Program-made: the position numbers and the translations under genes
The notes under the pieces: generated by a model
Told to the model about the DNA's origin: nothing
Seen by the model: the letters and a program-made list of their open reading frames with translations, nothing else
Database searches by the model: none
Source: SAR202 cluster bacterium bin22
GTDB taxonomy: Bacteria; Chloroflexota; Dehalococcoidia; Lucifugimonadales; UBA3495
Assembly: GCA_002238505.1 (NCBI GenBank)
Contig: MPMM01000001.1
Coordinates: forward strand, 186,001-250,000
Direction of reading: 5' to 3'
DNA length: 64,000 nucleotides
Shown here: positions 1-64,000 of the stretch, one piece after another
Layout of the letters: every line of letters starts with the position of its first letter
Position numbering within the stretch: position 1 is the stretch's first letter

Positions 1-2
1 CC

Positions 3-608
3 GCTACCGCAGATATTGCCGATGGTGATCAATGCCGCCGGCTGGTCAGCGACTCCCTCGAAGCTCTCGGAAAGCTCGACGTCCTGGTCAGTAACGCAGC
101 CATCCGGCCACACCATCCCCTGCTCACCGTGAGTGACGAGGACTGGCACCGGGTGTTTGCCATCAACCTTCACTCCACCTTCTATCTGGCGAAGGCGGTG
201 TTGCCGGGCATGATGGAGCGGGAGACGGGCAGCATCATCGGGATAGGCGGTATGGCTGCCATTACGGGCCGGCCCGATACCTCCACGGTTACCGCCGCCA
301 AGACCGGGTTGTGGGGTTTCATACGCGCCGTTGCGGCGGAGTTTGCTCAATACAATATCCGGGCCAACATGGTGAACCCCGGGACGATAGATACATCCCG
401 GCGCAATCCGGAGTGGTTCGCCACAGAGGCTCGACGCCCTACCGGGGGCGACGAACAATTGCGCCGCATTCCGCTGGGGCGGCAGGGCACCATCTTCGAC
501 ATTGCCAATGCCTGCCTGTTCCTGGCATCCGACGAGTCCTCTTATATAACCGGTGACCAGTTGAACGTAGTCGGCGGCCGATACATGGTGGCGGCCCCCA
601 CCGACTAG
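3..608 (+). CDS. SDR-family oxidoreductase-like protein, 5' truncated
   Basis: The frame is open from the window edge, so the N-terminal Rossmann glycine motif lies outside. The visible part carries the SDR NNAG-equivalent (LDVLVSNAAI), the helix INLHSTFYLAKAVLPGM and the C-terminal LASDESSYITGDQLNVVGG segment typical of classical SDRs. The catalytic residues are absent: the Ser strand reads IIGIGGMAAITG with no SS, and the YxxxK motif reads VTAAK, with Val at 288-290 in place of Tyr and the Lys kept at 300-302. It may bind a nucleotide without standard dehydrogenase chemistry. It is the first gene of a plus-strand run leading to the Rid protein 53 bases later. The family assignment is sure; the activity is not. 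Confidence 0.85.
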   Translation, partial: ATADIADGDQCRRLVSDSLEALGKLDVLVSNAAIRPHHPLLTVSDEDWHRVFAINLHSTFYLAKAVLPGMMERETGSIIGIGGMAAITGRPDTSTVTAAKTGLWGFIRAVAAEFAQYNIRANMVNPGTIDTSRRNPEWFATEARRPTGGDEQLRRIPLGRQGTIFDIANACLFLASDESSYITGDQLNVVGGRYMVAAPTD

Positions 609-661
609 CCTGATGTAACTATCAGACCCCGGCGGCTCTCTCTATGAATGGAGGTTGACCA

Positions 662-1078
662 TTGGCAGAGACTGAACGACAAGTGGTGAGCACAGACCTG
701 GCTCCCGCGCCCCTTGGGGCCTACTCCCAGGCCATCAGGGTAAAGGCGGGTGAGTTGCTCTATATTGCGGGTCAGGTGGGCGTGGACAGAGACGGTAACC
801 TGCCAGGCGATGGCGGCATGGCGGCGCAAACCCGTCAGGTTTACGAGAACCTGCGCGGCATTCTCGAATCGGTGGGGGCGTCATTCAGCGACGTGGTGGA
901 ATTTACCACCTATGTTGTGGGCCGAGAGTCGGTGCAGCCCTTCATGGCTGCCCGGGCCGATATCTTTCCGTCGCTCTTTCCCGATGGAGACTATCCGCCC
1001 AACACCCTGCTGGTTATCAGCGGGCTGGTCAGGGAGGAGTTCCTCGTGGAGATTAAGGCGGTTGCCGCACTGCCCTAG
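662..1078 (+). CDS. RidA/YjgF/YER057c/UK114 (Rid) family protein
   Basis: This is a 138-residue protein, the usual size for the trimeric Rid fold. Recognisable segments are PLGAYSQAIRV near the N terminus, IAGQVGVD, the QTRQVYENL helix and the C-terminal LVEIKAVAAL. RidA proper hydrolyses reactive 2-aminoacrylate-type imines using an Arg in a P-x-R motif. Here the matching stretch reads YPPNTLLVI, with Asn in place of Arg, so this is more likely one of the Rid subfamilies without deaminase activity. The Glu in the last strand is kept. Translation starts at a TTG with a GGAGGT site about 8 bases upstream. It follows the SDR fragment on the same strand. Confidence 0.88.
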   Translation: MAETERQVVSTDLAPAPLGAYSQAIRVKAGELLYIAGQVGVDRDGNLPGDGGMAAQTRQVYENLRGILESVGASFSDVVEFTTYVVGRESVQPFMAARADIFPSLFPDGDYPPNTLLVISGLVREEFLVEIKAVAALP

Positions 1079-1198
1079 AGTGGCTATCGTGAACATTCTT
1101 GGCAAGGACCTGCTATTGGGGTAAATGAGCTAAACCAACATCCTTCCGACTCCGGTCCGGCGACCCTGGACGCAATTCACGGGTTATTCCAGGAAGCC

Positions 1199-1462
1199 GT
1201 GGCCGAAGACTCTTCCCTCTCTCTCCTCAGGGGCTTCAAGGTCGACTTTTCCGGGAATCCGGAGTTCCACAAAATTTACCTGGCCATCAGGTGCCAGTGC
1301 GGCACGGCCGGGCTGCTCAGCGTGGAGGTGGCCATGGACAAGACGCTGCCCGAAGTGAGAGACGCCATGCCTAGCCTCCTCGAAAACCTCCAGGTCAAGG
1401 CTGCCATGTTCAGAAACATGTCCTGCGAAATGCACACCCGAATGCGACAAGGTAAGCTATAA
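1199..1462 (+). CDS. Small hypothetical protein with CxC and CxxH motifs
   Basis: I do not recognise this family. From the GTG at 1199 it encodes 87 residues containing IRCQCGTAG and, near the end, MSCEMHTRM. The CxC and CxxH pairs could bind a metal. The predicted structure alternates strand and helix (SVEVAMDKTLPEV, then SLLENLQVKAAMF). The reading frame is the same as that of the Rid gene and stays open from the Rid stop (TAG, 1076-1078), so an earlier start is possible: in-frame sequence from about 1121 (NELNQHPSD...) reads like protein but has no ATG, GTG or TTG. It ends just before a TATAAT box and the selenoprotein pair, so it could share their redox or metal context, though this is a guess. 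Confidence 0.5.
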   Translation: MAEDSSLSLLRGFKVDFSGNPEFHKIYLAIRCQCGTAGLLSVEVAMDKTLPEVRDAMPSLLENLQVKAAMFRNMSCEMHTRMRQGKL

Positions 1463-1463
1463 T
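1458..1463 (+). promoter_or_regulatory. Possible -10 box upstream of the FTR-like selenoprotein
   Basis: A perfect TATAAT lies 82 bases before the predicted TTG start of the FTR-like gene. No good -35 hexamer is found at the right distance, so the selenoprotein genes may instead be read through from the Rid gene. Confidence 0.3.
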
Positions 1464-1545
1464 ATATTCAGGCTAAACATTTACATGCAGGCTTCCCTGA
1501 TTTCTTTCTCATTACAGCCCGCAGGTTTACCAGGGGGAACCCGGA

Positions 1546-1965
1546 TTGCAAAAAAAGTTGACCCTTGACCAGGCGTTAAAGGGGACCAAGACCTTTTCCG
1601 AAAAATACGTGGAGCGTGGACCTTACGAATTTTTTCCAGAGCAGGAAGTAGTCGAGGTTGTACAGCAGGGGTTGGCCGAGAACCAGGTCAACCAAGGCTA
1701 TCGTTATTGCCCTTGAATGCCCCTCAGCGGCGATCCCGTCGAGGACCGCAAAAAGATATGCCCCTGCGACCGGCACCATGAAGACATCAAGCGAGACGGC
1801 TTTTGCATTTGAATGTTCTTCGTAAGCGAAGAGTTTCTTCGCAAGTATGAGCAGGGCGAGGACTTTGTCCAGACAATTGACGAAGCGGTGAAGCCCGGAG
1901 AAGGGCTGTTTGACCAGGACTACCAGTCCAAGGCCGATTTCAAAGGCGCCCAGGAAAGTGACTAG
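1546..1965 (+). CDS. Ferredoxin-thioredoxin reductase catalytic (beta) chain, predicted selenoprotein with two Sec
   Basis: Reading through two in-frame TGA codons gives one 139-residue protein ending at TAG. It has the FTR catalytic-chain signature: GYRYCPU at 51-57, GDPVEDRKKICPC with Cys 72 and 74, then DGFCIUMFF with Cys87 and U89. In the family, Cys 55, 74, 76 and 85 (cyanobacterial numbering) hold the 4Fe-4S cluster, and the second Cys of the first and third pairs (57 and 87) form the disulfide that reduces thioredoxin. Here the four ligands are Cys, and exactly the two redox positions are UGA (1714-1716 and 1810-1812). FTR takes one electron at a time from ferredoxin, so this enzyme would have a diselenide at its active site. 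The start is a TTG with AGGGGG nine bases upstream. Each UGA has a GU-loop hairpin 21 bases downstream. No FTR variable chain is seen, as expected for non-photosynthetic FTRs. It is followed by a Sec-redoxin. The alternative, two nonsense mutations landing on precisely these codons, is unlikely. Confidence 0.88.
1727..1749 (+). promoter_or_regulatory. Candidate bacterial SECIS element for UGA at 1714
   Basis: Stem GCGG (1727-1730) pairs with CCGC (1746-1749). After a three-base 5' bulge, TCC pairs with GGA around the loop CGUCGA (1737-1742). The loop starts 21 bases after the UGA and holds GU. A competing hairpin pairs 1722-1725 with 1741-1744. The first fold has the same loop spacing as the other UGA sites here, which favours it. 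Confidence 0.55.
1826..1842 (+). promoter_or_regulatory. Candidate bacterial SECIS element for UGA at 1810
   Basis: A perfect 7-bp stem (GCGAAGA with TCTTCGC) closes the loop GUU. The 17-base hairpin begins 14 bases after the UGA and its loop starts at 21 bases. Its size and position resemble the minimal upper stem-loop of the E. coli fdhF SECIS. An overlapping alternative hairpin pairs 1817-1822 with 1827-1832. Confidence 0.65.
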
Positions 1966-2008
1966 ACCTGCCGGACGCCCAATACACCAAGCTTAAGGAG
2001 AGTTATCA

Positions 2009-2245
2009 ATGGACATAACCGTTTATACCTCCGCAGTTTGAGGCCCCTGCCACATGGTGAAAGTGTATCTTTCACGCAAAGGGCTGGAATTCACGGAAAG
2101 AAACGTATCTGAGGACCAGGATGCCCTGGACTCCTTGTTGGCCCTCGGCATACGGAGTACCCCGGTGACCGTGATTGGCGACCAGAATGTGGTGGGCTAC
2201 AGCCCCCCCAAGCTGGAAGCTGCTCTCAAGGCCGCAAGCGCCTAG
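2009..2245 (+). CDS. Glutaredoxin/NrdH-like redoxin, predicted selenoprotein (UGPC active site)
   Basis: Reading through one TGA (2039-2041) gives a 78-residue glutaredoxin-fold protein: MDITVYTSAVUGPCHMVKVY, with Sec at 11 and Cys at 14 replacing the usual CxxC, then the cis-proline segment STPVTVIGD, then VVGYSPPKLEAAL at the C terminus. It has all the landmarks and length of NrdH-type redoxins. The ATG has AAGGAGAG seven bases upstream. A caller that treats TGA as stop would begin at the internal ATG at 2054 and lose the active site. It lies 43 bases after the FTR-like gene, so it is the obvious substrate of that enzyme and would pass electrons on to acceptors such as ribonucleotide reductase or peroxiredoxins. 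None of these acceptors is in the window. Confidence 0.9.
2057..2075 (+). promoter_or_regulatory. Candidate bacterial SECIS element for UGA at 2039
   Basis: A perfect 7-bp stem (GTGAAAG with CTTTCAC) closes the loop UGUAU. The stem begins 16 bases after the UGA and the loop 23 bases after it, with GU in the loop. It is the cleanest of the four hairpins. Confidence 0.75.
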
Positions 2246-2253
2246 CCGAAACG

Positions 2254-2691
2254 CTAGTAGAAGTCCTGCGTCTGAAAGTGGTCAACGACAGGTTGCATTA
2301 TCTGGTCGTATAGCCGCTGACGGTCCTTCCAGCGAAAGAACAGCCACCGTATCAGGAAGGGAGCGCCCTTGGACTTGGGTTGCCACGTGATGTTCCATTC
2401 CGTCCCATTGGGATTCTGGACGAAGGTATCCGTGCGATCTGCCCAGTCGGAGTCCAGGTGCCTCATTTCCCGCTGGTGCGGCGGACTGAAAATGTAGAGC
2501 AGGCGGCTCTCCACTCCCTCGCTGTTGGTGCTGCAGAATATAAAGTCCTGGCCGTCCTGGCTTTCCAGGCGACCGTACCTGGACTCCAGTTGACGGGCGT
2601 CGGGTTCGCCTTGTGCGGGAAAAGCAGTCACATGGGTAAAAACTGCCGACGTTTGCGCCGGCACCTGGGCTGTAATGGTAATCTCGGGCAT
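2254..2691 (-). CDS. SRPBCC/START-like (polyketide cyclase-type) protein
   Basis: The predicted protein has 145 residues. It opens MPEITITAQVPAQTSAVFTHV, the first strand and helix of the SRPBCC hydrophobic-ligand fold, and ends in a long helix (QRLYDQIMQPVVDHFQTQ) that closes the pocket in this fold. The central strands include FIFCSTNSEG and TEWNITWQPKS. The start at 2691 was chosen over an ATG 33 bases upstream because GAGGAA lies seven bases before it. Its ligand or reaction cannot be told. It converges on the Sec-redoxin gene, with only eight bases between their ends. Confidence 0.65.
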   Translation of the reverse strand: MPEITITAQVPAQTSAVFTHVTAFPAQGEPDARQLESRYGRLESQDGQDFIFCSTNSEGVESRLLYIFSPPHQREMRHLDSDWADRTDTFVQNPNGTEWNITWQPKSKGAPFLIRWLFFRWKDRQRLYDQIMQPVVDHFQTQDFY

Positions 2692-2755
2692 CTGTTCCTC
2701 AAGGGTGTGCTGTTGGAAGCGCACCCTTTTGCTTTCTGGTAAGTCGTGGAAGGCG

Positions 2756-3712
2756 TCAGCGTCGGAAGTAAGGAATAACCTCTTTGGCCATGATTTCCAT
2801 CTGTCGATAAAGGCCGCCAGCGTCAGGCGACAGGAAACCGAAAATAAAGTCTCTCACTCCCGCCTCCATACGCTCCTCAATCCCCTTGATGCAGTCCTCG
2901 GGTGTGCCGGTGAGGCACAGGGCCTGGGCGATGTCTTCCGCGCTCCTATCGGGAGTGACGTAACGCTGCCCCACGTGGGCGACGGCAGTGGCCAGGGCTT
3001 CTGACCGGTCGGCGGAAATGGCGGTAGGCTGGTTCAGCCCCCAGTGGAAGCCTGTAAGGTCCCGCCCGGCCTCCTGGGCAATGCTGCGCACAGTGTCGTT
3101 GGTGGCCTTCAGGCGGCGCACCGTGAAGAGGTAGGGATACCAGCCATCGCCCAGCAACGCCGCGCGCCGCATGGCAGGCTCGCTTCGACCGGCAACCCAA
3201 ATTGGTGGATGGGGCTGCTGGTGCGGCTTCGGCAGCAGGGTTACGTCCTCAAAGTCGAAGAAACGGCCGTGGTGAGTGACGTGCTCTTCAGTCCACAACC
3301 GTTTCATCACTTCCAGCATTTCGTCGGTGCGGCGACCGCGGGAGGTGACCGGAATCCCCAGCGAGTCAAACTCTATGCGGGTGCCCCTCTGGCCGCTGAT
3401 ACCAATGCCGAAGTCCAGCCGTCCCTGGGACACCACGTCCACACTGGTGATCAGCTTGGAAAGCATAATTGGATGGTAGAGGGGGGCAATGACAATGCCC
3501 GTCATCACCTGCAGATTCCTGGTAGCCCCGGCGGCCGCAGCCATCATGGGAATGTTCATCAGGGTCGGACGGGGCGGATTGCCGTCCATCAAATGTTCCC
3601 CGGTGGTGATTCGGTCAAAACCCAGTTCCTCGGCCTTTTGGGCGAACTCCACCACATCCCAGTAGTCCTCCACGGTGAAGTTGCAGCCAAAGGTAATTTG
3701 AGGCGTGGTCAT
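2756..3712 (-). CDS. LLM-class (luciferase-like) flavin-dependent oxidoreductase
   Basis: This 318-residue protein of the bacterial luciferase/F420-dependent TIM-barrel superfamily has FAQKAEELGFDRITTGEHL at the N terminus, VMTGIVIAPLYHPIMLSK, the hallmark VSQGRLDFGIGISGQR and LPKPHQQPHPPIWVAGRSEPA. These enzymes are monooxygenases using FMNH2 or F420-dependent dehydrogenases. The sequence does not decide which, nor the substrate. GGGAGAG stands six bases before the ATG. It is one of three such genes in the window. Confidence 0.85.
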   Translation of the reverse strand: MTTPQITFGCNFTVEDYWDVVEFAQKAEELGFDRITTGEHLMDGNPPRPTLMNIPMMAAAAGATRNLQVMTGIVIAPLYHPIMLSKLITSVDVVSQGRLDFGIGISGQRGTRIEFDSLGIPVTSRGRRTDEMLEVMKRLWTEEHVTHHGRFFDFEDVTLLPKPHQQPHPPIWVAGRSEPAMRRAALLGDGWYPYLFTVRRLKATNDTVRSIAQEAGRDLTGFHWGLNQPTAISADRSEALATAVAHVGQRYVTPDRSAEDIAQALCLTGTPEDCIKGIEERMEAGVRDFIFGFLSPDAGGLYRQMEIMAKEVIPYFRR

Positions 3713-3882
3713 ATTCTCTCCCAGTCAACGGGTGGTTTTATCCAATGCGGTCCCTTAATTGCTGCCGGTATTTTAAGGGGCAAAAAGGGGAGTAGCAAAT
3801 ATCAGTCGAAGCTTCAATTCGCGCTTGCCGGTTTGAGCTTTGGCCAGTTTGGCTGGAGGACTCTCTCTCCGTAGCAGGGATG

Positions 3883-5313
3883 CTATTGAATTTCCTGGAC
3901 CACCGTAGTATCGGGACGGAAGGCGGCCCAGGCGAACCAGAAATGGTTGGCGTGCACCACGGGAGTCAGCTGGCTGCCAGCCAGGTCTCCGGCGACACCC
4001 TGCCCAAAGATGTTCCAGCGGGTTCCCGTCTCATTGTCCACGAATTCGTCGCCCTCAGCGGCGAAGGTCAGGGTCTGCCCTTCGAAGTTTCTGAGAAAGA
4101 CACCGGTGGAACCGACTTCCTTGGAACTGGCTATTGAACTCTGGTCCAGGGCGGAACGGGCGCCGGGCTTGAAGAAGACTACCAGGTCTTCCCCTCCCAC
4201 TGCATGGTGGACCACCTCGGATGCTTCCAGGAAAGCGAAGGGGAAGGCGACTGCCTCGTCCCCTGCGGTGATTGCTGCCACCCGTTCGGTGGCGACCAGT
4301 CGATCGTCCTCTTCTCCGGTAAAGAGGAAGGGAGACCTGCCAAACTCGTCATAGCCGACATAGGGGTTGCTGCCGTAGTTGCGCCTGTGGCCCGTATCGC
4401 GGGATAGTACCTGCGCCCCGGGATAGGTGGCCTTGAAGTCCTCCCATGCCACGAGGGCAGCAGGCAGAATGTCCAGGCGGGCCCCCGTCAACTCTCCCAC
4501 AATGGCCTCTCCGGTTAACTGCTGCCACCAGGACTGGGTCTGCCGGTCCCACATGATCAGGTCGCTATTGCGGAGGTTGCCGGAGACTCCGAAGTCGTAA
4601 ACTTCTCCGTCCAGCCGCCGGTCAAAGGCGATGGCGCTGTTGCAGAGGGGGCAGAATGTTGCCGCCACCGGCACCCCGGCCAGCGTGTCGTTGACTATTT
4701 CGTGCCACGTCAGGATTTGTAGCGGGTAGGCCTTGGCTTTCCCGTCGATTTCCAGGGCAATGACCGGTTCCTTCCCTTCAAGCCAGTCGTCGGCTTCCTC
4801 CACCGTTACAAACTTGGGGTCGTCAATGGGGGGAATACCATCCCTGGGAACGCCGCCGGAAAAAATTTCGCTGTAGGGGACGCTTCGCTTGCTGAAGTCC
4901 GTCTCCCAGACTCCAACGCTGATGCGGGCCCGCCTGAGTTCCTCTTCCCAGTCGCCCCCGTCCAGCAACTCCACCTTCGTGGGATCAGGGGCGGGAACGG
5001 CCTCGGTTGGAGTGGCAGGCTGGGTAGCCACCGCCTGGGGTGACGCGGTAGCAATGGGAACTTCAGTCGCGTCAGCTTCTGCCGCTGCCTTTGGCGAGGG
5101 GACGGGCGATGGAGTATTGCTCTCTTCCGGCATGGTAGTCGAGGATATGGTAGTTGGGGATTGCGAAGCTTGCTGCCGTTCCGCAGTGGGAGCCGGACTT
5201 GCCTCCGCTGGCGGTTCAGCCGGCGGCGCGGCATTCCCGCACGCTACGGTGAGGACGGCCACCAGGCCAATTACGGGAATGGCCTTGATGCTATTGGTGA
5301 AAGGAAAACGCAT
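3883..5313 (-). CDS. DUF3179-domain lipoprotein
   Basis: From the ATG at 5313 the protein has 476 residues. It opens with a lipoprotein signal peptide (hydrophobic IPVIGLVAVL, then TVAC with the lipidated Cys at 25). A Pro/Ala/Thr/Ser/Glu-rich linker of about 100 residues follows, then the DUF3179 domain: YPLQILTWHEIVND, VAATFCPLCNSAIAFD and FGVSGNLRNSDLIMWDR. The CPLC pair is the conserved feature of this domain, whose function is not established. The protein should sit outside the membrane, tethered by lipid. An upstream ATG at 5406 would add 31 residues and spoil the signal peptide, so I reject it. Confidence 0.85.
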   Translation of the reverse strand: MRFPFTNSIKAIPVIGLVAVLTVACGNAAPPAEPPAEASPAPTAERQQASQSPTTISSTTMPEESNTPSPVPSPKAAAEADATEVPIATASPQAVATQPATPTEAVPAPDPTKVELLDGGDWEEELRRARISVGVWETDFSKRSVPYSEIFSGGVPRDGIPPIDDPKFVTVEEADDWLEGKEPVIALEIDGKAKAYPLQILTWHEIVNDTLAGVPVAATFCPLCNSAIAFDRRLDGEVYDFGVSGNLRNSDLIMWDRQTQSWWQQLTGEAIVGELTGARLDILPAALVAWEDFKATYPGAQVLSRDTGHRRNYGSNPYVGYDEFGRSPFLFTGEEDDRLVATERVAAITAGDEAVAFPFAFLEASEVVHHAVGGEDLVVFFKPGARSALDQSSIASSKEVGSTGVFLRNFEGQTLTFAAEGDEFVDNETGTRWNIFGQGVAGDLAGSQLTPVVHANHFWFAWAAFRPDTTVVQEIQ

Positions 5314-5472
5314 CTTATGCCTCGTCTTGGAGTTTCGGTACGAATTGTCAGGGGATTGTCCTGCTATTAAGTACGAGTGAAGGTTGGGGTCGGATTGTGC
5401 TCGCATATCGAGGCAGTGCCGGCAAGCCTACGCTGGCCCAGCCAGGTCGTCAAGCTGGCCGTAGGGTTTCGT

Positions 5473-5550
5473 TTCAGGTGGTATGGACAACTTGAACGGT
5501 AGGGACAGACCTTTGTGTCTGCCCTGGACTCACAAGTGAAACCACCTGAA
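5473..5550. repeat. Extragenic inverted repeat
   Basis: TTCAGGTGGT (5473-5482) is the reverse complement of 5541-5550. Inside lies a second pair, CAGAC/GTCTG with loop CTTTGT (5506-5521), of the GGGACAGACC...GTCTGCCC kind. The rest of the 370-base gap between the DUF3179 and LUD genes shows nothing else I can name. It could act as a terminator or be a dispersed extragenic repeat. Confidence 0.45.
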
Positions 5551-5684
5551 TAGGAACAGTACTCAAGCTGGCTCAAGAGTATCGCATGCAGGGAAATGGG
5601 TTTAAAATGTTCCGGAATTACAGTCCGACTTCCACGGGGCAGGATATTGAGCGATGTTGGAACGGGCTGAATATGGAGAGATTG

Positions 5685-6305
5685 ATGGCCACAGATAACA
5701 GGCAGGTGGCTGCCGTGGACCAGGCAGCAATTGACCGAACGGTGGCAGGACTGAAGAGCCGGAACATTGATACGGTAGTTGCTGAGAACGGCGACGAAGC
5801 CAGGAAGATTTTGATTGACATGATTCCCGACGGCGCCGAAGTGTTCAAGAGCACTTCCGAAACCCTGGACACCATTGGCTATTCCGACTATATCAGGGAG
5901 ACAGACCGGTACAGGAACCTGTACATGGAGATTTCAGCGGAGCCGGACCGGGACAGGCAACGGGAACTGCGTCGTCTGGCCAGCGTTGCCGAGTATTTCG
6001 TAGGCAGTGTCCATGCCATTGCCGAGACGGGCGAGGTAATTGTGGCCAGCGGTTCGGGCAGCCAGCTGGGAGCCTATGTGTACGGCGCCAGGCAGGTCAT
6101 CTGGGTTGCAGGTGTGCAAAAAATCTGCCCCAGCCTGGATGAGGCGCTGGCGCGGGTCAAGGGATTTGCCGTGGATCGGCACCACGAATGGGCGGAAGCC
6201 CAGGGGCGGCCAGCAGCCCCGCTGGGCAAGCTGATGATTTTCGAAAACGAGCAGAACCCGGACCGGATAAAGATGGTGCTCATCAAGGAATCGCTGGGCT
6301 GGTAA
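5685..6305 (+). CDS. LUD-domain (LutC/YkgG-like) protein
   Basis: The protein has 206 residues, the size of single-domain LUD proteins. Features are an N-terminal helix with VAGLKSRNIDTVVAENGDEAR, then IPDGAEVFKSTSETLDTIG, then VGSVHAIAETGEVIVASGSGSQLG and the C-terminal QNPDRIKMVLIKESLGW. LUD proteins include subunits of the lactate-utilisation complex, but LutA and LutB partners are not adjacent, so the role is open. The start at 5685 follows GGAGAG closely (four bases); the ATG at 5673 is an alternative. It appears to be a single-gene unit. Confidence 0.75.
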   Translation: MATDNRQVAAVDQAAIDRTVAGLKSRNIDTVVAENGDEARKILIDMIPDGAEVFKSTSETLDTIGYSDYIRETDRYRNLYMEISAEPDRDRQRELRRLASVAEYFVGSVHAIAETGEVIVASGSGSQLGAYVYGARQVIWVAGVQKICPSLDEALARVKGFAVDRHHEWAEAQGRPAAPLGKLMIFENEQNPDRIKMVLIKESLGW

Positions 6306-6504
6306 CCGGAATTATGGGGAACGCTCCCGGAAATTACCTCTTCCCTGCGACTCAAGGTAAAGCAGCGGGGTTGCAAGAATCCCGCTTGCTATCGCCCATT
6401 CTTTTGGGTGAACCCACACCGGTTTGACCCTCGGCAACCCTTCATTTACCATCAACACAACAGGCGTCGGCGCTGTCCCTATACTAAATCGAGGGAGTTT
6501 CTAA

Positions 6505-7749
6505 ATGGCTACTACCCAGGAACAACTATATGACGTTGGCGGAGTTACCATGCCCCGTCCTTTCAAGATTCGGCGGCTGGGCCACTTTGGCTTCAACGTT
6601 TACGACATGGAGGCCGGACTGCGGTTCTACAAGGACCTGCTGGGCTTTAAGGTTTCTGACCACCTCAACTTCAAAGGCAACCCTGAGCGGGCGGAAATCC
6701 TCAAAGATGTTGCCGACCAGGACTGCCTGGGCGCATTTATGCACCACGGCGGCGACCACCACTCCTTCGTCCTGTTCCCCAAGAAGGCCCTGGATGTCCT
6801 GGGCCGGGGAAGCAGCCACGAGGGGGACGGCGACGTGACCATCAACCAGATCACCTGGCAGACGGGGTCGCTGGCGGAGGTTGTGAACGGTCAGAATTAC
6901 TTTAACGAAACCGGAATTCCCATCCGGCGCACCGGCCGCGACATGCCCGGCAGCAACTGGCACACCTACGTGTGGGACCCGGACGAAAACATCAACGAGC
7001 TTTATTACGGCATCGAGCAGATCGGATGGCTGGGCCGCAGCAAGCCTCGCTCCATGCACTACCGGGGATTCCACGAGGCGCCCACCCTGCCCCAGATGTC
7101 TGAAGAGGCTGAGGTGGACGAGGCGGTCGATAAGGGCATAGAGATTTTCGCGGGTACGAGGGACCCGGAAAATATGCCGGCGGTTCACGATGTGGAAGGC
7201 ATCCTGCTGCCGCGTCCCTTCAAGATCACCAAGATTGGGCCCGTTAACCTTTTCGTTCGTGACCTGGACGCCGCCCAGGCCTTCTATGCCGAGCGGTTGG
7301 GGTTCGTGTTCACCGAAGAGGTTAACTTCAACGGCCACCGCTGCATATTCATGCGCAACGGCAACGAACATCACAGCCTGGGCCTGTTCCCCAAGGCGCT
7401 GCGGGCGGAACTGGGCTGCAGTCCCCACACCTCCTGCATGTCCTTCGGTGTGGAGGTTGGCACCTACCGGCAACTGAAGAACGCCGTTGCATTCCTGAAG
7501 GAGCACGGTATCAACTTCAAGGAAATGCCGGCGGAACTGCATCCCGGCGTTGACTACGCAGCCTACGCCCAGGACCCGGACGGTCACCTGATCATGCTCT
7601 ATTACTACATGGAGCAGTTGGGCTGGGAAGGCCAGCCCCGGCCGCAGGAAATGCGCCGCAATGCGGGACCAATCGATCAGTGGCCGGAAACCCTTGAGGC
7701 CTTGTCCGATACTTACGTTGACCAGGTGTTCCAGGGGCCGCTGGGTTAG
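6505..7749 (+). CDS. Tandem VOC-domain protein (extradiol dioxygenase-like)
   Basis: This 414-residue protein contains two vicinal-oxygen-chelate repeats. Repeat one spans about 20-175 (RRLGHFGFNVYDMEAGLRFYKDLLGF, HHSFVLFPKKAL, DENINELYYGIEQIGW). Repeat two spans about 235-385 (KIGPVNLFVRDLDAAQAFYAERLGF, HHSLGLFPKAL, DGHLIMLYYYMEQLGW). Type I extradiol dioxygenases use His, His and Glu. Repeat one keeps the GH of the first strand and a Glu near the end. Repeat two reads GPV where the His would be. This fits the dioxygenase pattern in which one module holds the iron and the other is structural, although there the C-terminal module is usually the catalytic one. Start ATG with GAGGGAG upstream. 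The MBL hydrolase lies 131 bases downstream. Confidence 0.8.
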   Translation: MATTQEQLYDVGGVTMPRPFKIRRLGHFGFNVYDMEAGLRFYKDLLGFKVSDHLNFKGNPERAEILKDVADQDCLGAFMHHGGDHHSFVLFPKKALDVLGRGSSHEGDGDVTINQITWQTGSLAEVVNGQNYFNETGIPIRRTGRDMPGSNWHTYVWDPDENINELYYGIEQIGWLGRSKPRSMHYRGFHEAPTLPQMSEEAEVDEAVDKGIEIFAGTRDPENMPAVHDVEGILLPRPFKITKIGPVNLFVRDLDAAQAFYAERLGFVFTEEVNFNGHRCIFMRNGNEHHSLGLFPKALRAELGCSPHTSCMSFGVEVGTYRQLKNAVAFLKEHGINFKEMPAELHPGVDYAAYAQDPDGHLIMLYYYMEQLGWEGQPRPQEMRRNAGPIDQWPETLEALSDTYVDQVFQGPLG

Positions 7750-7880
7750 CTGACACTGTTCAGGCAGACACGAAGGCAGATAATTCAACTGGTTCGCTTT
7801 TCTTGGCGCAAATGCAGGGGCAGCCGCCAGGGTTGCCCTTGATGCCACAAGAGACGGAATGAACGGCAGCGGAGGATAAA

Positions 7881-8750
7881 ATGCGGCAGTTAACCAGCAA
7901 TGTTTACGTGGAGACCGAGTTGAGGGGCTGCAACCACGGGTTTGTTACTACCTCTGACGGGGTGGTGATGATTGACAGCCCGCACAAGCCCTCTGACGCT
8001 TTGAAGCTGAAGGCGGAAATTGCGAAACACGGGCAGTTGCGCTACATCATTAACACCGAACCCCACGGCGACCACTGGACGGGCAACGCCTTCTTTGATG
8101 CCCCGGTGGTAGCCCACGAAGGGGTCAGAACCCGGATCCTCGAAACTGACCTTGCAGAGCACATTGAGCGAGTGGCCAACTTCGGTCCCGAGGAAGGACC
8201 CCTGATGGAGGGCTACCAGCCCAACGTGCCCATCATCACCTTCAAGAACGGCATGACCCTGCGGGTAGGCGACCACACCTTCCGAATGATCCACATGCCG
8301 GGCCATACCCTATACCAGGCAGCCATTGTTATTGAGGAAGAGGGAGTGGTATTCACCAGTGACAACATCTTCCACAAAGTCCAGACTTGGCTGCACGAGG
8401 CAAACCCCGACCTGTGGCTTACGGCCCTGGAATCGCTGCGGAAGCTGGACGAGGACATATTCGTCCCCGGCCACGGAGACCTGTGCGACAAGGGCTACCT
8501 GGATGAACAGGGTTCCTTCATCATGGAGTGGCGGGACTACGTTAAGGAAGCCATTGACATTGGCATGACCAGGGACGAAGCAGCCCTTAACCTCACCAGG
8601 TTCGTCGATCGTTACCCCATGGACGTGGGGCAGTCGCACATGGCCCCAATGGTAATGCGGATCAGCGCGGCCAACTTGTACGACTACCTTACCGGAGCCT
8701 GGGATCCGCCCAAGCCGGCCACCCTGGCGCTGCGGCCCCGAGGGCTGTAA
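7881..8750 (+). CDS. Metallo-beta-lactamase-fold hydrolase
   Basis: This 289-residue protein has the MBL metal-site order: NTEPHGDHWTGN (HxDH, with Glu in place of the first His of HxHxDH), then MPGHTLYQ, then TSDNIF, then VPGHGDLCDKG. The C-terminal helical region ends DYLTGAWDPP. MBL-fold enzymes hydrolyse esters, lactones, thioesters or phosphodiesters; the substrate cannot be read here. GGAGGATAAA precedes the ATG. It follows the tandem VOC gene and could act on a ring-cleavage product of it, which is speculation. Confidence 0.82.
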   Translation: MRQLTSNVYVETELRGCNHGFVTTSDGVVMIDSPHKPSDALKLKAEIAKHGQLRYIINTEPHGDHWTGNAFFDAPVVAHEGVRTRILETDLAEHIERVANFGPEEGPLMEGYQPNVPIITFKNGMTLRVGDHTFRMIHMPGHTLYQAAIVIEEEGVVFTSDNIFHKVQTWLHEANPDLWLTALESLRKLDEDIFVPGHGDLCDKGYLDEQGSFIMEWRDYVKEAIDIGMTRDEAALNLTRFVDRYPMDVGQSHMAPMVMRISAANLYDYLTGAWDPPKPATLALRPRGL

Positions 8751-8786
8751 GCGACTGATTTCGGCTGTTCACGATGAGTTCCGGAA

Positions 8787-8824
8787 AAAATTGGGGGCGG
8801 GTTACAAAACCCGCCCCCAATTTT
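8787..8824. terminator. Bidirectional rho-independent terminator
   Basis: A 17-bp perfect stem (8787-8803 with 8808-8824) with loop ACAA has an A-run on one side and a T-run on the other. It sits between the convergent MBL and LLM genes and can serve both. Confidence 0.88.
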
Positions 8825-8847
8825 GTTTGACCCGTTTGCCGGAAAGG

Positions 8848-10032
8848 TCAGGCGGTGGCAGCCTCTTCCTTCTTTGCCATGTAGTGAGGCATTACTTCGG
8901 TGGAAAACAGTTCTATGGAACGCATGGCCTGCTCGTGGGTTAGGTCGCCCCACTGGAAGGAACAGACGAAGTAGTTGGCTCCGGTTTCCATGTATTCATC
9001 CATGTACTCGCGAATGGTGGCGGGGGAACCGGCGATAGCGCCGAATCCCGCGCCTGCTCCGGAATGTCCGTCGCCCAGTCCGCCCCGCAGTCCGGACCGG
9101 CGCTGCTGACGATCAAGGTCTTCCAGGGATGAATCCAGGTCGCGTCGCTCTTCCTGCGGCAGGTCCCGGGGCGGCGCCGACGTGGGACGGGGATTCATGC
9201 CGGACCCGTAGAACTGGGTCAGGCCCCGCCGTTCCGCTTCCAGCCTCCTGGGGGTGCCCAGGTTCCAGCGGTAGGATTCCCAGGCCGGTTGGGCGTCCCG
9301 CTGGGCCTCCTCGTCGGTTTCGGCCAGCAGCAGGTGGTTCACCAGACCGATTTTGGGTTCGGTGCCCTGGACGGTCAGCGTGCCCTTTCCCTGGTGCCTT
9401 TCCCATTCTTCCCGATAGCGCCTCACGTTGGCCTCAAAGCCGTCGAGAGAGCCGACAATGATGGTGTTCATTCCATCAATAGCTGCGGTTTCTACATTGC
9501 GCATGTACCAGAAGGGCGGGAAGGGGTTCTGCTGGGGGCGCAGGCGCATGGGGAGTTCGTCAAAATTGTAGAACTCTCCGTGGAAGTTCAGTTCTTCGTT
9601 GCTGAGCCCATCTTGAATGCAACGCAAGGTCTCGTAGTAGCGGGTCGCATTGATTTCTACGTCGGAGTCCTGCCCCCAGAAGAAGGCCTCGAAGACGCCG
9701 CCGCGGCCAACGCCCAGCTCCAGGCGGCCTCCGCTCAGGTGGTCCAGCATGCTGATTTCTTCAATCAGGCGAATGGGGTGGTGCAGGGGCAGCACGTAAA
9801 CGCAGGGTCCAAAGCGCAGGGTCTTGGTGCGCTGGGAGACGGCTGCGAGGAAAACATTTTGTGACGGGGCCAGGCTGTGCACTGCCGGTGTGTGGTGCTC
9901 GGCCAGGTGGTAAGAATAGAAACCCGCCGATTCCAGCTTTTCCAACTGGATCAGGCGGAGGTCATAGATTTCCTGCAAAGTCATGCCGGGGCAGGGTTCT
10001 ATGTGGTCAAAGACTCCAAACTCTAATGCCAT
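8848..10032 (-). CDS. LLM-class flavin-dependent oxidoreductase
   Basis: This 394-residue luciferase-like protein carries FGVFDHIEPCPGM at the N terminus, FYSYHLAEHHTPAVHSLAPS, RFGPCVYVLPLHHPIRLIEEISMLD and LSGGRLELGVGRGGVFEAFFWG. The C terminus GSPATIREYMDEYMETGANYFVCSF is typical of substrate-side regulation of the barrel. It is longer than the other two paralogues because of an Arg/Pro-rich insertion at about 270-330. AAGGAGAGC precedes the ATG. It faces the MBL gene across a shared terminator. Confidence 0.85.
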   Translation of the reverse strand: MALEFGVFDHIEPCPGMTLQEIYDLRLIQLEKLESAGFYSYHLAEHHTPAVHSLAPSQNVFLAAVSQRTKTLRFGPCVYVLPLHHPIRLIEEISMLDHLSGGRLELGVGRGGVFEAFFWGQDSDVEINATRYYETLRCIQDGLSNEELNFHGEFYNFDELPMRLRPQQNPFPPFWYMRNVETAAIDGMNTIIVGSLDGFEANVRRYREEWERHQGKGTLTVQGTEPKIGLVNHLLLAETDEEAQRDAQPAWESYRWNLGTPRRLEAERRGLTQFYGSGMNPRPTSAPPRDLPQEERRDLDSSLEDLDRQQRRSGLRGGLGDGHSGAGAGFGAIAGSPATIREYMDEYMETGANYFVCSFQWGDLTHEQAMRSIELFSTEVMPHYMAKKEEAATA

Positions 10033-10194
10033 TAAGCTCTCCTTGGCTTCTATGAAGACAGAATTCGTTGCGAACAGCGCCCATTTTACTACCAGCGGCG
10101 CGGCATAACAACTTGGGTTAACGGGCGGCCCTCACGCCATTCCCCTCTCATCGAATGGGAGGGGTGCGCTCTGTAATCCCGTGGCTCCTCTCTG

Positions 10195-11724
10195 CTAGTT
10201 GCCTTGCTTGATGAGGTCGGCGGACCGTTCGGCGATCATAATGGTGGTGGCATTGGTATTGGCCCGGGTAATATCCGGCATTACCGATGCGTCTATGATG
10301 CGCAAGCCCTCCAGTCCGTGAACGCGGCAATACTGGTCCACCACCGCCATTGCGTCGGTTGCCGGGCCCATTCGACAGGTCACAGAAGTATGTCCGGCGA
10401 TCCCCGAGTTCCGCTGCATCCAGGCGTCCAGGGCAGTGTCATCGGACAAGGTTTCGTCGGTGGGGGAGATGCGGTCGCCCAGCAACCCCGCAAAGGCCGG
10501 ATGCCTAAAGATCTCGTCACATTGCCGCAAGGCCGCGCGCAGCCTGGCGCGATCCTGCTCGTCGGTAAGGAAGCGATAGTCCAGAACCGGCTGTTCCTCA
10601 ATGTTGGCAGATGCCAGGGTCAGCTCGCCCTGGCTCAGGGGCAATTCCAGGCGGCAGCCAATGCGTATGTCCGGCGTTGTTGGCCCATCCGGGTATGAGG
10701 TAGTTGGCTGGACCTGGATGTCATTGCGAAACTCCGACCCTTCCGCCGTGAACCGCAAACCAACCTGGTTGCGAGGGGCGTCGGAAGGGGGCCGGTTTCC
10801 CTCAACCAACTGGTAACGGAGGGAAATGGAGGGATGGTTCTTCATGTTGCGGCCCACGCCAGGCAGTTCGTGAACGGAATCTATTCCCAGCGCATTCAGG
10901 CTTTCCGCCGGGCCAACTCCCGAAAGCATCAACAACTGGGGCGATGCGATGGCGCCGGCGCTGAGGATAATCTCTTCCCCCTGGACGGTGAATTCCTCGC
11001 CATCGCTTTCCACACGGACTCCGGTAGCCTTCTTTCCCTCAAGAACTACCTGCTGGACCCTGATATTGCCGCGGATAGTCAGGTTCAGGCGGTGACGACA
11101 TTCATTCAAGTAGGTGAGCGCAGTGCTCATTCGGATGCCGCCCGGGTTGTTCAGGGGAAAGGCCCCCACGCCGGTTGCCTCAGGATGGTTCATATCTGTG
11201 TCTTCGGGAAACCCCAGGTCAGCGCAGGCTTCGTAAAAGGCGGCCTGAATGGGCAGCCAGTTCTCGCGGGGATGGCGCCAGACGGGAATCGGGCCGTCGC
11301 TCCCATGAAAGTCGTCATGAATATCGGAGTCGGATTCCAGCCTGCGGAAGTAGGGCAAAACCTTGAGATAACCCCACTCGTTATTTCCGGCGGCGGCCCA
11401 GGCGTCAAAGTCGTCGACCAGTCCACGAAGGAAAATCTGGTGGTTGATGGCGCTGGTTCCCCCGGTGACTCTTCCTCGGGCGACCAGGGCAGGTTCGGCT
11501 CGCTGGGGAGTGGAATAACCCATGAAGGACCAGTTATGCGGCGCGTCCTGTTCTGACGCCGCCTGATTCAGGTCGTGTTTAAGTTCGTCCGGCAAGCTGG
11601 CCGGGTCCGGATAGTCCGGTCCGGCCTCCAGCAGCAGCACCGACAGCTGGGGGTCTTCGCTAAGGCGGTTGGCCAGCACGCAGCCGGCCGAACCGGCGCC
11701 CACAATGATTACGTCGTATCTCAT
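10195..11724 (-). CDS. GMC-family FAD oxidoreductase (choline dehydrogenase-like)
   Basis: This 509-residue protein begins MRYDVIIVGAGSAGCVLANR, the FAD dinucleotide-binding motif. It continues with GGTSAINHQIFLRG (FAD contact, PS00623-like region), EIILSAGAIASPQLLMLSGVGP (second GMC signature) and a C-terminal GHTSVTCRMGP with the catalytic His, then TRANTNATTIMIAERSADLI with the second active-site residue as Asn. GMC enzymes oxidise primary alcohols or polyols. It is cytosolic, as there is no signal peptide. It is upstream of the LLM gene on the same strand, 162 bases apart. The substrate is not predictable. Confidence 0.9.
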   Translation of the reverse strand: MRYDVIIVGAGSAGCVLANRLSEDPQLSVLLLEAGPDYPDPASLPDELKHDLNQAASEQDAPHNWSFMGYSTPQRAEPALVARGRVTGGTSAINHQIFLRGLVDDFDAWAAAGNNEWGYLKVLPYFRRLESDSDIHDDFHGSDGPIPVWRHPRENWLPIQAAFYEACADLGFPEDTDMNHPEATGVGAFPLNNPGGIRMSTALTYLNECRHRLNLTIRGNIRVQQVVLEGKKATGVRVESDGEEFTVQGEEIILSAGAIASPQLLMLSGVGPAESLNALGIDSVHELPGVGRNMKNHPSISLRYQLVEGNRPPSDAPRNQVGLRFTAEGSEFRNDIQVQPTTSYPDGPTTPDIRIGCRLELPLSQGELTLASANIEEQPVLDYRFLTDEQDRARLRAALRQCDEIFRHPAFAGLLGDRISPTDETLSDDTALDAWMQRNSGIAGHTSVTCRMGPATDAMAVVDQYCRVHGLEGLRIIDASVMPDITRANTNATTIMIAERSADLIKQGN

Positions 11725-11772
11725 AACTCCGGCAGTTTCCTTTCTGGTTGGTTGTCTATTACTCGGTTTCCT

Positions 11773-12660
11773 TTAGTCGGCCAGACCCCGCTGCTCTCCT
11801 CGCTCAATGCTGCGGACTATCTCGCACTTTGCCGAGGCGTCGCTGCCCTCGCTTCCATTGCATTCATCGCCGTCGCCCAGCCCGCCATCCAGAAAGTCGT
11901 CGCCGTAGTGGCCGATGAGGGTATCGTCGCCCCCCATGCCCTGCAGAATGTCGTGGCCGCCAAAGGCCAGCAGAGCGTCATCGCCGCGGGCGCCTATGAG
12001 CACGTCGTTGCCGATGCTGCCCAGGATGATGTCGCGCCGATAGAAACCGTAAACAGTTGCCAGGACGTCGTCCTCTTCGGAAATCGGATCGCCACCCAGG
12101 AGAATGTTGTTGCCCTGGTTGCCGGAAAGAAAGTCTCCGCCTTCCTGGCCGATGAGCAGGTCGTCGGACTCATCCCCCCGCATAAAGTCATTGCCGGGTC
12201 CGCCTATAAGCTGGTCAACTCCCTCTCCGCCCAGAAGGTAATCATCGCCTGGCCCCCCGATAATCAGGTTATCGCCGGAACCGCCGCACAGAATGTCATG
12301 GCCGCCTTTGCCGTCAATACGGTCGTTGCCCGCGCGGCCGAGGATGACGTCGTTGCCCTCGGTGCCGACCAGGATATCGTCTCCGGGCCCCCCTACCAGG
12401 GTGGCAATGGCGCCCAGTCAATAGACGTGCTCCTGTTCGTCCACGTCCTGCGGGACCCCGCTTGGTACTTCAAAGTCGTCGTCAAGCCAGTAGCGCGCCG
12501 ACACTTCATGCTCTGCGAAGTCGGCCCAGGACAAAGACCTGCTTTCGGCCTGGGTGAGTCCTGCTCCAATGGTGAGGGTTGCCGCGAGCAGTATCATCTG
12601 GGCCGCCGCTAACAGCGCCAGTCTCCAGAATCTGTAGCGAGAAAGCTTAAATCTTGTCAT
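11773..12660 (-). CDS. Secreted RTX-type calcium-binding repeat protein with in-frame TGA, predicted selenoprotein
   Basis: One continuous frame of 295 codons contains a TGA at 12420-12418. Upstream are a Sec-type signal peptide (MTRFKLSRYRF, then a hydrophobic run ending GLTQA) and an acidic linker ending DEQEHVY. Downstream come nonapeptide RTX repeats (GGPGDDILVGTEGNDVILG and about ten more) and a C-terminal DECNGSEGS...KCEIV. From memory of the family, repeats of this kind often start with Cys-x-Gly-x-x-Ala-Thr. Here the same position is UGA (UGA-L-G-A-I-A-T-L), and a later Cys stands in DILCGG. A GU-loop hairpin follows 20 bases on. It should be exported and fold on calcium. The alternatives are a nonsense mutation splitting the gene (12702-12418 and a remnant), or an assembly error. 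Confidence 0.6.
12387..12405 (-). promoter_or_regulatory. Candidate SECIS element for the UGA of the RTX protein
   Basis: GCCACCC pairs with GGGGGGC (one A-G mismatch) around the loop UGGUA. The stem begins 13 bases and the loop 20 bases after the UGA, and the loop contains GGU as in the E. coli fdhF element. The high G+C content makes chance hairpins more likely here than at the other three sites. Confidence 0.45.
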
Positions 12661-12854
12661 GAAATCGTAAAAGATGAGTCCAGTATTCGTCTTACCAGCC
12701 AATCTAACAAGGAGCGACGAAATGTGAATGGTATTATATGCCTAAATTTCAGGAAAGTGACAGGCGGGGCAGAAAGAATGCCTGAGGGCATTCAATGTTT
12801 GCCCACGCCGGTTACTTGCGGGGTCAGGTCAGTTGAGTTACAGGTGGTGGGACG

Positions 12855-14426
12855 ATGGTTGACCTCAAAATAGAGAATGGTCAGGTAATTGATGGCAGCG
12901 GCAGTCCCGGCTTTTTCGCCACCGTGCTTGTTGAAGGGGAAACGGTATCCATTTTTCGTGGCGACGCCAGCCACATTGAGGCTGCGAGAAATATAGACGC
13001 CGAAGGACAGGTGGTCTGTCCCGGCTTCATTGACCTGCACTCGCACGCCGGACTGACCATCCTGGGAGAACCCCATCACGATCCTAAGGTACGGCAGGGG
13101 GTCACCACTGAACTGGTGGGAATTGACGGTATTTCCCACGCCCCTTTCAAATCACAGGAAGAACTTCACCGCTACATCTGGCTGGATTCGGGGCTGAACG
13201 GTTACCCGCCCATGCCGGCCGACTGGTTGACCGTTGCCGAACTGCTTTCCAGGTACGACAACTCCGTCGCCATAAACATCGCCTACATCCTGGGCAACGC
13301 CCCGGTTCGTATTTGGGGCGTGGGATGGAACGACCGTCCCGCCACCGACTCCGAAATGGCCGATATGAAGGCGGTTATTCGGGAGGCAATGGAAGAAGGG
13401 GCCTGGGGCTTGTCCACCGGTCTTGACTATCCGCCCGGGTCGTATGCGGATACAGCTGAACTGGCTGAACTCTCGGCAGTTACCGCCTCTCTGGGCGGGT
13501 TCTATCACACCCATACCAGGGCCAGCCTGCGGTCCCAGGGCTTGTTGGCTCCCTGGGAGGAGGCGCTGGAAATTGGCCGGCGCAGTGGATGCCCCATCCA
13601 CCTGACCCACTACCGGCAAAGCGCCCAGGGCTCGGGGAGCCACCTGGACTACCTCGGGCTGGTGGAAAGAGGCCGCGAGGAAGGGCTGGACGTGACCTTT
13701 GACTGCTATACCTATCCCTATTCCGGTACCACAATCACCATCGGGTTGCCCCACTGGGCCAAGGATGGTGGGCCGGAAAGGCTGATGGCGGCCCTGCGGG
13801 ACGCCGACGACCGGGAAAGGATGAAGAGGGAAGTTTTGCCGGAACGCCTGGAAAACAACTGGCTGACTAACTTCACCCTGCCACAAAACAAACAATACGA
13901 CGGAAAGTTAATCACTGACATCGGTGAAATGCGGGGACAGGACCCGGCAGATGCGCTGTTTGATCTTCTGCTGGAGGAGAATCTGGGTATTTCCACCGTG
14001 GGACTGGGAACCAATCCCCAGACCCTGCCCGCCTTCGTTTCCCATCCCTACGGAATGATCGCCAGCGACGCGATACTGTTTGGCGAGTATCCCAACCCCA
14101 GGACCTACGGTTGCTTCCCCGTAGTGCTGGCCGAGTTTGTCCGGGCCGAGAAGCACTTGCGCTTGCCGGAAGCAATAAGAAAAATGACCTCCTTTCCGGC
14201 CCAGCGGCTGGGCCTGGCAAACCGGGGCTTGCTGAGGGACGGATTCAAGGCCGACATTGTTGTCTTTAATCCAGATACCGTTAAGACCTATGCCACCCGG
14301 GAGGACCCCAAACATTACCCGGTAGGCATTGAATACGTGATAGTGAACGGGCAAGTTGTGATTGACCGCGGCGACAACACCGGAGCCCTGCCCGGTCGCT
14401 CTTTGAGAAGAGGCAGAAAAGATTGA
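12855..14426 (+). CDS. N-acyl-D-amino-acid deacylase-like amidohydrolase
   Basis: This 523-residue amidohydrolase-superfamily protein shows MVDLKIENGQVIDGSGSPGF at the N terminus, the first metal motif GFIDLHSHAGL (HxH), a GLSTGLDYPPGSYADTAELAEL stretch characteristic of D-aminoacylases, GGFYHTHTR, PIHLTHYR and the late IASDAILFGEYP Asp motif. The enzymes remove N-acyl groups from D-amino acids, but the group also includes dihydroorotase-like members. The ATG at 12855 has GTGGGA upstream. Its TGA stop overlaps the start of the cytochrome c gene by four bases, so the two are translationally coupled. Confidence 0.85.
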   Translation: MVDLKIENGQVIDGSGSPGFFATVLVEGETVSIFRGDASHIEAARNIDAEGQVVCPGFIDLHSHAGLTILGEPHHDPKVRQGVTTELVGIDGISHAPFKSQEELHRYIWLDSGLNGYPPMPADWLTVAELLSRYDNSVAINIAYILGNAPVRIWGVGWNDRPATDSEMADMKAVIREAMEEGAWGLSTGLDYPPGSYADTAELAELSAVTASLGGFYHTHTRASLRSQGLLAPWEEALEIGRRSGCPIHLTHYRQSAQGSGSHLDYLGLVERGREEGLDVTFDCYTYPYSGTTITIGLPHWAKDGGPERLMAALRDADDRERMKREVLPERLENNWLTNFTLPQNKQYDGKLITDIGEMRGQDPADALFDLLLEENLGISTVGLGTNPQTLPAFVSHPYGMIASDAILFGEYPNPRTYGCFPVVLAEFVRAEKHLRLPEAIRKMTSFPAQRLGLANRGLLRDGFKADIVVFNPDTVKTYATREDPKHYPVGIEYVIVNGQVVIDRGDNTGALPGRSLRRGRKD

Positions 14427-14860
14427 TTACTTTGTACTGTTTGCTGGCGGTTGTAGTTTGTCTGTTGTTTGCAGCGGGATGCGCGGGTTTGGAAAAGCCA
14501 ACACCCATGAATTACAGGACACCAACTCCGGACCCTACAGACTCACCGGTTGTCGAGGAGGGCTCGGACATGTACATGTCCGGAATAGACCTCTTCCGGG
14601 CAAACTGTGCGCAATGTCACGGAGACAAGGGAATTGGGAGTGACACCGGTCCACCACTAATTCACGAGTATTACCATCCCTACCACCATCCCGACTTTTC
14701 GTTCCACACGGCCGTGATGACCGGCGTATCTCAACACCACTGGGAATATGGCGACATGCCCTCCGTTCCAGAACTAGGCCAGGACGATATAGAAACAATC
14801 ATCTGCTATGTCCGTTCCCTGCAACAGGACAGCGGAATGCCCGTGGTTCCAGCCTGTTGA
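14423..14860 (+). CDS. Lipoprotein c-type cytochrome
   Basis: This 145-residue protein starts at a TTG in the sequence TTGA, which overlaps the stop of the amidohydrolase. The signal peptide is hydrophobic and ends FAAGC, with the lipidated Cys at 20. The single haem motif is CAQCH at 62-66, followed by GDKGIGSDTGPPL. The distal Met is probably that in YGDMPSVP, before the C-terminal helix DDIETIICYVRSLQ. This is the class I cytochrome c layout. It would carry electrons on the outer face of the membrane. Coupling to a deacylase gene is odd and suggests that gene order, not shared chemistry, joins them. Confidence 0.85.
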   Translation: MITLYCLLAVVVCLLFAAGCAGLEKPTPMNYRTPTPDPTDSPVVEEGSDMYMSGIDLFRANCAQCHGDKGIGSDTGPPLIHEYYHPYHHPDFSFHTAVMTGVSQHHWEYGDMPSVPELGQDDIETIICYVRSLQQDSGMPVVPAC

Positions 14861-15006
14861 CTGTTTCCTGCCAGCGTCCGTCGGCCCGTAGAGTTTCCAT
14901 TGAAAAGGTCGTTGGGAAGAAATTGTCCTGCCTGTCTTCAAACCGCAAAACTGGTCAGGGCTATCGCATGAATTCTGACTCGGTCCTGTCACCCTTTCTA
15001 CCGTCT

Positions 15007-15024
15007 TTCCCGCGCAGGCGGGAA
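15007..15024. repeat. Short extragenic hairpin
   Basis: TTCCCGC (15007-15013) pairs with GCGGGAA (15018-15024) around GCAG. This is the core of a very common dispersed repeat (TTCCCGCGCAGGCGGGAATCC type). It lies in the 267-base gap between convergent genes. Confidence 0.5.
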
Positions 15025-15127
15025 TCCAGACCCCCGTCCTATGTTCCCTACAATATCCTGTTGACCGTTCCTTGGAAATTTGGCCAATTTGACGTTCATG
15101 CGATTGCCCCAATTGCCTGGTGATTCC

Positions 15128-16507
15128 CTAGTGAACGGGTCCCGGGGGCAGGTTCACGGGGAAAGGCACGTCGGGGTAGCGTTCTACTAGCCTGTTCCAT
15201 ACCGAGTGCCCGATCTGCTCTGCCCTGCGCAGGATGTCCTCCTCGTCGATTGTGACAACTTTGCCCTCGCGAAGGAGCCATTTCCCTGCGGCCATTACCG
15301 ATGAAATGTCCGCAGGCATGCCGTTGTGGACGAAGCCGGACACGATGCGAAGGGTTGGCACCAGGTGGGCCTTAAAGGTATCGACAATGAACAAATCGGC
15401 CTGCTTCCCCACCTCCAGCGAACCCGTCTTGTCTCCCATGCCGAGGATGTTCGCCCCTCCCTGGGTAGCCCACTCCAGGACGTCCTCCGGCTGGGGTGAC
15501 ATCTGGTCATTGCGTCGCACACGTTCGTGAAATAAACCGGCGCGCATCACTTCCACCATATCTTCCGCCATGTTGTCAGAACCCATCCCGATTCTGCAGC
15601 CCGCTGCCTGGAGTTCCTGAACCGGCGCCGCTGCTCCACGTCGGGCAGCTATGGCGGCGTTGTTCGAGATGCCCACTCTGTGCTGGCCCAGCAGCGCAAT
15701 TTCTGCCGGCTCCACGTACCGGCAGTGGGCCGCTACCAGGTTTGGCCCCAGAAAGTCCTGGGCAAACAGGTAGTGGGTTGGGTCCACTCCCCGGGTCCGC
15801 ATCACCGCCTCTATTTCCAGCCGGCTCTGGGAAAGGTGGATGGTGTAGCCCATGCCCCGGTCGTCTGCCAGTTTTCTTACTTCCCTCAGCAACTCGGGGG
15901 AGCAGAGTTCGGGGGCATGGGGAGCCAGGAAACAGGTGACTCGGCCGTCGTCGTATCCATGCCATCGGTCTGCCAGGTCGGCGCTGCGCCGAAGGCCTTC
16001 TTCTCTCCGGTCAGCCAGGAACTCGAAGATTCCTTCCCTCATTTGGGCAGGATTCACGTCGTTGAAGTTGTCGGACAGGACCAGCCTCAGCCCTGTTTGG
16101 ACCAGGCTGGGCGCAAACTCGCCAACGTTATCGGCAATTTCCAGCAGGGTTGTGGTGCCGCTGCGGATGGCCTCCAGCGCGCCCAGGGCTGCGATTACCT
16201 GTCTTTCTTCCACGGTCAGCAGGGCGCGTGTGGAAGTGGGAAAGCGCAGGGTGGTGGGAAAGCCGAAGTCCTCCAGAATGCCCCGGTCTGCGGTTGCCAG
16301 GAGGTGTGTATGGCAATTGACCAGCCCGGGAAAAATGGCCTTGCCCTTGCCATCCACAACCTCCGCACCGGGAAACTGGGCCAGAATCTCCGCTGAAGGT
16401 CCCAGCGCGGCGATTCTTGAATCCTGCACCGCGATGGCCGAGTCGTACAGAATTGTCCGGCCCGCGTCACCGGTCACTATGGTCGCGTTGGAGATTATTG
16501 TTTCCAT
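15128..16507 (-). CDS. Amidohydrolase of the guanine deaminase/ATZ-TRZ/MTA-SAH deaminase type
   Basis: From the ATG at 16507 the protein has 459 residues. METIISNATIVTGD leads into GLVNCHTHLLATADRG (HxH metal pair). Then come FLAPHAPELCSPELL, the His of VAAHCRYVEP, and the Asp of MGSDNMAEDMVEVMR. The C-terminal small domain has GSLEVGKQADLFIVD. Members hydrolyse ring-amino or chloro groups of purines, pyrimidines and triazines. The exact substrate cannot be told. GGAGGGTGAC stands just before this ATG, which rules out the longer upstream starts. It is divergent from the amidotransferase-like gene, with 100 bases between them for both promoters. Confidence 0.85.
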   Translation of the reverse strand: METIISNATIVTGDAGRTILYDSAIAVQDSRIAALGPSAEILAQFPGAEVVDGKGKAIFPGLVNCHTHLLATADRGILEDFGFPTTLRFPTSTRALLTVEERQVIAALGALEAIRSGTTTLLEIADNVGEFAPSLVQTGLRLVLSDNFNDVNPAQMREGIFEFLADRREEGLRRSADLADRWHGYDDGRVTCFLAPHAPELCSPELLREVRKLADDRGMGYTIHLSQSRLEIEAVMRTRGVDPTHYLFAQDFLGPNLVAAHCRYVEPAEIALLGQHRVGISNNAAIAARRGAAAPVQELQAAGCRIGMGSDNMAEDMVEVMRAGLFHERVRRNDQMSPQPEDVLEWATQGGANILGMGDKTGSLEVGKQADLFIVDTFKAHLVPTLRIVSGFVHNGMPADISSVMAAGKWLLREGKVVTIDEEDILRRAEQIGHSVWNRLVERYPDVPFPVNLPPGPVH

Positions 16508-16607
16508 GTCACCCTCCACCGACTGGCCGTTTGCCTGAGTTCGGCTGACATCAAACTTTGGGTTAGTGTAGGATTGGTCATAATTCCCTTGAGGGAGAAG
16601 GTATCTG

Positions 16608-17360
16608 TTGAAGCGCGCCCTCATCATACGCCACGCTGCCCCGGAAACGTTAGGCGCCAATTTCACTTCCGTCCTGGCAGAGGCCGGTTTCGAGCTGGAA
16701 AGCCTGGATATTTTTGACCTTGCTCCGGAATATGGCCCTTTCCCTGCTCCCGATCTGAGCGGGTTGGACCTCATAGTTTCTCTGGGCGGGCCGCTTTCTG
16801 CCAACGATCCATATCCGGCATTGGGGCAGGAGATGACCCTGCTGCGGGATGCTCATGAACGTGGAATTCCGGTCCTGGCAGTTTGCCTGGGGGCCCAACT
16901 GCTGTGCCGGGCGCTGGGCGGGACAGTCGAACCTACGGGCGGTTACCAGTTTGGCCTTCGCCGGCTGTCGGTCACGGAAGCCGGTGACCTGGATCCCGTG
17001 TTTGGGAAAATCAAAGCACCCCTGGTGCCAACGCTCCACGGCGAATGTTTTTCACTACCACCGGGCGCCACCGCCCTGGCCGAAGGGGACGTTCTGTTGC
17101 GGGACGGCGGCTACCGCAGGATAAACATGGCCTACCGTATCGGCAAGTCCTATGGCTTCCAGTTCGAGCCTCAGCTTACCTTCGAAGAACTGAAGGTCTG
17201 GAACCGTGAACTTTACGACGATTATTTCCTGATGGGTGACCGTTTCGACGCGCAGGAAGAGGCTTCCCGCCACCTGAGAGAGTTTGCCAAATTTGCCCCC
17301 ATCCATGAAACCCAGATGGCGGAGTTGCTGCGAGCCTTCCTGTCCGGCGCAGGACTCTAA
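16608..17360 (+). CDS. Class I glutamine amidotransferase-like protein
   Basis: This 250-residue protein has the GATase1 fold: MKRALIIRHAAPETLG, VSLGGPLSANDPYP, the nucleophile elbow LAVCLGAQLLCRALGG with Cys93, LHGECFSLPPGA and a region resembling the QFHPE motif. The last reads GFQFEPQLTFEEL, with Glu where the catalytic His should be. Such proteins are often annotated as GMP-synthase-like amidotransferases or peptidases without known activity. The start is a TTG with GGGAGAAGG upstream. A ThDP enzyme follows 42 bases downstream on the same strand, so the two are probably co-transcribed. Confidence 0.8.
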   Translation: MKRALIIRHAAPETLGANFTSVLAEAGFELESLDIFDLAPEYGPFPAPDLSGLDLIVSLGGPLSANDPYPALGQEMTLLRDAHERGIPVLAVCLGAQLLCRALGGTVEPTGGYQFGLRRLSVTEAGDLDPVFGKIKAPLVPTLHGECFSLPPGATALAEGDVLLRDGGYRRINMAYRIGKSYGFQFEPQLTFEELKVWNRELYDDYFLMGDRFDAQEEASRHLREFAKFAPIHETQMAELLRAFLSGAGL

Positions 17361-17402
17361 CCGCTGCATTTCTCCCGTTGGGATGGAAGAGGTATTCATA
17401 AC

Positions 17403-19073
17403 ATGCCAGTTATGACCGGCGCCCGCGCTTTCCTGGAAATGTTGAGAGCTGAAGGGGTAGAGACAATCTTTGGTAACCCCGGTACCAGTGAAAGCGCCAT
17501 CATGGCTTTGTTGCCGGAATATCCGGACCTGCGCTACCTGCTGGCAACCCAGGAAGGGGTTGCCATGGGTATGGCCGACGGCTATGCGGTATCCGGAAGG
17601 CGTCCGGCGGTAGTAAACCTGCACATTGAAACTGGCCTGGCCAACGGTATCAGCCTGCTGCACCATGCCATGGACGGCGGTGCGCCTCTGGTATTGACTG
17701 CCGGCAACAAGGACATCCGCAAGCTGGCCGAGGGACGCTCCGACCTGGCTGAAATGGTGCGGCAGTTTACCAAGTGGAGTGTGGAGGTCACCCACCCCGA
17801 ACAGGTGCCAGGGGTTATGCGTCGGGCTTTCCAGGAGGCGCTGAATCCGCCCACCGGCCCGGTCTTCGTGGGATTTGCGGCAAATGCGCTGGATGGCGAG
17901 GCGGAGATGACCATTGCTTCGTCAATGGCGCGGGTGGCGGCTCCGACTCCCGATTCAGGAGTGGTGCAGGAGGCCTCGGCAATGCTGTCCCGGTCCACCA
18001 ATCCTGTGATGCTCGTCGGAGACCGACTCGCGCAGGCGCAAGGCATGGACGCGGCGGTGAAGGTAGCGGAAAGGGCGGGCGCAAGGGTATATGCCACTTC
18101 AATTGCCCGGGCAAACTTTCCCTCAGGACATGGTCAGTTCCTGGGCCGGATCAATCCGACTCTTCCTGCAGGACGCCGGCTGCTCGACGATGCGGACGTG
18201 GTGCTGGCTGTGGGAGCCAGTATATTTTCAGGGTTCTTCTACGTTTCGGGGCCCAGCCTGAACCCACGTACAAAGCTGATCCACCTGGACTCGTCTCTGC
18301 GGGACATTGGCCGGGTTGAACCCACTGACGTCGCTCTCTTTGGCGACCCCAGGGCCGGCCTGGAAATGCTGGACGAAGCGCTGGCGGGGCAAATGGATTC
18401 CGTGTCGGACGCCAGGGTGGCTGAACGACGGAGGGCAATAAGGGAAATGAAAGAGCAGGCCCGGGCCGGGTGGGAACGAAATCTTCGACAGTCCTGGGAT
18501 GCCCTGCCCATGACCCCGGAGCGGATGATGCATGAAGTCGGCGCAGCCCTTCCTTCAAACGCAATAGTGGTCGATGACTCCCTCAGCTCCAAGGATGCCC
18601 TTCACGGCGCCATCAAGTTCAACGAACTGGACAGTATCTACGGCGAGAGGATTGGCGCCATCGGCTGGGGCATGGGTGCAGGTCTTGGGGTCAAGCTGGC
18701 GAACCCGGACCGACCGGTGCTTGCCGTGACCGGTGACGGCAGCGCCATGATGACAGTGCAGGCGTTGTGGACCGCGGCCAATTATGGCATTCCGACCGTT
18801 TACCTCGTGTGCAACAACCGCTCGTATCGAATCCTGAAGCTCAATATGAACGTTCACCAGCAGGAAATCCTGGGCAGAGAAGTTGAAGATGGATTTGAGG
18901 GCTACGTTGGAATGGATTTTCCGCTGCCACTGAACATTGCCGGCATTGCCGAGGCCATTGGCGTTTACGGCAGAACCATCAGCGACCCTGATGACATTGG
19001 CCCCGAGATCGGGAAGGCGCTGGACTCGGGTAAGCCAGCAGTCCTTGACGTGGTGATTGACGGGAAAACTTAG
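17403..19073 (+). CDS. ThDP-dependent enzyme, benzoylformate decarboxylase/acetolactate synthase-like
   Basis: This 556-residue protein has the three ThDP-fold domains. The PYR domain begins TGARAFLEMLRAEGVETIFG with NPGTSESAIM and the cofactor-activating Glu in LATQEGVAMG. The middle domain contains PVMLVGDRLAQAQG. The PP domain carries GAGLGVKLANPDRPVLAVTG, then GDGSAMMTVQALW and a CNN at the end of the Mg-ThDP motif. The GNPGTSE motif fits benzoylformate decarboxylase or oxalyl-CoA decarboxylase relatives better than true acetolactate synthase. The reaction is a decarboxylation or carboligation of a 2-oxo acid; the substrate is unknown. It follows the amidotransferase-like gene. Confidence 0.85.
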   Translation: MPVMTGARAFLEMLRAEGVETIFGNPGTSESAIMALLPEYPDLRYLLATQEGVAMGMADGYAVSGRRPAVVNLHIETGLANGISLLHHAMDGGAPLVLTAGNKDIRKLAEGRSDLAEMVRQFTKWSVEVTHPEQVPGVMRRAFQEALNPPTGPVFVGFAANALDGEAEMTIASSMARVAAPTPDSGVVQEASAMLSRSTNPVMLVGDRLAQAQGMDAAVKVAERAGARVYATSIARANFPSGHGQFLGRINPTLPAGRRLLDDADVVLAVGASIFSGFFYVSGPSLNPRTKLIHLDSSLRDIGRVEPTDVALFGDPRAGLEMLDEALAGQMDSVSDARVAERRRAIREMKEQARAGWERNLRQSWDALPMTPERMMHEVGAALPSNAIVVDDSLSSKDALHGAIKFNELDSIYGERIGAIGWGMGAGLGVKLANPDRPVLAVTGDGSAMMTVQALWTAANYGIPTVYLVCNNRSYRILKLNMNVHQQEILGREVEDGFEGYVGMDFPLPLNIAGIAEAIGVYGRTISDPDDIGPEIGKALDSGKPAVLDVVIDGKT

Positions 19074-19220
19074 CAGGGGAGAGGGGGCTGAAATGGCTTG
19101 CCTTTGGCCCTTCGTCACTCTGCCAGTTTGACTATATTGCTGCCGCTGGGCATTGGCGATTTCGGCACAGGATTGTGTGGCCCCTTTAAGCGGGTCGCCC
19201 AGGAACCAGACCAGGGCGGT

Positions 19221-19250
19221 TTGGCCGTCTGCTTGCTGCTGGGCTATAAT
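19221..19250 (+). promoter_or_regulatory. Sigma70-type promoter for the cysteine desulfurase
   Basis: TTGGCC (19221-19226), an 18-base spacer and TATAAT (19245-19250) lie 40 bases before the start codon. Confidence 0.55.
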
Positions 19251-19290
19251 GGGCCGAAGTCTCAAATCCCTGCCTCCTTGGATAACCTGA

Positions 19291-20442
19291 ATGAGCGCCA
19301 TTTACCTGGACTATAACGCCACTACGCCCATTGACCCTCAGGTTGCCGAGGCTATGCTCCCCTATGTGCATGGTCTTTACGGCAATCCCTCCAGCGGTCA
19401 TTCCTTTGGACTGGAGGCGCGAAAGGGAGTGGATAGTGCGCGCCGGCAGGTTGCAGACCTTCTTGGTTGCCAGTCCGATGAACTGATCTTCACCAGCGGC
19501 GGCACCGAGGCCAACAATCACGCCATCAAGGGTGTGGCCTTTGCCCACCGAAATCGCGGCAACCACATCATCACCTCCAACATCGAACATCCCGCGGTCA
19601 CGGAAGTCTGCCACTACCTTGAAGGGCATGGCTTTCGCGTGACCTATTTGCCGGTGGACGAGTTAGGTCTGCTGGACGTCGGTCAGGTGGAAAATGCCCT
19701 GACCGACGAAACCATCCTGGTCACCATAATGCATGCCAACAACGAGGTCGGCTCCATCCAGCCCATCGCTGAAATCGCGGATGTGTCTCACCGCCGGGGG
19801 GTGCTGGTCCACACCGACTGCGCCCAGTCAGTGGGGAAGATTCCGGTAAAAGTTGGGGATCTCGGGGTGGACTTGCTTTCAGTTGCCGGGCACAAGCTGT
19901 ATGCCCCCAAGGGCATTGGGGCGCTTTACATAAAGCCGGGTGTGGAACTGGAAAAGTTCATGCATGGCGCCAGCCACGAGCAAAATCGAAGGGCTGGAAC
20001 AGAGAATGTCATAGAAATGGTCGGACTGGGCATGGCCTGCCATTTGATCGAAGAGAATCTGGCCGTCTATTCCAGCCACATGAGGGAGATGCGGGACAGC
20101 CTGGAGCAGGGCCTGGTGAAAACAGGTGCTGACCTGCGAATCAACGGACATCCCGATAAACGGCTCCCCAATACCTCCAGCATCAGTTTCAAGGGAGTGG
20201 AGGCAGACCGCATCCTCGCATCACTGCCCACCGTTGCCGCATCCGCGGGGGCGGCCTGTCACAGCGATCGGGTGGAAGTGTCTCATGTCCTTGCTGCCAT
20301 GGGAGTCCCAACCGACTATGCCATCGGCACGTTGCGATTTTCGGTAGGCCGCTTCACTACCAGGGACGAGATAGAGGCAACCGTGACGGAAGTGGACGGC
20401 GAAGTACGCAAGGTGGCAATGTCAGCGGCATCGCTCGACTAG
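19291..20442 (+). CDS. Cysteine desulfurase (NifS/IscS family)
   Basis: This 383-residue PLP enzyme of the class V aminotransferase fold begins MSAIYLDYNATTPIDPQV. It has FTSGGTEANNHAIKG (cofactor phosphate), the PLP-binding Lys202 in VAGHKLYAPKGIG, and the catalytic Cys323 in SAGAACHSD. It converts cysteine to alanine and passes persulfide sulfur to Fe-S assembly and tRNA thiolation. In selenium-using bacteria, NifS-like enzymes may also deliver selenium to selenophosphate synthetase, which would suit the selenoproteins predicted at the start of this window. No scaffold or thiolase gene is next to it. Confidence 0.93.
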   Translation: MSAIYLDYNATTPIDPQVAEAMLPYVHGLYGNPSSGHSFGLEARKGVDSARRQVADLLGCQSDELIFTSGGTEANNHAIKGVAFAHRNRGNHIITSNIEHPAVTEVCHYLEGHGFRVTYLPVDELGLLDVGQVENALTDETILVTIMHANNEVGSIQPIAEIADVSHRRGVLVHTDCAQSVGKIPVKVGDLGVDLLSVAGHKLYAPKGIGALYIKPGVELEKFMHGASHEQNRRAGTENVIEMVGLGMACHLIEENLAVYSSHMREMRDSLEQGLVKTGADLRINGHPDKRLPNTSSISFKGVEADRILASLPTVAASAGAACHSDRVEVSHVLAAMGVPTDYAIGTLRFSVGRFTTRDEIEATVTEVDGEVRKVAMSAASLD

Positions 20443-20532
20443 TAGAAATACATCCAGGGAAGCCGACCGCGCTTCCCCTGTTTCTGGAAATCCAAAGTTT
20501 GAATCCCAAGACATAGTGAGGAGCTTATTGCC

Positions 20533-21879
20533 ATGACTACATCCGCCAATCCGGGAGCCCTGGACTCCGAAACCCTGGCTGGCATGGACTCGGCATTCCG
20601 GTCCCGACCCAGCAATCAGTTGATGCAGAACGTCGTTACCCAGCATGACGTAAACGACGTCGCCCTCGACCGGAACAAAGTGGCCGAAGCCACCCACAGT
20701 TTTTCAACAGTCCTCGACGAATGGGGTGTTACCAACCAGGCCAGGTCCGGCCGCTGCTGGATGTTCGCGGGACTGAACCTGTTCCGGTCAGAAACCAGGA
20801 ACCTGCTCAACGTCAAGGAGTTCGAGTTCAGCCAGAGCTACGTAATGTTCTGGGACAAGATGGAGCGTGCCAACTACATACTGGAAGCCGTCATCGAAAC
20901 GGCGGATCGTCCGATCGACGACCGTGTCGTTGCCTGGCTGCTGCATCAACCCCTCGGCGACGGCGGGCAGTGGGACATGTTCGTCAGCCTGGTCCGCAAG
21001 CACGGCGTTGTGCCCAAGACTGTCATGCCGGAAACGGAAAGCTCCGGCAATTCCATGCGAATGAACGCCGGGCTGAATTACCAGGTGCGACAGGGTGCTC
21101 GCAACATCCGCCGCCTCTATGCCGAAGAGGGCGGCCTGGATGCCATGCGCGAGGCAAAACGGGAATCCCTGCAGGCCGTCTTCCAGATCCTGTCCATTCA
21201 CCTGGGTAATCCTCCGGCAGACTTTGACTGGCAGTGGAAGGACAAGGACGGGGAATTTCATCGCGATGGCACAATGACTCCCCTGGAGTTTGCGGAAAAA
21301 TACATCACCACTCCAATGGAGGAGTATGTCTGCCTGGTCCACGACCCTCGCCAGGGAAATCCGCCGGGCCGCACCTACACGGTCCAGTATCTGGGCAACG
21401 TCGTGGACGGCACCCGTATCAAGTACTTGAATGTGGACATTGACCTGATGAAGGACATCGCCATGCGCATGCTCCAGGACGGTAAACCCGTCTGGATGGG
21501 CTGCGATACCGGCAAGCAAATGCACCGCGACAAGGGCCTGTGGGATGCTGAACTGTTTGACTACGGCAGCGTTTATGGAGCCGAGTTCGGCATGGACAAG
21601 GCAGAGCGCCTGGAGTTCCACCAGACTGCCATGACCCACGCCATGCTGTTCACCGGTGTGGACGTGGTGGACGGCAAACCGCGCCGCTGGCGGGTGGAAA
21701 ACAGCTGGGACGACAAGGTGGGGGACAAGGGCTTCTTCCTGATGAATGACTCCTGGTTTGCGGAGTACATGTTTGAAATCTCCGCCCCCAGGAGCTACCT
21801 GCCGGAGGAACTGCGGCAGGCCCTGGATCTGGAACCGGTGGTTCTGCCTCCTTGGGATCCCATGGGCAGCCTGGCCTAG
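20533..21879 (+). CDS. pepC: C1B-family aminopeptidase (bleomycin hydrolase/PepC type)
   Basis: This 448-residue papain-fold peptidase contains the nucleophile Cys75 in NQARSGRCWMFAGL, His369 in MTHAMLFTGVD and Asn390 in WRVENSWDDKVGDKGF, the C1B catalytic triad. The length matches bleomycin hydrolases, which are cytosolic hexamers with a C-terminal tail in the active site acting as an aminopeptidase. There is no signal peptide. GTGAGGAGC precedes the ATG. It lies 90 bases after the desulfurase on the same strand. I assign the family firmly; the natural substrates are general peptides. Confidence 0.93.
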   Translation: MTTSANPGALDSETLAGMDSAFRSRPSNQLMQNVVTQHDVNDVALDRNKVAEATHSFSTVLDEWGVTNQARSGRCWMFAGLNLFRSETRNLLNVKEFEFSQSYVMFWDKMERANYILEAVIETADRPIDDRVVAWLLHQPLGDGGQWDMFVSLVRKHGVVPKTVMPETESSGNSMRMNAGLNYQVRQGARNIRRLYAEEGGLDAMREAKRESLQAVFQILSIHLGNPPADFDWQWKDKDGEFHRDGTMTPLEFAEKYITTPMEEYVCLVHDPRQGNPPGRTYTVQYLGNVVDGTRIKYLNVDIDLMKDIAMRMLQDGKPVWMGCDTGKQMHRDKGLWDAELFDYGSVYGAEFGMDKAERLEFHQTAMTHAMLFTGVDVVDGKPRRWRVENSWDDKVGDKGFFLMNDSWFAEYMFEISAPRSYLPEELRQALDLEPVVLPPWDPMGSLA

Positions 21880-21943
21880 CCACATATCCGGAGGTGAGGG
21901 TGTGCCGTTGCATCAACTGGCCGGCAACCCCTGATGATTCGTA

Positions 21944-21966
21944 GGGGCAGCCACAATGGCTGTCCC
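21944..21966. repeat. Extragenic hairpin (GGGGCAGCC/GGCTGTCCC)
   Basis: A 9-bp stem with one G-T pair surrounds ACAAT, 65 bases after pepC, preceded by CGTA. It resembles other CGTAGGGGC-type hairpins in this window. It may terminate pepC, but no T-run follows. Confidence 0.5.
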
Positions 21967-22018
21967 GATCAGTTTTAGGGCTTTCCAGGTAGGGATTCTG
22001 GCCATTAAGTCCGCAAGG

Positions 22019-22046
22019 TTGCGAAAAGCCGCCAAGTTTATATAAA
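22019..22046 (+). promoter_or_regulatory. Promoter of the EF-G-like gene
   Basis: TTGCGA (22019-22024), a 16-base spacer and TATAAA (22041-22046), 46 bases before the start. The A+T-rich stretch stands out from its surroundings. Confidence 0.5.
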
Positions 22047-22091
22047 ATCGTCCTAACTAGCTGCAGTAATAAGTTAAGGGGGACAAAGGCT

Positions 22092-24140
22092 ATGCCCAGT
22101 ATCGATGCAGGTAACCTGAGGAATGTGGCGCTGCTGTCTCACAGCGGCGCCGGTAAGACATCCCTGTGCGAGGCTTTGCTGTTCAATACAAAGGCCATCA
22201 ACCGGATCGGCAGGGTCGAGGATGGTAACACTGTCTCCGACTACGAACCGGAAGAGGTCAAGCGGGGCGGAAGCATCCAGACCACTCTCATTTCCTGTAG
22301 TTGGGACCGGTACAAGGCCAATTTATTGGATACCCCGGGCTATGACGACTTCTTCGGTGAAGTGGTTGGTGCCCTTCGGGTGGTGGAAAGCGCGACCATC
22401 CTGCTGCCGGCTCCCTCCGGTGTGGATGTGGGCACCGAGCGTTCCTGGAATCAGTGCGACGAATTGGGTCTGCCCAGGGTATTGCTGGTCAACAAGATGG
22501 ACCGGGAAAACGCCAGCTTCGCCCGCACCGTTGCAGATATCCAGGGAACCTTCGGAAACCAGTGCGTCCCCTTCCAGTTGCCCATCGGCGATGCCCAGGA
22601 CTTCAAAGGCGTAGTCAGCGTCGTTCATCCCCCCGCCGACATTCCTGCTGAGGTAGCTGATGAATTCGAAATGGCCCGGGAGCGACTGATTGAAGCAGTC
22701 GCCGAAGCCGATGATGAACTCGCCGACAAATTTCTCGAAGGCGAGGAACTGACGGACGAGGAAATAACCAACGGCGCCAGGTCGGCCATCCTGTCGGGCA
22801 GCCTGGTACCAATACTGGCCAGTTCGGCTACCCAGAACATCGGCGTTGAAGAGTACCTTGACTTCGTCCGGGAATTTCTGCCGTCTCCCATTGAAGGCAA
22901 TATCCCCCAGGCAAATAACGCTAACGGGGAAGCAGTCGAATGTGAAGTTGACCCTGATGCTCCCCTGGCCTCCTTTGTTTTCAAGACCACCGCAGACCCC
23001 TTTGTTGGAAAGCTTTCTCTGTTCAGGGTCTATCGCGGTACCTTCAAGAGCAACTCGGAAGTCTGGAATTCCAATCGGAACCAGGCAGAGCGCATTGGCC
23101 AGTTGTATCTCCCCAGGGGCAAGTCCCAGGAGAACATTTCCGAGGTTGCGGCCGGCGACATGGGCGCCATTGGCAAGCTGGGCGTCACTGTTACCGGTGA
23201 TACCCTCTGCGCCCGGGATAGCCAGGTCACCTTCGGTTCCATCGAATTTCCCCGGGGTTACTACAGCGTTGCGGTAGCCCCTGCCACCAAGGCCGACCTG
23301 GACAAGATGTCCACCTCTTTGGCCCGCATTGTCGAAGAAGATCCCAGTCTGCGGTACAGCAGAGACGCCGACACCGGCGACAGCCTGCTGACGGGCTTGG
23401 GTGACGCGCAGATCGAAGTGGCCATTGAGCGCATCAGGCGCAAGTTTGGTGCCGACCTTCTGCTTCGGATGCCCAAGGTGGCTTACCGGGAGACCATCAC
23501 CCGAGTTATTAACAGTGAATACCGTCACAAGAAACAGTCCGGCGGTCACGGGCAATACGGTCATGTGCTGCTGCGCCTGGAACCCACGGACCGGGACAAC
23601 GGCTTTGAGTTTGGCTCAGAGATAGTCGGGGGCCGGGTTCCCAGAGAATATATTCCGGCGGTGGAAAAGGGCGTGGTCAAGTCCATGGAGGAAGGAATCC
23701 TGGCCGGTTTCCCCGTCGTGGACTTGAAGACGGTAATCTACGATGGCAGCTATCACGATGTGGACTCTTCCGGTATGTCCTTTGAGATTGCCGGTTCCCA
23801 GGCCTTCAAAAAGGGTATGGCCGACGCCAGCCCGATCCTTCTGGAGCCCATCGTCAAGCTGACAGTCAACGTTCCTGAAGCCTACACCGGTGAGGTTATG
23901 AGCGATCTCAACGGCAAACGGGGCCGCATCCTTGGTATGACTCCCGGCGACCGCTTTACGGTGGTCGAGGCGGAAGTGCCTTTGTCTGAGGTACAACGGT
24001 ACGCCCAGGACATGCGCTCTCTTACCCAGGGCAGGGGCAACTACCGGCTGGAGTTCGACCACTATGAACCGGTACCTGCCAACATCGAACAGCGGGTGAT
24101 CGAAGAGACCAAGCGCCTCAAGGAAGAGGAACGGATGTAA
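22092..24140 (+). CDS. Elongation factor G-like GTPase (EF-G paralogue)
   Basis: This 682-residue protein has the five-domain EF-G/TetM layout. The G domain shows HSGAGKTS (17-24), DTPGYDDF near 80 and VNKMDRE near 134. Domain II follows (PLASFVFKTTADPFVGKLS). Domain IV includes YRHKKQSGGHGQYGHVLLR. Domain V has MSDLNGKRGRILGM and a C-terminal LTQGRGNYRLEFDHYEPVP. In canonical EF-G the switch II motif is DTPGHVDF, whose His activates the catalytic water; here it is Tyr. The P-loop also reads SGAGKT rather than DAGKT. This pattern marks the EF-G-like group, which is not the housekeeping factor. Possible roles are ribosome rescue or slow translocation. It stands alone between its promoter and a terminator. 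Confidence 0.88.
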   Translation: MPSIDAGNLRNVALLSHSGAGKTSLCEALLFNTKAINRIGRVEDGNTVSDYEPEEVKRGGSIQTTLISCSWDRYKANLLDTPGYDDFFGEVVGALRVVESATILLPAPSGVDVGTERSWNQCDELGLPRVLLVNKMDRENASFARTVADIQGTFGNQCVPFQLPIGDAQDFKGVVSVVHPPADIPAEVADEFEMARERLIEAVAEADDELADKFLEGEELTDEEITNGARSAILSGSLVPILASSATQNIGVEEYLDFVREFLPSPIEGNIPQANNANGEAVECEVDPDAPLASFVFKTTADPFVGKLSLFRVYRGTFKSNSEVWNSNRNQAERIGQLYLPRGKSQENISEVAAGDMGAIGKLGVTVTGDTLCARDSQVTFGSIEFPRGYYSVAVAPATKADLDKMSTSLARIVEEDPSLRYSRDADTGDSLLTGLGDAQIEVAIERIRRKFGADLLLRMPKVAYRETITRVINSEYRHKKQSGGHGQYGHVLLRLEPTDRDNGFEFGSEIVGGRVPREYIPAVEKGVVKSMEEGILAGFPVVDLKTVIYDGSYHDVDSSGMSFEIAGSQAFKKGMADASPILLEPIVKLTVNVPEAYTGEVMSDLNGKRGRILGMTPGDRFTVVEAEVPLSEVQRYAQDMRSLTQGRGNYRLEFDHYEPVPANIEQRVIEETKRLKEEERM

Positions 24141-24181
24141 CCTCGCCCCTCTCCAGGGCAGGGATTGCAGCTAAAGGCAGT

Positions 24182-24207
24182 GAGGGCGGGGTTCAACTCC
24201 CGCCCTC
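24182..24207 (+). terminator. Terminator of the EF-G-like gene
   Basis: A perfect 9-bp stem (GAGGGCGGG with CCCGCCCTC) with an 8-base loop is followed by CTTTGTATTT. It belongs to the family of GGGCGGGTT hairpins scattered in this window. Confidence 0.7.
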
Positions 24208-24922
24208 CTTTGTATTTGGCGTTTGACGGATCCTGGATATACCCTTTGCACTGACGGGCTCTGTACCGTTGGTAATATCCCCCACGTAAAGCGGGCTGCC
24301 ACGAGGGCAACCCATACGTTTTCATCGGCCTGATTCGCTCGTACGGCGACACATTCAGGCTGACTCCAGGAACTACTTGCTTCTGTCCCAGACCTGGGGC
24401 TAATCGACAATTGGCGGACCCATCCTATTGCCTCAACCAGGTTTCACTCTCGCAGAGATTGGGTCTCTTGTCAGGCTGCATCTTGCAGTCATCGGTATTT
24501 CGGGTTACTGAAGATCCGATTGATCTCCTGCCGAGTTCGGTCAGGAGCCTCGACGTTGGCGTCCATGCGTAAACTTACCTCGACTCGCGATGCTAGACTA
24601 CCGGCTGGATGATATACTTTTCTCCACTGGCTCGCCCTCCCCTTCACGGCGCGTAAGCTCTGGCCCCTCATGCCGCCGGGGAACAGACCCCCAGGCGTGA
24701 AGCGGACCATCGTATTCAACATAAGACCCGTGGTGAGCCCCGGGCTGGCCCCCGAATAGATGGCTTCAACCGAAGCCTTGATCGCATCAATATCAGTGCG
24801 GGTGCGAAACATATCTTGCGCCGCAGGGCACTCTCATTTCCCACGTTAAATCTCCTTGCTGCCACACCCTTGCCAGCGCCCGAGTAACACTACCGTCCCT
24901 GCCTGTATGGAGGAGTCGATTA
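24208..24922. other. Intergenic region without a supported gene
   Basis: About 715 bases. A minus-strand frame (24812-24489, 107 codons, MFRTRTDIDAIKASVEAIYS...) is open but lacks a ribosome site and resembles no family I know; it could be a decayed gene. GGAGG at 24910 belongs to the ThDP gene downstream. No RNA gene was seen. Confidence 0.4.
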
Positions 24923-26611
24923 ATGGTCTCAATGAGCGGAGGAGAAGCCCTTTCCAGATCCCTGGTAGGAGAGGGGGTAGAGGTCGTATTCGGAATCCCG
25001 GGCATCCAGATATACGGGATAGTTGCAGCCCTGCGTGATGAACCGGGCATCCGCATGATTGCGCCCCGGCACGAACAAGCCACGACCTACATGGCCGATG
25101 GCTATGCCCGCGCATCGGGAAAGCCCGGGGTTGCCCTTGTGGTTCCCGGTGTGGGACTTTACAACGCGGCTTCCGGCCTGACCAACGCATATTCGCGCTC
25201 TACTCCCGTCCTTATCATTGCTGGCCAGATCCCCCGGGGCGCCATCGGGAAGAACCGGGGATCCGTTCACGAGATAGCCAACCAGCCCGATATCGTTCGC
25301 CCCGTGACCAAATGGCAGCGCCAGGCCGAAAGGCCCCGCGAAGTTCCCGACGCCGTGTTCGAAGCCTTCAGGCAGATGCGCACCGGACGACCACGTCCCG
25401 TCCTGATCGAAATGCCTCCGGAGGCAGGAGTAGAACGGGAGGAAGTGCAGCTTCGGAACCCCGCCCGCGTCTCGCCCATCGTTCCCAGCCCGGACAGCCT
25501 TCGGGAGGTCGCGGAAGTTATCGCCAGGTCTCGTACGCCTCTGATTTACGCCGGAGGCGGAGTGGCGCGGTCCGACGCGGAACAAGCCCTGGTGAAGCTG
25601 GCTGAGGCTACCAACATACCCGTGGTTACCTCCAGCGGCGGCAAAGGGACCATTCCTGACAGCCATCCGCTTTCCTACGGCTCCTGTTTCAGTCCACGGG
25701 GTGAATTACAGGAAATGAACCAGCTATTCGATGTGATGCAGGCCGCCGACGTCGTCATCGGGATCGGAGCCCGCTTCGCCCTGGGCAACCCGGCTGGTGA
25801 GGCCTGCGTCCTGGTGAACATCAACATCGACGATTCCGAACTGACCAGGCACCAGGCCAACACCATTCCGCTGCACGGCGACGCCAGGGCGACCATCGAG
25901 GCGCTCCTTCCGCACATCATCGAGGCCGGCGCCACGGACCGGCCCTCGCCGGCCGAGGCGGTTACTGCTGCCCGTAACCTGATAACCTACTACGACATCC
26001 GTCTCCAGGAACCCCAGTACGAGGTCCTGGAGGCAATGCAGAACGGAGTTCCCGAAGACGCTTTCATGGTTTGGGACGTCACCCAGTTCGGCTACTATGC
26101 CCGCACCCATTGGCAGGTGAATCATCCCAAGACCTACATCGACTCCGGCTACTCCTTCAATTTGGGCTACGCCTTCCCCACTGCCCTGGGTGTCAAGGTC
26201 GCCCAGCCCAACCGTCCCGTCGTCTGCATAACCGGCGACGGTGGGTTCATGTTTAACTCCTCAGAGCTTTCCACGGCAGTCCAATACGGCATCAACGTCG
26301 TTACCGTCGTCTTCCGTAACGACTCCTACGGCAACGTGGCCCGCGATTTGGACGATTTCTTCGGCGGGGCCTACGGGACGGACTTGCACAACCCCGACTT
26401 CGTCAAGTTCGCTGAGTCTTTCGGCGCGGTGGGAATGCGGGCCAGCAATCCCCTGGAACTGGAGAAGTTGATTCCCCTGGCGTTGGAGCGGGAGGCGCCG
26501 GTGGTAATAGACGTCCCCTTCGGAGAAATGCCAATACCTCGTGCCCCCCAGTTCGCCCCCTTCTACCGCCTGCCCTGGACCACGCCCCAGGAGGGCCTTA
26601 TCCAGTCCTGA
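24923..26611 (+). CDS. ThDP-dependent enzyme, acetolactate synthase-like
   Basis: This 562-residue protein has a PYR domain (SGGEALSRSLVGEGVEVVFG, IPGIQIYG, the cofactor Glu in APRHEQATTYMADGYAR), a middle domain (TPLIYAGGGVARSDAEQAL, VTSSGGKGTIPDSHPLSYG) and a PP domain with CITGDGGFMFNSSELSTAVQ and FRNDSYGN. It is closer to the acetohydroxyacid synthase branch than the first ThDP gene, but no small regulatory subunit or other branched-chain gene is near, so it may be another 2-oxo-acid lyase or carboligase. GGAGG stands 9 bases before the ATG. Confidence 0.87.
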   Translation: MVSMSGGEALSRSLVGEGVEVVFGIPGIQIYGIVAALRDEPGIRMIAPRHEQATTYMADGYARASGKPGVALVVPGVGLYNAASGLTNAYSRSTPVLIIAGQIPRGAIGKNRGSVHEIANQPDIVRPVTKWQRQAERPREVPDAVFEAFRQMRTGRPRPVLIEMPPEAGVEREEVQLRNPARVSPIVPSPDSLREVAEVIARSRTPLIYAGGGVARSDAEQALVKLAEATNIPVVTSSGGKGTIPDSHPLSYGSCFSPRGELQEMNQLFDVMQAADVVIGIGARFALGNPAGEACVLVNINIDDSELTRHQANTIPLHGDARATIEALLPHIIEAGATDRPSPAEAVTAARNLITYYDIRLQEPQYEVLEAMQNGVPEDAFMVWDVTQFGYYARTHWQVNHPKTYIDSGYSFNLGYAFPTALGVKVAQPNRPVVCITGDGGFMFNSSELSTAVQYGINVVTVVFRNDSYGNVARDLDDFFGGAYGTDLHNPDFVKFAESFGAVGMRASNPLELEKLIPLALEREAPVVIDVPFGEMPIPRAPQFAPFYRLPWTTPQEGLIQS

Positions 26612-26658
26612 CGGGCCGTCGCTCGACAGCTTGGGACAAGTGGCGAGACAAGAGCAAA

Positions 26659-26714
26659 GAGCCCCATACCATCGCGGCAACCAGTTGCGAGGTTGCCGCG
26701 ATGGTATGGGGCTC
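26659..26714. terminator. Perfect 24-bp inverted repeat between convergent genes
   Basis: Bases 26659-26682 pair perfectly with 26691-26714 around the 8-base loop AGTTGCGA. There is no T-run on either side. The position between convergent genes suggests transcription termination; the unusual stem length might instead mark a remnant of a mobile element. Confidence 0.6.
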
Positions 26715-26887
26715 CTGGGTCATATCTGGGGCCACTGTACCGGACCCGTAATCTTCCTGAAGTGGTTTTAACAAACTGAAGCAGAGGAGACAATTGGCAA
26801 CCAAATGTGATCGGGAGAGTCTTTACTTCCCGTCACCCCTGAATCTGGCTGCCGCCATCGCCTGGACTCACTGACTGCCGATTAACC

Positions 26888-28552
<1,665 letters not shown>

Positions 28553-28690
28553 CAGCCTTCTCCCATTGATGTCGTTAGTTCCAGTCTAACTATGCGGGAA
28601 ATGAGTAGTCAACGAAAGGACATAAGCAAGGAACTGCTGCACGCAGCGTCGGGGAAGTCGCTGTACCGGACGGGGGATTCCCCTGGCCAG

Positions 28691-29905
28691 CTATTCCTGC
28701 AGGGAGGCAAAGCGACGCCGGCCCACCTTTACGGCAGTGCCGGGTTCCGGGGGCTGGAACTGGGAGTCATCGGCCAGTTTGCGGGACGCACCGGATGGCG
28801 GGAACAGCTCCACGGCCCCCTGGCTAATCATGCGCTTGCCTTCGCTGACGCTGGAAACCAGGCCGGCCGATACCAGGGCGTTGCTCCAGCGGGGGCCTAC
28901 CAGAGACGAGATGGTCACCACCGGCATATCTTCGGGCAAGGATCTTTGCTGCACCACCCGCTCGAAACGTTCCCTGGCGGCAATGGCGGAATCCTTGTCG
29001 TGGAACACCCGGGTAATATCTTCCGCCAGCTTTTTCTTCAGGTCCATAGGGTTGACGGTCTGACCGGCGATGCTCTGGGTCATTTCCACCAGGTCATCTT
29101 CAGGCGTGTCGGTCAGGTAATCAAAATAGGAAACTATCAACTCGTCGGGCAGGGACATGATTTTGCCGAACATGTCGTCGGGCGGTTCATCCACTCCCAC
29201 GTAGTTGTCCAGGCTCTTGCTCATCTTCTGGACGCCGTCCGTGCCTACCAGGATGGGCATCAGGAAGCACTGTTGGGGACGCTGTCCCATCATTCCCTGC
29301 AGCTCTCTGCCCACCAGCAGGTTGAACATCTGGTCCGTGCCGCCAAATTCCACGTCCGACTCAATGGCCACGGAGTCGTACGCCTGGAGCAGGGGGTAAA
29401 GCAGTTCGGTTATGGCGATGGGCCGGTGCTCGGAGAACCGCTTGGCGAAATCGTCCCGCTCCAGGAACTGGGCCACGGTGAAGCGGCCTGTCAGCCCGAT
29501 CACGTCGGCAAGGGAGAACTTCCCGAACCACTCGCTCTGGTACACAACCTGGGCTCGGTCCCGGTCCACAACCTTGAAAAACTGCTGCAGGTAGGACTGG
29601 GCGTTTTCCATCACTTCATCGTGGGTCAGCATGGGGCGGGTGGCGGAGCGCCCGCTGGGATCACCTATCTGGGCCGTCCAGTCTCCAACGATAAGAATAA
29701 GCTGGTGACCCAGGTCCTGCAGTTGCCGCAACTTGCGAAGGCCAACCACGTGGCCCAGGTGGATGTCGGGACGGCTGGGATCGAAACCCATCTTCAGCCG
29801 CAGGGGTTTGCCTTCCTCCAGTAGCTTGACGAACTCCTGGCGGACGATGATGTCGCTGACGCCGCGCTCGGTAACGCGCTTCAATTCCGCCGGGCTAATG
29901 GCCAT
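28691..29905 (-). CDS. tyrS: Tyrosyl-tRNA synthetase
   Basis: This 404-residue class I synthetase has the HIGH motif as DIHLGH at 47-52, the tyrosine-binding GDWTAQIGDPSGRSATRP and FGGTDQMFNLLVGREL, and a true KMSKS loop in DGVQKMSKSLDNYVG. The C-terminal third has the S4-like RNA-binding fold. The lineage resembles the TyrZ type. It charges tRNA-Tyr in the cytosol. Its start overlaps the 3' end of ribF by 11 bases, so the two form an operon read from ribF to tyrS. Confidence 0.95.
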   Translation of the reverse strand: MAISPAELKRVTERGVSDIIVRQEFVKLLEEGKPLRLKMGFDPSRPDIHLGHVVGLRKLRQLQDLGHQLILIVGDWTAQIGDPSGRSATRPMLTHDEVMENAQSYLQQFFKVVDRDRAQVVYQSEWFGKFSLADVIGLTGRFTVAQFLERDDFAKRFSEHRPIAITELLYPLLQAYDSVAIESDVEFGGTDQMFNLLVGRELQGMMGQRPQQCFLMPILVGTDGVQKMSKSLDNYVGVDEPPDDMFGKIMSLPDELIVSYFDYLTDTPEDDLVEMTQSIAGQTVNPMDLKKKLAEDITRVFHDKDSAIAARERFERVVQQRSLPEDMPVVTISSLVGPRWSNALVSAGLVSSVSEGKRMISQGAVELFPPSGASRKLADDSQFQPPEPGTAVKVGRRRFASLQE

Positions 29906-30833
29906 TGGCGCCTCCGGAAATTGCCAGGGTATCTCTGGTATCGGCCACGTCCCTGTTTATCTGCTCTACCAGCGCATCCAGGCTGCTGAAAGTCTCCTGG
30001 TCGCGGAGCTTGTCCACAAATTCCACTTCCAGCTCACGTCCGTACAGGTCGCCCTCAAAGTCCAGGATATAGACCTCTACCAGGCGTTCCGAAAGCCCAA
30101 AGGTCGGACGGACCCCAATACTGGTAGCTGAAGGCCGGCGGACCCCATCGACCAACGCCCAGGTGGCGTAAATGCCATCGGCAGGGTGAGCCATACCCTT
30201 GTTGACGTCCACGTTAGCTGTGGGGAACCCCAGGGTGCGGCCCCGGCGGTCGCCGGTAATAACCTCGCCCGACATGGAAAATGTGCGACCAAGCAACTGG
30301 TTGGAAACGGCAACTTCCCCGTCGGTGAGCTTCTGCCGGATTACCCTGCTCTTGACCAGCAGTCCATCCAGGAGGAGAGGCTCCACCACCTCCACCGAGA
30401 AGCCCATTTCTCGACCAAGCTCCGCAAGGCGTTCGGAGTTCCCCTCCCGATTTCGGCCCAGGGCGAAATCTGAACCGATTACCAGGCCCTTCATATTGAG
30501 GTTTTCCACCAGGAGTCCGACAAAATCACCAGCCGACAGTTGGGCCAGTTCCTGGGTAAATTCGAGGGACACTATCTGGTCTATGCCCTGCTGGCGAATC
30601 AGTTCTTCCTTGCGGCCCAGCGTGGTTATCAGGGATACGTCACGGCCTGGTTGAAGAACCGTTACGGGGTGGTTGGCGAAAGTAAGGACAATGGGCTGGT
30701 ACTGGGCGCCGGCCGCGGCTTTGAGGTGCTGCAGAAGGTGGGAATGGCCCCGATGAACTCCATCAAAGACGCCGATGGTTATAACTGTTTCCCTCTGCGG
30801 AGAAACACTGTTAAGCCGCTGGCGAAAGCTCAT
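29895..30833 (-). CDS. ribF: Bifunctional riboflavin kinase/FAD synthetase RibF
   Basis: This 312-residue protein begins the FAD synthetase (nucleotidyltransferase) domain with ITIGVFDGVHRGHSHLLQHL, contains LTFANHPVTVLQP and IGSDFALGRNREGN, and then the riboflavin kinase domain with TGDRRGRTLGFPTANVDV, KGMAHPADGIYATWA and VEVYILDFEGDLYGRELEVEFVDKLRDQ. The two domains make FMN and FAD from riboflavin. This fits the many flavin enzymes encoded around it. It is the first gene of the ribF-tyrS operon. Confidence 0.95.
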   Translation of the reverse strand: MSFRQRLNSVSPQRETVITIGVFDGVHRGHSHLLQHLKAAAGAQYQPIVLTFANHPVTVLQPGRDVSLITTLGRKEELIRQQGIDQIVSLEFTQELAQLSAGDFVGLLVENLNMKGLVIGSDFALGRNREGNSERLAELGREMGFSVEVVEPLLLDGLLVKSRVIRQKLTDGEVAVSNQLLGRTFSMSGEVITGDRRGRTLGFPTANVDVNKGMAHPADGIYATWALVDGVRRPSATSIGVRPTFGLSERLVEVYILDFEGDLYGRELEVEFVDKLRDQETFSSLDALVEQINRDVADTRDTLAISGGANGH

Positions 30834-31151
30834 CCTGACTCGTTATCCTGTGGGGCAGTGTTTACCTGGGCAAATGGGGACGGGAACGGGGCTTTGGCCC
30901 GATTCGGATACTAGCATAGGCCCATAGGAGCGTCAACCGAAACGCGTTGCGGGTAGATGCGGATTTCGTGGCTGCGAAACCCGCACAACTCTGGGTAACT
31001 GTAGCCCCGGGGTCACCCAATTGATGGGCATCCACGGGAAACCGTTCGTAGCAGGCTTGCCGAACCATCCTGGTCGGCCCTTCCCTGGGCCAAGGGACGA
31101 ACTCAGAAGGAGACTTCACTCAGGTAATCTATAGGTCCTGCTTGCGACCCC

Positions 31152-31300
31152 GGGTCTTTCGATTATTGTGTTAGAGTCTCTTTCTTTTGGTAGAGTCTCT
31201 TCCACCGTTCGCCCTGAGCCCGTCGAAGGGCCGCCCGGACTGGTTCTCCAGGCTCACCACGAACGGACTCGAGGAGTTGCCACCGACAATCGAAAGACCC
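31152..31300. repeat. MITE-like element, copy 1 (149 bp)
   Basis: A 13-bp perfect terminal inverted repeat, GGGTCTTTCGATT at 31152-31164 and its complement at 31288-31300, bounds a core with further inner pairing (CCGTTCG with CGAACGG, TGAGCC with GGCTCA). It contains no gene. The core TTCGCCCTGAGCCCGTCGAA is a widely dispersed bacterial repeat. Confidence 0.7.
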
Positions 31301-31640
31301 TGGTGGATAACCACATTCCCTTGACACCACCCCCTTCCCACCCTGGATAACCCGCCCCTACTATTAAAAGACAATACTAGGAAAGGACCAGCCACCCGGG
31401 CACAAACCTTGCCACCAGGAACCCCTGTCATCCTGGGCAAAACCGGAGGAACTGAAATCCATGCCGGAAACCATGTCCCGTCAACCCCCGTCAGAATTCC
31501 CGCCTCACCCATTGGGAAAGGGCCACAAGATGAGGGAAACACCCTTTCATCAACCTGTCATCTGCCCCCATCCCCAGCTACAAAACAACAGGAAATGAAA
31601 GGAAATAACAGGAGAAAACGAATTTCACCCTTTTTCACGT

Positions 31641-31665
31641 AGGGGCGGGTTTCAAGCCCGCCCCT
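31641..31665. repeat. Extragenic GGGCGGG hairpin
   Basis: AGGGGCGGG (31641-31649) pairs with CCCGCCCCT (31657-31665) with loop TTTCAAG. CGT precedes it. It is like the hairpins at 8787 and 24182 but does not end a gene. Confidence 0.55.
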
Positions 31666-31753
31666 GACCCTGGAAACAAAGGAACCCGAACGGACCGCAA
31701 CCAAACCCAAAAACAAAACTCACCCCTCGCCCTGTCGGACAAGGGAGGGTGCA

Positions 31754-31907
31754 GGGTCTTTCGATTCTTTTGGTAGAGTCTCTTTCACCGTTCGCCCTGA
31801 GCCCGTCGACACCGTTCGCCCTGAGCCCGTCGAAGGGCCGCCCGGAATGGTTCTCCAGGCTCACCACGAACGGACTCGAGGAATTGCCACCGACAATCGA
31901 AAGACCC
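31754..31907. repeat. MITE-like element, copy 2 (154 bp) with internal tandem duplication
   Basis: It has the same terminal repeats as copy 1 (31754-31766 and 31895-31907) and nearly the same core. A 24-bp unit beginning CACCGTTCGCCCTGAGCC is exactly duplicated in tandem (31786-31809, 31810-31833). About 12 bases present in copy 1 near its left end are missing. Confidence 0.7.
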
Positions 31908-32020
31908 TGGCTTGCGACCTGCTTTTCTTGTGCAATCGGTTTACCCCGATTAACATTATCCCCGCAGGCGCCGGTCAAAATGCAGTGCGCTTACCCGGTA
32001 CTGAACGAAGGAGGCGAGAT

Positions 32021-32710
32021 TTGGAACCGATTATCCGGAACTACCGTGACCATTACTCCCCAGGCAACGCAGCCAGGCTGATCAACATGAATGACAATCC
32101 GCCCACTACTACCCTGAGCTACTCCCATATCCACCCGGGAGAGACCAGCAGTCACCACATCCATCCCTGGGAGCACGAGGTTTTCGTAATCAAGGGGTCG
32201 GGGACACTGGTATGCGACGGGGTGAACTACCCGGTGAAGGCCGGGGACGCCATTTACATTCCCCCCAATGTGGACCACTACACCCTGAACGACGGTGGCG
32301 AGGGTGACATCGAGCGAATTGAGATCAATCCATTGCTCTCTTCCCGGAGCGGCGGGGCCAAGAATAATGGCGGGACCGGCACCGGCAGACCGCCGGTCAT
32401 CAAGAACCTGGCAGACCTGGATACCAGCCCCGGCGCTGCCCGACCCGTTCTGACTGCGGAGGACGGCGCACGACACTATGTACTGGCCCACCGGGGCATG
32501 GCAGATGGGGAAGTAAGCCCTAACCACATCCACGAGGGTGAGCACCTGGCCTACTTCCTGGAAGGTGGCTGCATTCTCACCTGCGACGGCAAGGAGTACA
32601 CGGTGTCCGAAGGCGACGCCATCCTGGTTCCGCCCAACACCGAGCACGAATGGAGTCGCAGCGCGGGCCCAGTGGCCAACTGGCTGGTCTTCAACCCGGT
32701 TCGAAACTAG
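32021..32710 (+). CDS. Bicupin protein
   Basis: This 229-residue protein starts at TTG, six bases after a perfect AAGGAGG. Cupin 1: SSHHIHPWEHEVFVIKGSGT, with the His and Glu metal ligands, and GDAIYIPPNVDHY as the second motif. Cupin 2: SPNHIHEGEHLAYFLEGGC and GDAILVPPNTEHEW. Both have a full 3-His-1-Glu set, so both may bind a metal. Bicupins include dioxygenases, isomerases and oxalate-type decarboxylases. No function is assigned. It is convergent with the acyl-CoA dehydrogenase gene. Confidence 0.85.
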   Translation: MEPIIRNYRDHYSPGNAARLINMNDNPPTTTLSYSHIHPGETSSHHIHPWEHEVFVIKGSGTLVCDGVNYPVKAGDAIYIPPNVDHYTLNDGGEGDIERIEINPLLSSRSGGAKNNGGTGTGRPPVIKNLADLDTSPGAARPVLTAEDGARHYVLAHRGMADGEVSPNHIHEGEHLAYFLEGGCILTCDGKEYTVSEGDAILVPPNTEHEWSRSAGPVANWLVFNPVRN

Positions 32711-32744
32711 CGGCTGCATTTTGCCGCATCGCCCCGGGGCCGGG

Positions 32745-33911
32745 TTAAGCCTGGTACTCGGGGCGGCGCAGCAACTGGCGCGCTATTACCAGGCGCAAAA
32801 TTTCGTTGGTCCCTTCCCCGATAATCATCAGGGGAGCGTCCCGGTAGTAACGTTCCACCGGGGACTCCTTGATGTAGCCGTATCCGCCATGAATGCGCAT
32901 GGCCTCCATGGTCACTTCGCCGCAGATTTCGCTGGCGAAGAGCTTGGCCATCCCCGTTTCCAGGTCCACCCTTTCTCCTGAATCCTTCTTGGCGGCGGCG
33001 TCATAGGTCAGCAGCCGAGCGGCCTGGATCTTGGTGGCCATATCGGCCAGCTTTAGCTGCACTGCCTGGTGCTGGGATATGGGGACTCCAAAGGTCTCCC
33101 GCTGCTGCGAGTAGCGAATTGCGGCCTCAAAGGCTGCCTGCGCCACACCCACAGCCCGGGCGGCCACGTTTATCCGGCCCGTTTCCAGGCCGCTCATCAC
33201 CTGGCCAAATCCCAGATTCTCTTCCAGTCCCACCAGGTTGTCCGCCGGCACTCTGAAGTCCTCAAATATCAGCTCGCAGGTGTCCAGGCCGCGGTAGCCC
33301 AGTTTATCCAGGTCTCTCCCAACTTTGAACCCGGGGTCTCCCTTCTCGGCGATGAAAGCGCTGATGCCTCGATGGCGGGGCTCAACGTTACGGTCGGTAC
33401 GGGCCAGGAGCAGAAAGGTATCACCGTATCGGCCGTTGGTGATGAACATCTTGCTGCCGTTGACGACGTACTCCTCGCCGTCCTTGTCGGCGGTTACCTG
33501 CAGGTTTGCCACGTCGGTGCCGCCGCCAGGCTCGGTCAGGGCCAGACCGCCCCGCTTGCGGCCCGTTGCCAGGTCCGGAAGAAACTGGCGTTTCTGCTCC
33601 TCAGTGCCGTAGTGGGTCAGCACGTAGGTCATTATGTGATGGGTTCCGATGGCGCCCGTGATACTCATGAAGGCCTTGCTCATCTCCTCGAAGATGAGCG
33701 CGAAGGTCGTGTAGTCCAGCCCCATCCCACCGTACTCTTCCGGTACAGTTATGCCGAACAGCCCCAGTTCCTTCATTTTGTCTATCAGGTCCAGGGGCAC
33801 GGTGTCTTCCAGGTCATGCTGGGCTGCCACCGGTTCCACTTCCCGGCGGACGAAGTCCTTCACCATGTTTACGATCTGAGAGCGGGCTTCTTCGGGCGTC
33901 TGGGTTGTCAC
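32745..33911 (-). CDS. Acyl-CoA dehydrogenase
   Basis: This 388-residue flavoprotein has GLALTEPGGGTDVANLQVTA (FAD and substrate signature), MFITNGRYGDTFLLLARTD, ISAFIAEKGDPGFKVGRDLDKLG and the C-terminal IHGGYGYIKESPVERYYRDA with GEGTNEILRLVIARQLL. The catalytic Glu is expected at that GEGTNEI or an earlier helix site, as in short-chain members. It catalyses alpha,beta-dehydrogenation of an acyl-CoA and passes electrons to ETF. It is a single gene, 71 bases from the DUF4349 gene upstream in its direction. Confidence 0.93.
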   Translation of the reverse strand: MTTQTPEEARSQIVNMVKDFVRREVEPVAAQHDLEDTVPLDLIDKMKELGLFGITVPEEYGGMGLDYTTFALIFEEMSKAFMSITGAIGTHHIMTYVLTHYGTEEQKRQFLPDLATGRKRGGLALTEPGGGTDVANLQVTADKDGEEYVVNGSKMFITNGRYGDTFLLLARTDRNVEPRHRGISAFIAEKGDPGFKVGRDLDKLGYRGLDTCELIFEDFRVPADNLVGLEENLGFGQVMSGLETGRINVAARAVGVAQAAFEAAIRYSQQRETFGVPISQHQAVQLKLADMATKIQAARLLTYDAAAKKDSGERVDLETGMAKLFASEICGEVTMEAMRIHGGYGYIKESPVERYYRDAPLMIIGEGTNEILRLVIARQLLRRPEYQA

Positions 33912-33982
33912 TCTTGCACTCCATGTCAGTAATTTCTTGCCTTTAACTGGTTCCCGGGGCAGTACCCGGCGGCGAACCTGGC

Positions 33983-35656
33983 TCAGCGGTTCGTTTCCGA
34001 GTCACCCGGTTCCTGGCCCGGTTCCTGGACAGTTTCCTGGGTTGGTTCAAGCGGGGCTACCGTCCGAAGTTCCGTGCCCAGGAGTTGACGGTTTCGCTCC
34101 GATTGGCGCCGATCCAGGTAACGTTTCAAGCGGTAGATACCGTACCCAATGGCAATTATACCCAGCCAGACAGGGCTGAAGATTACCACCCAGATAAGGA
34201 CGTTGACTATCGCCAGCGCAATGGCTGACAACACCCTTATCGCCCATTTGGCAGACTCCACCAGGTCCCAGTTGCCGATTACCAGGCCCTGGGACTCGGT
34301 CACCTGCACCATAAAGGAATCGGAACCCTTCACTTCCCCGGCCTCGCTCTGGGCGGTCACCGTAAAGTTTGCCTGGTAGCGCTGGGGCCGGTAATTCTCG
34401 AAAGTGTGCGAGACTACCGCCCTGGTGGCCCCTTCTTCAGGGGCTCCGGTAACCGTGGGGCTGCCGTCGCTGAAGTCCCAGCGGTACTGAATGTCCCACA
34501 AGCCCTCGCCGCGAGTGAAGGAACCGGAGTACTCAACCTCATCACCCTCTTTGACCACCCGGTCCTCACCGGCAAATACCTCAATGGTGGGTATGCGGGT
34601 CACCGTGGCAATCAGCGAGTCCGTGCCCTCTACAATGCCGGAGGGGCCGGTGCCCGTAATTTCCAGTTGGACAATATAGGGCGAATCCCGGTCGTCTTCA
34701 TATACGTGGGTAACGGTGGCGGTAACGCGCTGCCCGGGCTCGGTGGTGGGTGCGCTGCCCTGTCCATCTACCCTGGATCCGTCGCCGAAATCCCAGGTAA
34801 ACCGGAACTCCTCAATTCCTTCCGGTGGCCGGAAGGTAGCGCGAAAACGGGCCAGTTGGCCGGAGCTGAAGGTTTGGTCCGGCCCGGCGTTGATGTTCAT
34901 TTGCCTGGGAGCCAGGCTCATTTCCACGTTTATCAGAGAGAAGGCGGCGGTTTCCTGCAGGAATTTGATCCGGCCTTGCAGACTCTCAATTTCTGCCTGC
35001 AATTCCGACAGTTCCCGCTGCACTTCCAGGGCGTCTTCCACGTCGGTTGCCCGTTCCAGCAGGCCCAGCAGGGCCTCCTCGGTGGCCCGCAGGCTGCGGA
35101 GGCGGGAGTTGCTGTCCACGTACTCGTCGGTAACATCCTGGCTGTTGGACGATTCCCACTCGACACGAACGCCCAGGGCCCGGATGCGGCTCACCGCTTC
35201 GTCCAGTTGCTGGGCCGGCACTCGAACAGACACGCTTCCGTGGTGAATGACGTTGCGGTCGCTGGAAACGGTCCACCCGCCCAGCCCCTGCGCTACGTCG
35301 GCAACCCGGTCCACGGTATCGGCCACGTCGTTCACCACCAGGCCCATACCTACCGTGCGGACGATAATGCGGTTCTGGGAGGCGACCGAGGCCTGGACCT
35401 CATCGAAGCTGGGCAGCAGGCCGCTCTCGTCCGAAGCAAAGGCCGATGACGCATCCATAGACGCTTCTTCGGTCATCTCAGCTTCAACTACCCGCTCCAC
35501 AGCCCCTCCCATGGCCATTTCTGCAGAGGAGTCTGCGGCCATCATGGCCTGAGGGGCAGACTCCGAAGAGGCAAAGCTGGATTCCTCCGCAGCCCCGCAA
35601 GCCAGGGTCGAGGTAATCAGCAGCAAACCAACTACGATAAATGGCAGCTTCCGCAT
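33983..35656 (-). CDS. DUF4349/PKD-domain membrane lipoprotein
   Basis: From the ATG at 35656 it has 557 residues. The signal peptide ends LITSTLAC with Cys20 lipidated. A Ser/Ala/Glu linker follows, then a DUF4349-like domain with RIIVRTVGMGLVVNDVADTVDRV, SVSVRVPAQQLDEAVSRI and a coiled coil (ELSELQAEIESLQGRIKFLQ). Two PKD-like repeats follow, with TWDFGDGSRVDG and RWDFSDGSPTVTG. Near the C terminus there is a transmembrane segment (VLIWVVIFSPVWLGIIAIGYG) and a charged cytoplasmic tail. It is anchored at both ends. A start at 35716 with AGGAAC upstream would add 20 residues ahead of the signal and is less likely. Confidence 0.75.
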   Translation of the reverse strand: MRKLPFIVVGLLLITSTLACGAAEESSFASSESAPQAMMAADSSAEMAMGGAVERVVEAEMTEEASMDASSAFASDESGLLPSFDEVQASVASQNRIIVRTVGMGLVVNDVADTVDRVADVAQGLGGWTVSSDRNVIHHGSVSVRVPAQQLDEAVSRIRALGVRVEWESSNSQDVTDEYVDSNSRLRSLRATEEALLGLLERATDVEDALEVQRELSELQAEIESLQGRIKFLQETAAFSLINVEMSLAPRQMNINAGPDQTFSSGQLARFRATFRPPEGIEEFRFTWDFGDGSRVDGQGSAPTTEPGQRVTATVTHVYEDDRDSPYIVQLEITGTGPSGIVEGTDSLIATVTRIPTIEVFAGEDRVVKEGDEVEYSGSFTRGEGLWDIQYRWDFSDGSPTVTGAPEEGATRAVVSHTFENYRPQRYQANFTVTAQSEAGEVKGSDSFMVQVTESQGLVIGNWDLVESAKWAIRVLSAIALAIVNVLIWVVIFSPVWLGIIAIGYGIYRLKRYLDRRQSERNRQLLGTELRTVAPLEPTQETVQEPGQEPGDSETNR

Positions 35657-39122
<3,466 letters not shown>

Positions 39123-39295
39123 CCGGACGGCCCAGCCCTGTTGCTGCCGGTGAAGCGGATAGTACAGGAGGCAATTCCCCAATCCCTACCACTCTGACGA
39201 TGGAATGTCAGGACAGGTGTTACGCTCTTTCAGGACGCGCCTCTAACCCAATTGCCAGACCGCTGGATGTATCTTGAATCGGCTTCCAGCGGCGG

Positions 39296-40081
39296 TCAGG
39301 AAAATCGGAAGAGGGAAGCCGCCGTGCCCCCAAAGACCTGGTCCCGGTCGGCGTCGCTGCCCCAGTTTACGTGTTCCATTGGCCATCGCAGGGCATTGTG
39401 GTAACCCTCGCGGAAAGCCAGCGGCGGGAAGTCGCTCCCCCACATCAACCTTTGAGGTCCGAAAGCCTCTACTGCCATTTCCATCAGCGGCGGTATGTTG
39501 CCCGCAAAGGGGAATGGCAGAACCATGGGATTTGGCCTTTCGCAGATTTCGCCCAGTCCCGGGATTTTCATGTAGGTATTGGGGTATTGGGCCAGGGCCA
39601 GAACCCGCTTGTAAGCATCGTAAGGCTCGATGTCCCTGCCGCCGGCGCCAAGATGTTCGATAATGACCTTTAGGTCGGGAAGTTCCCCAATAATGGCTTC
39701 AAACTCTGGAGACGAAAAGGCGTCAAGCTGGCCTCCGCAACTAACAATCAGGCCCACTTCGCGGGCCTTGCGCCAGATGGCCAGGGGATCGCTGCCCGGT
39801 GACCTGGTAGCGGCGTTCAGGCGGACGCCCTCCAGACCCATTCCGGGAAATTCCGCCAGTCGGTCCGGCGCGTCGGGGCTGCCCACGTCCACCATTCCCA
39901 CGCCGGCGAATCGCCCGGGGAACCGGCGCAGGCACTCTGCCAGGTAAGAGTTGTCAAAGACGCCGTTAATCTGGATGAGTACGGCATGGTCGACGTCGTT
40001 GCGGGTCATCTGGTCCAGCAGGATTTCCACGGGCTCGAACCAGTAGGGGGTGGCATGGCAATGGGTGTCAACGATAGGCAT
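39296..40081 (-). CDS. Amidohydrolase 2 (TIM-barrel hydrolase/decarboxylase) family protein
   Basis: From the ATG at 40081 (GGAGG ten bases upstream) the protein has 261 residues: MPIVDTHCHATPYWFEP with the metal HxH, DVDHAVLIQINGVFDNSYL, GLEGVRLNAATRS, VIIEHLGAGGRD (His) and LMWGSDFPPLAFREG (the Asp). This is the PF04909 layout, which covers ACMS decarboxylase-like, gamma-resorcylate decarboxylase-like and lactonase-like enzymes. The specific reaction is unknown. The upstream nine-residue extension is not supported. Confidence 0.85.
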   Translation of the reverse strand: MPIVDTHCHATPYWFEPVEILLDQMTRNDVDHAVLIQINGVFDNSYLAECLRRFPGRFAGVGMVDVGSPDAPDRLAEFPGMGLEGVRLNAATRSPGSDPLAIWRKAREVGLIVSCGGQLDAFSSPEFEAIIGELPDLKVIIEHLGAGGRDIEPYDAYKRVLALAQYPNTYMKIPGLGEICERPNPMVLPFPFAGNIPPLMEMAVEAFGPQRLMWGSDFPPLAFREGYHNALRWPMEHVNWGSDADRDQVFGGTAASLFRFS

Positions 40082-40143
40082 CGTCTGGCCTCCTGAATCC
40101 CTGGGCAATAGAGGGTACCGAGTGGGCCGGGTCTGGCCGGGTC

Positions 40144-40395
40144 TTAGGCCTCGTCGTCAGTGGACAGCACAGGGGGGCCGGAAGTGGGGCTGACCGGGTA
40201 ATTCCGCTGTTCGGTACGGATGGTATCCAGGCGGCCGGCTATATCCCGTATCTCAGGCTGATCGGACTGGCAGTGTTCGCACCACACCTTGTCATCGACA
40301 AAGAGGCGCATGTTGTCTTTCTTGACCGAAATGGTCTCGATTTCGTGGCGGCACCCGCCGCACATTCGCAAAATGGATACCTGGTCAATAGGCAT
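40144..40395 (-). CDS. Small two-CxxC (zinc-ribbon-like) hypothetical protein
   Basis: This 83-residue protein has a zinc-ribbon-like pair, MCGGCRHEIE and WCEHCQSDQPE, about 25 residues apart, and a polar tail PVSPTSGPPVLSTDDEA. I do not recognise the family. A GTG start at 40404 is an alternative. It is read toward the amidohydrolase, 62 bases upstream of it. Confidence 0.6.
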   Translation of the reverse strand: MPIDQVSILRMCGGCRHEIETISVKKDNMRLFVDDKVWCEHCQSDQPEIRDIAGRLDTIRTEQRNYPVSPTSGPPVLSTDDEA

Positions 40396-40600
40396 GGCTT
40401 GCACCCTGTTCGGATTTGCTGGAGTCTTCCGTCAAAACGGTAATCTGGTACTGGTATCGGAATCGAGTGTAAGTGGGGAGTGTATGGGTGTCAACGAACC
40501 TGGCACAACCGGAAGTATCCAAAGGGATTCACGTTTCCGTCGCGCCAATCCGATTAGAAGTTGATTCCCGTCTCTTTCGTTGCTGTGGATCGCCATACTA

Positions 40601-40629
40601 TTGGCTATTGTACGAAATGGGCGTATAGT
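40601..40629 (+). promoter_or_regulatory. Promoter of the VOC gene
   Basis: TTGGCT (40601-40606), a 17-base spacer and TATAGT (40624-40629) stand 84 bases before the start. The rest of the 317-base gap upstream of the VOC gene shows nothing else. Confidence 0.45.
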
Positions 40630-40712
40630 GACACCAAGAAAGAGCGGAAAGCGACTTTCGAATGCGTTTGACGTGTCGGTGCATTATCCGGCTCTAAAAA
40701 GGAGGAACTGAT

Positions 40713-41162
40713 ATGGCAAAACCCATTCGTGTAGGACACCTGGTCCTTAACGTAAAGGATGTGGAGGCTTCCACCAGGTTTTACACCGAGATCCTTGGCT
40801 TTGAGATTTCCCGCCAGGGCGAACAGGGCACTTTCCTGACCTGCGGCAAGATTCACCACGACCTGGCCCTGTTCAAGGCGCCGGTAGATGCCCTGCCGGT
40901 AACCCCCGGCCAGCTTGGGCTGAACCACTTCGCCGTTCAGGTGGCCGACATTGAGGACCTGAAAGAGGTCTATGAGAGCCTGCAGGACAAGGGCGTGACC
41001 ATGGACCACAACACGGATCATGGCATGACTTCCAGCGTTTACTTCATGGACCCAGACGGCAACCGGATTGAGTTTTTCTGCAACAACCAGGAAGATCCTT
41101 CCGAGGGCCTGGCCCTGATGAGCGATCCCAGTCGCCGCAACAAGGAACTGGTCTTCAACTAA
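40713..41162 (+). CDS. VOC-family protein (glyoxalase/dioxygenase fold)
   Basis: This 149-residue VOC protein has a His in VGHLVLNVKDVEASTRFYTE, then FLTCGKIHHDLALFKAP, LGLNHFAVQVADIEDLKEVYESL and a terminal Glu in YFMDPDGNRIEFFCNNQ. The His/His/Glu arrangement suits a divalent metal. The role (dioxygenase, lyase or resistance) is unknown. AAGGAGG lies nine bases before the ATG. Confidence 0.8.
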   Translation: MAKPIRVGHLVLNVKDVEASTRFYTEILGFEISRQGEQGTFLTCGKIHHDLALFKAPVDALPVTPGQLGLNHFAVQVADIEDLKEVYESLQDKGVTMDHNTDHGMTSSVYFMDPDGNRIEFFCNNQEDPSEGLALMSDPSRRNKELVFN

Positions 41163-41190
41163 GCCAGATCACTTACCCGATTCAGATTTT

Positions 41191-41215
41191 AGCCCCCGCC
41201 ACTCCGGCGGGGGCT
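41191..41215. terminator. Terminator hairpin between convergent genes
   Basis: AGCCCCCGCC pairs perfectly with GGCGGGGGCT around ACTCC, between the VOC and acyl-CoA dehydrogenase genes. The T-run is weak. Confidence 0.65.
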
Positions 41216-41256
41216 GATGTTTGTCTTGGCCGGTGGCAGGGCGAGCCCGGTCAGGG

Positions 41257-42435
41257 CTACTGGAACTCCAGTGTGGCGGCCCGCAGCCCGCACACAATAC
41301 GGCCGATAACCTCCAGGCACCGGTCGTTGGATGGCGGCATAACCGGTCCGGCCAGGGCATCCCGGTGCCAGCGTTCCAGGGGCATGGTCTTAAGGAAACC
41401 GCTGCCGCCGGCGAGGCGCATGGCCTGCTCCGTAACCCGCACGCCGGCCTCGGCGCAAAGGTACTTGGCCTGGTTAGTGGCCAGGGACATATCCTCCCGC
41501 ACTCCGGTGGCCCGGATGGCCGCTGCCTCGCAAAGCATCAACTTGGCCGACCGAATCTGGGCTGCCATTTCGCCCAGGCTGCGCTGGATGCGGGTATCGT
41601 GGGCCAGGGTTTCCGTGGACGGCGCGATTACGCGGGTCCTGGCATAGTTCAGAATGAAATCGTAAGCGGCTTCGGACACACCTAGGTAGGTTGCAGCGTA
41701 GCCCAGGGCAAATCCGGACAATTCTATGGTAAGCAACTGGCCGGGGTTTCCCATGATGTCTTCACCGGAGACTTCCGTGTCGAACCGGATGCTGTGGCTG
41801 GTGGTGGCCCTCATTCCGGTGGCGTTCCACGGCCTTTCCAGGGTTATGCCATCGTCGCCGCGAGGCACCATCGCGGCCATTATGCCCTCCTGGGCGGTGT
41901 TGGAACCATCTCGCAGCCCGGTGACAAAATAGCGGTCGGCGGCGTCGCCCAGGGAGCAAAAATGCTTGAGGCCCTTTACCCGGAACTTCCCTTGCTCCGT
42001 GGGCGTAAACCTGGTTCTCAAGACGAACAGGTCCCGGAAGCTGGATTCGGGCTCGCTCATTACCGTAGCGAAAAGCCGCCCCTCCTCCACAACTTCGCTA
42101 AAGTACCTTCGCTTCTGGTCGGGTGCTGCCAGTTGGTCAATGTTGATGATGACGTTGGCGTGCATGTTGAAGGTCAGGGCTGTGGCGGGGCAACCCTTGG
42201 CTATTTCCAGCAGGGCCAGAACGTACGTGGTCGGGTCCACACCAACGCCGCCATACTCCCGGGGCACCGTCAAGCCTATCAGGCCTTCCTGGTGAAGGTC
42301 TCGGTAATTGTCGAAGGGAAAGGTAGATTCGCTGTCGTAGGTTGCCGCTCTTGGGGCAAAATTCTCCCTGGCCAGGGTGGCGACTTTCTCGACCAGTTCC
42401 TGGTCATGGGCTGCGTTGTAAGGGGACGAAACCAT
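41257..42435 (-). CDS. Acyl-CoA dehydrogenase (second)
   Basis: This 392-residue protein has GLIGLTVPREYGGVGVDPTT, LFATVMSEPESSFRDLFVLR, LKHFCSLGDAADRYFVTGL and ATTSHSIRFDTEVSGEDIMG. The C-terminal region has RLAGGSGFLKTMPLERWHRDA. It is more divergent from the classic family than the first. The expected catalytic Glu is not obvious to me, and the substrate loop PESSF may mark the acyl-CoA dehydrogenase-like oxygenase/desulfurase (DszC-like) branch. It follows an LLM gene by 18 bases on the minus strand, a pair seen for flavin-dependent monooxygenase systems, so the two likely share substrates. Confidence 0.85.
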   Translation of the reverse strand: MVSSPYNAAHDQELVEKVATLARENFAPRAATYDSESTFPFDNYRDLHQEGLIGLTVPREYGGVGVDPTTYVLALLEIAKGCPATALTFNMHANVIINIDQLAAPDQKRRYFSEVVEEGRLFATVMSEPESSFRDLFVLRTRFTPTEQGKFRVKGLKHFCSLGDAADRYFVTGLRDGSNTAQEGIMAAMVPRGDDGITLERPWNATGMRATTSHSIRFDTEVSGEDIMGNPGQLLTIELSGFALGYAATYLGVSEAAYDFILNYARTRVIAPSTETLAHDTRIQRSLGEMAAQIRSAKLMLCEAAAIRATGVREDMSLATNQAKYLCAEAGVRVTEQAMRLAGGSGFLKTMPLERWHRDALAGPVMPPSNDRCLEVIGRIVCGLRAATLEFQ

Positions 42436-42453
42436 TGGGAAGACTCCAGGGAA

Positions 42454-43494
42454 TTACTGAAAATGGGGCATTACTTCCTGGGCGAACAGCTTCATTGAGC
42501 GGAGCACCAGGTCCTGGGGCATTCCGCCAAAGTCAAAGTTGCAGCCGAAATACTCGATGCCCTGCTCCTGGAATTCGCGGATCTTGGCCACGCATTGTTC
42601 GGGGGTCCCGATTATGGCGCGTTTCTCAGCCAGGTATTCGTAGGAAGGGCCAGTTCTTGAGCTGGTGCGGCGGAAGTCCTCCAGTTTTTGGTTTACTTCG
42701 CTGCCCCGGTTGATAGAGCGTCGCCAGTCGGTCATATCCATGGTCCAGGAAATGGCTGGCTCAGCCACCCGACGGGCTTCCTCCTCGGTCTCTGCCACAT
42801 GCAGGTACCGGAAAAAGGGAATCCGGGATATGGGAATGTTGTCGCCCCTTTCGGCAGACATCTGGACGAACCGGTTGCACAGGTCTATACCGTCGTCGTG
42901 GTCCAAAACAACACCGCAGATAAGAGGGTGGCCGGTGGATACCACGTACTCCAGGGTTTCGACTGTACGGGTGGCGGCGATGTAAATGGGCGGATGGGGT
43001 TCCTGGAGCGGCGGTGGTACCAGGTTGGCCTGGTTAACGCTGAAATACTTTCCCTCGTAATCGAAGTCCGGGGTAGTCCAGAGACCCTCCACAATTCTGA
43101 TGGTCTCCTGGAACCTCTCCTGGCTTTCGCCCGGGTCAACGTTGTAGCCGGTGTATTCGTAGTTGGCTGTACCGCGCCCGAACCCAATGTCCAGCCGTCC
43201 TCCGCTTACCACGTCCAGGGTGGCCGTGTCCTCCGCGAGATGTACCGGATGGTGCAGCGGCGGGACCAGCACTGCCGTGCCCAGCCGGATAGTCCTGGTC
43301 TGGGCGGCCAGGTTGCTCAGAACCACCAGGGACGAAGAACCAATGCCGTAGCGGGAAAAATGGTGCTCGGCAAACCAGGAACTGAAATAACCCAGTTCCT
43401 CGGCCAGGCACAATTGCTCTGTGGCTTCGTGGATGACCTGGCTGGGACTGGTGCCTTCCGGCCAGGGCAGGTGTGAGAAGAGACCAAACTTCAT
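42454..43494 (-). CDS. LLM-class flavin-dependent oxidoreductase
   Basis: This 346-residue luciferase-like monooxygenase contains MKFGLFSHLPWPEGTSPSQ, FAEHHFSRYGIGSSSLVVLS, GTAVLVPPLHHPVHLAEDTATLDVV, SGGRLDIGFGRGTANYEYTG and AIIGTPEQCVAKIREFQEQG. It is the first gene of the operon with the acyl-CoA dehydrogenase (18-base gap). Reduced flavin is presumably supplied by a flavin reductase that is not in this window. Confidence 0.87.
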   Translation of the reverse strand: MKFGLFSHLPWPEGTSPSQVIHEATEQLCLAEELGYFSSWFAEHHFSRYGIGSSSLVVLSNLAAQTRTIRLGTAVLVPPLHHPVHLAEDTATLDVVSGGRLDIGFGRGTANYEYTGYNVDPGESQERFQETIRIVEGLWTTPDFDYEGKYFSVNQANLVPPPLQEPHPPIYIAATRTVETLEYVVSTGHPLICGVVLDHDDGIDLCNRFVQMSAERGDNIPISRIPFFRYLHVAETEEEARRVAEPAISWTMDMTDWRRSINRGSEVNQKLEDFRRTSSRTGPSYEYLAEKRAIIGTPEQCVAKIREFQEQGIEYFGCNFDFGGMPQDLVLRSMKLFAQEVMPHFQ

Positions 43495-43815
43495 CCAGTA
43501 ACTCCGGTAGCTGGCTGTCGGCCAAAAGTGATGAGGCCGCCCTTGGCCCCTGACTTCACACTACCTATTCCGACAGCAGGATAACAGCCCAAGTTTAACA
43601 GAATTGGCAGGTAGGCTCGCGGGCAGGGAATTGCCCACCTGCGCCAGCTTGACGTCCAACCCGAAGGGGAACTCCATGATCGGCAAAGTGGCTGTCTGAA
43701 ACGAGGTCGAATTCTCGTTACCATTGACATTGTCTTGAATTTGAGAAAGTAAATTGGAAGGAGCTTCCTTCTGGGGGAACCGATGGTCAATCCCAGACCC
43801 TGTAGTGCGAGGTAA

Positions 43816-43856
43816 TTGACAAAGTTATTTGTAAATATGACAATATTTCATATAGT
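43816..43856 (+). promoter_or_regulatory. Promoter and likely MarR operator
   Basis: A strong A+T-rich region contains TTGACA (43816-43821) and, further on, TTGTAA (43829-43834) with a 16-base spacer to TATAGT (43851-43856). An inverted repeat ATATGA-N7-TCATAT (43835-43853) fills that spacer, as expected for an autorepressing MarR protein. The 380-base gap holds nothing else. Confidence 0.55.
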
Positions 43857-43874
43857 TGCAAGTAAATTGGCGCC

Positions 43875-44339
43875 ATGTCCGAATACTTTCCCTCAGACAA
43901 CCGGGTACAACTGACGGAACGTCTCATAGATCTTTATGAGCAGATTAATCACGCAATGCACTCAACCCCTTCGGAGGGCTGGGATAGTCTGGACTTGACC
44001 ATTCAGCAGCTTAAGGTCCTCGCTCTATTGTTCGAGGGCCAGCAGCGAATGGGCAACATCGCCAACCATTTGGGTTGCATTATGTCTTCGGCGACCAGCA
44101 TTCTGGACCGCCTGGTGGACCGGGGCCTGGTGGCCCGGGCTATGGACCCGGTGGACCGGCGGGCCGTGGTCTGCCAGTTGACCGAGAGCGGCAGAGAGAC
44201 AATGGAACAGTTTTGGGGCATCGGCAGAGAGAAAATATCCCTCATGGCAGACCAGCTTGAAGTACAGGAACTGGCGGAAGTCGTTCGTGGCGCGGTCCTG
44301 ATGGATCGAGCCGCTCGGTCAGCGTTTCCGGATCGGTAA
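43875..44339 (+). CDS. MarR-family transcriptional regulator
   Basis: This 154-residue winged-helix dimer has a leading helix RLIDLYEQINHAMH, LDLTIQQLKVLALLFEGQQRMGNIANHLG, the recognition helix IMSSATSILDRLVDRGLV, and the wing RAMDPVDRRAVVCQLTESGRETMEQFW. It is the first gene of a plus-strand run with the RND pump and adaptor. Such repressors usually respond to lipophilic or phenolic ligands and control the transport genes beside them. Confidence 0.9.
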   Translation: MSEYFPSDNRVQLTERLIDLYEQINHAMHSTPSEGWDSLDLTIQQLKVLALLFEGQQRMGNIANHLGCIMSSATSILDRLVDRGLVARAMDPVDRRAVVCQLTESGRETMEQFWGIGREKISLMADQLEVQELAEVVRGAVLMDRAARSAFPDR

Positions 44340-44595
44340 TTGCAGGTTCGGATTTGCTTGTTAAGTTTGGTATTGCTATGGACCCGGCCCGGAATCACCT
44401 GATGCCCACCTTTGTCCCCATGAACAGTCCTTTGAACGGGCAAGGCTGTGCATTTGTCTTTCCCTTCTTCACCAGCAGTTTGAAGTCCAATCTTCCCTGT
44501 TTTTGGGGCCCCAAAGGGCGACAACTCCTATCCTCTTGGAATGGAAGGAGTCTCCATGACAGAGAACCATTCCACACGTTCCAGGAGGCTGTCGC

Positions 44596-47500
44596 TTGAC
44601 CTTCCTGACCCGGTTAGCTCTACGCCGCAGTTCGGTGACCATGCTGGTAATCGTTCTGCTTCTGGTAGGTGGCGTTCTTGCGTATAACGACCTGGAACGG
44701 GAGCTATTTCCGGAAATAGGTTTTCCCAACATCACTATTACTGCCTTTTACCCCACGGCAGACCCGGAAACCATCGTTCGGGAAGTCACGGATCCCATTG
44801 AAGACGCCATTGCCGGCATGGACGGCCTCGAGGATATCCAGTCAACCTCGGAACAGAACGTCTCTTCAGTGCTTGCTACTTTTGAGTTCGGCCGTGACTT
44901 GGAGCAGACCGAACGCGACATCGAAAGCAAAATTAACGGCATCCAGTTTCCCTCGGGCGTCGAATTTACCACGGTTTCCAGAATCAGCAACGATACGTTC
45001 CCCGTAATGCAGTTGAGCATTGCCGGAGACCGGGATATCGCATCGCTGCAACGCATTCTCGATGACATGGTTGTTCCCAGCATCGAGGGCATTCAAGGTG
45101 TTTTCGAAGTATTCCTTCAGGGTCGGGTGGACGAGCGCATTGCCGTGACGGTGGACACGGAGAAGCTCCAGGACCTGGGATTCTCCATGAACCATGTGTC
45201 CAGTGCTATTTCCGCAAACAATATTGGCATTCCCGCAGGTTCCATTACCGATGGAAGCACCACTTTCCCGGTCCGCGCTACCCACCAACTGGGCTCCATT
45301 CAGGACATTGAGGGCCTGGTAATTGGGTATGAGCAGGTCGCCTTGCCCGACAGCAACCAGGGTGGGCCGGGGCCCCGGGACTCGCAGGGCCAGAGGCCGG
45401 TCCTGTTGTCTGACGTGGCGACTGTGGAAATTGGGACCTCCGAGGCGAGCGGGTTGGCACGGACCATGGGCAAGCCCAGCCTGAACCTCTGGATCATCAA
45501 GGAACCCGATGCCAATACCCTGGACGTTACCGACGGCGTCTCGGAAGTGCTTGATGGCCTGGAGCTTCCACCCGATGTCGAAGTTCTGGAATTGTCCAAC
45601 AACGGCCCCATAGTCGAGGAATCGCTGGAGAGCCTGCTTCGCGAAGGATTGCTGGGGTTTATCTTCGCCGTAACCGCCGTGTTTATATTCCTGTTGAATA
45701 CACGGCCAACCCTTTGGCGAGGGCTGGCGCTGACTCTGCGTCCTACCGCCATCATCGCGATTTCCATCCCGCTCAGTGTGCTGGGTGGTGTCATTCTGAT
45801 GAACGTAACGAGTATATCCCTGAACTTCATGAGTCTGGCAGGGCTGGCAATTGCCGTGGGGCGCGTGGTTGATGACAGTATCGTGGTTCTGGAGAACATG
45901 TACCGCCACATCCAGCAGGGTGAAGACCGCATGGCAGCGGCCATAAACGGTACCCAGGAAGTGGGAGCGGCCATTGTCGCCTCTACTCTGACCACGGTGG
46001 TGGTGTTTATTCCCCTGGCCTTTATTCAGGGTCTCGTGGGTGAGTTCTTCACTCCATTCGCCCTTTCAGTCAGCTATGCCCTTGTGTCCTCAACTGTCGT
46101 GGCTCTCACCGCCGTACCGGTGCTGGGCGCCGCCCTGCTGCGGCCGGGGGATATTCCGGAGATTGAGGAGGACGACCTCAGGCTGGGACGCGAAACCTGG
46201 CTGCAGCGGCTTTACGCACCCCTGCTGGCCTGGTCATTGGGGCACAAGTTTATAGGACTGACAGCAGCTATCGTTATTACCCTGTCCAGCGTAAGCCTCG
46301 TAACTATCATTCCTATAACCTTCTTCCCTGGTGGTACGCCCGAGTATCTGTACCTGAATATTGAGCAGGAGCAGGGTACATCCGTCAGCCGTACCTTTGA
46401 ACAGGTGGAGAGGATAGAACTTATCCTGGATGATTTTGTGGCCGAGGGCCCGCTGACCTTATATCAGGTATCCATCGGGCAGCCGGCCGGCGAGTTCGAT
46501 GCCGGGTTGGGTACCGGAAGCCTTCACCTGGCCGGATTCACCATGCGGGTGGCGGAGGATGCCCCGCAAGATATTGCGGAATTGGTCAGAGCCAGACTTC
46601 CGCAACCTGATGAAGGAGTGAGGTATTTCCTGGAAGAGGTCTCCAGCGGACCACCCACGGAAGACCTGGAAATCAGGGTGACCGGGTCCAGTTTCACTGA
46701 CATTTCGGTTGTAGCGGAAGAACTTGAAGCCAGACTGGTGACAATTGGGGAAGTCGCCAATCTTAAGAGCAGCGTATCCCAAGCCCGCGAAGAAGTAACC
46801 ATCCGAATAGACAACTTGAAGGCAGCACAGTACGGGCTGGATACGCGCTCTGTGGCCCAACAGATAAGCCAGTACTCGGTTGGCCGCGCCGTGACCGAAA
46901 TCGACGTGGACGAGGTCACTTTGGATGTAGTTGTTCGGGGGCAGCCGGAGGACTTGGACGACATCGAGAAAATCAGGGACCTCGAGATCGAGGGACCGGC
47001 GGGCCCGGTGAAGCTGGGCTCGATCAGCGAGATTGGAATTGAGCGTGGCCCGGTGGCCGTTACCAGGTACGACGGCCAGCGTTCGGCTACCATAACCGGG
47101 TCCATAACTGCGGTCGATACCCAGGCGGTGGGAGCGGAGGTCCAGTACGCCATTGATGGCCTGGTGCTTCCCCCTGGAGTCGAAGTGATATCCGGTGGAA
47201 TTTTTGACCAGGTAAACGAAGGGTTCCAGGATGTTTTCCTGGCGATGGCAGCCGGCGTAATAATGGTTTACCTGGTAATGGTAGCCAGCCTGGGTTCACT
47301 GAGAAATCCATTCATCATTGTCTTCAGCCTTCCCTTTGCCGTGGTTGGCGCCATGATTGCCCTGGCGATTACCGGCAGGACTCTCAGCCTTTCCGCCATG
47401 ATGGGATTTCTGCTGCTCATCGGGATTGTCGTGACCAACGCCATTGTTCTTATCACCTTCGTGGAGCAGCTTCGAGAGCGGGGGTTGAGCGTTTATGACG

Positions 47501-47793
47501 CTTTGATTGTGGGTGGACGAGTACGTATCCGGCCTATATTGATGACGGCGTTCACCACTACATTTGCGCTGTTGCCCCTCGCCCTGTCCGGAGAAGACAG
47601 CACCGGTATCATTGGGGCTGAACTGGCCACGGTGGTAATAGGGGGCTTGATTAGTTCAACCATTCTTACGCTGATAGTGGTACCCATCGCATATACCCTG
47701 ATGCACAGCTCCATCCCAGGCATTCCGTCGAAAATCAGGTCAGTTTTGAACAGAATGCGACAGCCGGCCGGCGGGTTGGGCAGTTCTACTTGA
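44596..47793 (+). CDS. RND-family efflux pump (AcrB/MexB-like)
   Basis: This 1065-residue inner-membrane RND protein begins RLALRRSSVTMLVIVLLLVG with the first transmembrane helix. Two large extracytoplasmic loops separate it from the first bundle (LGFIFAVTAVFIFLLN, AIIAISIPLSVLGGVILMNV) and the proton-relay pair in AVGRVVDDSIVVLENMY. The second bundle contains VFLAMAAGVIMVYLVMVASLG and GIVVTNAIVLITFVEQL. The Lys of helix 10 in AcrB is not present at the corresponding point. The start TTG has AGGAGG eight bases upstream. It should be driven by the proton gradient. Chloroflexota are usually considered monoderm, so export across an outer membrane is uncertain. Confidence 0.93.
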   Translation: MTFLTRLALRRSSVTMLVIVLLLVGGVLAYNDLERELFPEIGFPNITITAFYPTADPETIVREVTDPIEDAIAGMDGLEDIQSTSEQNVSSVLATFEFGRDLEQTERDIESKINGIQFPSGVEFTTVSRISNDTFPVMQLSIAGDRDIASLQRILDDMVVPSIEGIQGVFEVFLQGRVDERIAVTVDTEKLQDLGFSMNHVSSAISANNIGIPAGSITDGSTTFPVRATHQLGSIQDIEGLVIGYEQVALPDSNQGGPGPRDSQGQRPVLLSDVATVEIGTSEASGLARTMGKPSLNLWIIKEPDANTLDVTDGVSEVLDGLELPPDVEVLELSNNGPIVEESLESLLREGLLGFIFAVTAVFIFLLNTRPTLWRGLALTLRPTAIIAISIPLSVLGGVILMNVTSISLNFMSLAGLAIAVGRVVDDSIVVLENMYRHIQQGEDRMAAAINGTQEVGAAIVASTLTTVVVFIPLAFIQGLVGEFFTPFALSVSYALVSSTVVALTAVPVLGAALLRPGDIPEIEEDDLRLGRETWLQRLYAPLLAWSLGHKFIGLTAAIVITLSSVSLVTIIPITFFPGGTPEYLYLNIEQEQGTSVSRTFEQVERIELILDDFVAEGPLTLYQVSIGQPAGEFDAGLGTGSLHLAGFTMRVAEDAPQDIAELVRARLPQPDEGVRYFLEEVSSGPPTEDLEIRVTGSSFTDISVVAEELEARLVTIGEVANLKSSVSQAREEVTIRIDNLKAAQYGLDTRSVAQQISQYSVGRAVTEIDVDEVTLDVVVRGQPEDLDDIEKIRDLEIEGPAGPVKLGSISEIGIERGPVAVTRYDGQRSATITGSITAVDTQAVGAEVQYAIDGLVLPPGVEVISGGIFDQVNEGFQDVFLAMAAGVIMVYLVMVASLGSLRNPFIIVFSLPFAVVGAMIALAITGRTLSLSAMMGFLLLIGIVVTNAIVLITFVEQLRERGLSVYDALIVGGRVRIRPILMTAFTTTFALLPLALSGEDSTGIIGAELATVVIGGLISSTILTLIVVPIAYTLMHSSIPGIPSKIRSVLNRMRQPAGGLGSST

Positions 47794-47853
47794 CGACGTG
47801 TGCACAGTAAAAGGTCGGATACTACAGAGTCCTATTATTCGAGGTAAGTCATT

Positions 47854-49926
47854 GTGTTCCTAGGCACCAGGCGGCCAACTTTATCTCGCACCCTTACGAC
47901 CCGGTTACTTATCCTGCCAGGCGTCTTATTGTTGATCGCCGGCATCCTGGCCTGTGGCGGAGACTCGAACGGCTCCACCACAGAGGCTACTGAAGTGGCA
48001 GCGCCGGTTGAATCGTCGGGCGACTTATCTTCTGCAGATCCCAGGCAGGTTAACGTAGAGGGACGGTTGCACTTTCCTCTAAGGACAATTCTGACTTTTG
48101 AGAGAGCAGGGGAGGTTGAGAAGGTGTTGGTTGGCGCTGGAGAATCCGTCACCAGCGGCCAAGTTCTTGCCCGCCTGAATTCCGACCACTTTCCGGTACT
48201 GGAAGAAGAGGTGGCCAGGCTCCGCTTCCAGATTGCTGACGCGAGAAACAACATTAAGCTGATTAATCTGGACTATTCCGGCGAGCCGTTGCTTGTGGCA
48301 CAAAGGGACGAAAGCGTTGCCCGCCTTGAGCTGGCCAATACCCAGGCGCAGGACTTGCTGGGCGATATAGACCAGGGCTACAGCGACCGCCTGACTGCCG
48401 CCAAATCTGAGCGGGACCAGGCTCAGGTGGCTTTTGATGCCGCCACTGATGCCCTGGCAGACGTCCGCCGCGACCTGGATGCAGACCATGAACAGGTGCT
48501 GGTCGCGGCGGAACAAGCCAAAGCCGATGCCGAACTGGCGCTGGATGTGGCCAGGGAACGACTGGAGGACTACCGGGAAGACTTGAGCGATGAAGCGATT
48601 CGCGCTGGCGACCAGGTTACCCAGGCGGAACTGGCCCTGGACCAGGCGGTGGACCGGCTGGAAGACTACCAGGAGGATATACAGCAGGGAACAATCCGGT
48701 CCCGTGACCAGGTCACCGAAGCGGAACTGGCTCTTGACTTGAGCCGCGATGCGCTCAAGGACTTTCTGGATGAGCACAATCGGCGGGTGATTCGCGCGCG
48801 GACTATGGTAGGCGCGGCCGATGCGGCTCTGGATTCGGCCAAGGCTCCTTTAACCCAGTTCCTGCGCGAGCCCATTCGGGATACGGAATTAGATGGCAAT
48901 CCCGTGGACATTCCGAAGTTGAACAGTCTGCAGGCCGCTGTTGACCTGGCCGAAGCCAACCTGGTCAAGGCAGAAGAGGACCTGTCCGAACTGGAAGAAG
49001 GCCCCGATGCCCTGCGGATTCAGGAACTTCGTTCCAACGTGTCCGTGGCCGAACTGAACTTGTCCCAGGCCAGGGACGACCTGGCTGAGCTGGAGGAAGG
49101 TCCGGACCCGGTACTGCTGCAGGAGTTGAACTCCAATGTAACGGTCGCAACCCTGAATCTGGAGAGGGCAAGAGATGCATTGGCAGAGCTGGAGGAGGGA
49201 CCCGACATCCTGGTCTTGAACCAGTTGCAATCACGGGTAAATCTCGCCGAGGTCAACCTGGAGCAGGCCCGAAAAAAACTCACTGAGGCACAGGAGGGCC
49301 CGGACGAACTAATAGTGCCCAACCTTGAAGTTAACATTACTTTGGCGCAACGCCGCCTTGACCTCGCCGAGCGAGAACTGCAAGACCTGATAGAAGATGG
49401 TCCAGACCGGGATTCGGTGGAATTGACGGAGCTCCAGATTTCCAGTCGACTGGCACAGATCAACGAACTGTTTAGAGGGCCAGATGCGGTCAAGCAGGCC
49501 CAGATAACTTCCCTGGAAGCCACGATTGACAGGTCCCTCGAGCGAATAGGTGACATCGAGGAAGAAATGGCAGAGTACAGACTGGTCGCCCCTGCCGACG
49601 GAATTGTTTACCTGGTGAACGTTGAAGAGGACGACCAGGTCAGCAAACACTCGCAGGTCATGGAGTTGCTGGACCCAACTGAAGTGAGGGTGAAGGGATT
49701 CGTGGATGCCAGCGACGTCAAGCACGTGGCTGTTGGTTCGCAGGCGCTGGTTAAGCTCGAATCCTTGCCGGGACAGGAACTGGCTGGTTCGGTTACATAT
49801 CTGGCTGAAGATCCACGTACAGAAAGAGGAGTCATCAGTTACGAGATTGTGGTCCAGGTAAGTCTGGAACCGGGACAGCAGGTGCCTTACAGTCTGAGCG
49901 CTGTAGATGCGGTGGTGCTGCCGTGA
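47854..49926 (+). CDS. Lipoprotein RND membrane fusion protein with extended coiled coil
   Basis: This 690-residue adaptor starts at GTG with GAGGTAAG upstream. The lipobox GILAC has Cys34. A half-lipoyl segment (VEKVLVGAGESVTSGQVLARL) is joined by a very long coiled-coil hairpin (about 110-580) to the second half-lipoyl (YRLVAPADGIVYLVNVEEDDQV) and the beta-barrel (VKLESLPGQELAGSVTYLAED). Near 381-515 there are four tandem 33-residue repeats, each beginning EEGPD or QEGPD. RND adaptors usually have about 380 residues; this hairpin is far longer. It follows the pump by 60 bases and makes the same transcript. Confidence 0.9.
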   Translation: MFLGTRRPTLSRTLTTRLLILPGVLLLIAGILACGGDSNGSTTEATEVAAPVESSGDLSSADPRQVNVEGRLHFPLRTILTFERAGEVEKVLVGAGESVTSGQVLARLNSDHFPVLEEEVARLRFQIADARNNIKLINLDYSGEPLLVAQRDESVARLELANTQAQDLLGDIDQGYSDRLTAAKSERDQAQVAFDAATDALADVRRDLDADHEQVLVAAEQAKADAELALDVARERLEDYREDLSDEAIRAGDQVTQAELALDQAVDRLEDYQEDIQQGTIRSRDQVTEAELALDLSRDALKDFLDEHNRRVIRARTMVGAADAALDSAKAPLTQFLREPIRDTELDGNPVDIPKLNSLQAAVDLAEANLVKAEEDLSELEEGPDALRIQELRSNVSVAELNLSQARDDLAELEEGPDPVLLQELNSNVTVATLNLERARDALAELEEGPDILVLNQLQSRVNLAEVNLEQARKKLTEAQEGPDELIVPNLEVNITLAQRRLDLAERELQDLIEDGPDRDSVELTELQISSRLAQINELFRGPDAVKQAQITSLEATIDRSLERIGDIEEEMAEYRLVAPADGIVYLVNVEEDDQVSKHSQVMELLDPTEVRVKGFVDASDVKHVAVGSQALVKLESLPGQELAGSVTYLAEDPRTERGVISYEIVVQVSLEPGQQVPYSLSAVDAVVLP

Positions 49927-49973
49927 TATTACAATAGAGTCCCACCAACCCACGAGAGATTCAGGAGGCTGCC

Positions 49974-50174
49974 ATGCGGATACCTCTGTTTAGTAAGGGT
50001 GGCAAAAGAGAGATCGACCCGGTGTGCGATATGCAGGTGGACACAGGAAAGCCACCAGGCGGCTCGTTCGAATACCAGGGAACTACTTACTACTTTTGTG
50101 GGCCGGGCTGCAACCGTGCCTTCCAGCGGGAACCCGAGGCTTACCTGTCCGGGGAAAAGAAGATCCAGATGTGA
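49974..50174 (+). CDS. YHS-domain protein
   Basis: This 66-residue protein is a single YHS domain: DPVCDMQVDTGKPPGGS and YYFCGPGCNRAFQREPEAYL, with the conserved Cys pair CGPGC. YHS domains bind metal ions and occur in Cu/Ag export ATPases and monooxygenase subunits. GGAGG stands six bases before the ATG. It ends the RND run and may be a metal chaperone or sensor for it. The remainder of the intergenic sequence to the terminator carries no gene. Confidence 0.85.
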   Translation: MRIPLFSKGGKREIDPVCDMQVDTGKPPGGSFEYQGTTYYFCGPGCNRAFQREPEAYLSGEKKIQM

Positions 50175-50361
50175 TGCGCAACACCGGAGACTAACTGCCA
50201 GCATCGCCTCGGGGAATCGTAGTCGGAATGGTACCTGTACGACAGGTGGTCTCCCGGACTTGGCAAGGAGACCTAAGTCGAGGTGGACTCCAATTCCTTT
50301 ATTCTAAAGCTCTTGAAATGGCGGGCTGAGTGTAGCTCCCATTCCTGGATAAGTGATTTAC

Positions 50362-50393
50362 ACGGAACAGGCATCATACGACGCCTGTTCCGT
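50362..50393. terminator. Terminator hairpin between convergent genes
   Basis: ACGGAACAGGC pairs with GCCTGTTCCGT around a 10-base loop, between the YHS gene and the minus-strand lyase. CCTGTTG follows. Confidence 0.7.
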
Positions 50394-50413
50394 CCTGTTG
50401 CTGCCACCGATCT

Positions 50414-51301
50414 CTACAGTCCCACGCTTTTGGCCAGTTGGTGAAATTCGCTGCGAGTTTCGTCGGTGATCTGTGGGCCGGGATGGCGCACTCGCCCACA
50501 GGAAATCAGTCCCCGTTGCTGCAGGGCATACTTGCGAATCCCCACGCCAATGCCTTCTTGGAATTCGAAAAGCAGCAGAGGCAGGTGCTTGTAGAAAACT
50601 TCTTCCGCCTGTTTGCGATCCCCCTCAGCCATGTGGCGGCAGATGGACACCAGTACTTCCGGATAGGCGAACCCGGTCATGGCTCCGGCCGAACCACGGG
50701 TTAGCTCGTCCAGCAGGTACATACCTCCCAGACCGCCGAAAATGGCCAGGTCGTCGCCGGCCAGAGCCCGTATGGCCGTAATTTTTGTGGGGGTGGGAGG
50801 GTCTTCCAGCTTCAGGTATTGGACAGAGGGTATTTCCTGAAACAGTCGAGCAATGAAAGGCGGGGCCATGTGGACACCCGAAGTTTGGGGATAGTCCTGC
50901 ACCACAATGGGGATATCCACGGCTCCCGCGATGCGGTTGTAATGGGTGAACAAGGAATCGGGGTTGGGCTTACCCATGGCCGGCGCCGAAATCATCACCG
51001 CCGCTGCGCCCAGTTCCTGGGCTTCCAGGCTGTAAGCGAGGGTGGCGGATGTCCCGGCTGCCGTTGTGCCAAGCGTAACCGGCATGCCCCGGGAATTGGA
51101 AATAACTTCCTTGGCTACGGCCTTTCGCTCGGCATCAGTCAGGCGAGCCGCCTCTCCAGTTACGCCCAGGGCAACCACACCTTCACAGCCGGAGGTGTAA
51201 GCCTTTTCCATCAGGTTGCCGATGGACTCCAGGTCCAGTTCTTCGTTTTCCTTGAAGGGAGTTGCCAGCATCCAGTGGACGCCGGAAAACTTGTCTGCCA
51301 T
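50414..51301 (-). CDS. Dihydrodipicolinate synthase-family (DapA-like) lyase/aldolase
   Basis: This 295-residue TIM-barrel class I aldolase contains FSGVHWMLATPFKENEELDLE, the GVTGEAARLTDAE motif (pyruvate carboxylate site), VVQDYPQTSG (the Tyr) and VQYLKLEDPPTPTK with the Schiff-base Lys. It lacks the lysine-specific Thr-Tyr pattern of true DapA and belongs with KDG aldolase/N-acetylneuraminate lyase-type members. AGGAG precedes the ATG at 51301, so upstream ATGs at 51343 and 51370 are rejected. Confidence 0.87.
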   Translation of the reverse strand: MADKFSGVHWMLATPFKENEELDLESIGNLMEKAYTSGCEGVVALGVTGEAARLTDAERKAVAKEVISNSRGMPVTLGTTAAGTSATLAYSLEAQELGAAAVMISAPAMGKPNPDSLFTHYNRIAGAVDIPIVVQDYPQTSGVHMAPPFIARLFQEIPSVQYLKLEDPPTPTKITAIRALAGDDLAIFGGLGGMYLLDELTRGSAGAMTGFAYPEVLVSICRHMAEGDRKQAEEVFYKHLPLLLFEFQEGIGVGIRKYALQQRGLISCGRVRHPGPQITDETRSEFHQLAKSVGL

Positions 51302-51388
51302 TACCTGCTCCTGTAGTTTTACTATTGAAACGCCGGGCTGCATTATAACCCAGCCAATCCCCTTTCTCACGGAGAAGCTGATTGCGTT

Positions 51389-51436
51389 CAGGGCTATCGC
51401 GCTTTAATTTTGAATGTGCATTTGAGCGGGAGTTAT
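51389..51436. repeat. Direct repeat, copy 1
   Basis: It shares CAGGGC-AT-GCGCTTTAAT and TTTGAATGTG, then ATTT and GGGAGT, with copy 2 at 51912-51960 (about 85% identical by eye). Confidence 0.6.
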
Positions 51437-51766
51437 GACTCTCGCCTGAGTGCATTGCCAAAATTTCGGACCGACAGCCTGGTGACCCCCTTGCTGAGAG
51501 TGAGTTCCGGGGAAAATGAAAAAAGCCTGTTAAATCCTGTCATTTCCAAGCATTTCGTATCTGAATACCACTGCTTCGTGACAGGAAATCAGGGTCCGAT
51601 GACAGGGTGTACCGCCACTGTTTCGTATGGAGTCCTGCGCTCCGGGATGCCGGTTGAGGGGCTTCCTGCGGGGCCTGCCCGGGTTCTGCAGTTTAGAAGT
51701 TATCTTAAAACTGGTACGTTGAATACCAACAAGTCCTTCTGGCAACCGGTTCACCCCCACCCTAAC

Positions 51767-51840
51767 CCTCCCCCGTCAAGGGGGAGGGGACTCTTGGGAC
51801 AGACCCTCCCTCTTAAAGAGGGGAGGGGACTCTTGAGCTA
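51767..51840. repeat. Two tandem C-rich/G-rich hairpins
   Basis: CCCTCCCCCGTCAAGGGGGA and a second unit with CCCTCCCTCTTAAAGAGGGG are each followed by GGGACTCTTG. They are probably copies of one dispersed repeat unit. Each folds on itself. Confidence 0.55.
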
Positions 51841-51911
51841 GTCTCTTAATTGTCAGAATAGGGAAGGGTTTGGCAACATGGCAAGGTGGGATTGTCATTA
51901 ATTCCGAATGC

Positions 51912-51960
51912 CAGGGCAATGGCGCTTTAATTTTGAATGTGTATTTAGCTGGGAGTCATG
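51912..51960. repeat. Direct repeat, copy 2
   Basis: Partner of 51389-51436. The two flank a 475-bp segment with no gene. Confidence 0.6.
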
Positions 51961-52207
51961 TCGTCATGATCCCTTCGGCAGGCGCAGGATAGACTTTGCC
52001 GAAGGGCCCGAAATCCTTCCCCAAAGCCCTGTTGTGGGTCCAAGTGTTGGCTTGTGGGGAGGAGTTTAGATTCTTCACTTCGTTCAGAATGACAGCCTGG
52101 GTAGTTCGGGATGACAGCCCTGGTAGTTCGGGATGATAATCCATTAGAACGCGATTACCCTGTGTTTGCGTTAGAATACTGAAAATTCCGCCTGGGAGAT
52201 GAACGAG

Positions 52208-52609
52208 ATGGAAGACCGGAGCAGCATATACCCCACCCAGCACATTGGCGCCACCATTATGGTGGTCATGATGGAAGTTGATCCAGAGGATGAAGAGGTG
52301 TTCAACCGTTGGTACGACGAAGAACACCTGCTAGAGAGGCTGGAGATTCCCGGCTACATCAGCGCCCGGCGGTTCAAGCTGGAAGAAGGCAATGGGATGC
52401 TTAACTACCTGTGCATCTGGGAACTGGAAGACCCCAGCCCACTGCAAAGCGAAATGTACCAAGAACAGCGGGCCCGAATTACCGAACTTCACCAGCGTGC
52501 CAACGAGGTCATCAAGCAACGGGCCAGGGGAGTTTACCGGCAAATTTTCCCGGCGGAAGGTGCGTTTGAAGACCACTCGGGGTTCCATCCGGAGCTGGTA
52601 GGGGAGTAG
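52208..52609 (+). CDS. Small dimeric alpha/beta-barrel-like protein
   Basis: This 133-residue protein starts at the ATG at 52208 because GGGAGA lies eight bases before it. Sequence features are IGATIMVVMMEVDPEDEEVFNRWYDEEHLLE, then RLEIPGYISARRFKLEEG and LNYLCIWELEDPSPL. The ferredoxin-like fold with a WYDEEHL helix suggests the EthD/antibiotic-biosynthesis monooxygenase-like group. No function is assigned. Confidence 0.65.
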   Translation: MEDRSSIYPTQHIGATIMVVMMEVDPEDEEVFNRWYDEEHLLERLEIPGYISARRFKLEEGNGMLNYLCIWELEDPSPLQSEMYQEQRARITELHQRANEVIKQRARGVYRQIFPAEGAFEDHSGFHPELVGE

Positions 52610-52776
52610 AGGTGGTGCAAACCTTTCATCGATTCCCGTAGCAACCAGCACGATGCTGGTTGGTGAACCACGACACAAGTGAATGAGGAATCCGGGTGTT
52701 CACCCTGGGTGAAGGTTCCAAGCCGGATCCCGACCCAAGGGGAGCAGGCGTTCCTATAGTGTCCTGAAACAAGTTT

Positions 52777-52815
52777 GGGCAGGTCCCCAATTGTATTATT
52801 GGTGGAGACCTGCCC
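52777..52815. terminator. Terminator-like inverted repeat between convergent genes
   Basis: GGGCAGGTC (52777-52785) pairs with GACCTGCCC (52807-52815). An inner CCAAT/ATTGG pairing extends the fold. Confidence 0.6.
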
Positions 52816-52865
52816 GTAAATTTGTCGAAATTACCGTGCCGTTAAGTAGGTTATTCCGGGGATAG

Positions 52866-54233
52866 CTAAATCCTGGTAAGCCGCAATACTTCTCCTATAT
52901 CTTCCACCTGTTCCAGGTTCCAGAGCTTGTCCAGCAGGGTGTCCAGCTGAGATGGGGCCAGCAGGTCATTGGCCAGGGAGCGGAACTTGGCCTCCACTTC
53001 GGCGTCAGACATGGGGTTCTTGTAATGACCCTTGTGGTAGGGGACCTCCGCTGAGTACTTTTCACCGGACCCGGTCAGCACATCCAGCTGGCAGAGCATG
53101 GCTTCAGGGGCGCGCCGGTCGGCCTCGTCGGTGCCTTCGACCTTTACGCGTCCAGTCAGCTCCAGCAAGTCAGGGTTGCGGAAGTATTGCTCGTCAAAGT
53201 GTTGCTGGTGAACTTGTCCGTGAGTTAGAGCTACCGCGACCGTGTACGGCATACTGTGGTCGGCCGTCTCGCGGCTCTTGGGGTCCCACTTCTCCCCGTC
53301 GCCAGCCATGATGTCGATGGCCTTGCGCATCGTCCTGATCTGGACCTCCTCAATGTCGCCCAGCGCCGACGCTGGCATTTGGTCTCGGGCTTCAAGGGCC
53401 GCCTGAACCACAGTTTGCGAATACTGACCCAGGGGGAACCGCTTGATGCTGCACTCGGCTATCTTGAAGGGGACGGCGCCGCCGCCGAAGGTTTCCAGCG
53501 TGTAGGGTTCCTGGGTAACGGCACGGAAGAAGCCGTGTTCGCCCTCAAATATGGGGTCAGGCCCGGTCATTCCCCGCTGGGCAAGCATGGTGGCAAAGAC
53601 GGCGTTGCGGCTGGCATTGGCGTAGGCGCAGCCCTTCCAGTGGGATAATACTCCGCCGCGAGTCTGGCCCAGGGCTATGTTGGGAGCGATACCCAGATTA
53701 AGGGCCTGGCGGGTGGTCTCTTCGTCCAGACCGAGAGAACGGGTGGCTCCCAGTACGCTGGCAATGCATCCGTTTGTGACATGGTCGTAGCCCCGATATC
53801 GCAAGGTAGCGGCGTCGCCCAGGCGACAGAAGGCTTCGTAAGCAGCCACGGTGGCGGTGATGGCCCGCCGCCCGCCCAGGCCTGCCATCTCGGTGGCAGA
53901 CAGGACGGCAGCAATGCTGTCGCTGGGATGCCCCGACTCCTGGCTGGTATAGCCGTCGTTGTAGTCCAGGTAACGAATCATTACCCCGTTGGCGAAGGTG
54001 GCCAGGTCGGGGCTGGAGGTTTGTCCGTTGCCGATTACGGTGCAGGGCTGGCTGCTGGTAACCATCCCGGCCATATCGCGAGCGATCTTGCTGGGCTCGC
54101 TGGTGTAGCCCCCCAGGGCGCAACCAATAGTGTCGATAATCATACGTTTCGCCAGGTGGGCCGTCTCGGAGGGTAATTGACTGTAATGCAGGGCAAAGGT
54201 CCAGGAACTCATCTGCTCAGCAATGGTGGGCAT
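52866..54233 (-). CDS. MmgE/PrpD-family protein
   Basis: This 455-residue protein of the 2-methylcitrate dehydratase family contains MIIDTIGCALGGYTSEPSKIA, VMIRYLDYNDGYTSQESGHPSD, SVLGATRSLGLDEETTRQALN, IKRFPLGQYSQTVVQAALEARD and the C-terminal GYT-like DHSMPYTVAVALTHGQ. Family members dehydrate 2-methylcitrate or act on cis-aconitate-like or itaconate-type compounds. No prpB or prpC is near, so the classical methylcitrate route is not supported. The second PrpD gene here suggests a specialised carbon source. Confidence 0.88.
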   Translation of the reverse strand: MPTIAEQMSSWTFALHYSQLPSETAHLAKRMIIDTIGCALGGYTSEPSKIARDMAGMVTSSQPCTVIGNGQTSSPDLATFANGVMIRYLDYNDGYTSQESGHPSDSIAAVLSATEMAGLGGRRAITATVAAYEAFCRLGDAATLRYRGYDHVTNGCIASVLGATRSLGLDEETTRQALNLGIAPNIALGQTRGGVLSHWKGCAYANASRNAVFATMLAQRGMTGPDPIFEGEHGFFRAVTQEPYTLETFGGGAVPFKIAECSIKRFPLGQYSQTVVQAALEARDQMPASALGDIEEVQIRTMRKAIDIMAGDGEKWDPKSRETADHSMPYTVAVALTHGQVHQQHFDEQYFRNPDLLELTGRVKVEGTDEADRRAPEAMLCQLDVLTGSGEKYSAEVPYHKGHYKNPMSDAEVEAKFRSLANDLLAPSQLDTLLDKLWNLEQVEDIGEVLRLTRI

Positions 54234-54393
54234 GTTTCTTACTCCTCTTTTTACTTACTAGAAGGCTCGGGGTTCTGGTCCATAAATTCCGGAGAGAGCC
54301 GCTAGATCGCTTCTCCCAGGGTTGTGAACTGGTGCAACACCTCTGACTGCCCCAGCAATCTGTAAGTAATAGCTACCAGTTCAAGACCGTGCG

Positions 54394-54981
54394 TTACGGC
54401 CTCCGGTGAAATTCCTCCACCTGGTTCAGGAAGTTGCGCAGCAGGTCGTGGCCGACGGGGGTCATTATGGACTCCGGGTGAAACTGCACTCCCTCCACCG
54501 GATGTTCCTTGTGGCGGAGGCCCATTATGAACCCATTGTCGGTCCATGCGGTCACTTCCAGAGTGTCGGGCAGGGAATCGGGATAGACTACAAGGGAGTG
54601 GTACCGGATGCCCTCGAAGGGGTTAGGCAGGCCGGCCAGAACTCCCTTTCCCGTATGGTGAATTAAAGACGTCTTGCCATGGCGGATTTCTCCGGCCCGG
54701 CCCACTGTACCGCCGTACACTTCGCCCATACACTGATGGCCCAGGCACACTCCTAATACAGGCAGGCGTGGCCCAAAGTGACGAATGGCCTCGCTGGATA
54801 CTCCTGCTTCGGTTGGGGTGCAAGGGCCAGGAGATACCACGATGCCTTCCGGCGCCATCCCCTCAATTTCCTCGATGGTGATCTTGTCGTTGCGTACGGT
54901 CACCACCTCGGCGCCCAGTTCCGAAAGGTACTGGTAAAGGTTGTAAGTGAAACTGTCGTAATTGTCTATCATTAACAACAT
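54394..54981 (-). CDS. trpG: Anthranilate synthase component II (glutamine amidotransferase)
   Basis: This 195-residue protein begins MLLMIDNYDSFTYNLYQYL. It has GIVVSPGPCTPTEAG, nucleophile Cys in LGVCLGHQCMGEVYGG, and His and Glu in VEGVQFHPESIMT. It supplies ammonia from glutamine to TrpE. PabA is nearly the same protein, but pairing with trpE and its T-box favours tryptophan. The ATG at 54981 has GGAGA nine bases upstream. It is the last gene of the operon, with 19 bases after the VOC gene. Confidence 0.93.
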   Translation of the reverse strand: MLLMIDNYDSFTYNLYQYLSELGAEVVTVRNDKITIEEIEGMAPEGIVVSPGPCTPTEAGVSSEAIRHFGPRLPVLGVCLGHQCMGEVYGGTVGRAGEIRHGKTSLIHHTGKGVLAGLPNPFEGIRYHSLVVYPDSLPDTLEVTAWTDNGFIMGLRHKEHPVEGVQFHPESIMTPVGHDLLRNFLNQVEEFHRRP

Positions 54982-55000
54982 CGGTGAATCTCCGGGAGGC

Positions 55001-55441
55001 CTAATACAGTTCCACGAATTCAAGCCAGTTGCCGTCGGGGTCCTGGGCGTACAGCGCCTTGCGCAGCAACTTTCCGCTGTCGTCAAACAGGGAAGCTGGG
55101 GGATTGTTGAAGGAAAGGCCTCGCTGAGACTTGTCCGCATAGAACTCTTCTATGTTCTCAACAAAGAATGCCAGGTGGGATGCCCCGGCGTCGTTCAGAT
55201 GGAGGTGGCCGTCTCCCACGGGCGGGTTAATGTACTGGATCAACTCCAGTTGGTGGCCGTCGCCCAGTTCGACAAAGGCGCCCTTGATGTGGGCGTTGTC
55301 AAATCCCAGTAGCTGGCAGGCAAAGTCGCCGCTACGCTCGGTTCGGCCCACAAGTTTCAGGCCCATTACCTTGGTGTAGAATTCTATAGTCTGGTCTATG
55401 TCCTTGACCACGAAGCCGGTGTGAAACATGGATTTGAGCAT
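55001..55441 (-). CDS. VOC-family protein (glyoxalase I-like) inside the trp operon
   Basis: This 146-residue protein shows MFHTGFVVKDIDQTIEFYTK (His ligand), AFVELGDGHQLELIQYI, AGASHLAFFVENIEEFYAD (His) and YAQDPDGNWLEFVELY (Glu). These suit a glyoxalase or methylmalonyl-CoA epimerase-like enzyme. It sits between trpE and trpG (gaps of 50 and 19 bases), so it should be read with them and controlled by the same T-box. No tryptophan-pathway step fits it. Confidence 0.85.
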   Translation of the reverse strand: MLKSMFHTGFVVKDIDQTIEFYTKVMGLKLVGRTERSGDFACQLLGFDNAHIKGAFVELGDGHQLELIQYINPPVGDGHLHLNDAGASHLAFFVENIEEFYADKSQRGLSFNNPPASLFDDSGKLLRKALYAQDPDGNWLEFVELY

Positions 55442-55491
55442 TTCTTGATTCCTCTATTCTGTCGCTGTTGTGTTATATGTTACCTGTCTGC

Positions 55492-56958
55492 TTACCGTCG
55501 CCCTTCGGCGATGTCAATTGCCCGCAGCAGGGCGCCGGACTTGTGGCGGGTCTCCATGTATTCGTCCTCGGCCACACTGTCGGCAACCACGCCGCCGCCG
55601 GCCTGTACGTACATGGTACCGTCCTTGTATATGCCCGTGCGCAATACCAGGGCAGTGTCCATGTTGCCTGAGAAGCTGAAATAGCCGACGGCCCCGCCGT
55701 AGGGGCCCCGTTTTTCTCCTTCGATTTCCGAAATAATCTCCATGGCCCTTATCTTGGGGGCTCCGGACACGGTTCCTGCCGGGAAGCAGGACCTCAGGGC
55801 GTCGTAGGGAGTTAGTTCGGGTTTGAGCTTCCCTTCTACGTGGGACACAAGGTGCATCACGTGGGAGAAGCGCTCTACTTCCATAAGCTGGGTAACCTCG
55901 ACGGTTCCGGGGACGCTTACGCGCCCAATGTCGTTGCGTCCCAGGTCCACCAGCATAATGTGCTCGGCCCGCTGCTTTTCACTGTTCTTGAGTTCGTTTT
56001 CGTTGGCATCGTCTTCACCCGGCGTCGCGCCCCTGGGCCTGGTTCCCGCGATGGGGTGGGTGGCGGCGATTCCGTCCTCCACCTTCACTACGGTCTCAAT
56101 GGCTGCCCCCACAATCTGGAACCCGTCCAGGTCCAGGTAGTACATGTATGGAGAGGGATTGACGCTGCGCAGGGCGCGATAAACCTGGAAAGGGTGAGCG
56201 TCAGTGCGGCGGGAAAATCGCTGGGAGTTCACGACCTGAATGACGTCGCCGGCGTAAATATACTCGATGCACTTATCCACGGCTTCGGCATACTCTTCGA
56301 TAGTGAAGTTGGACTCCACCGGAGCCAGGCCCGTCGCCCCAAAGTCGCCATCCTGCAATTCTGGAGGCAGTGTGAGGTGCTGAGACAAGCGGTTGACCAT
56401 CTCGTCTATGCGGGCCGTCGCTTCCAGGTATGCCCTGTCCACGTCGCCATATAGGTGCGCGTGGCTGACCACTTTGATGTCGTGCCGTAAATGGTCAAAG
56501 ACCAGGAGAGTATCAGCGAACATGAACACTGATTCAGGCAAGTCCTGGGGATCGGCGGGCATGGGTGGGACTCTGGGTTCAAAGTAGCGTATGGCGTCAT
56601 ATGCCACATATCCCACCGCGCCTCCGTGGAAGCCTGGCAAGCCCTCCACTGGGATCAGTTTGTGCTGGGACATCTCCTGTTCTACCAGGACGAGCGGGTC
56701 CATCTCACCGTTTGGGGTTCCTTTTCCGGTGTGAACCACCTTGTAAGGCTCGGTGCCAATGAAAGTGTATCTGCCAAGGCGCTCACCGCCTTCAACGCTC
56801 TCCAGCAAGTAGGAGTATGGGCCACGGGCAACTTTGAGGTAAGCGGATACGGGGGTTTCCAGGTCGGCATTGATAGACCGGTATATGGGAACCAGGTTGC
56901 CTTCCCCGGAAGCCGCCAGCGCCTTTACCTCTTCCAGCGATGGGTAGTACATAGTCAT
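55492..56958 (-). CDS. trpE: Anthranilate synthase component I
   Basis: This 488-residue protein has an N-terminal tryptophan-binding region with SYLLESVEGGERLGRYTFIG, and a chorismate-binding domain with FSRRTDAHPFQVYRALRSVN, AGTRPRGATPGED, LVDLGRNDIGRVSVPGTVEV and AGTVSGAPKIRAMEIISEIE. It turns chorismate and ammonia into anthranilate. The LLES motif is the feedback site for tryptophan in the family. It is the first gene of the operon, directly behind the T-box leader. Confidence 0.96.
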   Translation of the reverse strand: MTMYYPSLEEVKALAASGEGNLVPIYRSINADLETPVSAYLKVARGPYSYLLESVEGGERLGRYTFIGTEPYKVVHTGKGTPNGEMDPLVLVEQEMSQHKLIPVEGLPGFHGGAVGYVAYDAIRYFEPRVPPMPADPQDLPESVFMFADTLLVFDHLRHDIKVVSHAHLYGDVDRAYLEATARIDEMVNRLSQHLTLPPELQDGDFGATGLAPVESNFTIEEYAEAVDKCIEYIYAGDVIQVVNSQRFSRRTDAHPFQVYRALRSVNPSPYMYYLDLDGFQIVGAAIETVVKVEDGIAATHPIAGTRPRGATPGEDDANENELKNSEKQRAEHIMLVDLGRNDIGRVSVPGTVEVTQLMEVERFSHVMHLVSHVEGKLKPELTPYDALRSCFPAGTVSGAPKIRAMEIISEIEGEKRGPYGGAVGYFSFSGNMDTALVLRTGIYKDGTMYVQAGGGVVADSVAEDEYMETRHKSGALLRAIDIAEGRR

Positions 56959-57002
56959 TCTTCACCAGGCTTAAATGCGTCTATTGTTCAGTAAGGGTCA
57001 AA

Positions 57003-57320
57003 CAAAAAAGCTCATCCCAAAGGGACGAGCTTTTCTCGTGTTGCCACCCTGATTGTTGAGGCCTTCCCAATCGCAGATGGATGGGCCCAACGTCTCTATC
57101 GGCAAAAGGGGCACAATCCTGCGTTACCCCGGTGCCGCAGACTTCTAACGGTGTCCAACCGACCCGGCCTACCTTGCCACCCTGAATCTCACCAAGTAAT
57201 GGGCGGCTCTTCGGCTGGTGGCTCCGGAGTCCATTCGTGCTTCTGCGCCTGGCGCCGGCTCACACCTAACCCGGCTCTCTTGGCCCCGCTGGAAGCCTAC
57301 TATTCTCCTTCACGGCCTTT
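57003..57320 (-). promoter_or_regulatory. Tryptophan T-box leader controlling trpE-VOC-trpG
   Basis: On the minus strand the leader runs from about 57320 to 57003. The T-box sequence AGGGTGGCAACACGAG (57050-57035) is followed by a rho-independent terminator (57034-57005, AGCTCGTCCC with GGGATGAGCT) and T6. A TGG codon in GAATGGACT (57233-57231) sits where a specifier loop is expected, and the T-box TGGC matches the discriminator G of tRNA-Trp. Uncharged tRNA-Trp would stabilise the antiterminator. A second TGGCAA-type copy lies at 57183-57172. Confidence 0.88.
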
Positions 57321-57480
57321 ACTGAATTTAAATGTTGTTTGAGTATAGGTTTGCGCGGGGAACAGTGTCAAGGAAGGCTTTAGCGCCAAGCATTCAAAAC
57401 GAGGCAATACTTGACCGGACTGCATCCCATCCATTGCTGCCCCACGGAGGGAATCCCGGTTTTGGCGGCAAGGGTGTCAA

Positions 57481-58842
57481 CTAACCCCCCAGGACCGAAA
57501 AGAGACCGGTGGTGTTGTCGATGTTTTCCAGGTTCCTCAAACGGGTTATGGCCTCTTCGATGTGATCTGGGGGGAGAATGTACCGCGAGCAGTAAAGAAA
57601 CTTGGCGTCCAGTTCCTCGGTAGTCAACGGAATCTCTGCCAGCCCACGGGCAAATTCGGCACGGTGATGGATCTGGCGGCCGTCCCTCAGGGTTATGGAT
57701 ACGGAAGAAGGGTATGGAATTGAACCAATCGCTTCCTCGCTGGCCTGCACGGTAACTCGGTCCATCAGAGACCGGACCTTTGGATCGCTGACAGCCTGAC
57801 CACTGAAGCTGTCTATAAGCGGGTGACCGGTGGCCAGAGTGGAGGCGACAATAAAACTGATGCAAGTCCTCGCATCCCACCCGTTCACAGGAGTGGGATT
57901 AGGCAAATGTAACAGGGCTTGCGGAGTTATTCCTACTGCGACGTCACTAATGTCATCGGCAGAAAACCTGTACTGCTGGACTAACTGGAGACTGGCGTCA
58001 ATGGCGGTGTGGGACTGCGAGGCGCAAGGGTAAAGTTTCAGGGCGGTTCCAGGGCTGAGAATGTCAAAGGGACTGCCTAGCCCCAGTGTTTCGATTGATT
58101 CAGCGTGCTCGGAATACGAAGCCGGTAGGGATGGCAAAGCGTCCAGCCCCTGCCCAGTAAGCAATGCGGCCATCACCCCTGCCATCGCAGCTTGCCCGTG
58201 GGAATAAGCCTCAACAGGCCCAGTTCCGTCCAGTGATAGAGCAGGTGGACCGCTGGCGCCGGCAAGGTGCAGGGCCTGTGTGGTTCTTGCCTCGTCCAGT
58301 TCCAGCAACATGCAGGCGGCAACCGTAGCACCCAGGGTTGCCGGAGAAATTGTTGCCTCCGCTCCGCCGGCGTTAGAAAAGACATCACCGCATTTGTTGC
58401 CTTTCGCCAGGGTACGAAGGGTTGATGTCACCTCGCAACCGACTGCAAAGGCGGCTAGCACTTTTGGGCCCGGGAGTCCGAGCATCTCCCCCAATGCCAT
58501 GACTACTGGGAAAACTGCACTTCCCGGGCGCGAGCCATTGGCTACGATTTCGTCGTCAAAGTCCAGCAGGCGGATGAGAACGGCATTAGCCAGAGAGGCG
58601 TACACGGGAGAGGAACGCAACCCCTTTCCAATGATAGTACATCTTCCGTTGCCGCCCATTCCCTGGGCAAATCGGGTTATGGTGTGACCATCCGCCTGGG
58701 CCGCCCCGGCCAGACCCACTGCGGCGGCGTTGACCATAACCTCCTTGGATATTGAAATTACCTCTGAGGGCAGTCGATCCAGGCCGTCAATTCTTGCGGC
58801 AAACTGGGCAATTCCCTGGTAAAGGGCTGATACCTGAGCCAT
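57481..58842 (-). CDS. MmgE/PrpD-family protein (second)
   Basis: From the ATG at 58842 (AGGAGA nine bases upstream) it has 453 residues: MVNAAAVGLAGAAQADGHTI, VLIRLLDFDDEIVANGSRPGS, ATLGATVAACMLLELDEARTTQALHLAG, GTALKLYPCASQSHTAIDASLQ and GWDARTCISFIVASTLATGHP. It is only distantly related to the first MmgE/PrpD gene, so they are not recent duplicates. A longer upstream start is rejected. The metabolic role is unknown. Confidence 0.85.
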   Translation of the reverse strand: MAQVSALYQGIAQFAARIDGLDRLPSEVISISKEVMVNAAAVGLAGAAQADGHTITRFAQGMGGNGRCTIIGKGLRSSPVYASLANAVLIRLLDFDDEIVANGSRPGSAVFPVVMALGEMLGLPGPKVLAAFAVGCEVTSTLRTLAKGNKCGDVFSNAGGAEATISPATLGATVAACMLLELDEARTTQALHLAGASGPPALSLDGTGPVEAYSHGQAAMAGVMAALLTGQGLDALPSLPASYSEHAESIETLGLGSPFDILSPGTALKLYPCASQSHTAIDASLQLVQQYRFSADDISDVAVGITPQALLHLPNPTPVNGWDARTCISFIVASTLATGHPLIDSFSGQAVSDPKVRSLMDRVTVQASEEAIGSIPYPSSVSITLRDGRQIHHRAEFARGLAEIPLTTEELDAKFLYCSRYILPPDHIEEAITRLRNLENIDNTTGLFSVLGG

Positions 58843-59145
58843 GGAAGAAGTCTCCTGAGGGCAGGTGGTTGCAAAATGAGGATACTCAGGGCGGGGAAGG
58901 TTGGCAACCTTGGGCAGGCAGCGTCCCCCTTTGGGTGGTCGAGATACCCGTGTGGGAGGCTCGCGAACCGCCCATATCCCTGGCATTGACGTCCGCACCG
59001 CGATATAGACCCCTATATTGGTATTCTGCCCCGGAGTCTCCGTGTATTGGCTTAACCCCCGTCCATGCTTTATGATTACCGCAAAATTTGCGCCGTCTTT
59101 CGGACATGCTGGCCCAAGGGGCGCGGAAATCAGGAGTTATAAAGT

Positions 59146-59919
59146 ATGAGCTACGAGACCATTAATATAGACCAGGTGCAGCGGGTCGCCATAGTCACTT
59201 TGAATAGACCCGAGGTGCTGAACGCCTTGAACCTGCAGCTGGTCCGTGAACTGGACGAGGCGATCTCAAACATGGTGATGGATGAAGAGGTTGGAGCCAT
59301 TGTAGTCACCGGCTCCGGGGAACGGGCATTTTCGGCGGGAGCCGACATTCATGAGAATCGGGAAAAGTCCCAGGAGGAGCGGGATGCCGGTGCGGCGGAA
59401 CGGGCCGAATATACCTGGCGCATGGCCAGTTGTCCCAAACCCATCATCGGCGCCGTCAACGGCCTTTGCTACGGCGGCGGCACGGTAATGGCTACTTCTA
59501 TGGACTTTTTGATCGGCTGTGACAAGAGCAGTTTTCGATTCCTGGCGGTCAACTACGGCCAGATGAATGCCACCTGGAGTCTGCCAAACCTGATAGGATG
59601 GCCCCGGGCCAAGGAACTGCTTTACAGTGGTCGGGAAGTGTTCGCCGAGGAAGCTTATCACATGGGGCTGTTGAACCACCTGGTACCCAAAGACCAGTTG
59701 ATCGACAAGGCCGTAGAGGTCGCCTCCGGCATCGCCAAGAACCGGGCCGAGGGTGTGGCCAACATCAAGCAGATGCTGTTCGAACATATGGGAAAGCCCA
59801 TGGAAGACCAGTTTTGGAACGAGGTCAATTCCCGCCAGGGCCGCTTCCGTGGCCTGACGGTAGAGGAAGGCTTCAAGGATTTCCTGGACCGGAAGGGGCG
59901 AAAGCCTCAGGTTTCCTAG
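59146..59919 (+). CDS. Enoyl-CoA hydratase/isomerase-family (crotonase-fold) protein
   Basis: This 257-residue crotonase has RVAIVTLNRPEVLNALNLQL, AFSAGADIHENREKS (first oxyanion-hole segment), KPIIGAVNGLCYGGGTVMAT (second), and AKELLYSGREVFAEEAYHMGL. The two catalytic Glu of enoyl-CoA hydratase are absent: GGGCEL reads GGGTVM, and the PE of the second segment reads LAVNYG. The enzyme is therefore probably not a classical hydratase. It is followed by a terminator and so is a single-gene unit. Confidence 0.88.
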   Translation: MSYETINIDQVQRVAIVTLNRPEVLNALNLQLVRELDEAISNMVMDEEVGAIVVTGSGERAFSAGADIHENREKSQEERDAGAAERAEYTWRMASCPKPIIGAVNGLCYGGGTVMATSMDFLIGCDKSSFRFLAVNYGQMNATWSLPNLIGWPRAKELLYSGREVFAEEAYHMGLLNHLVPKDQLIDKAVEVASGIAKNRAEGVANIKQMLFEHMGKPMEDQFWNEVNSRQGRFRGLTVEEGFKDFLDRKGRKPQVS

Positions 59920-59943
59920 CCACCTCAGCAGCTTAGACCTACT

Positions 59944-59981
59944 CCCGGCCCTCAAATAATATTTTGAGGGCCGGGATTTTT
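59944..59981 (+). terminator. Rho-independent terminator
   Basis: CCCGGCCCTCAAA (59944-59956) pairs perfectly with TTTGAGGGCCGGG (59963-59975), followed by ATTTTTC. It ends the crotonase gene. Confidence 0.92.
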
Positions 59982-60070
59982 CTGTGCGGCATGAAATTCC
60001 CGGCCTCTCTCTATCGAACAGGTATTTACGAAACCTGATTCTTTGGACAACGGCCGTGAGAGGACTACAA

Positions 60071-60517
60071 ATGACTTACCAATCTGCCCGGGAAAACATT
60101 CCACCTCTTAGCCAAAGGTCCCCACATCCAGACGTCATAGCCCCGGACGGTTCGGAAATCCGGCTACTGATCGATGATCGCCATCTTGCCAGGGGAGCCA
60201 GCATGGTAGAAGTAACCCTGGGCGCGGGTCAGGTTTCCAGGCCGGTGTACCATCAGTCGGTGGAAGAGGTGTGGTACGTCCTGGAGGGGCGCGGCCAGGT
60301 GTGGCGCTGTCCGCCCGATGTAAAAGAACCGTCAAGAGTATCGGCTGTTTCGGTAGTGGCGGGCGAAGCACTGGTTATACCGACGCGGTGGACGTTTCAG
60401 TTTTGCGCTGACGATGGTGTTGACCTGAGATTTCTGTGCTTTACTTTGCCGCCCTGGCCGGGCGATGATGATGCCCAGCCAGCTGATTACGGTGGACTGG
60501 GCGAACCTACGGTGTGA
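60071..60517 (+). CDS. Single-domain cupin protein
   Basis: This 148-residue protein has HLARGASMVEVTLGAGQVSR, RPVYHQSVEEVWYVLEGRGQVW (motif 1 with His and Glu) and GEALVIPTRWTFQFCAD (motif 2, without the usual final His). AGAGG stands seven bases before the ATG; the ATG at 59984 lies in or beside the terminator and is rejected. No function is assigned. Confidence 0.75.
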   Translation: MTYQSARENIPPLSQRSPHPDVIAPDGSEIRLLIDDRHLARGASMVEVTLGAGQVSRPVYHQSVEEVWYVLEGRGQVWRCPPDVKEPSRVSAVSVVAGEALVIPTRWTFQFCADDGVDLRFLCFTLPPWPGDDDAQPADYGGLGEPTV

Positions 60518-60628
60518 CCGGCACATGCGGAATGAGGATTGTTCTGATGGACAATAATAGTGGGATGTGATGAAGCGGCCGCAGCTGAAATGTTATACTG
60601 GAAACAGTAGCCTCCCAACCGCTCCCTG

Positions 60629-60703
60629 GCCGGTGTAGCTCAGTGGCAGAGCAGCGGTTTCGTAAACCGCAGGTCAAGGGTTCGACTCCCTTCACCGGCT
60701 CCA
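60629..60703 (+). tRNA. tRNA-Thr(CGU)
   Basis: A complete 75-base cloverleaf ends with an encoded CCA: acceptor GCCGGTG with CACCGGC, D arm GCTC...GAGC, anticodon stem GCGGT with ACCGC around TTCGTAA (anticodon CGT, 60661-60663), and a TTCGACT T-loop. G1-C72 and C2-G71 match threonine identity. The discriminator is T. A TATACT box stands at 60594. Confidence 0.96.
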
Positions 60704-60835
60704 CTGCCTTTCATTGAATGGTTTCTTCGTTCCCTGTAGTCCCCCATATCATCAGGCCGTGCCGTTTCCGCTTATGACTTGGCTGAGATGGCCTGCGACC
60801 TTCATGTCGTCATGTCTCGCCGCTACATTTCCCAG

Positions 60836-61681
60836 TCAGAGGGCCAGCGATTTGAGCCGGTAGGTTGGGATGTCAGAGGGCGGCAGCGTTGACAGGTCTA
60901 TCGGCGCTGCTCCCGAATTTACCAGGACTGAAGTAATACCCATATTATTTGCTCCCCGTATGTCGGTGCCAGGGGTATCCCCGATCATGATCAGGCTCTC
61001 CGTGCCGCTGCGGCGAATCACTTCCTCGAAGATGGCGGGATGAGGCTTGCCCAGCCGGCTGAACGTCAGACCCCCGTGGCCTGGAAAGCGTTGAACCAGG
61101 GCTGATTCAAACATCGCGGCAACGGCGCCGCTGGCGAAACTGAAGCCGTCTCCCGTTGGGTAATAGAGGTCGGGATTTGGCAGGACCAGGTGGGGAAACT
61201 CACCGCCCGCGATCTTGCGAAAAAGGGTGCCCAACACGTTGCCCGTAGTTTCCAGTAAGGGAAAGCCCTCTTGATCCCCAATAACCAGCACGTCAAAGTC
61301 GGCGTCGCTGGGTACCACCTGGCCGCCGGCATCCACTACAAAACTGGCGCTGTCCTCCGTGCCCAGTACTACGCACCGGGCGCCACCCAATCCCCGCTGT
61401 TCAAAGTAAGTTTTCAGGAGCATTCCCGAAGATATTATCCGGGCGGGGTCGATGGCCAGACCCAGTTCTGCATACCGTGCGGCACGGGTTGCGGCAATCA
61501 TGGAAGCGTCGTTAGTTATTACGAAGTATTGCCTCCCCTCATGGTTGAGGAACTCTATCGCTTCAGAGGCGCCGGCAATAACGGATGGCCAGCTTACCAG
61601 GACTCCGTCCGAGTCAAACAGGATAACTTCGAACTGGTCTAACAGCTCACCGATGGTAACGTAAGGGGCAGCATCCAACAT
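60836..61681 (-). CDS. HAD-IIA-family sugar phosphatase-like protein
   Basis: From the ATG at 61681 the protein has 281 residues, the usual size of HAD-IIA hydrolases. Motif I is VILFDSDGVLVSW with the nucleophile Asp, motif II the Thr of YFVITNDAS, motif III the Lys in SRLGKPHPAIFEE, and motif IV IMIGDTPGTDIRGANNMG. The cap resembles NagD/PGP members. An earlier start at 61798 would add 39 residues with no family match. It is read toward the tRNA gene. It follows the inositol-3-phosphate synthase gene by 153 bases on the same strand and could be an inositol-phosphate phosphatase, which is speculation. Confidence 0.87.
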   Translation of the reverse strand: MLDAAPYVTIGELLDQFEVILFDSDGVLVSWPSVIAGASEAIEFLNHEGRQYFVITNDASMIAATRAARYAELGLAIDPARIISSGMLLKTYFEQRGLGGARCVVLGTEDSASFVVDAGGQVVPSDADFDVLVIGDQEGFPLLETTGNVLGTLFRKIAGGEFPHLVLPNPDLYYPTGDGFSFASGAVAAMFESALVQRFPGHGGLTFSRLGKPHPAIFEEVIRRSGTESLIMIGDTPGTDIRGANNMGITSVLVNSGAAPIDLSTLPPSDIPTYRLKSLAL

Positions 61682-61834
61682 ATCCACATTCAGTCCGTAA
61701 TATCGGGCGTAACCACTAAAGAGAAGCCTTGTACGAGCACAGTGGCCGGCGCTGTTTTCAAATGAATGGGGCAGCCACGTGGACTGCCCCTTCAGCAACC
61801 AGGAGTCAGGTTCCGTGCCTTCGTACTGTGAAGG

Positions 61835-63370
61835 CTAGTCGGCTTCTACCGTAACTGGGACATTGGAATCGCGATAGTACTCCATTCCCAGGTGGGTAAT
61901 CTGGTCCTCCCCCATCAGCCACCGCAGGGTGTTCTTGAGCTTGGTCTGCTGGATGAAGAGGTCGTGCTCGGGATACACCGAGGCTGCGTGCTGGGGGCTC
62001 TTGAAGTAGAAAGACAGCCACTCCTGAATTCCCGACAGTCCGGCGCGATGGGCCAGGTCCATGAAGAGTACCAGGTCCAACACCAGCGGGGCCGCCAGAA
62101 TGGAGTCGGAGCAGAGGAAATCAATCTTTAACTGCATCCGGCGGTCCAGCCAGCCGAAAATGTCGATGTTGTCCCAGCCTTCCTTATTGTCACCCCGGGG
62201 CGGGTAGTAGTTGATGCGTACCTTGTGGTAGGCGTCCTCGTAAAGCTCCGGGTACATTTCCGGCTGCAGAATATATTCCAGCACGCCCAGTTTGGACTCT
62301 TCCTTTGTGCGGAAGTTTTCGGGTTCATCCAGTACTTCGCCGTCCCGGTTGCCAAGAATGTTGGTGGAGAACCAGCCGTCCATGCCCAGCATTCGGGCCT
62401 TGAGCATGGGGCCAATGACCGTCTTAACCAGGGTCTGCCCGGTCTTGAAGTCCTTGCCGCAGATGGGCACACCCCAGTCGGTGGCCAGCTTCTCCAGGGC
62501 CGGAATGTCCACGGTCAGGCTTGGTGAGCCGTTGATGAAGGGAACGCCTTCCTGCAACGCGGCGTAGGCGTAGAGCATGGACGGGGCGATAAAGGCGTTG
62601 TTATCGCGCATGGCGCCCACGAAACCCTCGATGTCCTGGTGAGCCTCGGTTTCGTCCATGAACTTCTCAGTAGAACCGCACCACGCCATAACCAGGCGGT
62701 CACAGTTGTTCTCTTCCTTAAAGCGCCGGATGTCCTCCCTCAGGGCATCTACCGCATCCAGCTTGGAAGAAGTGGTCTTGACGTTGGTGCCATTAAGGCG
62801 CTTGACATAATCATTGTCGAATACCGCTTCCATGGGTTTGATGGATTGCAGGTATTCAGAAACGGGTTCAATTTGCTCGTGCCGGTCCAGGACGCCGCAC
62901 TTTACGGCGGCCTCATAGGCGTTGTCGGGGATAGGATCCCAGGCCCCGAAAACCAGGTCATCGAGATCCGCCAGGGGCACAAAATCCCGGATAAGGGGCG
63001 TACGGTTGTCGGTGCGCTTGCCCAGGCGAATGGTGGCCATCTGGCTTACCGAACCTACTGGCCTTCCCGTGCCCCGCCGGATGTGCTCGACTCCAGCGAT
63101 GAGGGTAGAACTAACCGCGCCAAGTCCCACCAAGAGAACACCCAGCTTGCCTTCCGCAGGCTTGATGTCGGTGGCAGAGGCGTTGACGAAGTCCTTGGCC
63201 TCCAGGCTGACGCCCTGCTGAACTGCAAGCTCCATCAGCTTTTCCTGCCATTGGGCCGGAATCCTGCCAGTGCGGGCCCAGTGCTGGACCGTGCTCTGGC
63301 GTTTGCCCAACAGGCTGGCCAGTGCGGACTGTCCGCCAAAGCGGTCAATAATCTGTCTAGCGTTGCTCAT
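61835..63370 (-). CDS. Inositol-3-phosphate synthase with N-terminal helix-turn-helix domain
   Basis: This 511-residue protein has an extra N-terminal region (1-60) with the HTH pattern GGQSALASLLGKRQSTVQHWART. The synthase starts at about 75 with VLLVGLGAVSSTLIAGVEHI (NAD). It continues with VMAWCGSTEKFMDETEAHQD, FINGSPSLTVDIPALEKLA, GKDFKTGQTLVKTVIGPMLKARML, GWFSTNILGNRDG and LKIDFLCSDSILAAPLVLDL. The reaction converts glucose 6-phosphate to inositol 3-phosphate using NAD. The HTH half suggests the enzyme represses its own gene (palindrome at 63479-63497). A simple substrate-binding role for the domain is less likely. Confidence 0.92.
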   Translation of the reverse strand: MSNARQIIDRFGGQSALASLLGKRQSTVQHWARTGRIPAQWQEKLMELAVQQGVSLEAKDFVNASATDIKPAEGKLGVLLVGLGAVSSTLIAGVEHIRRGTGRPVGSVSQMATIRLGKRTDNRTPLIRDFVPLADLDDLVFGAWDPIPDNAYEAAVKCGVLDRHEQIEPVSEYLQSIKPMEAVFDNDYVKRLNGTNVKTTSSKLDAVDALREDIRRFKEENNCDRLVMAWCGSTEKFMDETEAHQDIEGFVGAMRDNNAFIAPSMLYAYAALQEGVPFINGSPSLTVDIPALEKLATDWGVPICGKDFKTGQTLVKTVIGPMLKARMLGMDGWFSTNILGNRDGEVLDEPENFRTKEESKLGVLEYILQPEMYPELYEDAYHKVRINYYPPRGDNKEGWDNIDIFGWLDRRMQLKIDFLCSDSILAAPLVLDLVLFMDLAHRAGLSGIQEWLSFYFKSPQHAASVYPEHDLFIQQTKLKNTLRWLMGEDQITHLGMEYYRDSNVPVTVEAD

Positions 63371-63475
63371 TATTAATCCTCATTAACTGTATTTTTGTTG
63401 CCTTTGCCTGCTTGATGCCTCTCAACCCCTTTGCTTCGCGGAGAGAGTTGCCTCGTCCTGATTTCTGCCAGCCAT

Positions 63476-63504
63476 AAGATAACAAAATTTTCGTTATATG
63501 TCAA
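63476..63504 (-). promoter_or_regulatory. Promoter with palindromic operator for the HTH-inositol-3-phosphate synthase gene
   Basis: On the minus strand, TTGACA (63504-63499), a 17-base spacer and TATCTT (63481-63476). The spacer carries the 19-bp palindrome ATAACAAAATTTTCGTTAT (63479-63497, one mismatched pair), so any protein bound there would block the -10 box. The start codon is at 63370. Confidence 0.65.
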
Positions 63505-63691
63505 AACAGAAAAGGTCAGTTAATATCCTGCTCCGAAGCCCTGAACGAGGAAGCAGAGCAATCTCTTTCACTGTCAGTTGGCGCCTCCCTGGCTGTTACG
63601 CGTCAGGATCCCCTTTTGGAATTGACGTAATCTGCACGGAAACACTAAAATCTGGATAGAGTTAGAACATTATCCTTTCAGGAGAGCACCG

Positions 63692-64000: not shown

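Follow-up and report, generated by a model that had tools for sequence, protein, structure and literature searches.

Ferredoxin-thioredoxin reductase (FTR) couples the one-electron chemistry of ferredoxin to the two-electron chemistry of a disulfide at a single cluster. In the Synechocystis and spinach enzymes, the cluster is held by the first cysteine of each outer pair in the signature and by both cysteines of the middle pair, and the redox disulfide is formed by Cys57 and Cys87. The plant and cyanobacterial FTRs (PDB 1DJ7 and 2PU9) carry the signature CPC...CPC...CxC with cysteine at both redox positions, form a heterodimer with a variable chain, act on thioredoxin and draw on a photosynthetic electron source. 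An FTR-fold catalytic domain with cluster and disulfide cysteines is also found in non-phototrophs, namely in a fusion from Desulfotalea psychrophila (7PWE), where a glutaredoxin (Grx) is paired with a ferredoxin disulfide reductase (FDR), and in the ferredoxin-dependent FDR of Methanosarcina acetivorans (4TPU). A title cited in PMC5704485 further points to an FDR that delivers electrons to methanogen ribonucleotide reductase.

Selenocysteine (Sec) forms of FTR have already been listed. Zhang and Gladyshev (2008, PMC2398784) reported two Sec FTR reads, one of them an ocean read in which Sec replaces both redox cysteines, and drew its SECIS. Two reviews list the Sec FTR family (PMC13188914, with two Sec, and PMC9312934), and NCBIfam holds an equivalog model for the double-Sec form (NF041072). 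Selenoproteins that reduce selenoproteins also have a precedent, to judge by the title ‘Tandem use of selenocysteine’ (Kim et al., 2011; cited in PMC13188914), in a Sec-glutaredoxin serving Sec-MsrA.

Here we describe a locus within 64,000 nucleotides of the genome of SAR202 cluster bacterium bin22 (contig MPMM01000001.1, positions 186,001 to 250,000; hereafter the window), in which a double-Sec FTR gene stands between the genes for a small CxC/CxxH protein and a Sec-glutaredoxin. Taken alone, the FTR is a member of an already known, uncharacterised family: both redox-active cysteines are replaced by Sec as in NF041072 and the 2008 read, and the protein itself is no different. A first-pass annotation of this sequence had known of no characterised enzyme of this kind and allowed that surveys might list one; the surveys do, and its claim to novelty is not supported. 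What appears to be new is the trio setting, which the literature searched does not mention for the NF041072 family. The FTR shares signature and fold with the plant and cyanobacterial enzymes. Relative to 7PWE and 4TPU, the window has separate FTR and glutaredoxin genes plus a third dedicated protein, and Sec at both FTR redox sites as well as at the first glutaredoxin position. Compared with the Sec-MsrA pair as its title presents it, a selenoprotein would likewise reduce a selenoprotein, but the Sec-glutaredoxin would here be fed by a ferredoxin-dependent double selenoprotein. Our literature search, with most subscription papers outside its reach, found no description of the trio, of the CxC/CxxH family or of an FTR-Grx selenoprotein operon, and no account of two UGAs conserved this widely together with SECIS under selection; the adjacent selenoprotein genes mentioned in the GOS paper are pairs other than FTR-Grx.

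Results

Two in-frame UGA codons at the redox positions of an FTR

A single frame runs from TTG 1546 to TAG 1963-1965 with TGA 1714 and TGA 1810 as its sole internal stops; translation bore out the first-pass annotation on this point. Homologues start with ATG/Met at the position aligned to this TTG. Reading TGA as U gives a product of 139 residues that includes U57 and U89, and its motifs follow one another as C55-P-U57, C72-P-C74 and C87-I-U89, the order of the FTR signature. Pfam FeThRed_B (PF02943) covers residues 11-106 (E 8.5e-23, 80.9 bits against a cut-off of 22) and NCBIfam NF041072 ‘FtrB_double_U’ scores 228.9 bits against a curated cut-off of 160. Solved FTR/FDR chains in the PDB match the protein in sequence and can be aligned over the signature, and the AlphaFold2 model (mean pLDDT 83, core above 90) retrieves 7pwe, 4tpu, 1dj7 and 2puk as the best Foldseek matches.

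Positions C55, C57, C72, C74, C87 and C89 are invariant across 48 aligned FTRs when U is written as C. Alignment with Cys-containing homologues places the UGAs exactly at the two redox-active positions, as had been proposed; U57 and U89 coincide with Cys57 and Cys87 of the redox disulfide in Synechocystis and spinach. The best reading of 1546-1965, which the sequence supports, is a predicted FTR catalytic chain with Sec at both redox-active positions. The coordinates of this gene and of its neighbours are collected in Table 1.

Table 1. Coordinates within the window of the three genes, their UGA codons and the associated stem-loops.
Feature	Position	Strand	Evidence and remarks
Small protein with invariant CxC and CxxH	1124..1462	+	Start uncertain, first in-frame table-11 start GTG 1199; co-occurrence with double-Sec FTR
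Predicted FTR catalytic chain, Sec at both redox-active positions (FtrB_double_U)	1546..1965	+	Translation, Pfam, NCBIfam, homologues, Foldseek
UGA codon, Sec57	1714..1716	+	Aligned with nucleophilic Cys57 of Synechocystis FTR; homologues have Cys
SECIS for UGA57	1730..1749	+	GCGAUCC-CGUCGA-GGACCGC; GU in loop, one A.C mismatch in window copy
UGA codon, Sec89	1810..1812	+	Aligned with cluster-side Cys87 of Synechocystis FTR; homologues have Cys
SECIS for UGA89	1826..1842	+	GCGAAG-AGUUU-CUUCGC; all 38 distinct copies paired
Sec-glutaredoxin / NrdH-like protein, U11-G-P-C14	2009..2245	+	Pfam Glutaredoxin; Sec form in 46/46 double-Sec-FTR genomes
UGA codon, Sec11 of glutaredoxin	2039..2041	+	UGA in all 40 distinct relatives read
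SECIS of glutaredoxin gene	2057..2075	+	GUGAAAG-UGUAU-CUUUCAC; pairing and synonymous constraint

Selenocysteine machinery and genetic code

The genome (4.39 Mb in 58 contigs, 97% complete) contains every sel gene that the first-pass annotation had named for a check: selA (541.7 bits, cut-off 267.9), selB (348.3 bits, cut-off 242.25), tRNA-Sec or selC with anticodon TCA (67.5 bits, gathering threshold 47) and selD (L057, C57:40142-41065, minus strand). Because all four are present, the UGAs in the FTR gene are predicted to encode selenocysteine. The selD gene itself contains one in-frame TGA, and its product, selenophosphate synthetase, is probably a selenoprotein. Of the window's 41 longest non-overlapping ORFs, 13 end at TGA as an ordinary stop, so that a genome-wide code change is not the case; reassignment of UGA to Cys or Trp was ruled out on this basis. 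A motif scan of the window for more Sec codons, made by eye and not exhaustive, gave nothing convincing beyond 1714, 1810 and 2039.

Sec and Cys states among FTR relatives

We surveyed 250 genomes of the same order. The double-Sec FTR gene is present in 46, with both TGAs inside the matched region in 45; the remaining copy is fragmentary and shows a single TGA. All 41 distinct copies that were read carry both UGAs, at identities down to about 65%, and the TGAs at both sites agree among independent assemblies. Together with the coding constraint, and the additional synonymous-site constraint at the stem, that follow each UGA, this conservation bears out the earlier argument that chance would not have placed the pair.

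Homologues were also expected to interchange Cys and UGA at columns 57 and 89, and they do: across the phylum, FTR relatives show all four combinations at the two redox sites (UU, UC, CU and CC). The UU state belongs to the clade of the window and arises once in the tree (support 98/97). UC is represented by L062 (G073:C292:3184-3459, minus strand), whose motifs read CPU...CRC; it has a stem like that of UGA57 in the same place, in a genome with selA. CC occurs in 31 rows and CU in 14, for example as CPC...CHU or CYU; to explain CU, three or more changes are required along well-supported branches of a tree built on about 100 columns, in which some branches are long and deep relations unsure. 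Several CU forms have a stem with a GGUC loop after their single UGA. selA exceeded its cut-off in all 20 genomes tested, single-Sec genomes among them. The CU-type FTRs (L036, L038, L040, L041, L042, L044, L047, L048, L083, L084 and L086-L089) have their Sec in the third motif only, on the side facing the cluster.

Stem-loops kept by selection on synonymous sites

An Rfam search for SECIS elements gave no match, and a synonymous-codon test was therefore applied. In the ungapped alignment, a stem of 6-7 bp with GU in its loop starts 16-18 nt downstream of each UGA. The consensus stems are GCGAUCC-NGUNGA-GGAUCGC for UGA57, GCGAAG-AGUUU-CUUCGC for UGA89 and GUGAAAG-UGUAY-CUUUCAC for the glutaredoxin gene. 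As a null, we used 200 randomisations that preserved each protein and drew codon usage from the remainder of the genes. Full pairing was found in 27 of 40 distinct copies for UGA57 (null maximum 5), in 38 of 38 for UGA89 (null maximum 5) and in 36 of 38 for the glutaredoxin stem (null maximum 3). For UGA57, 95% of cells were paired, against 58% in protein-preserving shuffles; the 13 mismatched copies include that of the window, and eight other copies have an A.C mismatch at the same pair as the window copy.

Synonymous diversity relative to expectation falls to 0.60 at FTR codons 58-68 and to 0.43 at codons 90-100, compared with 0.93-0.95 elsewhere in the gene. The glutaredoxin gene gives 0.22 at codons 17-23 and 0.86-0.89 further in. 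Pairing in the UGA89 stem is retained through compensatory substitutions that alter the protein, Ser to Asn in L109 and Arg to His in L139. These copies are related sequences and the counts are not independent events; the within-gene contrast is nonetheless clear. The three SECIS stems are kept by selection on synonymous sites, beyond what the protein requires.

A conserved trio of genes

Two features lie beyond the first-pass annotation: the UGA at 2039, a third Sec codon, in the gene that follows the FTR, and a conserved gene at about 1124-1462. The product of the downstream gene begins MDITVYTSAV-U-GPCH and matches Pfam Glutaredoxin (PF00462) at 7.5e-13 (48.9 bits, cut-off 22.9). Against the NCBIfam subfamilies it falls below every cut-off, with 41.8 of 66 bits for Uxx-star (NF041212) and 57.6 of 85.75 for NrdH (TIGR02194). 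A genome without the double-Sec FTR (G041) has a Cys form of the protein at 55% identity. The Sec-glutaredoxin gene lies downstream of the FTR on the same strand in 44 of the 46 genomes, at a median gap of 113 nt; since it is a divergent neighbour in G514 and lies about 16 kb away in G544, the operon is not obligatory. The window copy has Val immediately before Sec (SAVUGPC, 2036-2038), where every other copy read has Gly (GUGPC).

The upstream protein has 40 homologues at 31-90% identity, throughout which C41, C43, C85, H88, E52, K57 and F80 are invariant. Pfam and NCBIfam searches placed it in no family; NCBIfam Asr1405/Asl0597 was considered and rejected, as it matched weakly in 2 of 40 members only (best E 0.006). 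In the structural model (mean pLDDT 89), a beta-hairpin turn carries CxC and a helix opens with CxxH, an arrangement that, as modelled, suits a metal site. A Foldseek search with this model returned nothing below E 0.001, and the best VIA-align Z of 5.6 fell on unrelated proteins, under the level of a shared fold. Cysteine-desulfurase domains were among the weak structural matches and were not accepted as evidence.

Of the 46 double-Sec-FTR genomes, 45 encode the CxC/CxxH protein, which turned up in none of the remaining 204 (Fisher p about 1e-49, shared ancestry ignored). The genes are consecutive in 42 of the 46, and the trio is spread across many families of the order. Further out, the neighbouring genes differ between lineages and are conserved in close relatives only. 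The trio itself includes no ferredoxin gene, and no gene for an FTR variable chain was noted next to it.

Proposed function and alternatives

We propose, with a probability of roughly 0.78, that the three genes constitute a ferredoxin-driven, selenium-based disulfide-reduction module in which the FTR passes electrons to the Sec-glutaredoxin, the CxC/CxxH protein being a third, dedicated component. More specifically, Cys55, Cys72, Cys74 and Cys87 of the FTR would hold the [4Fe-4S] cluster, and Sec57 and Sec89, in place of the redox cysteines, would form a diselenide when oxidised. Low-potential ferredoxin would deliver electrons to the cluster, and the diselenide would be reduced in two one-electron steps. 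From known FTR chemistry we infer that the exposed Sec57 would attack the Sec11-Cys14 bond of the Sec-glutaredoxin while the cluster-side Sec89 stays with the cluster iron; the Sec-glutaredoxin would then hand the electrons on to target proteins. The part of the CxC/CxxH protein is the least certain: because its three cysteines and one histidine resemble a metal or Fe-S site, it may supply the FTR with ferredoxin or electrons, or may be a target.

The neighbouring Sec-glutaredoxin is a more likely physiological partner of the FTR than a classical thioredoxin, since it is present in all 46 genomes, lies directly downstream in 44 and has a counterpart in the natural fusion 7pwe. We are more tentative, at somewhat less than even odds, about the fuller scheme of a ferredoxin-driven relay from Fe-S cluster to diselenide to selenenylsulfide, with an undescribed and possibly metal- or Fe-S-binding CxC...CxxH family as its obligatory third component.

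Thioredoxins are the substrates of plant and cyanobacterial FTRs (PMC6006212), and the double-Sec FTR could serve ordinary thioredoxins here too, the Sec-glutaredoxin and the CxC/CxxH protein being co-transcribed without working with it. The two genomes in which the glutaredoxin gene is not adjacent downstream would agree with that explanation, but across the 250 genomes the three proteins are almost always either present together or missing together, and 7pwe shows that a Grx-FDR fusion occurs in nature, which makes it unlikely in our view. Slightly less probable again is a module for detoxification, handling for example metal, selenium or arsenic, in which the CxC/CxxH protein would be a partner that binds metal and not one that carries electrons. 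The invariant 3Cys-1His set would fit such a role, and several UXX-star and other selenoproteins are tied to metal handling (review PMC13188914); the conserved neighbourhood, however, includes no metal transport or resistance gene, and the neighbours past the trio depend on lineage. Finally, short genes with at least two in-frame UGAs could reflect a pseudogene, a sequencing error or a reassigned stop codon instead of selenocysteine. Given 41 distinct intact copies with identical UGAs, SECIS under selection, sel genes in the genome and TGA terminating ORFs of the window in the usual way, we consider this highly improbable.

The trio, read as a disulfide-reduction module, points to an undescribed pathway in uncultured Chloroflexota, SAR202 included, and the strict co-occurrence of the three proteins suggests a probable function for the uncharacterised CxC/CxxH family. 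Naturally occurring FTRs that have no Sec, one Sec at either redox position or two Sec allow direct tests of what each position contributes and of how selenium acts beside a [4Fe-4S] cluster.

Other thiol-related genes in the genome

Two homologues of NADPH-type thioredoxin reductase are encoded (L091, C16:567329-568222, and L092, C4:99489-100379), one of them over the cut-off; the trio would thus add to an NADPH route and not be the sole route of disulfide reduction. Separately, a likely selenoprotein gene lies about 1.4 kb to the left of the window (L004:7781-8569; C16:183780-184568, minus strand). Its product has an N-terminal glutaredoxin domain (Pfam Glutaredoxin 5.4e-10), with TGA in the motif NPG-U-FSC, fused to a DinB-superfamily domain (DinB_2 5.7e-7; the match to mycothiol transferase is weak). 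A gene for such a glutaredoxin-DinB selenoprotein is also found near the FTR in G001 and G007.
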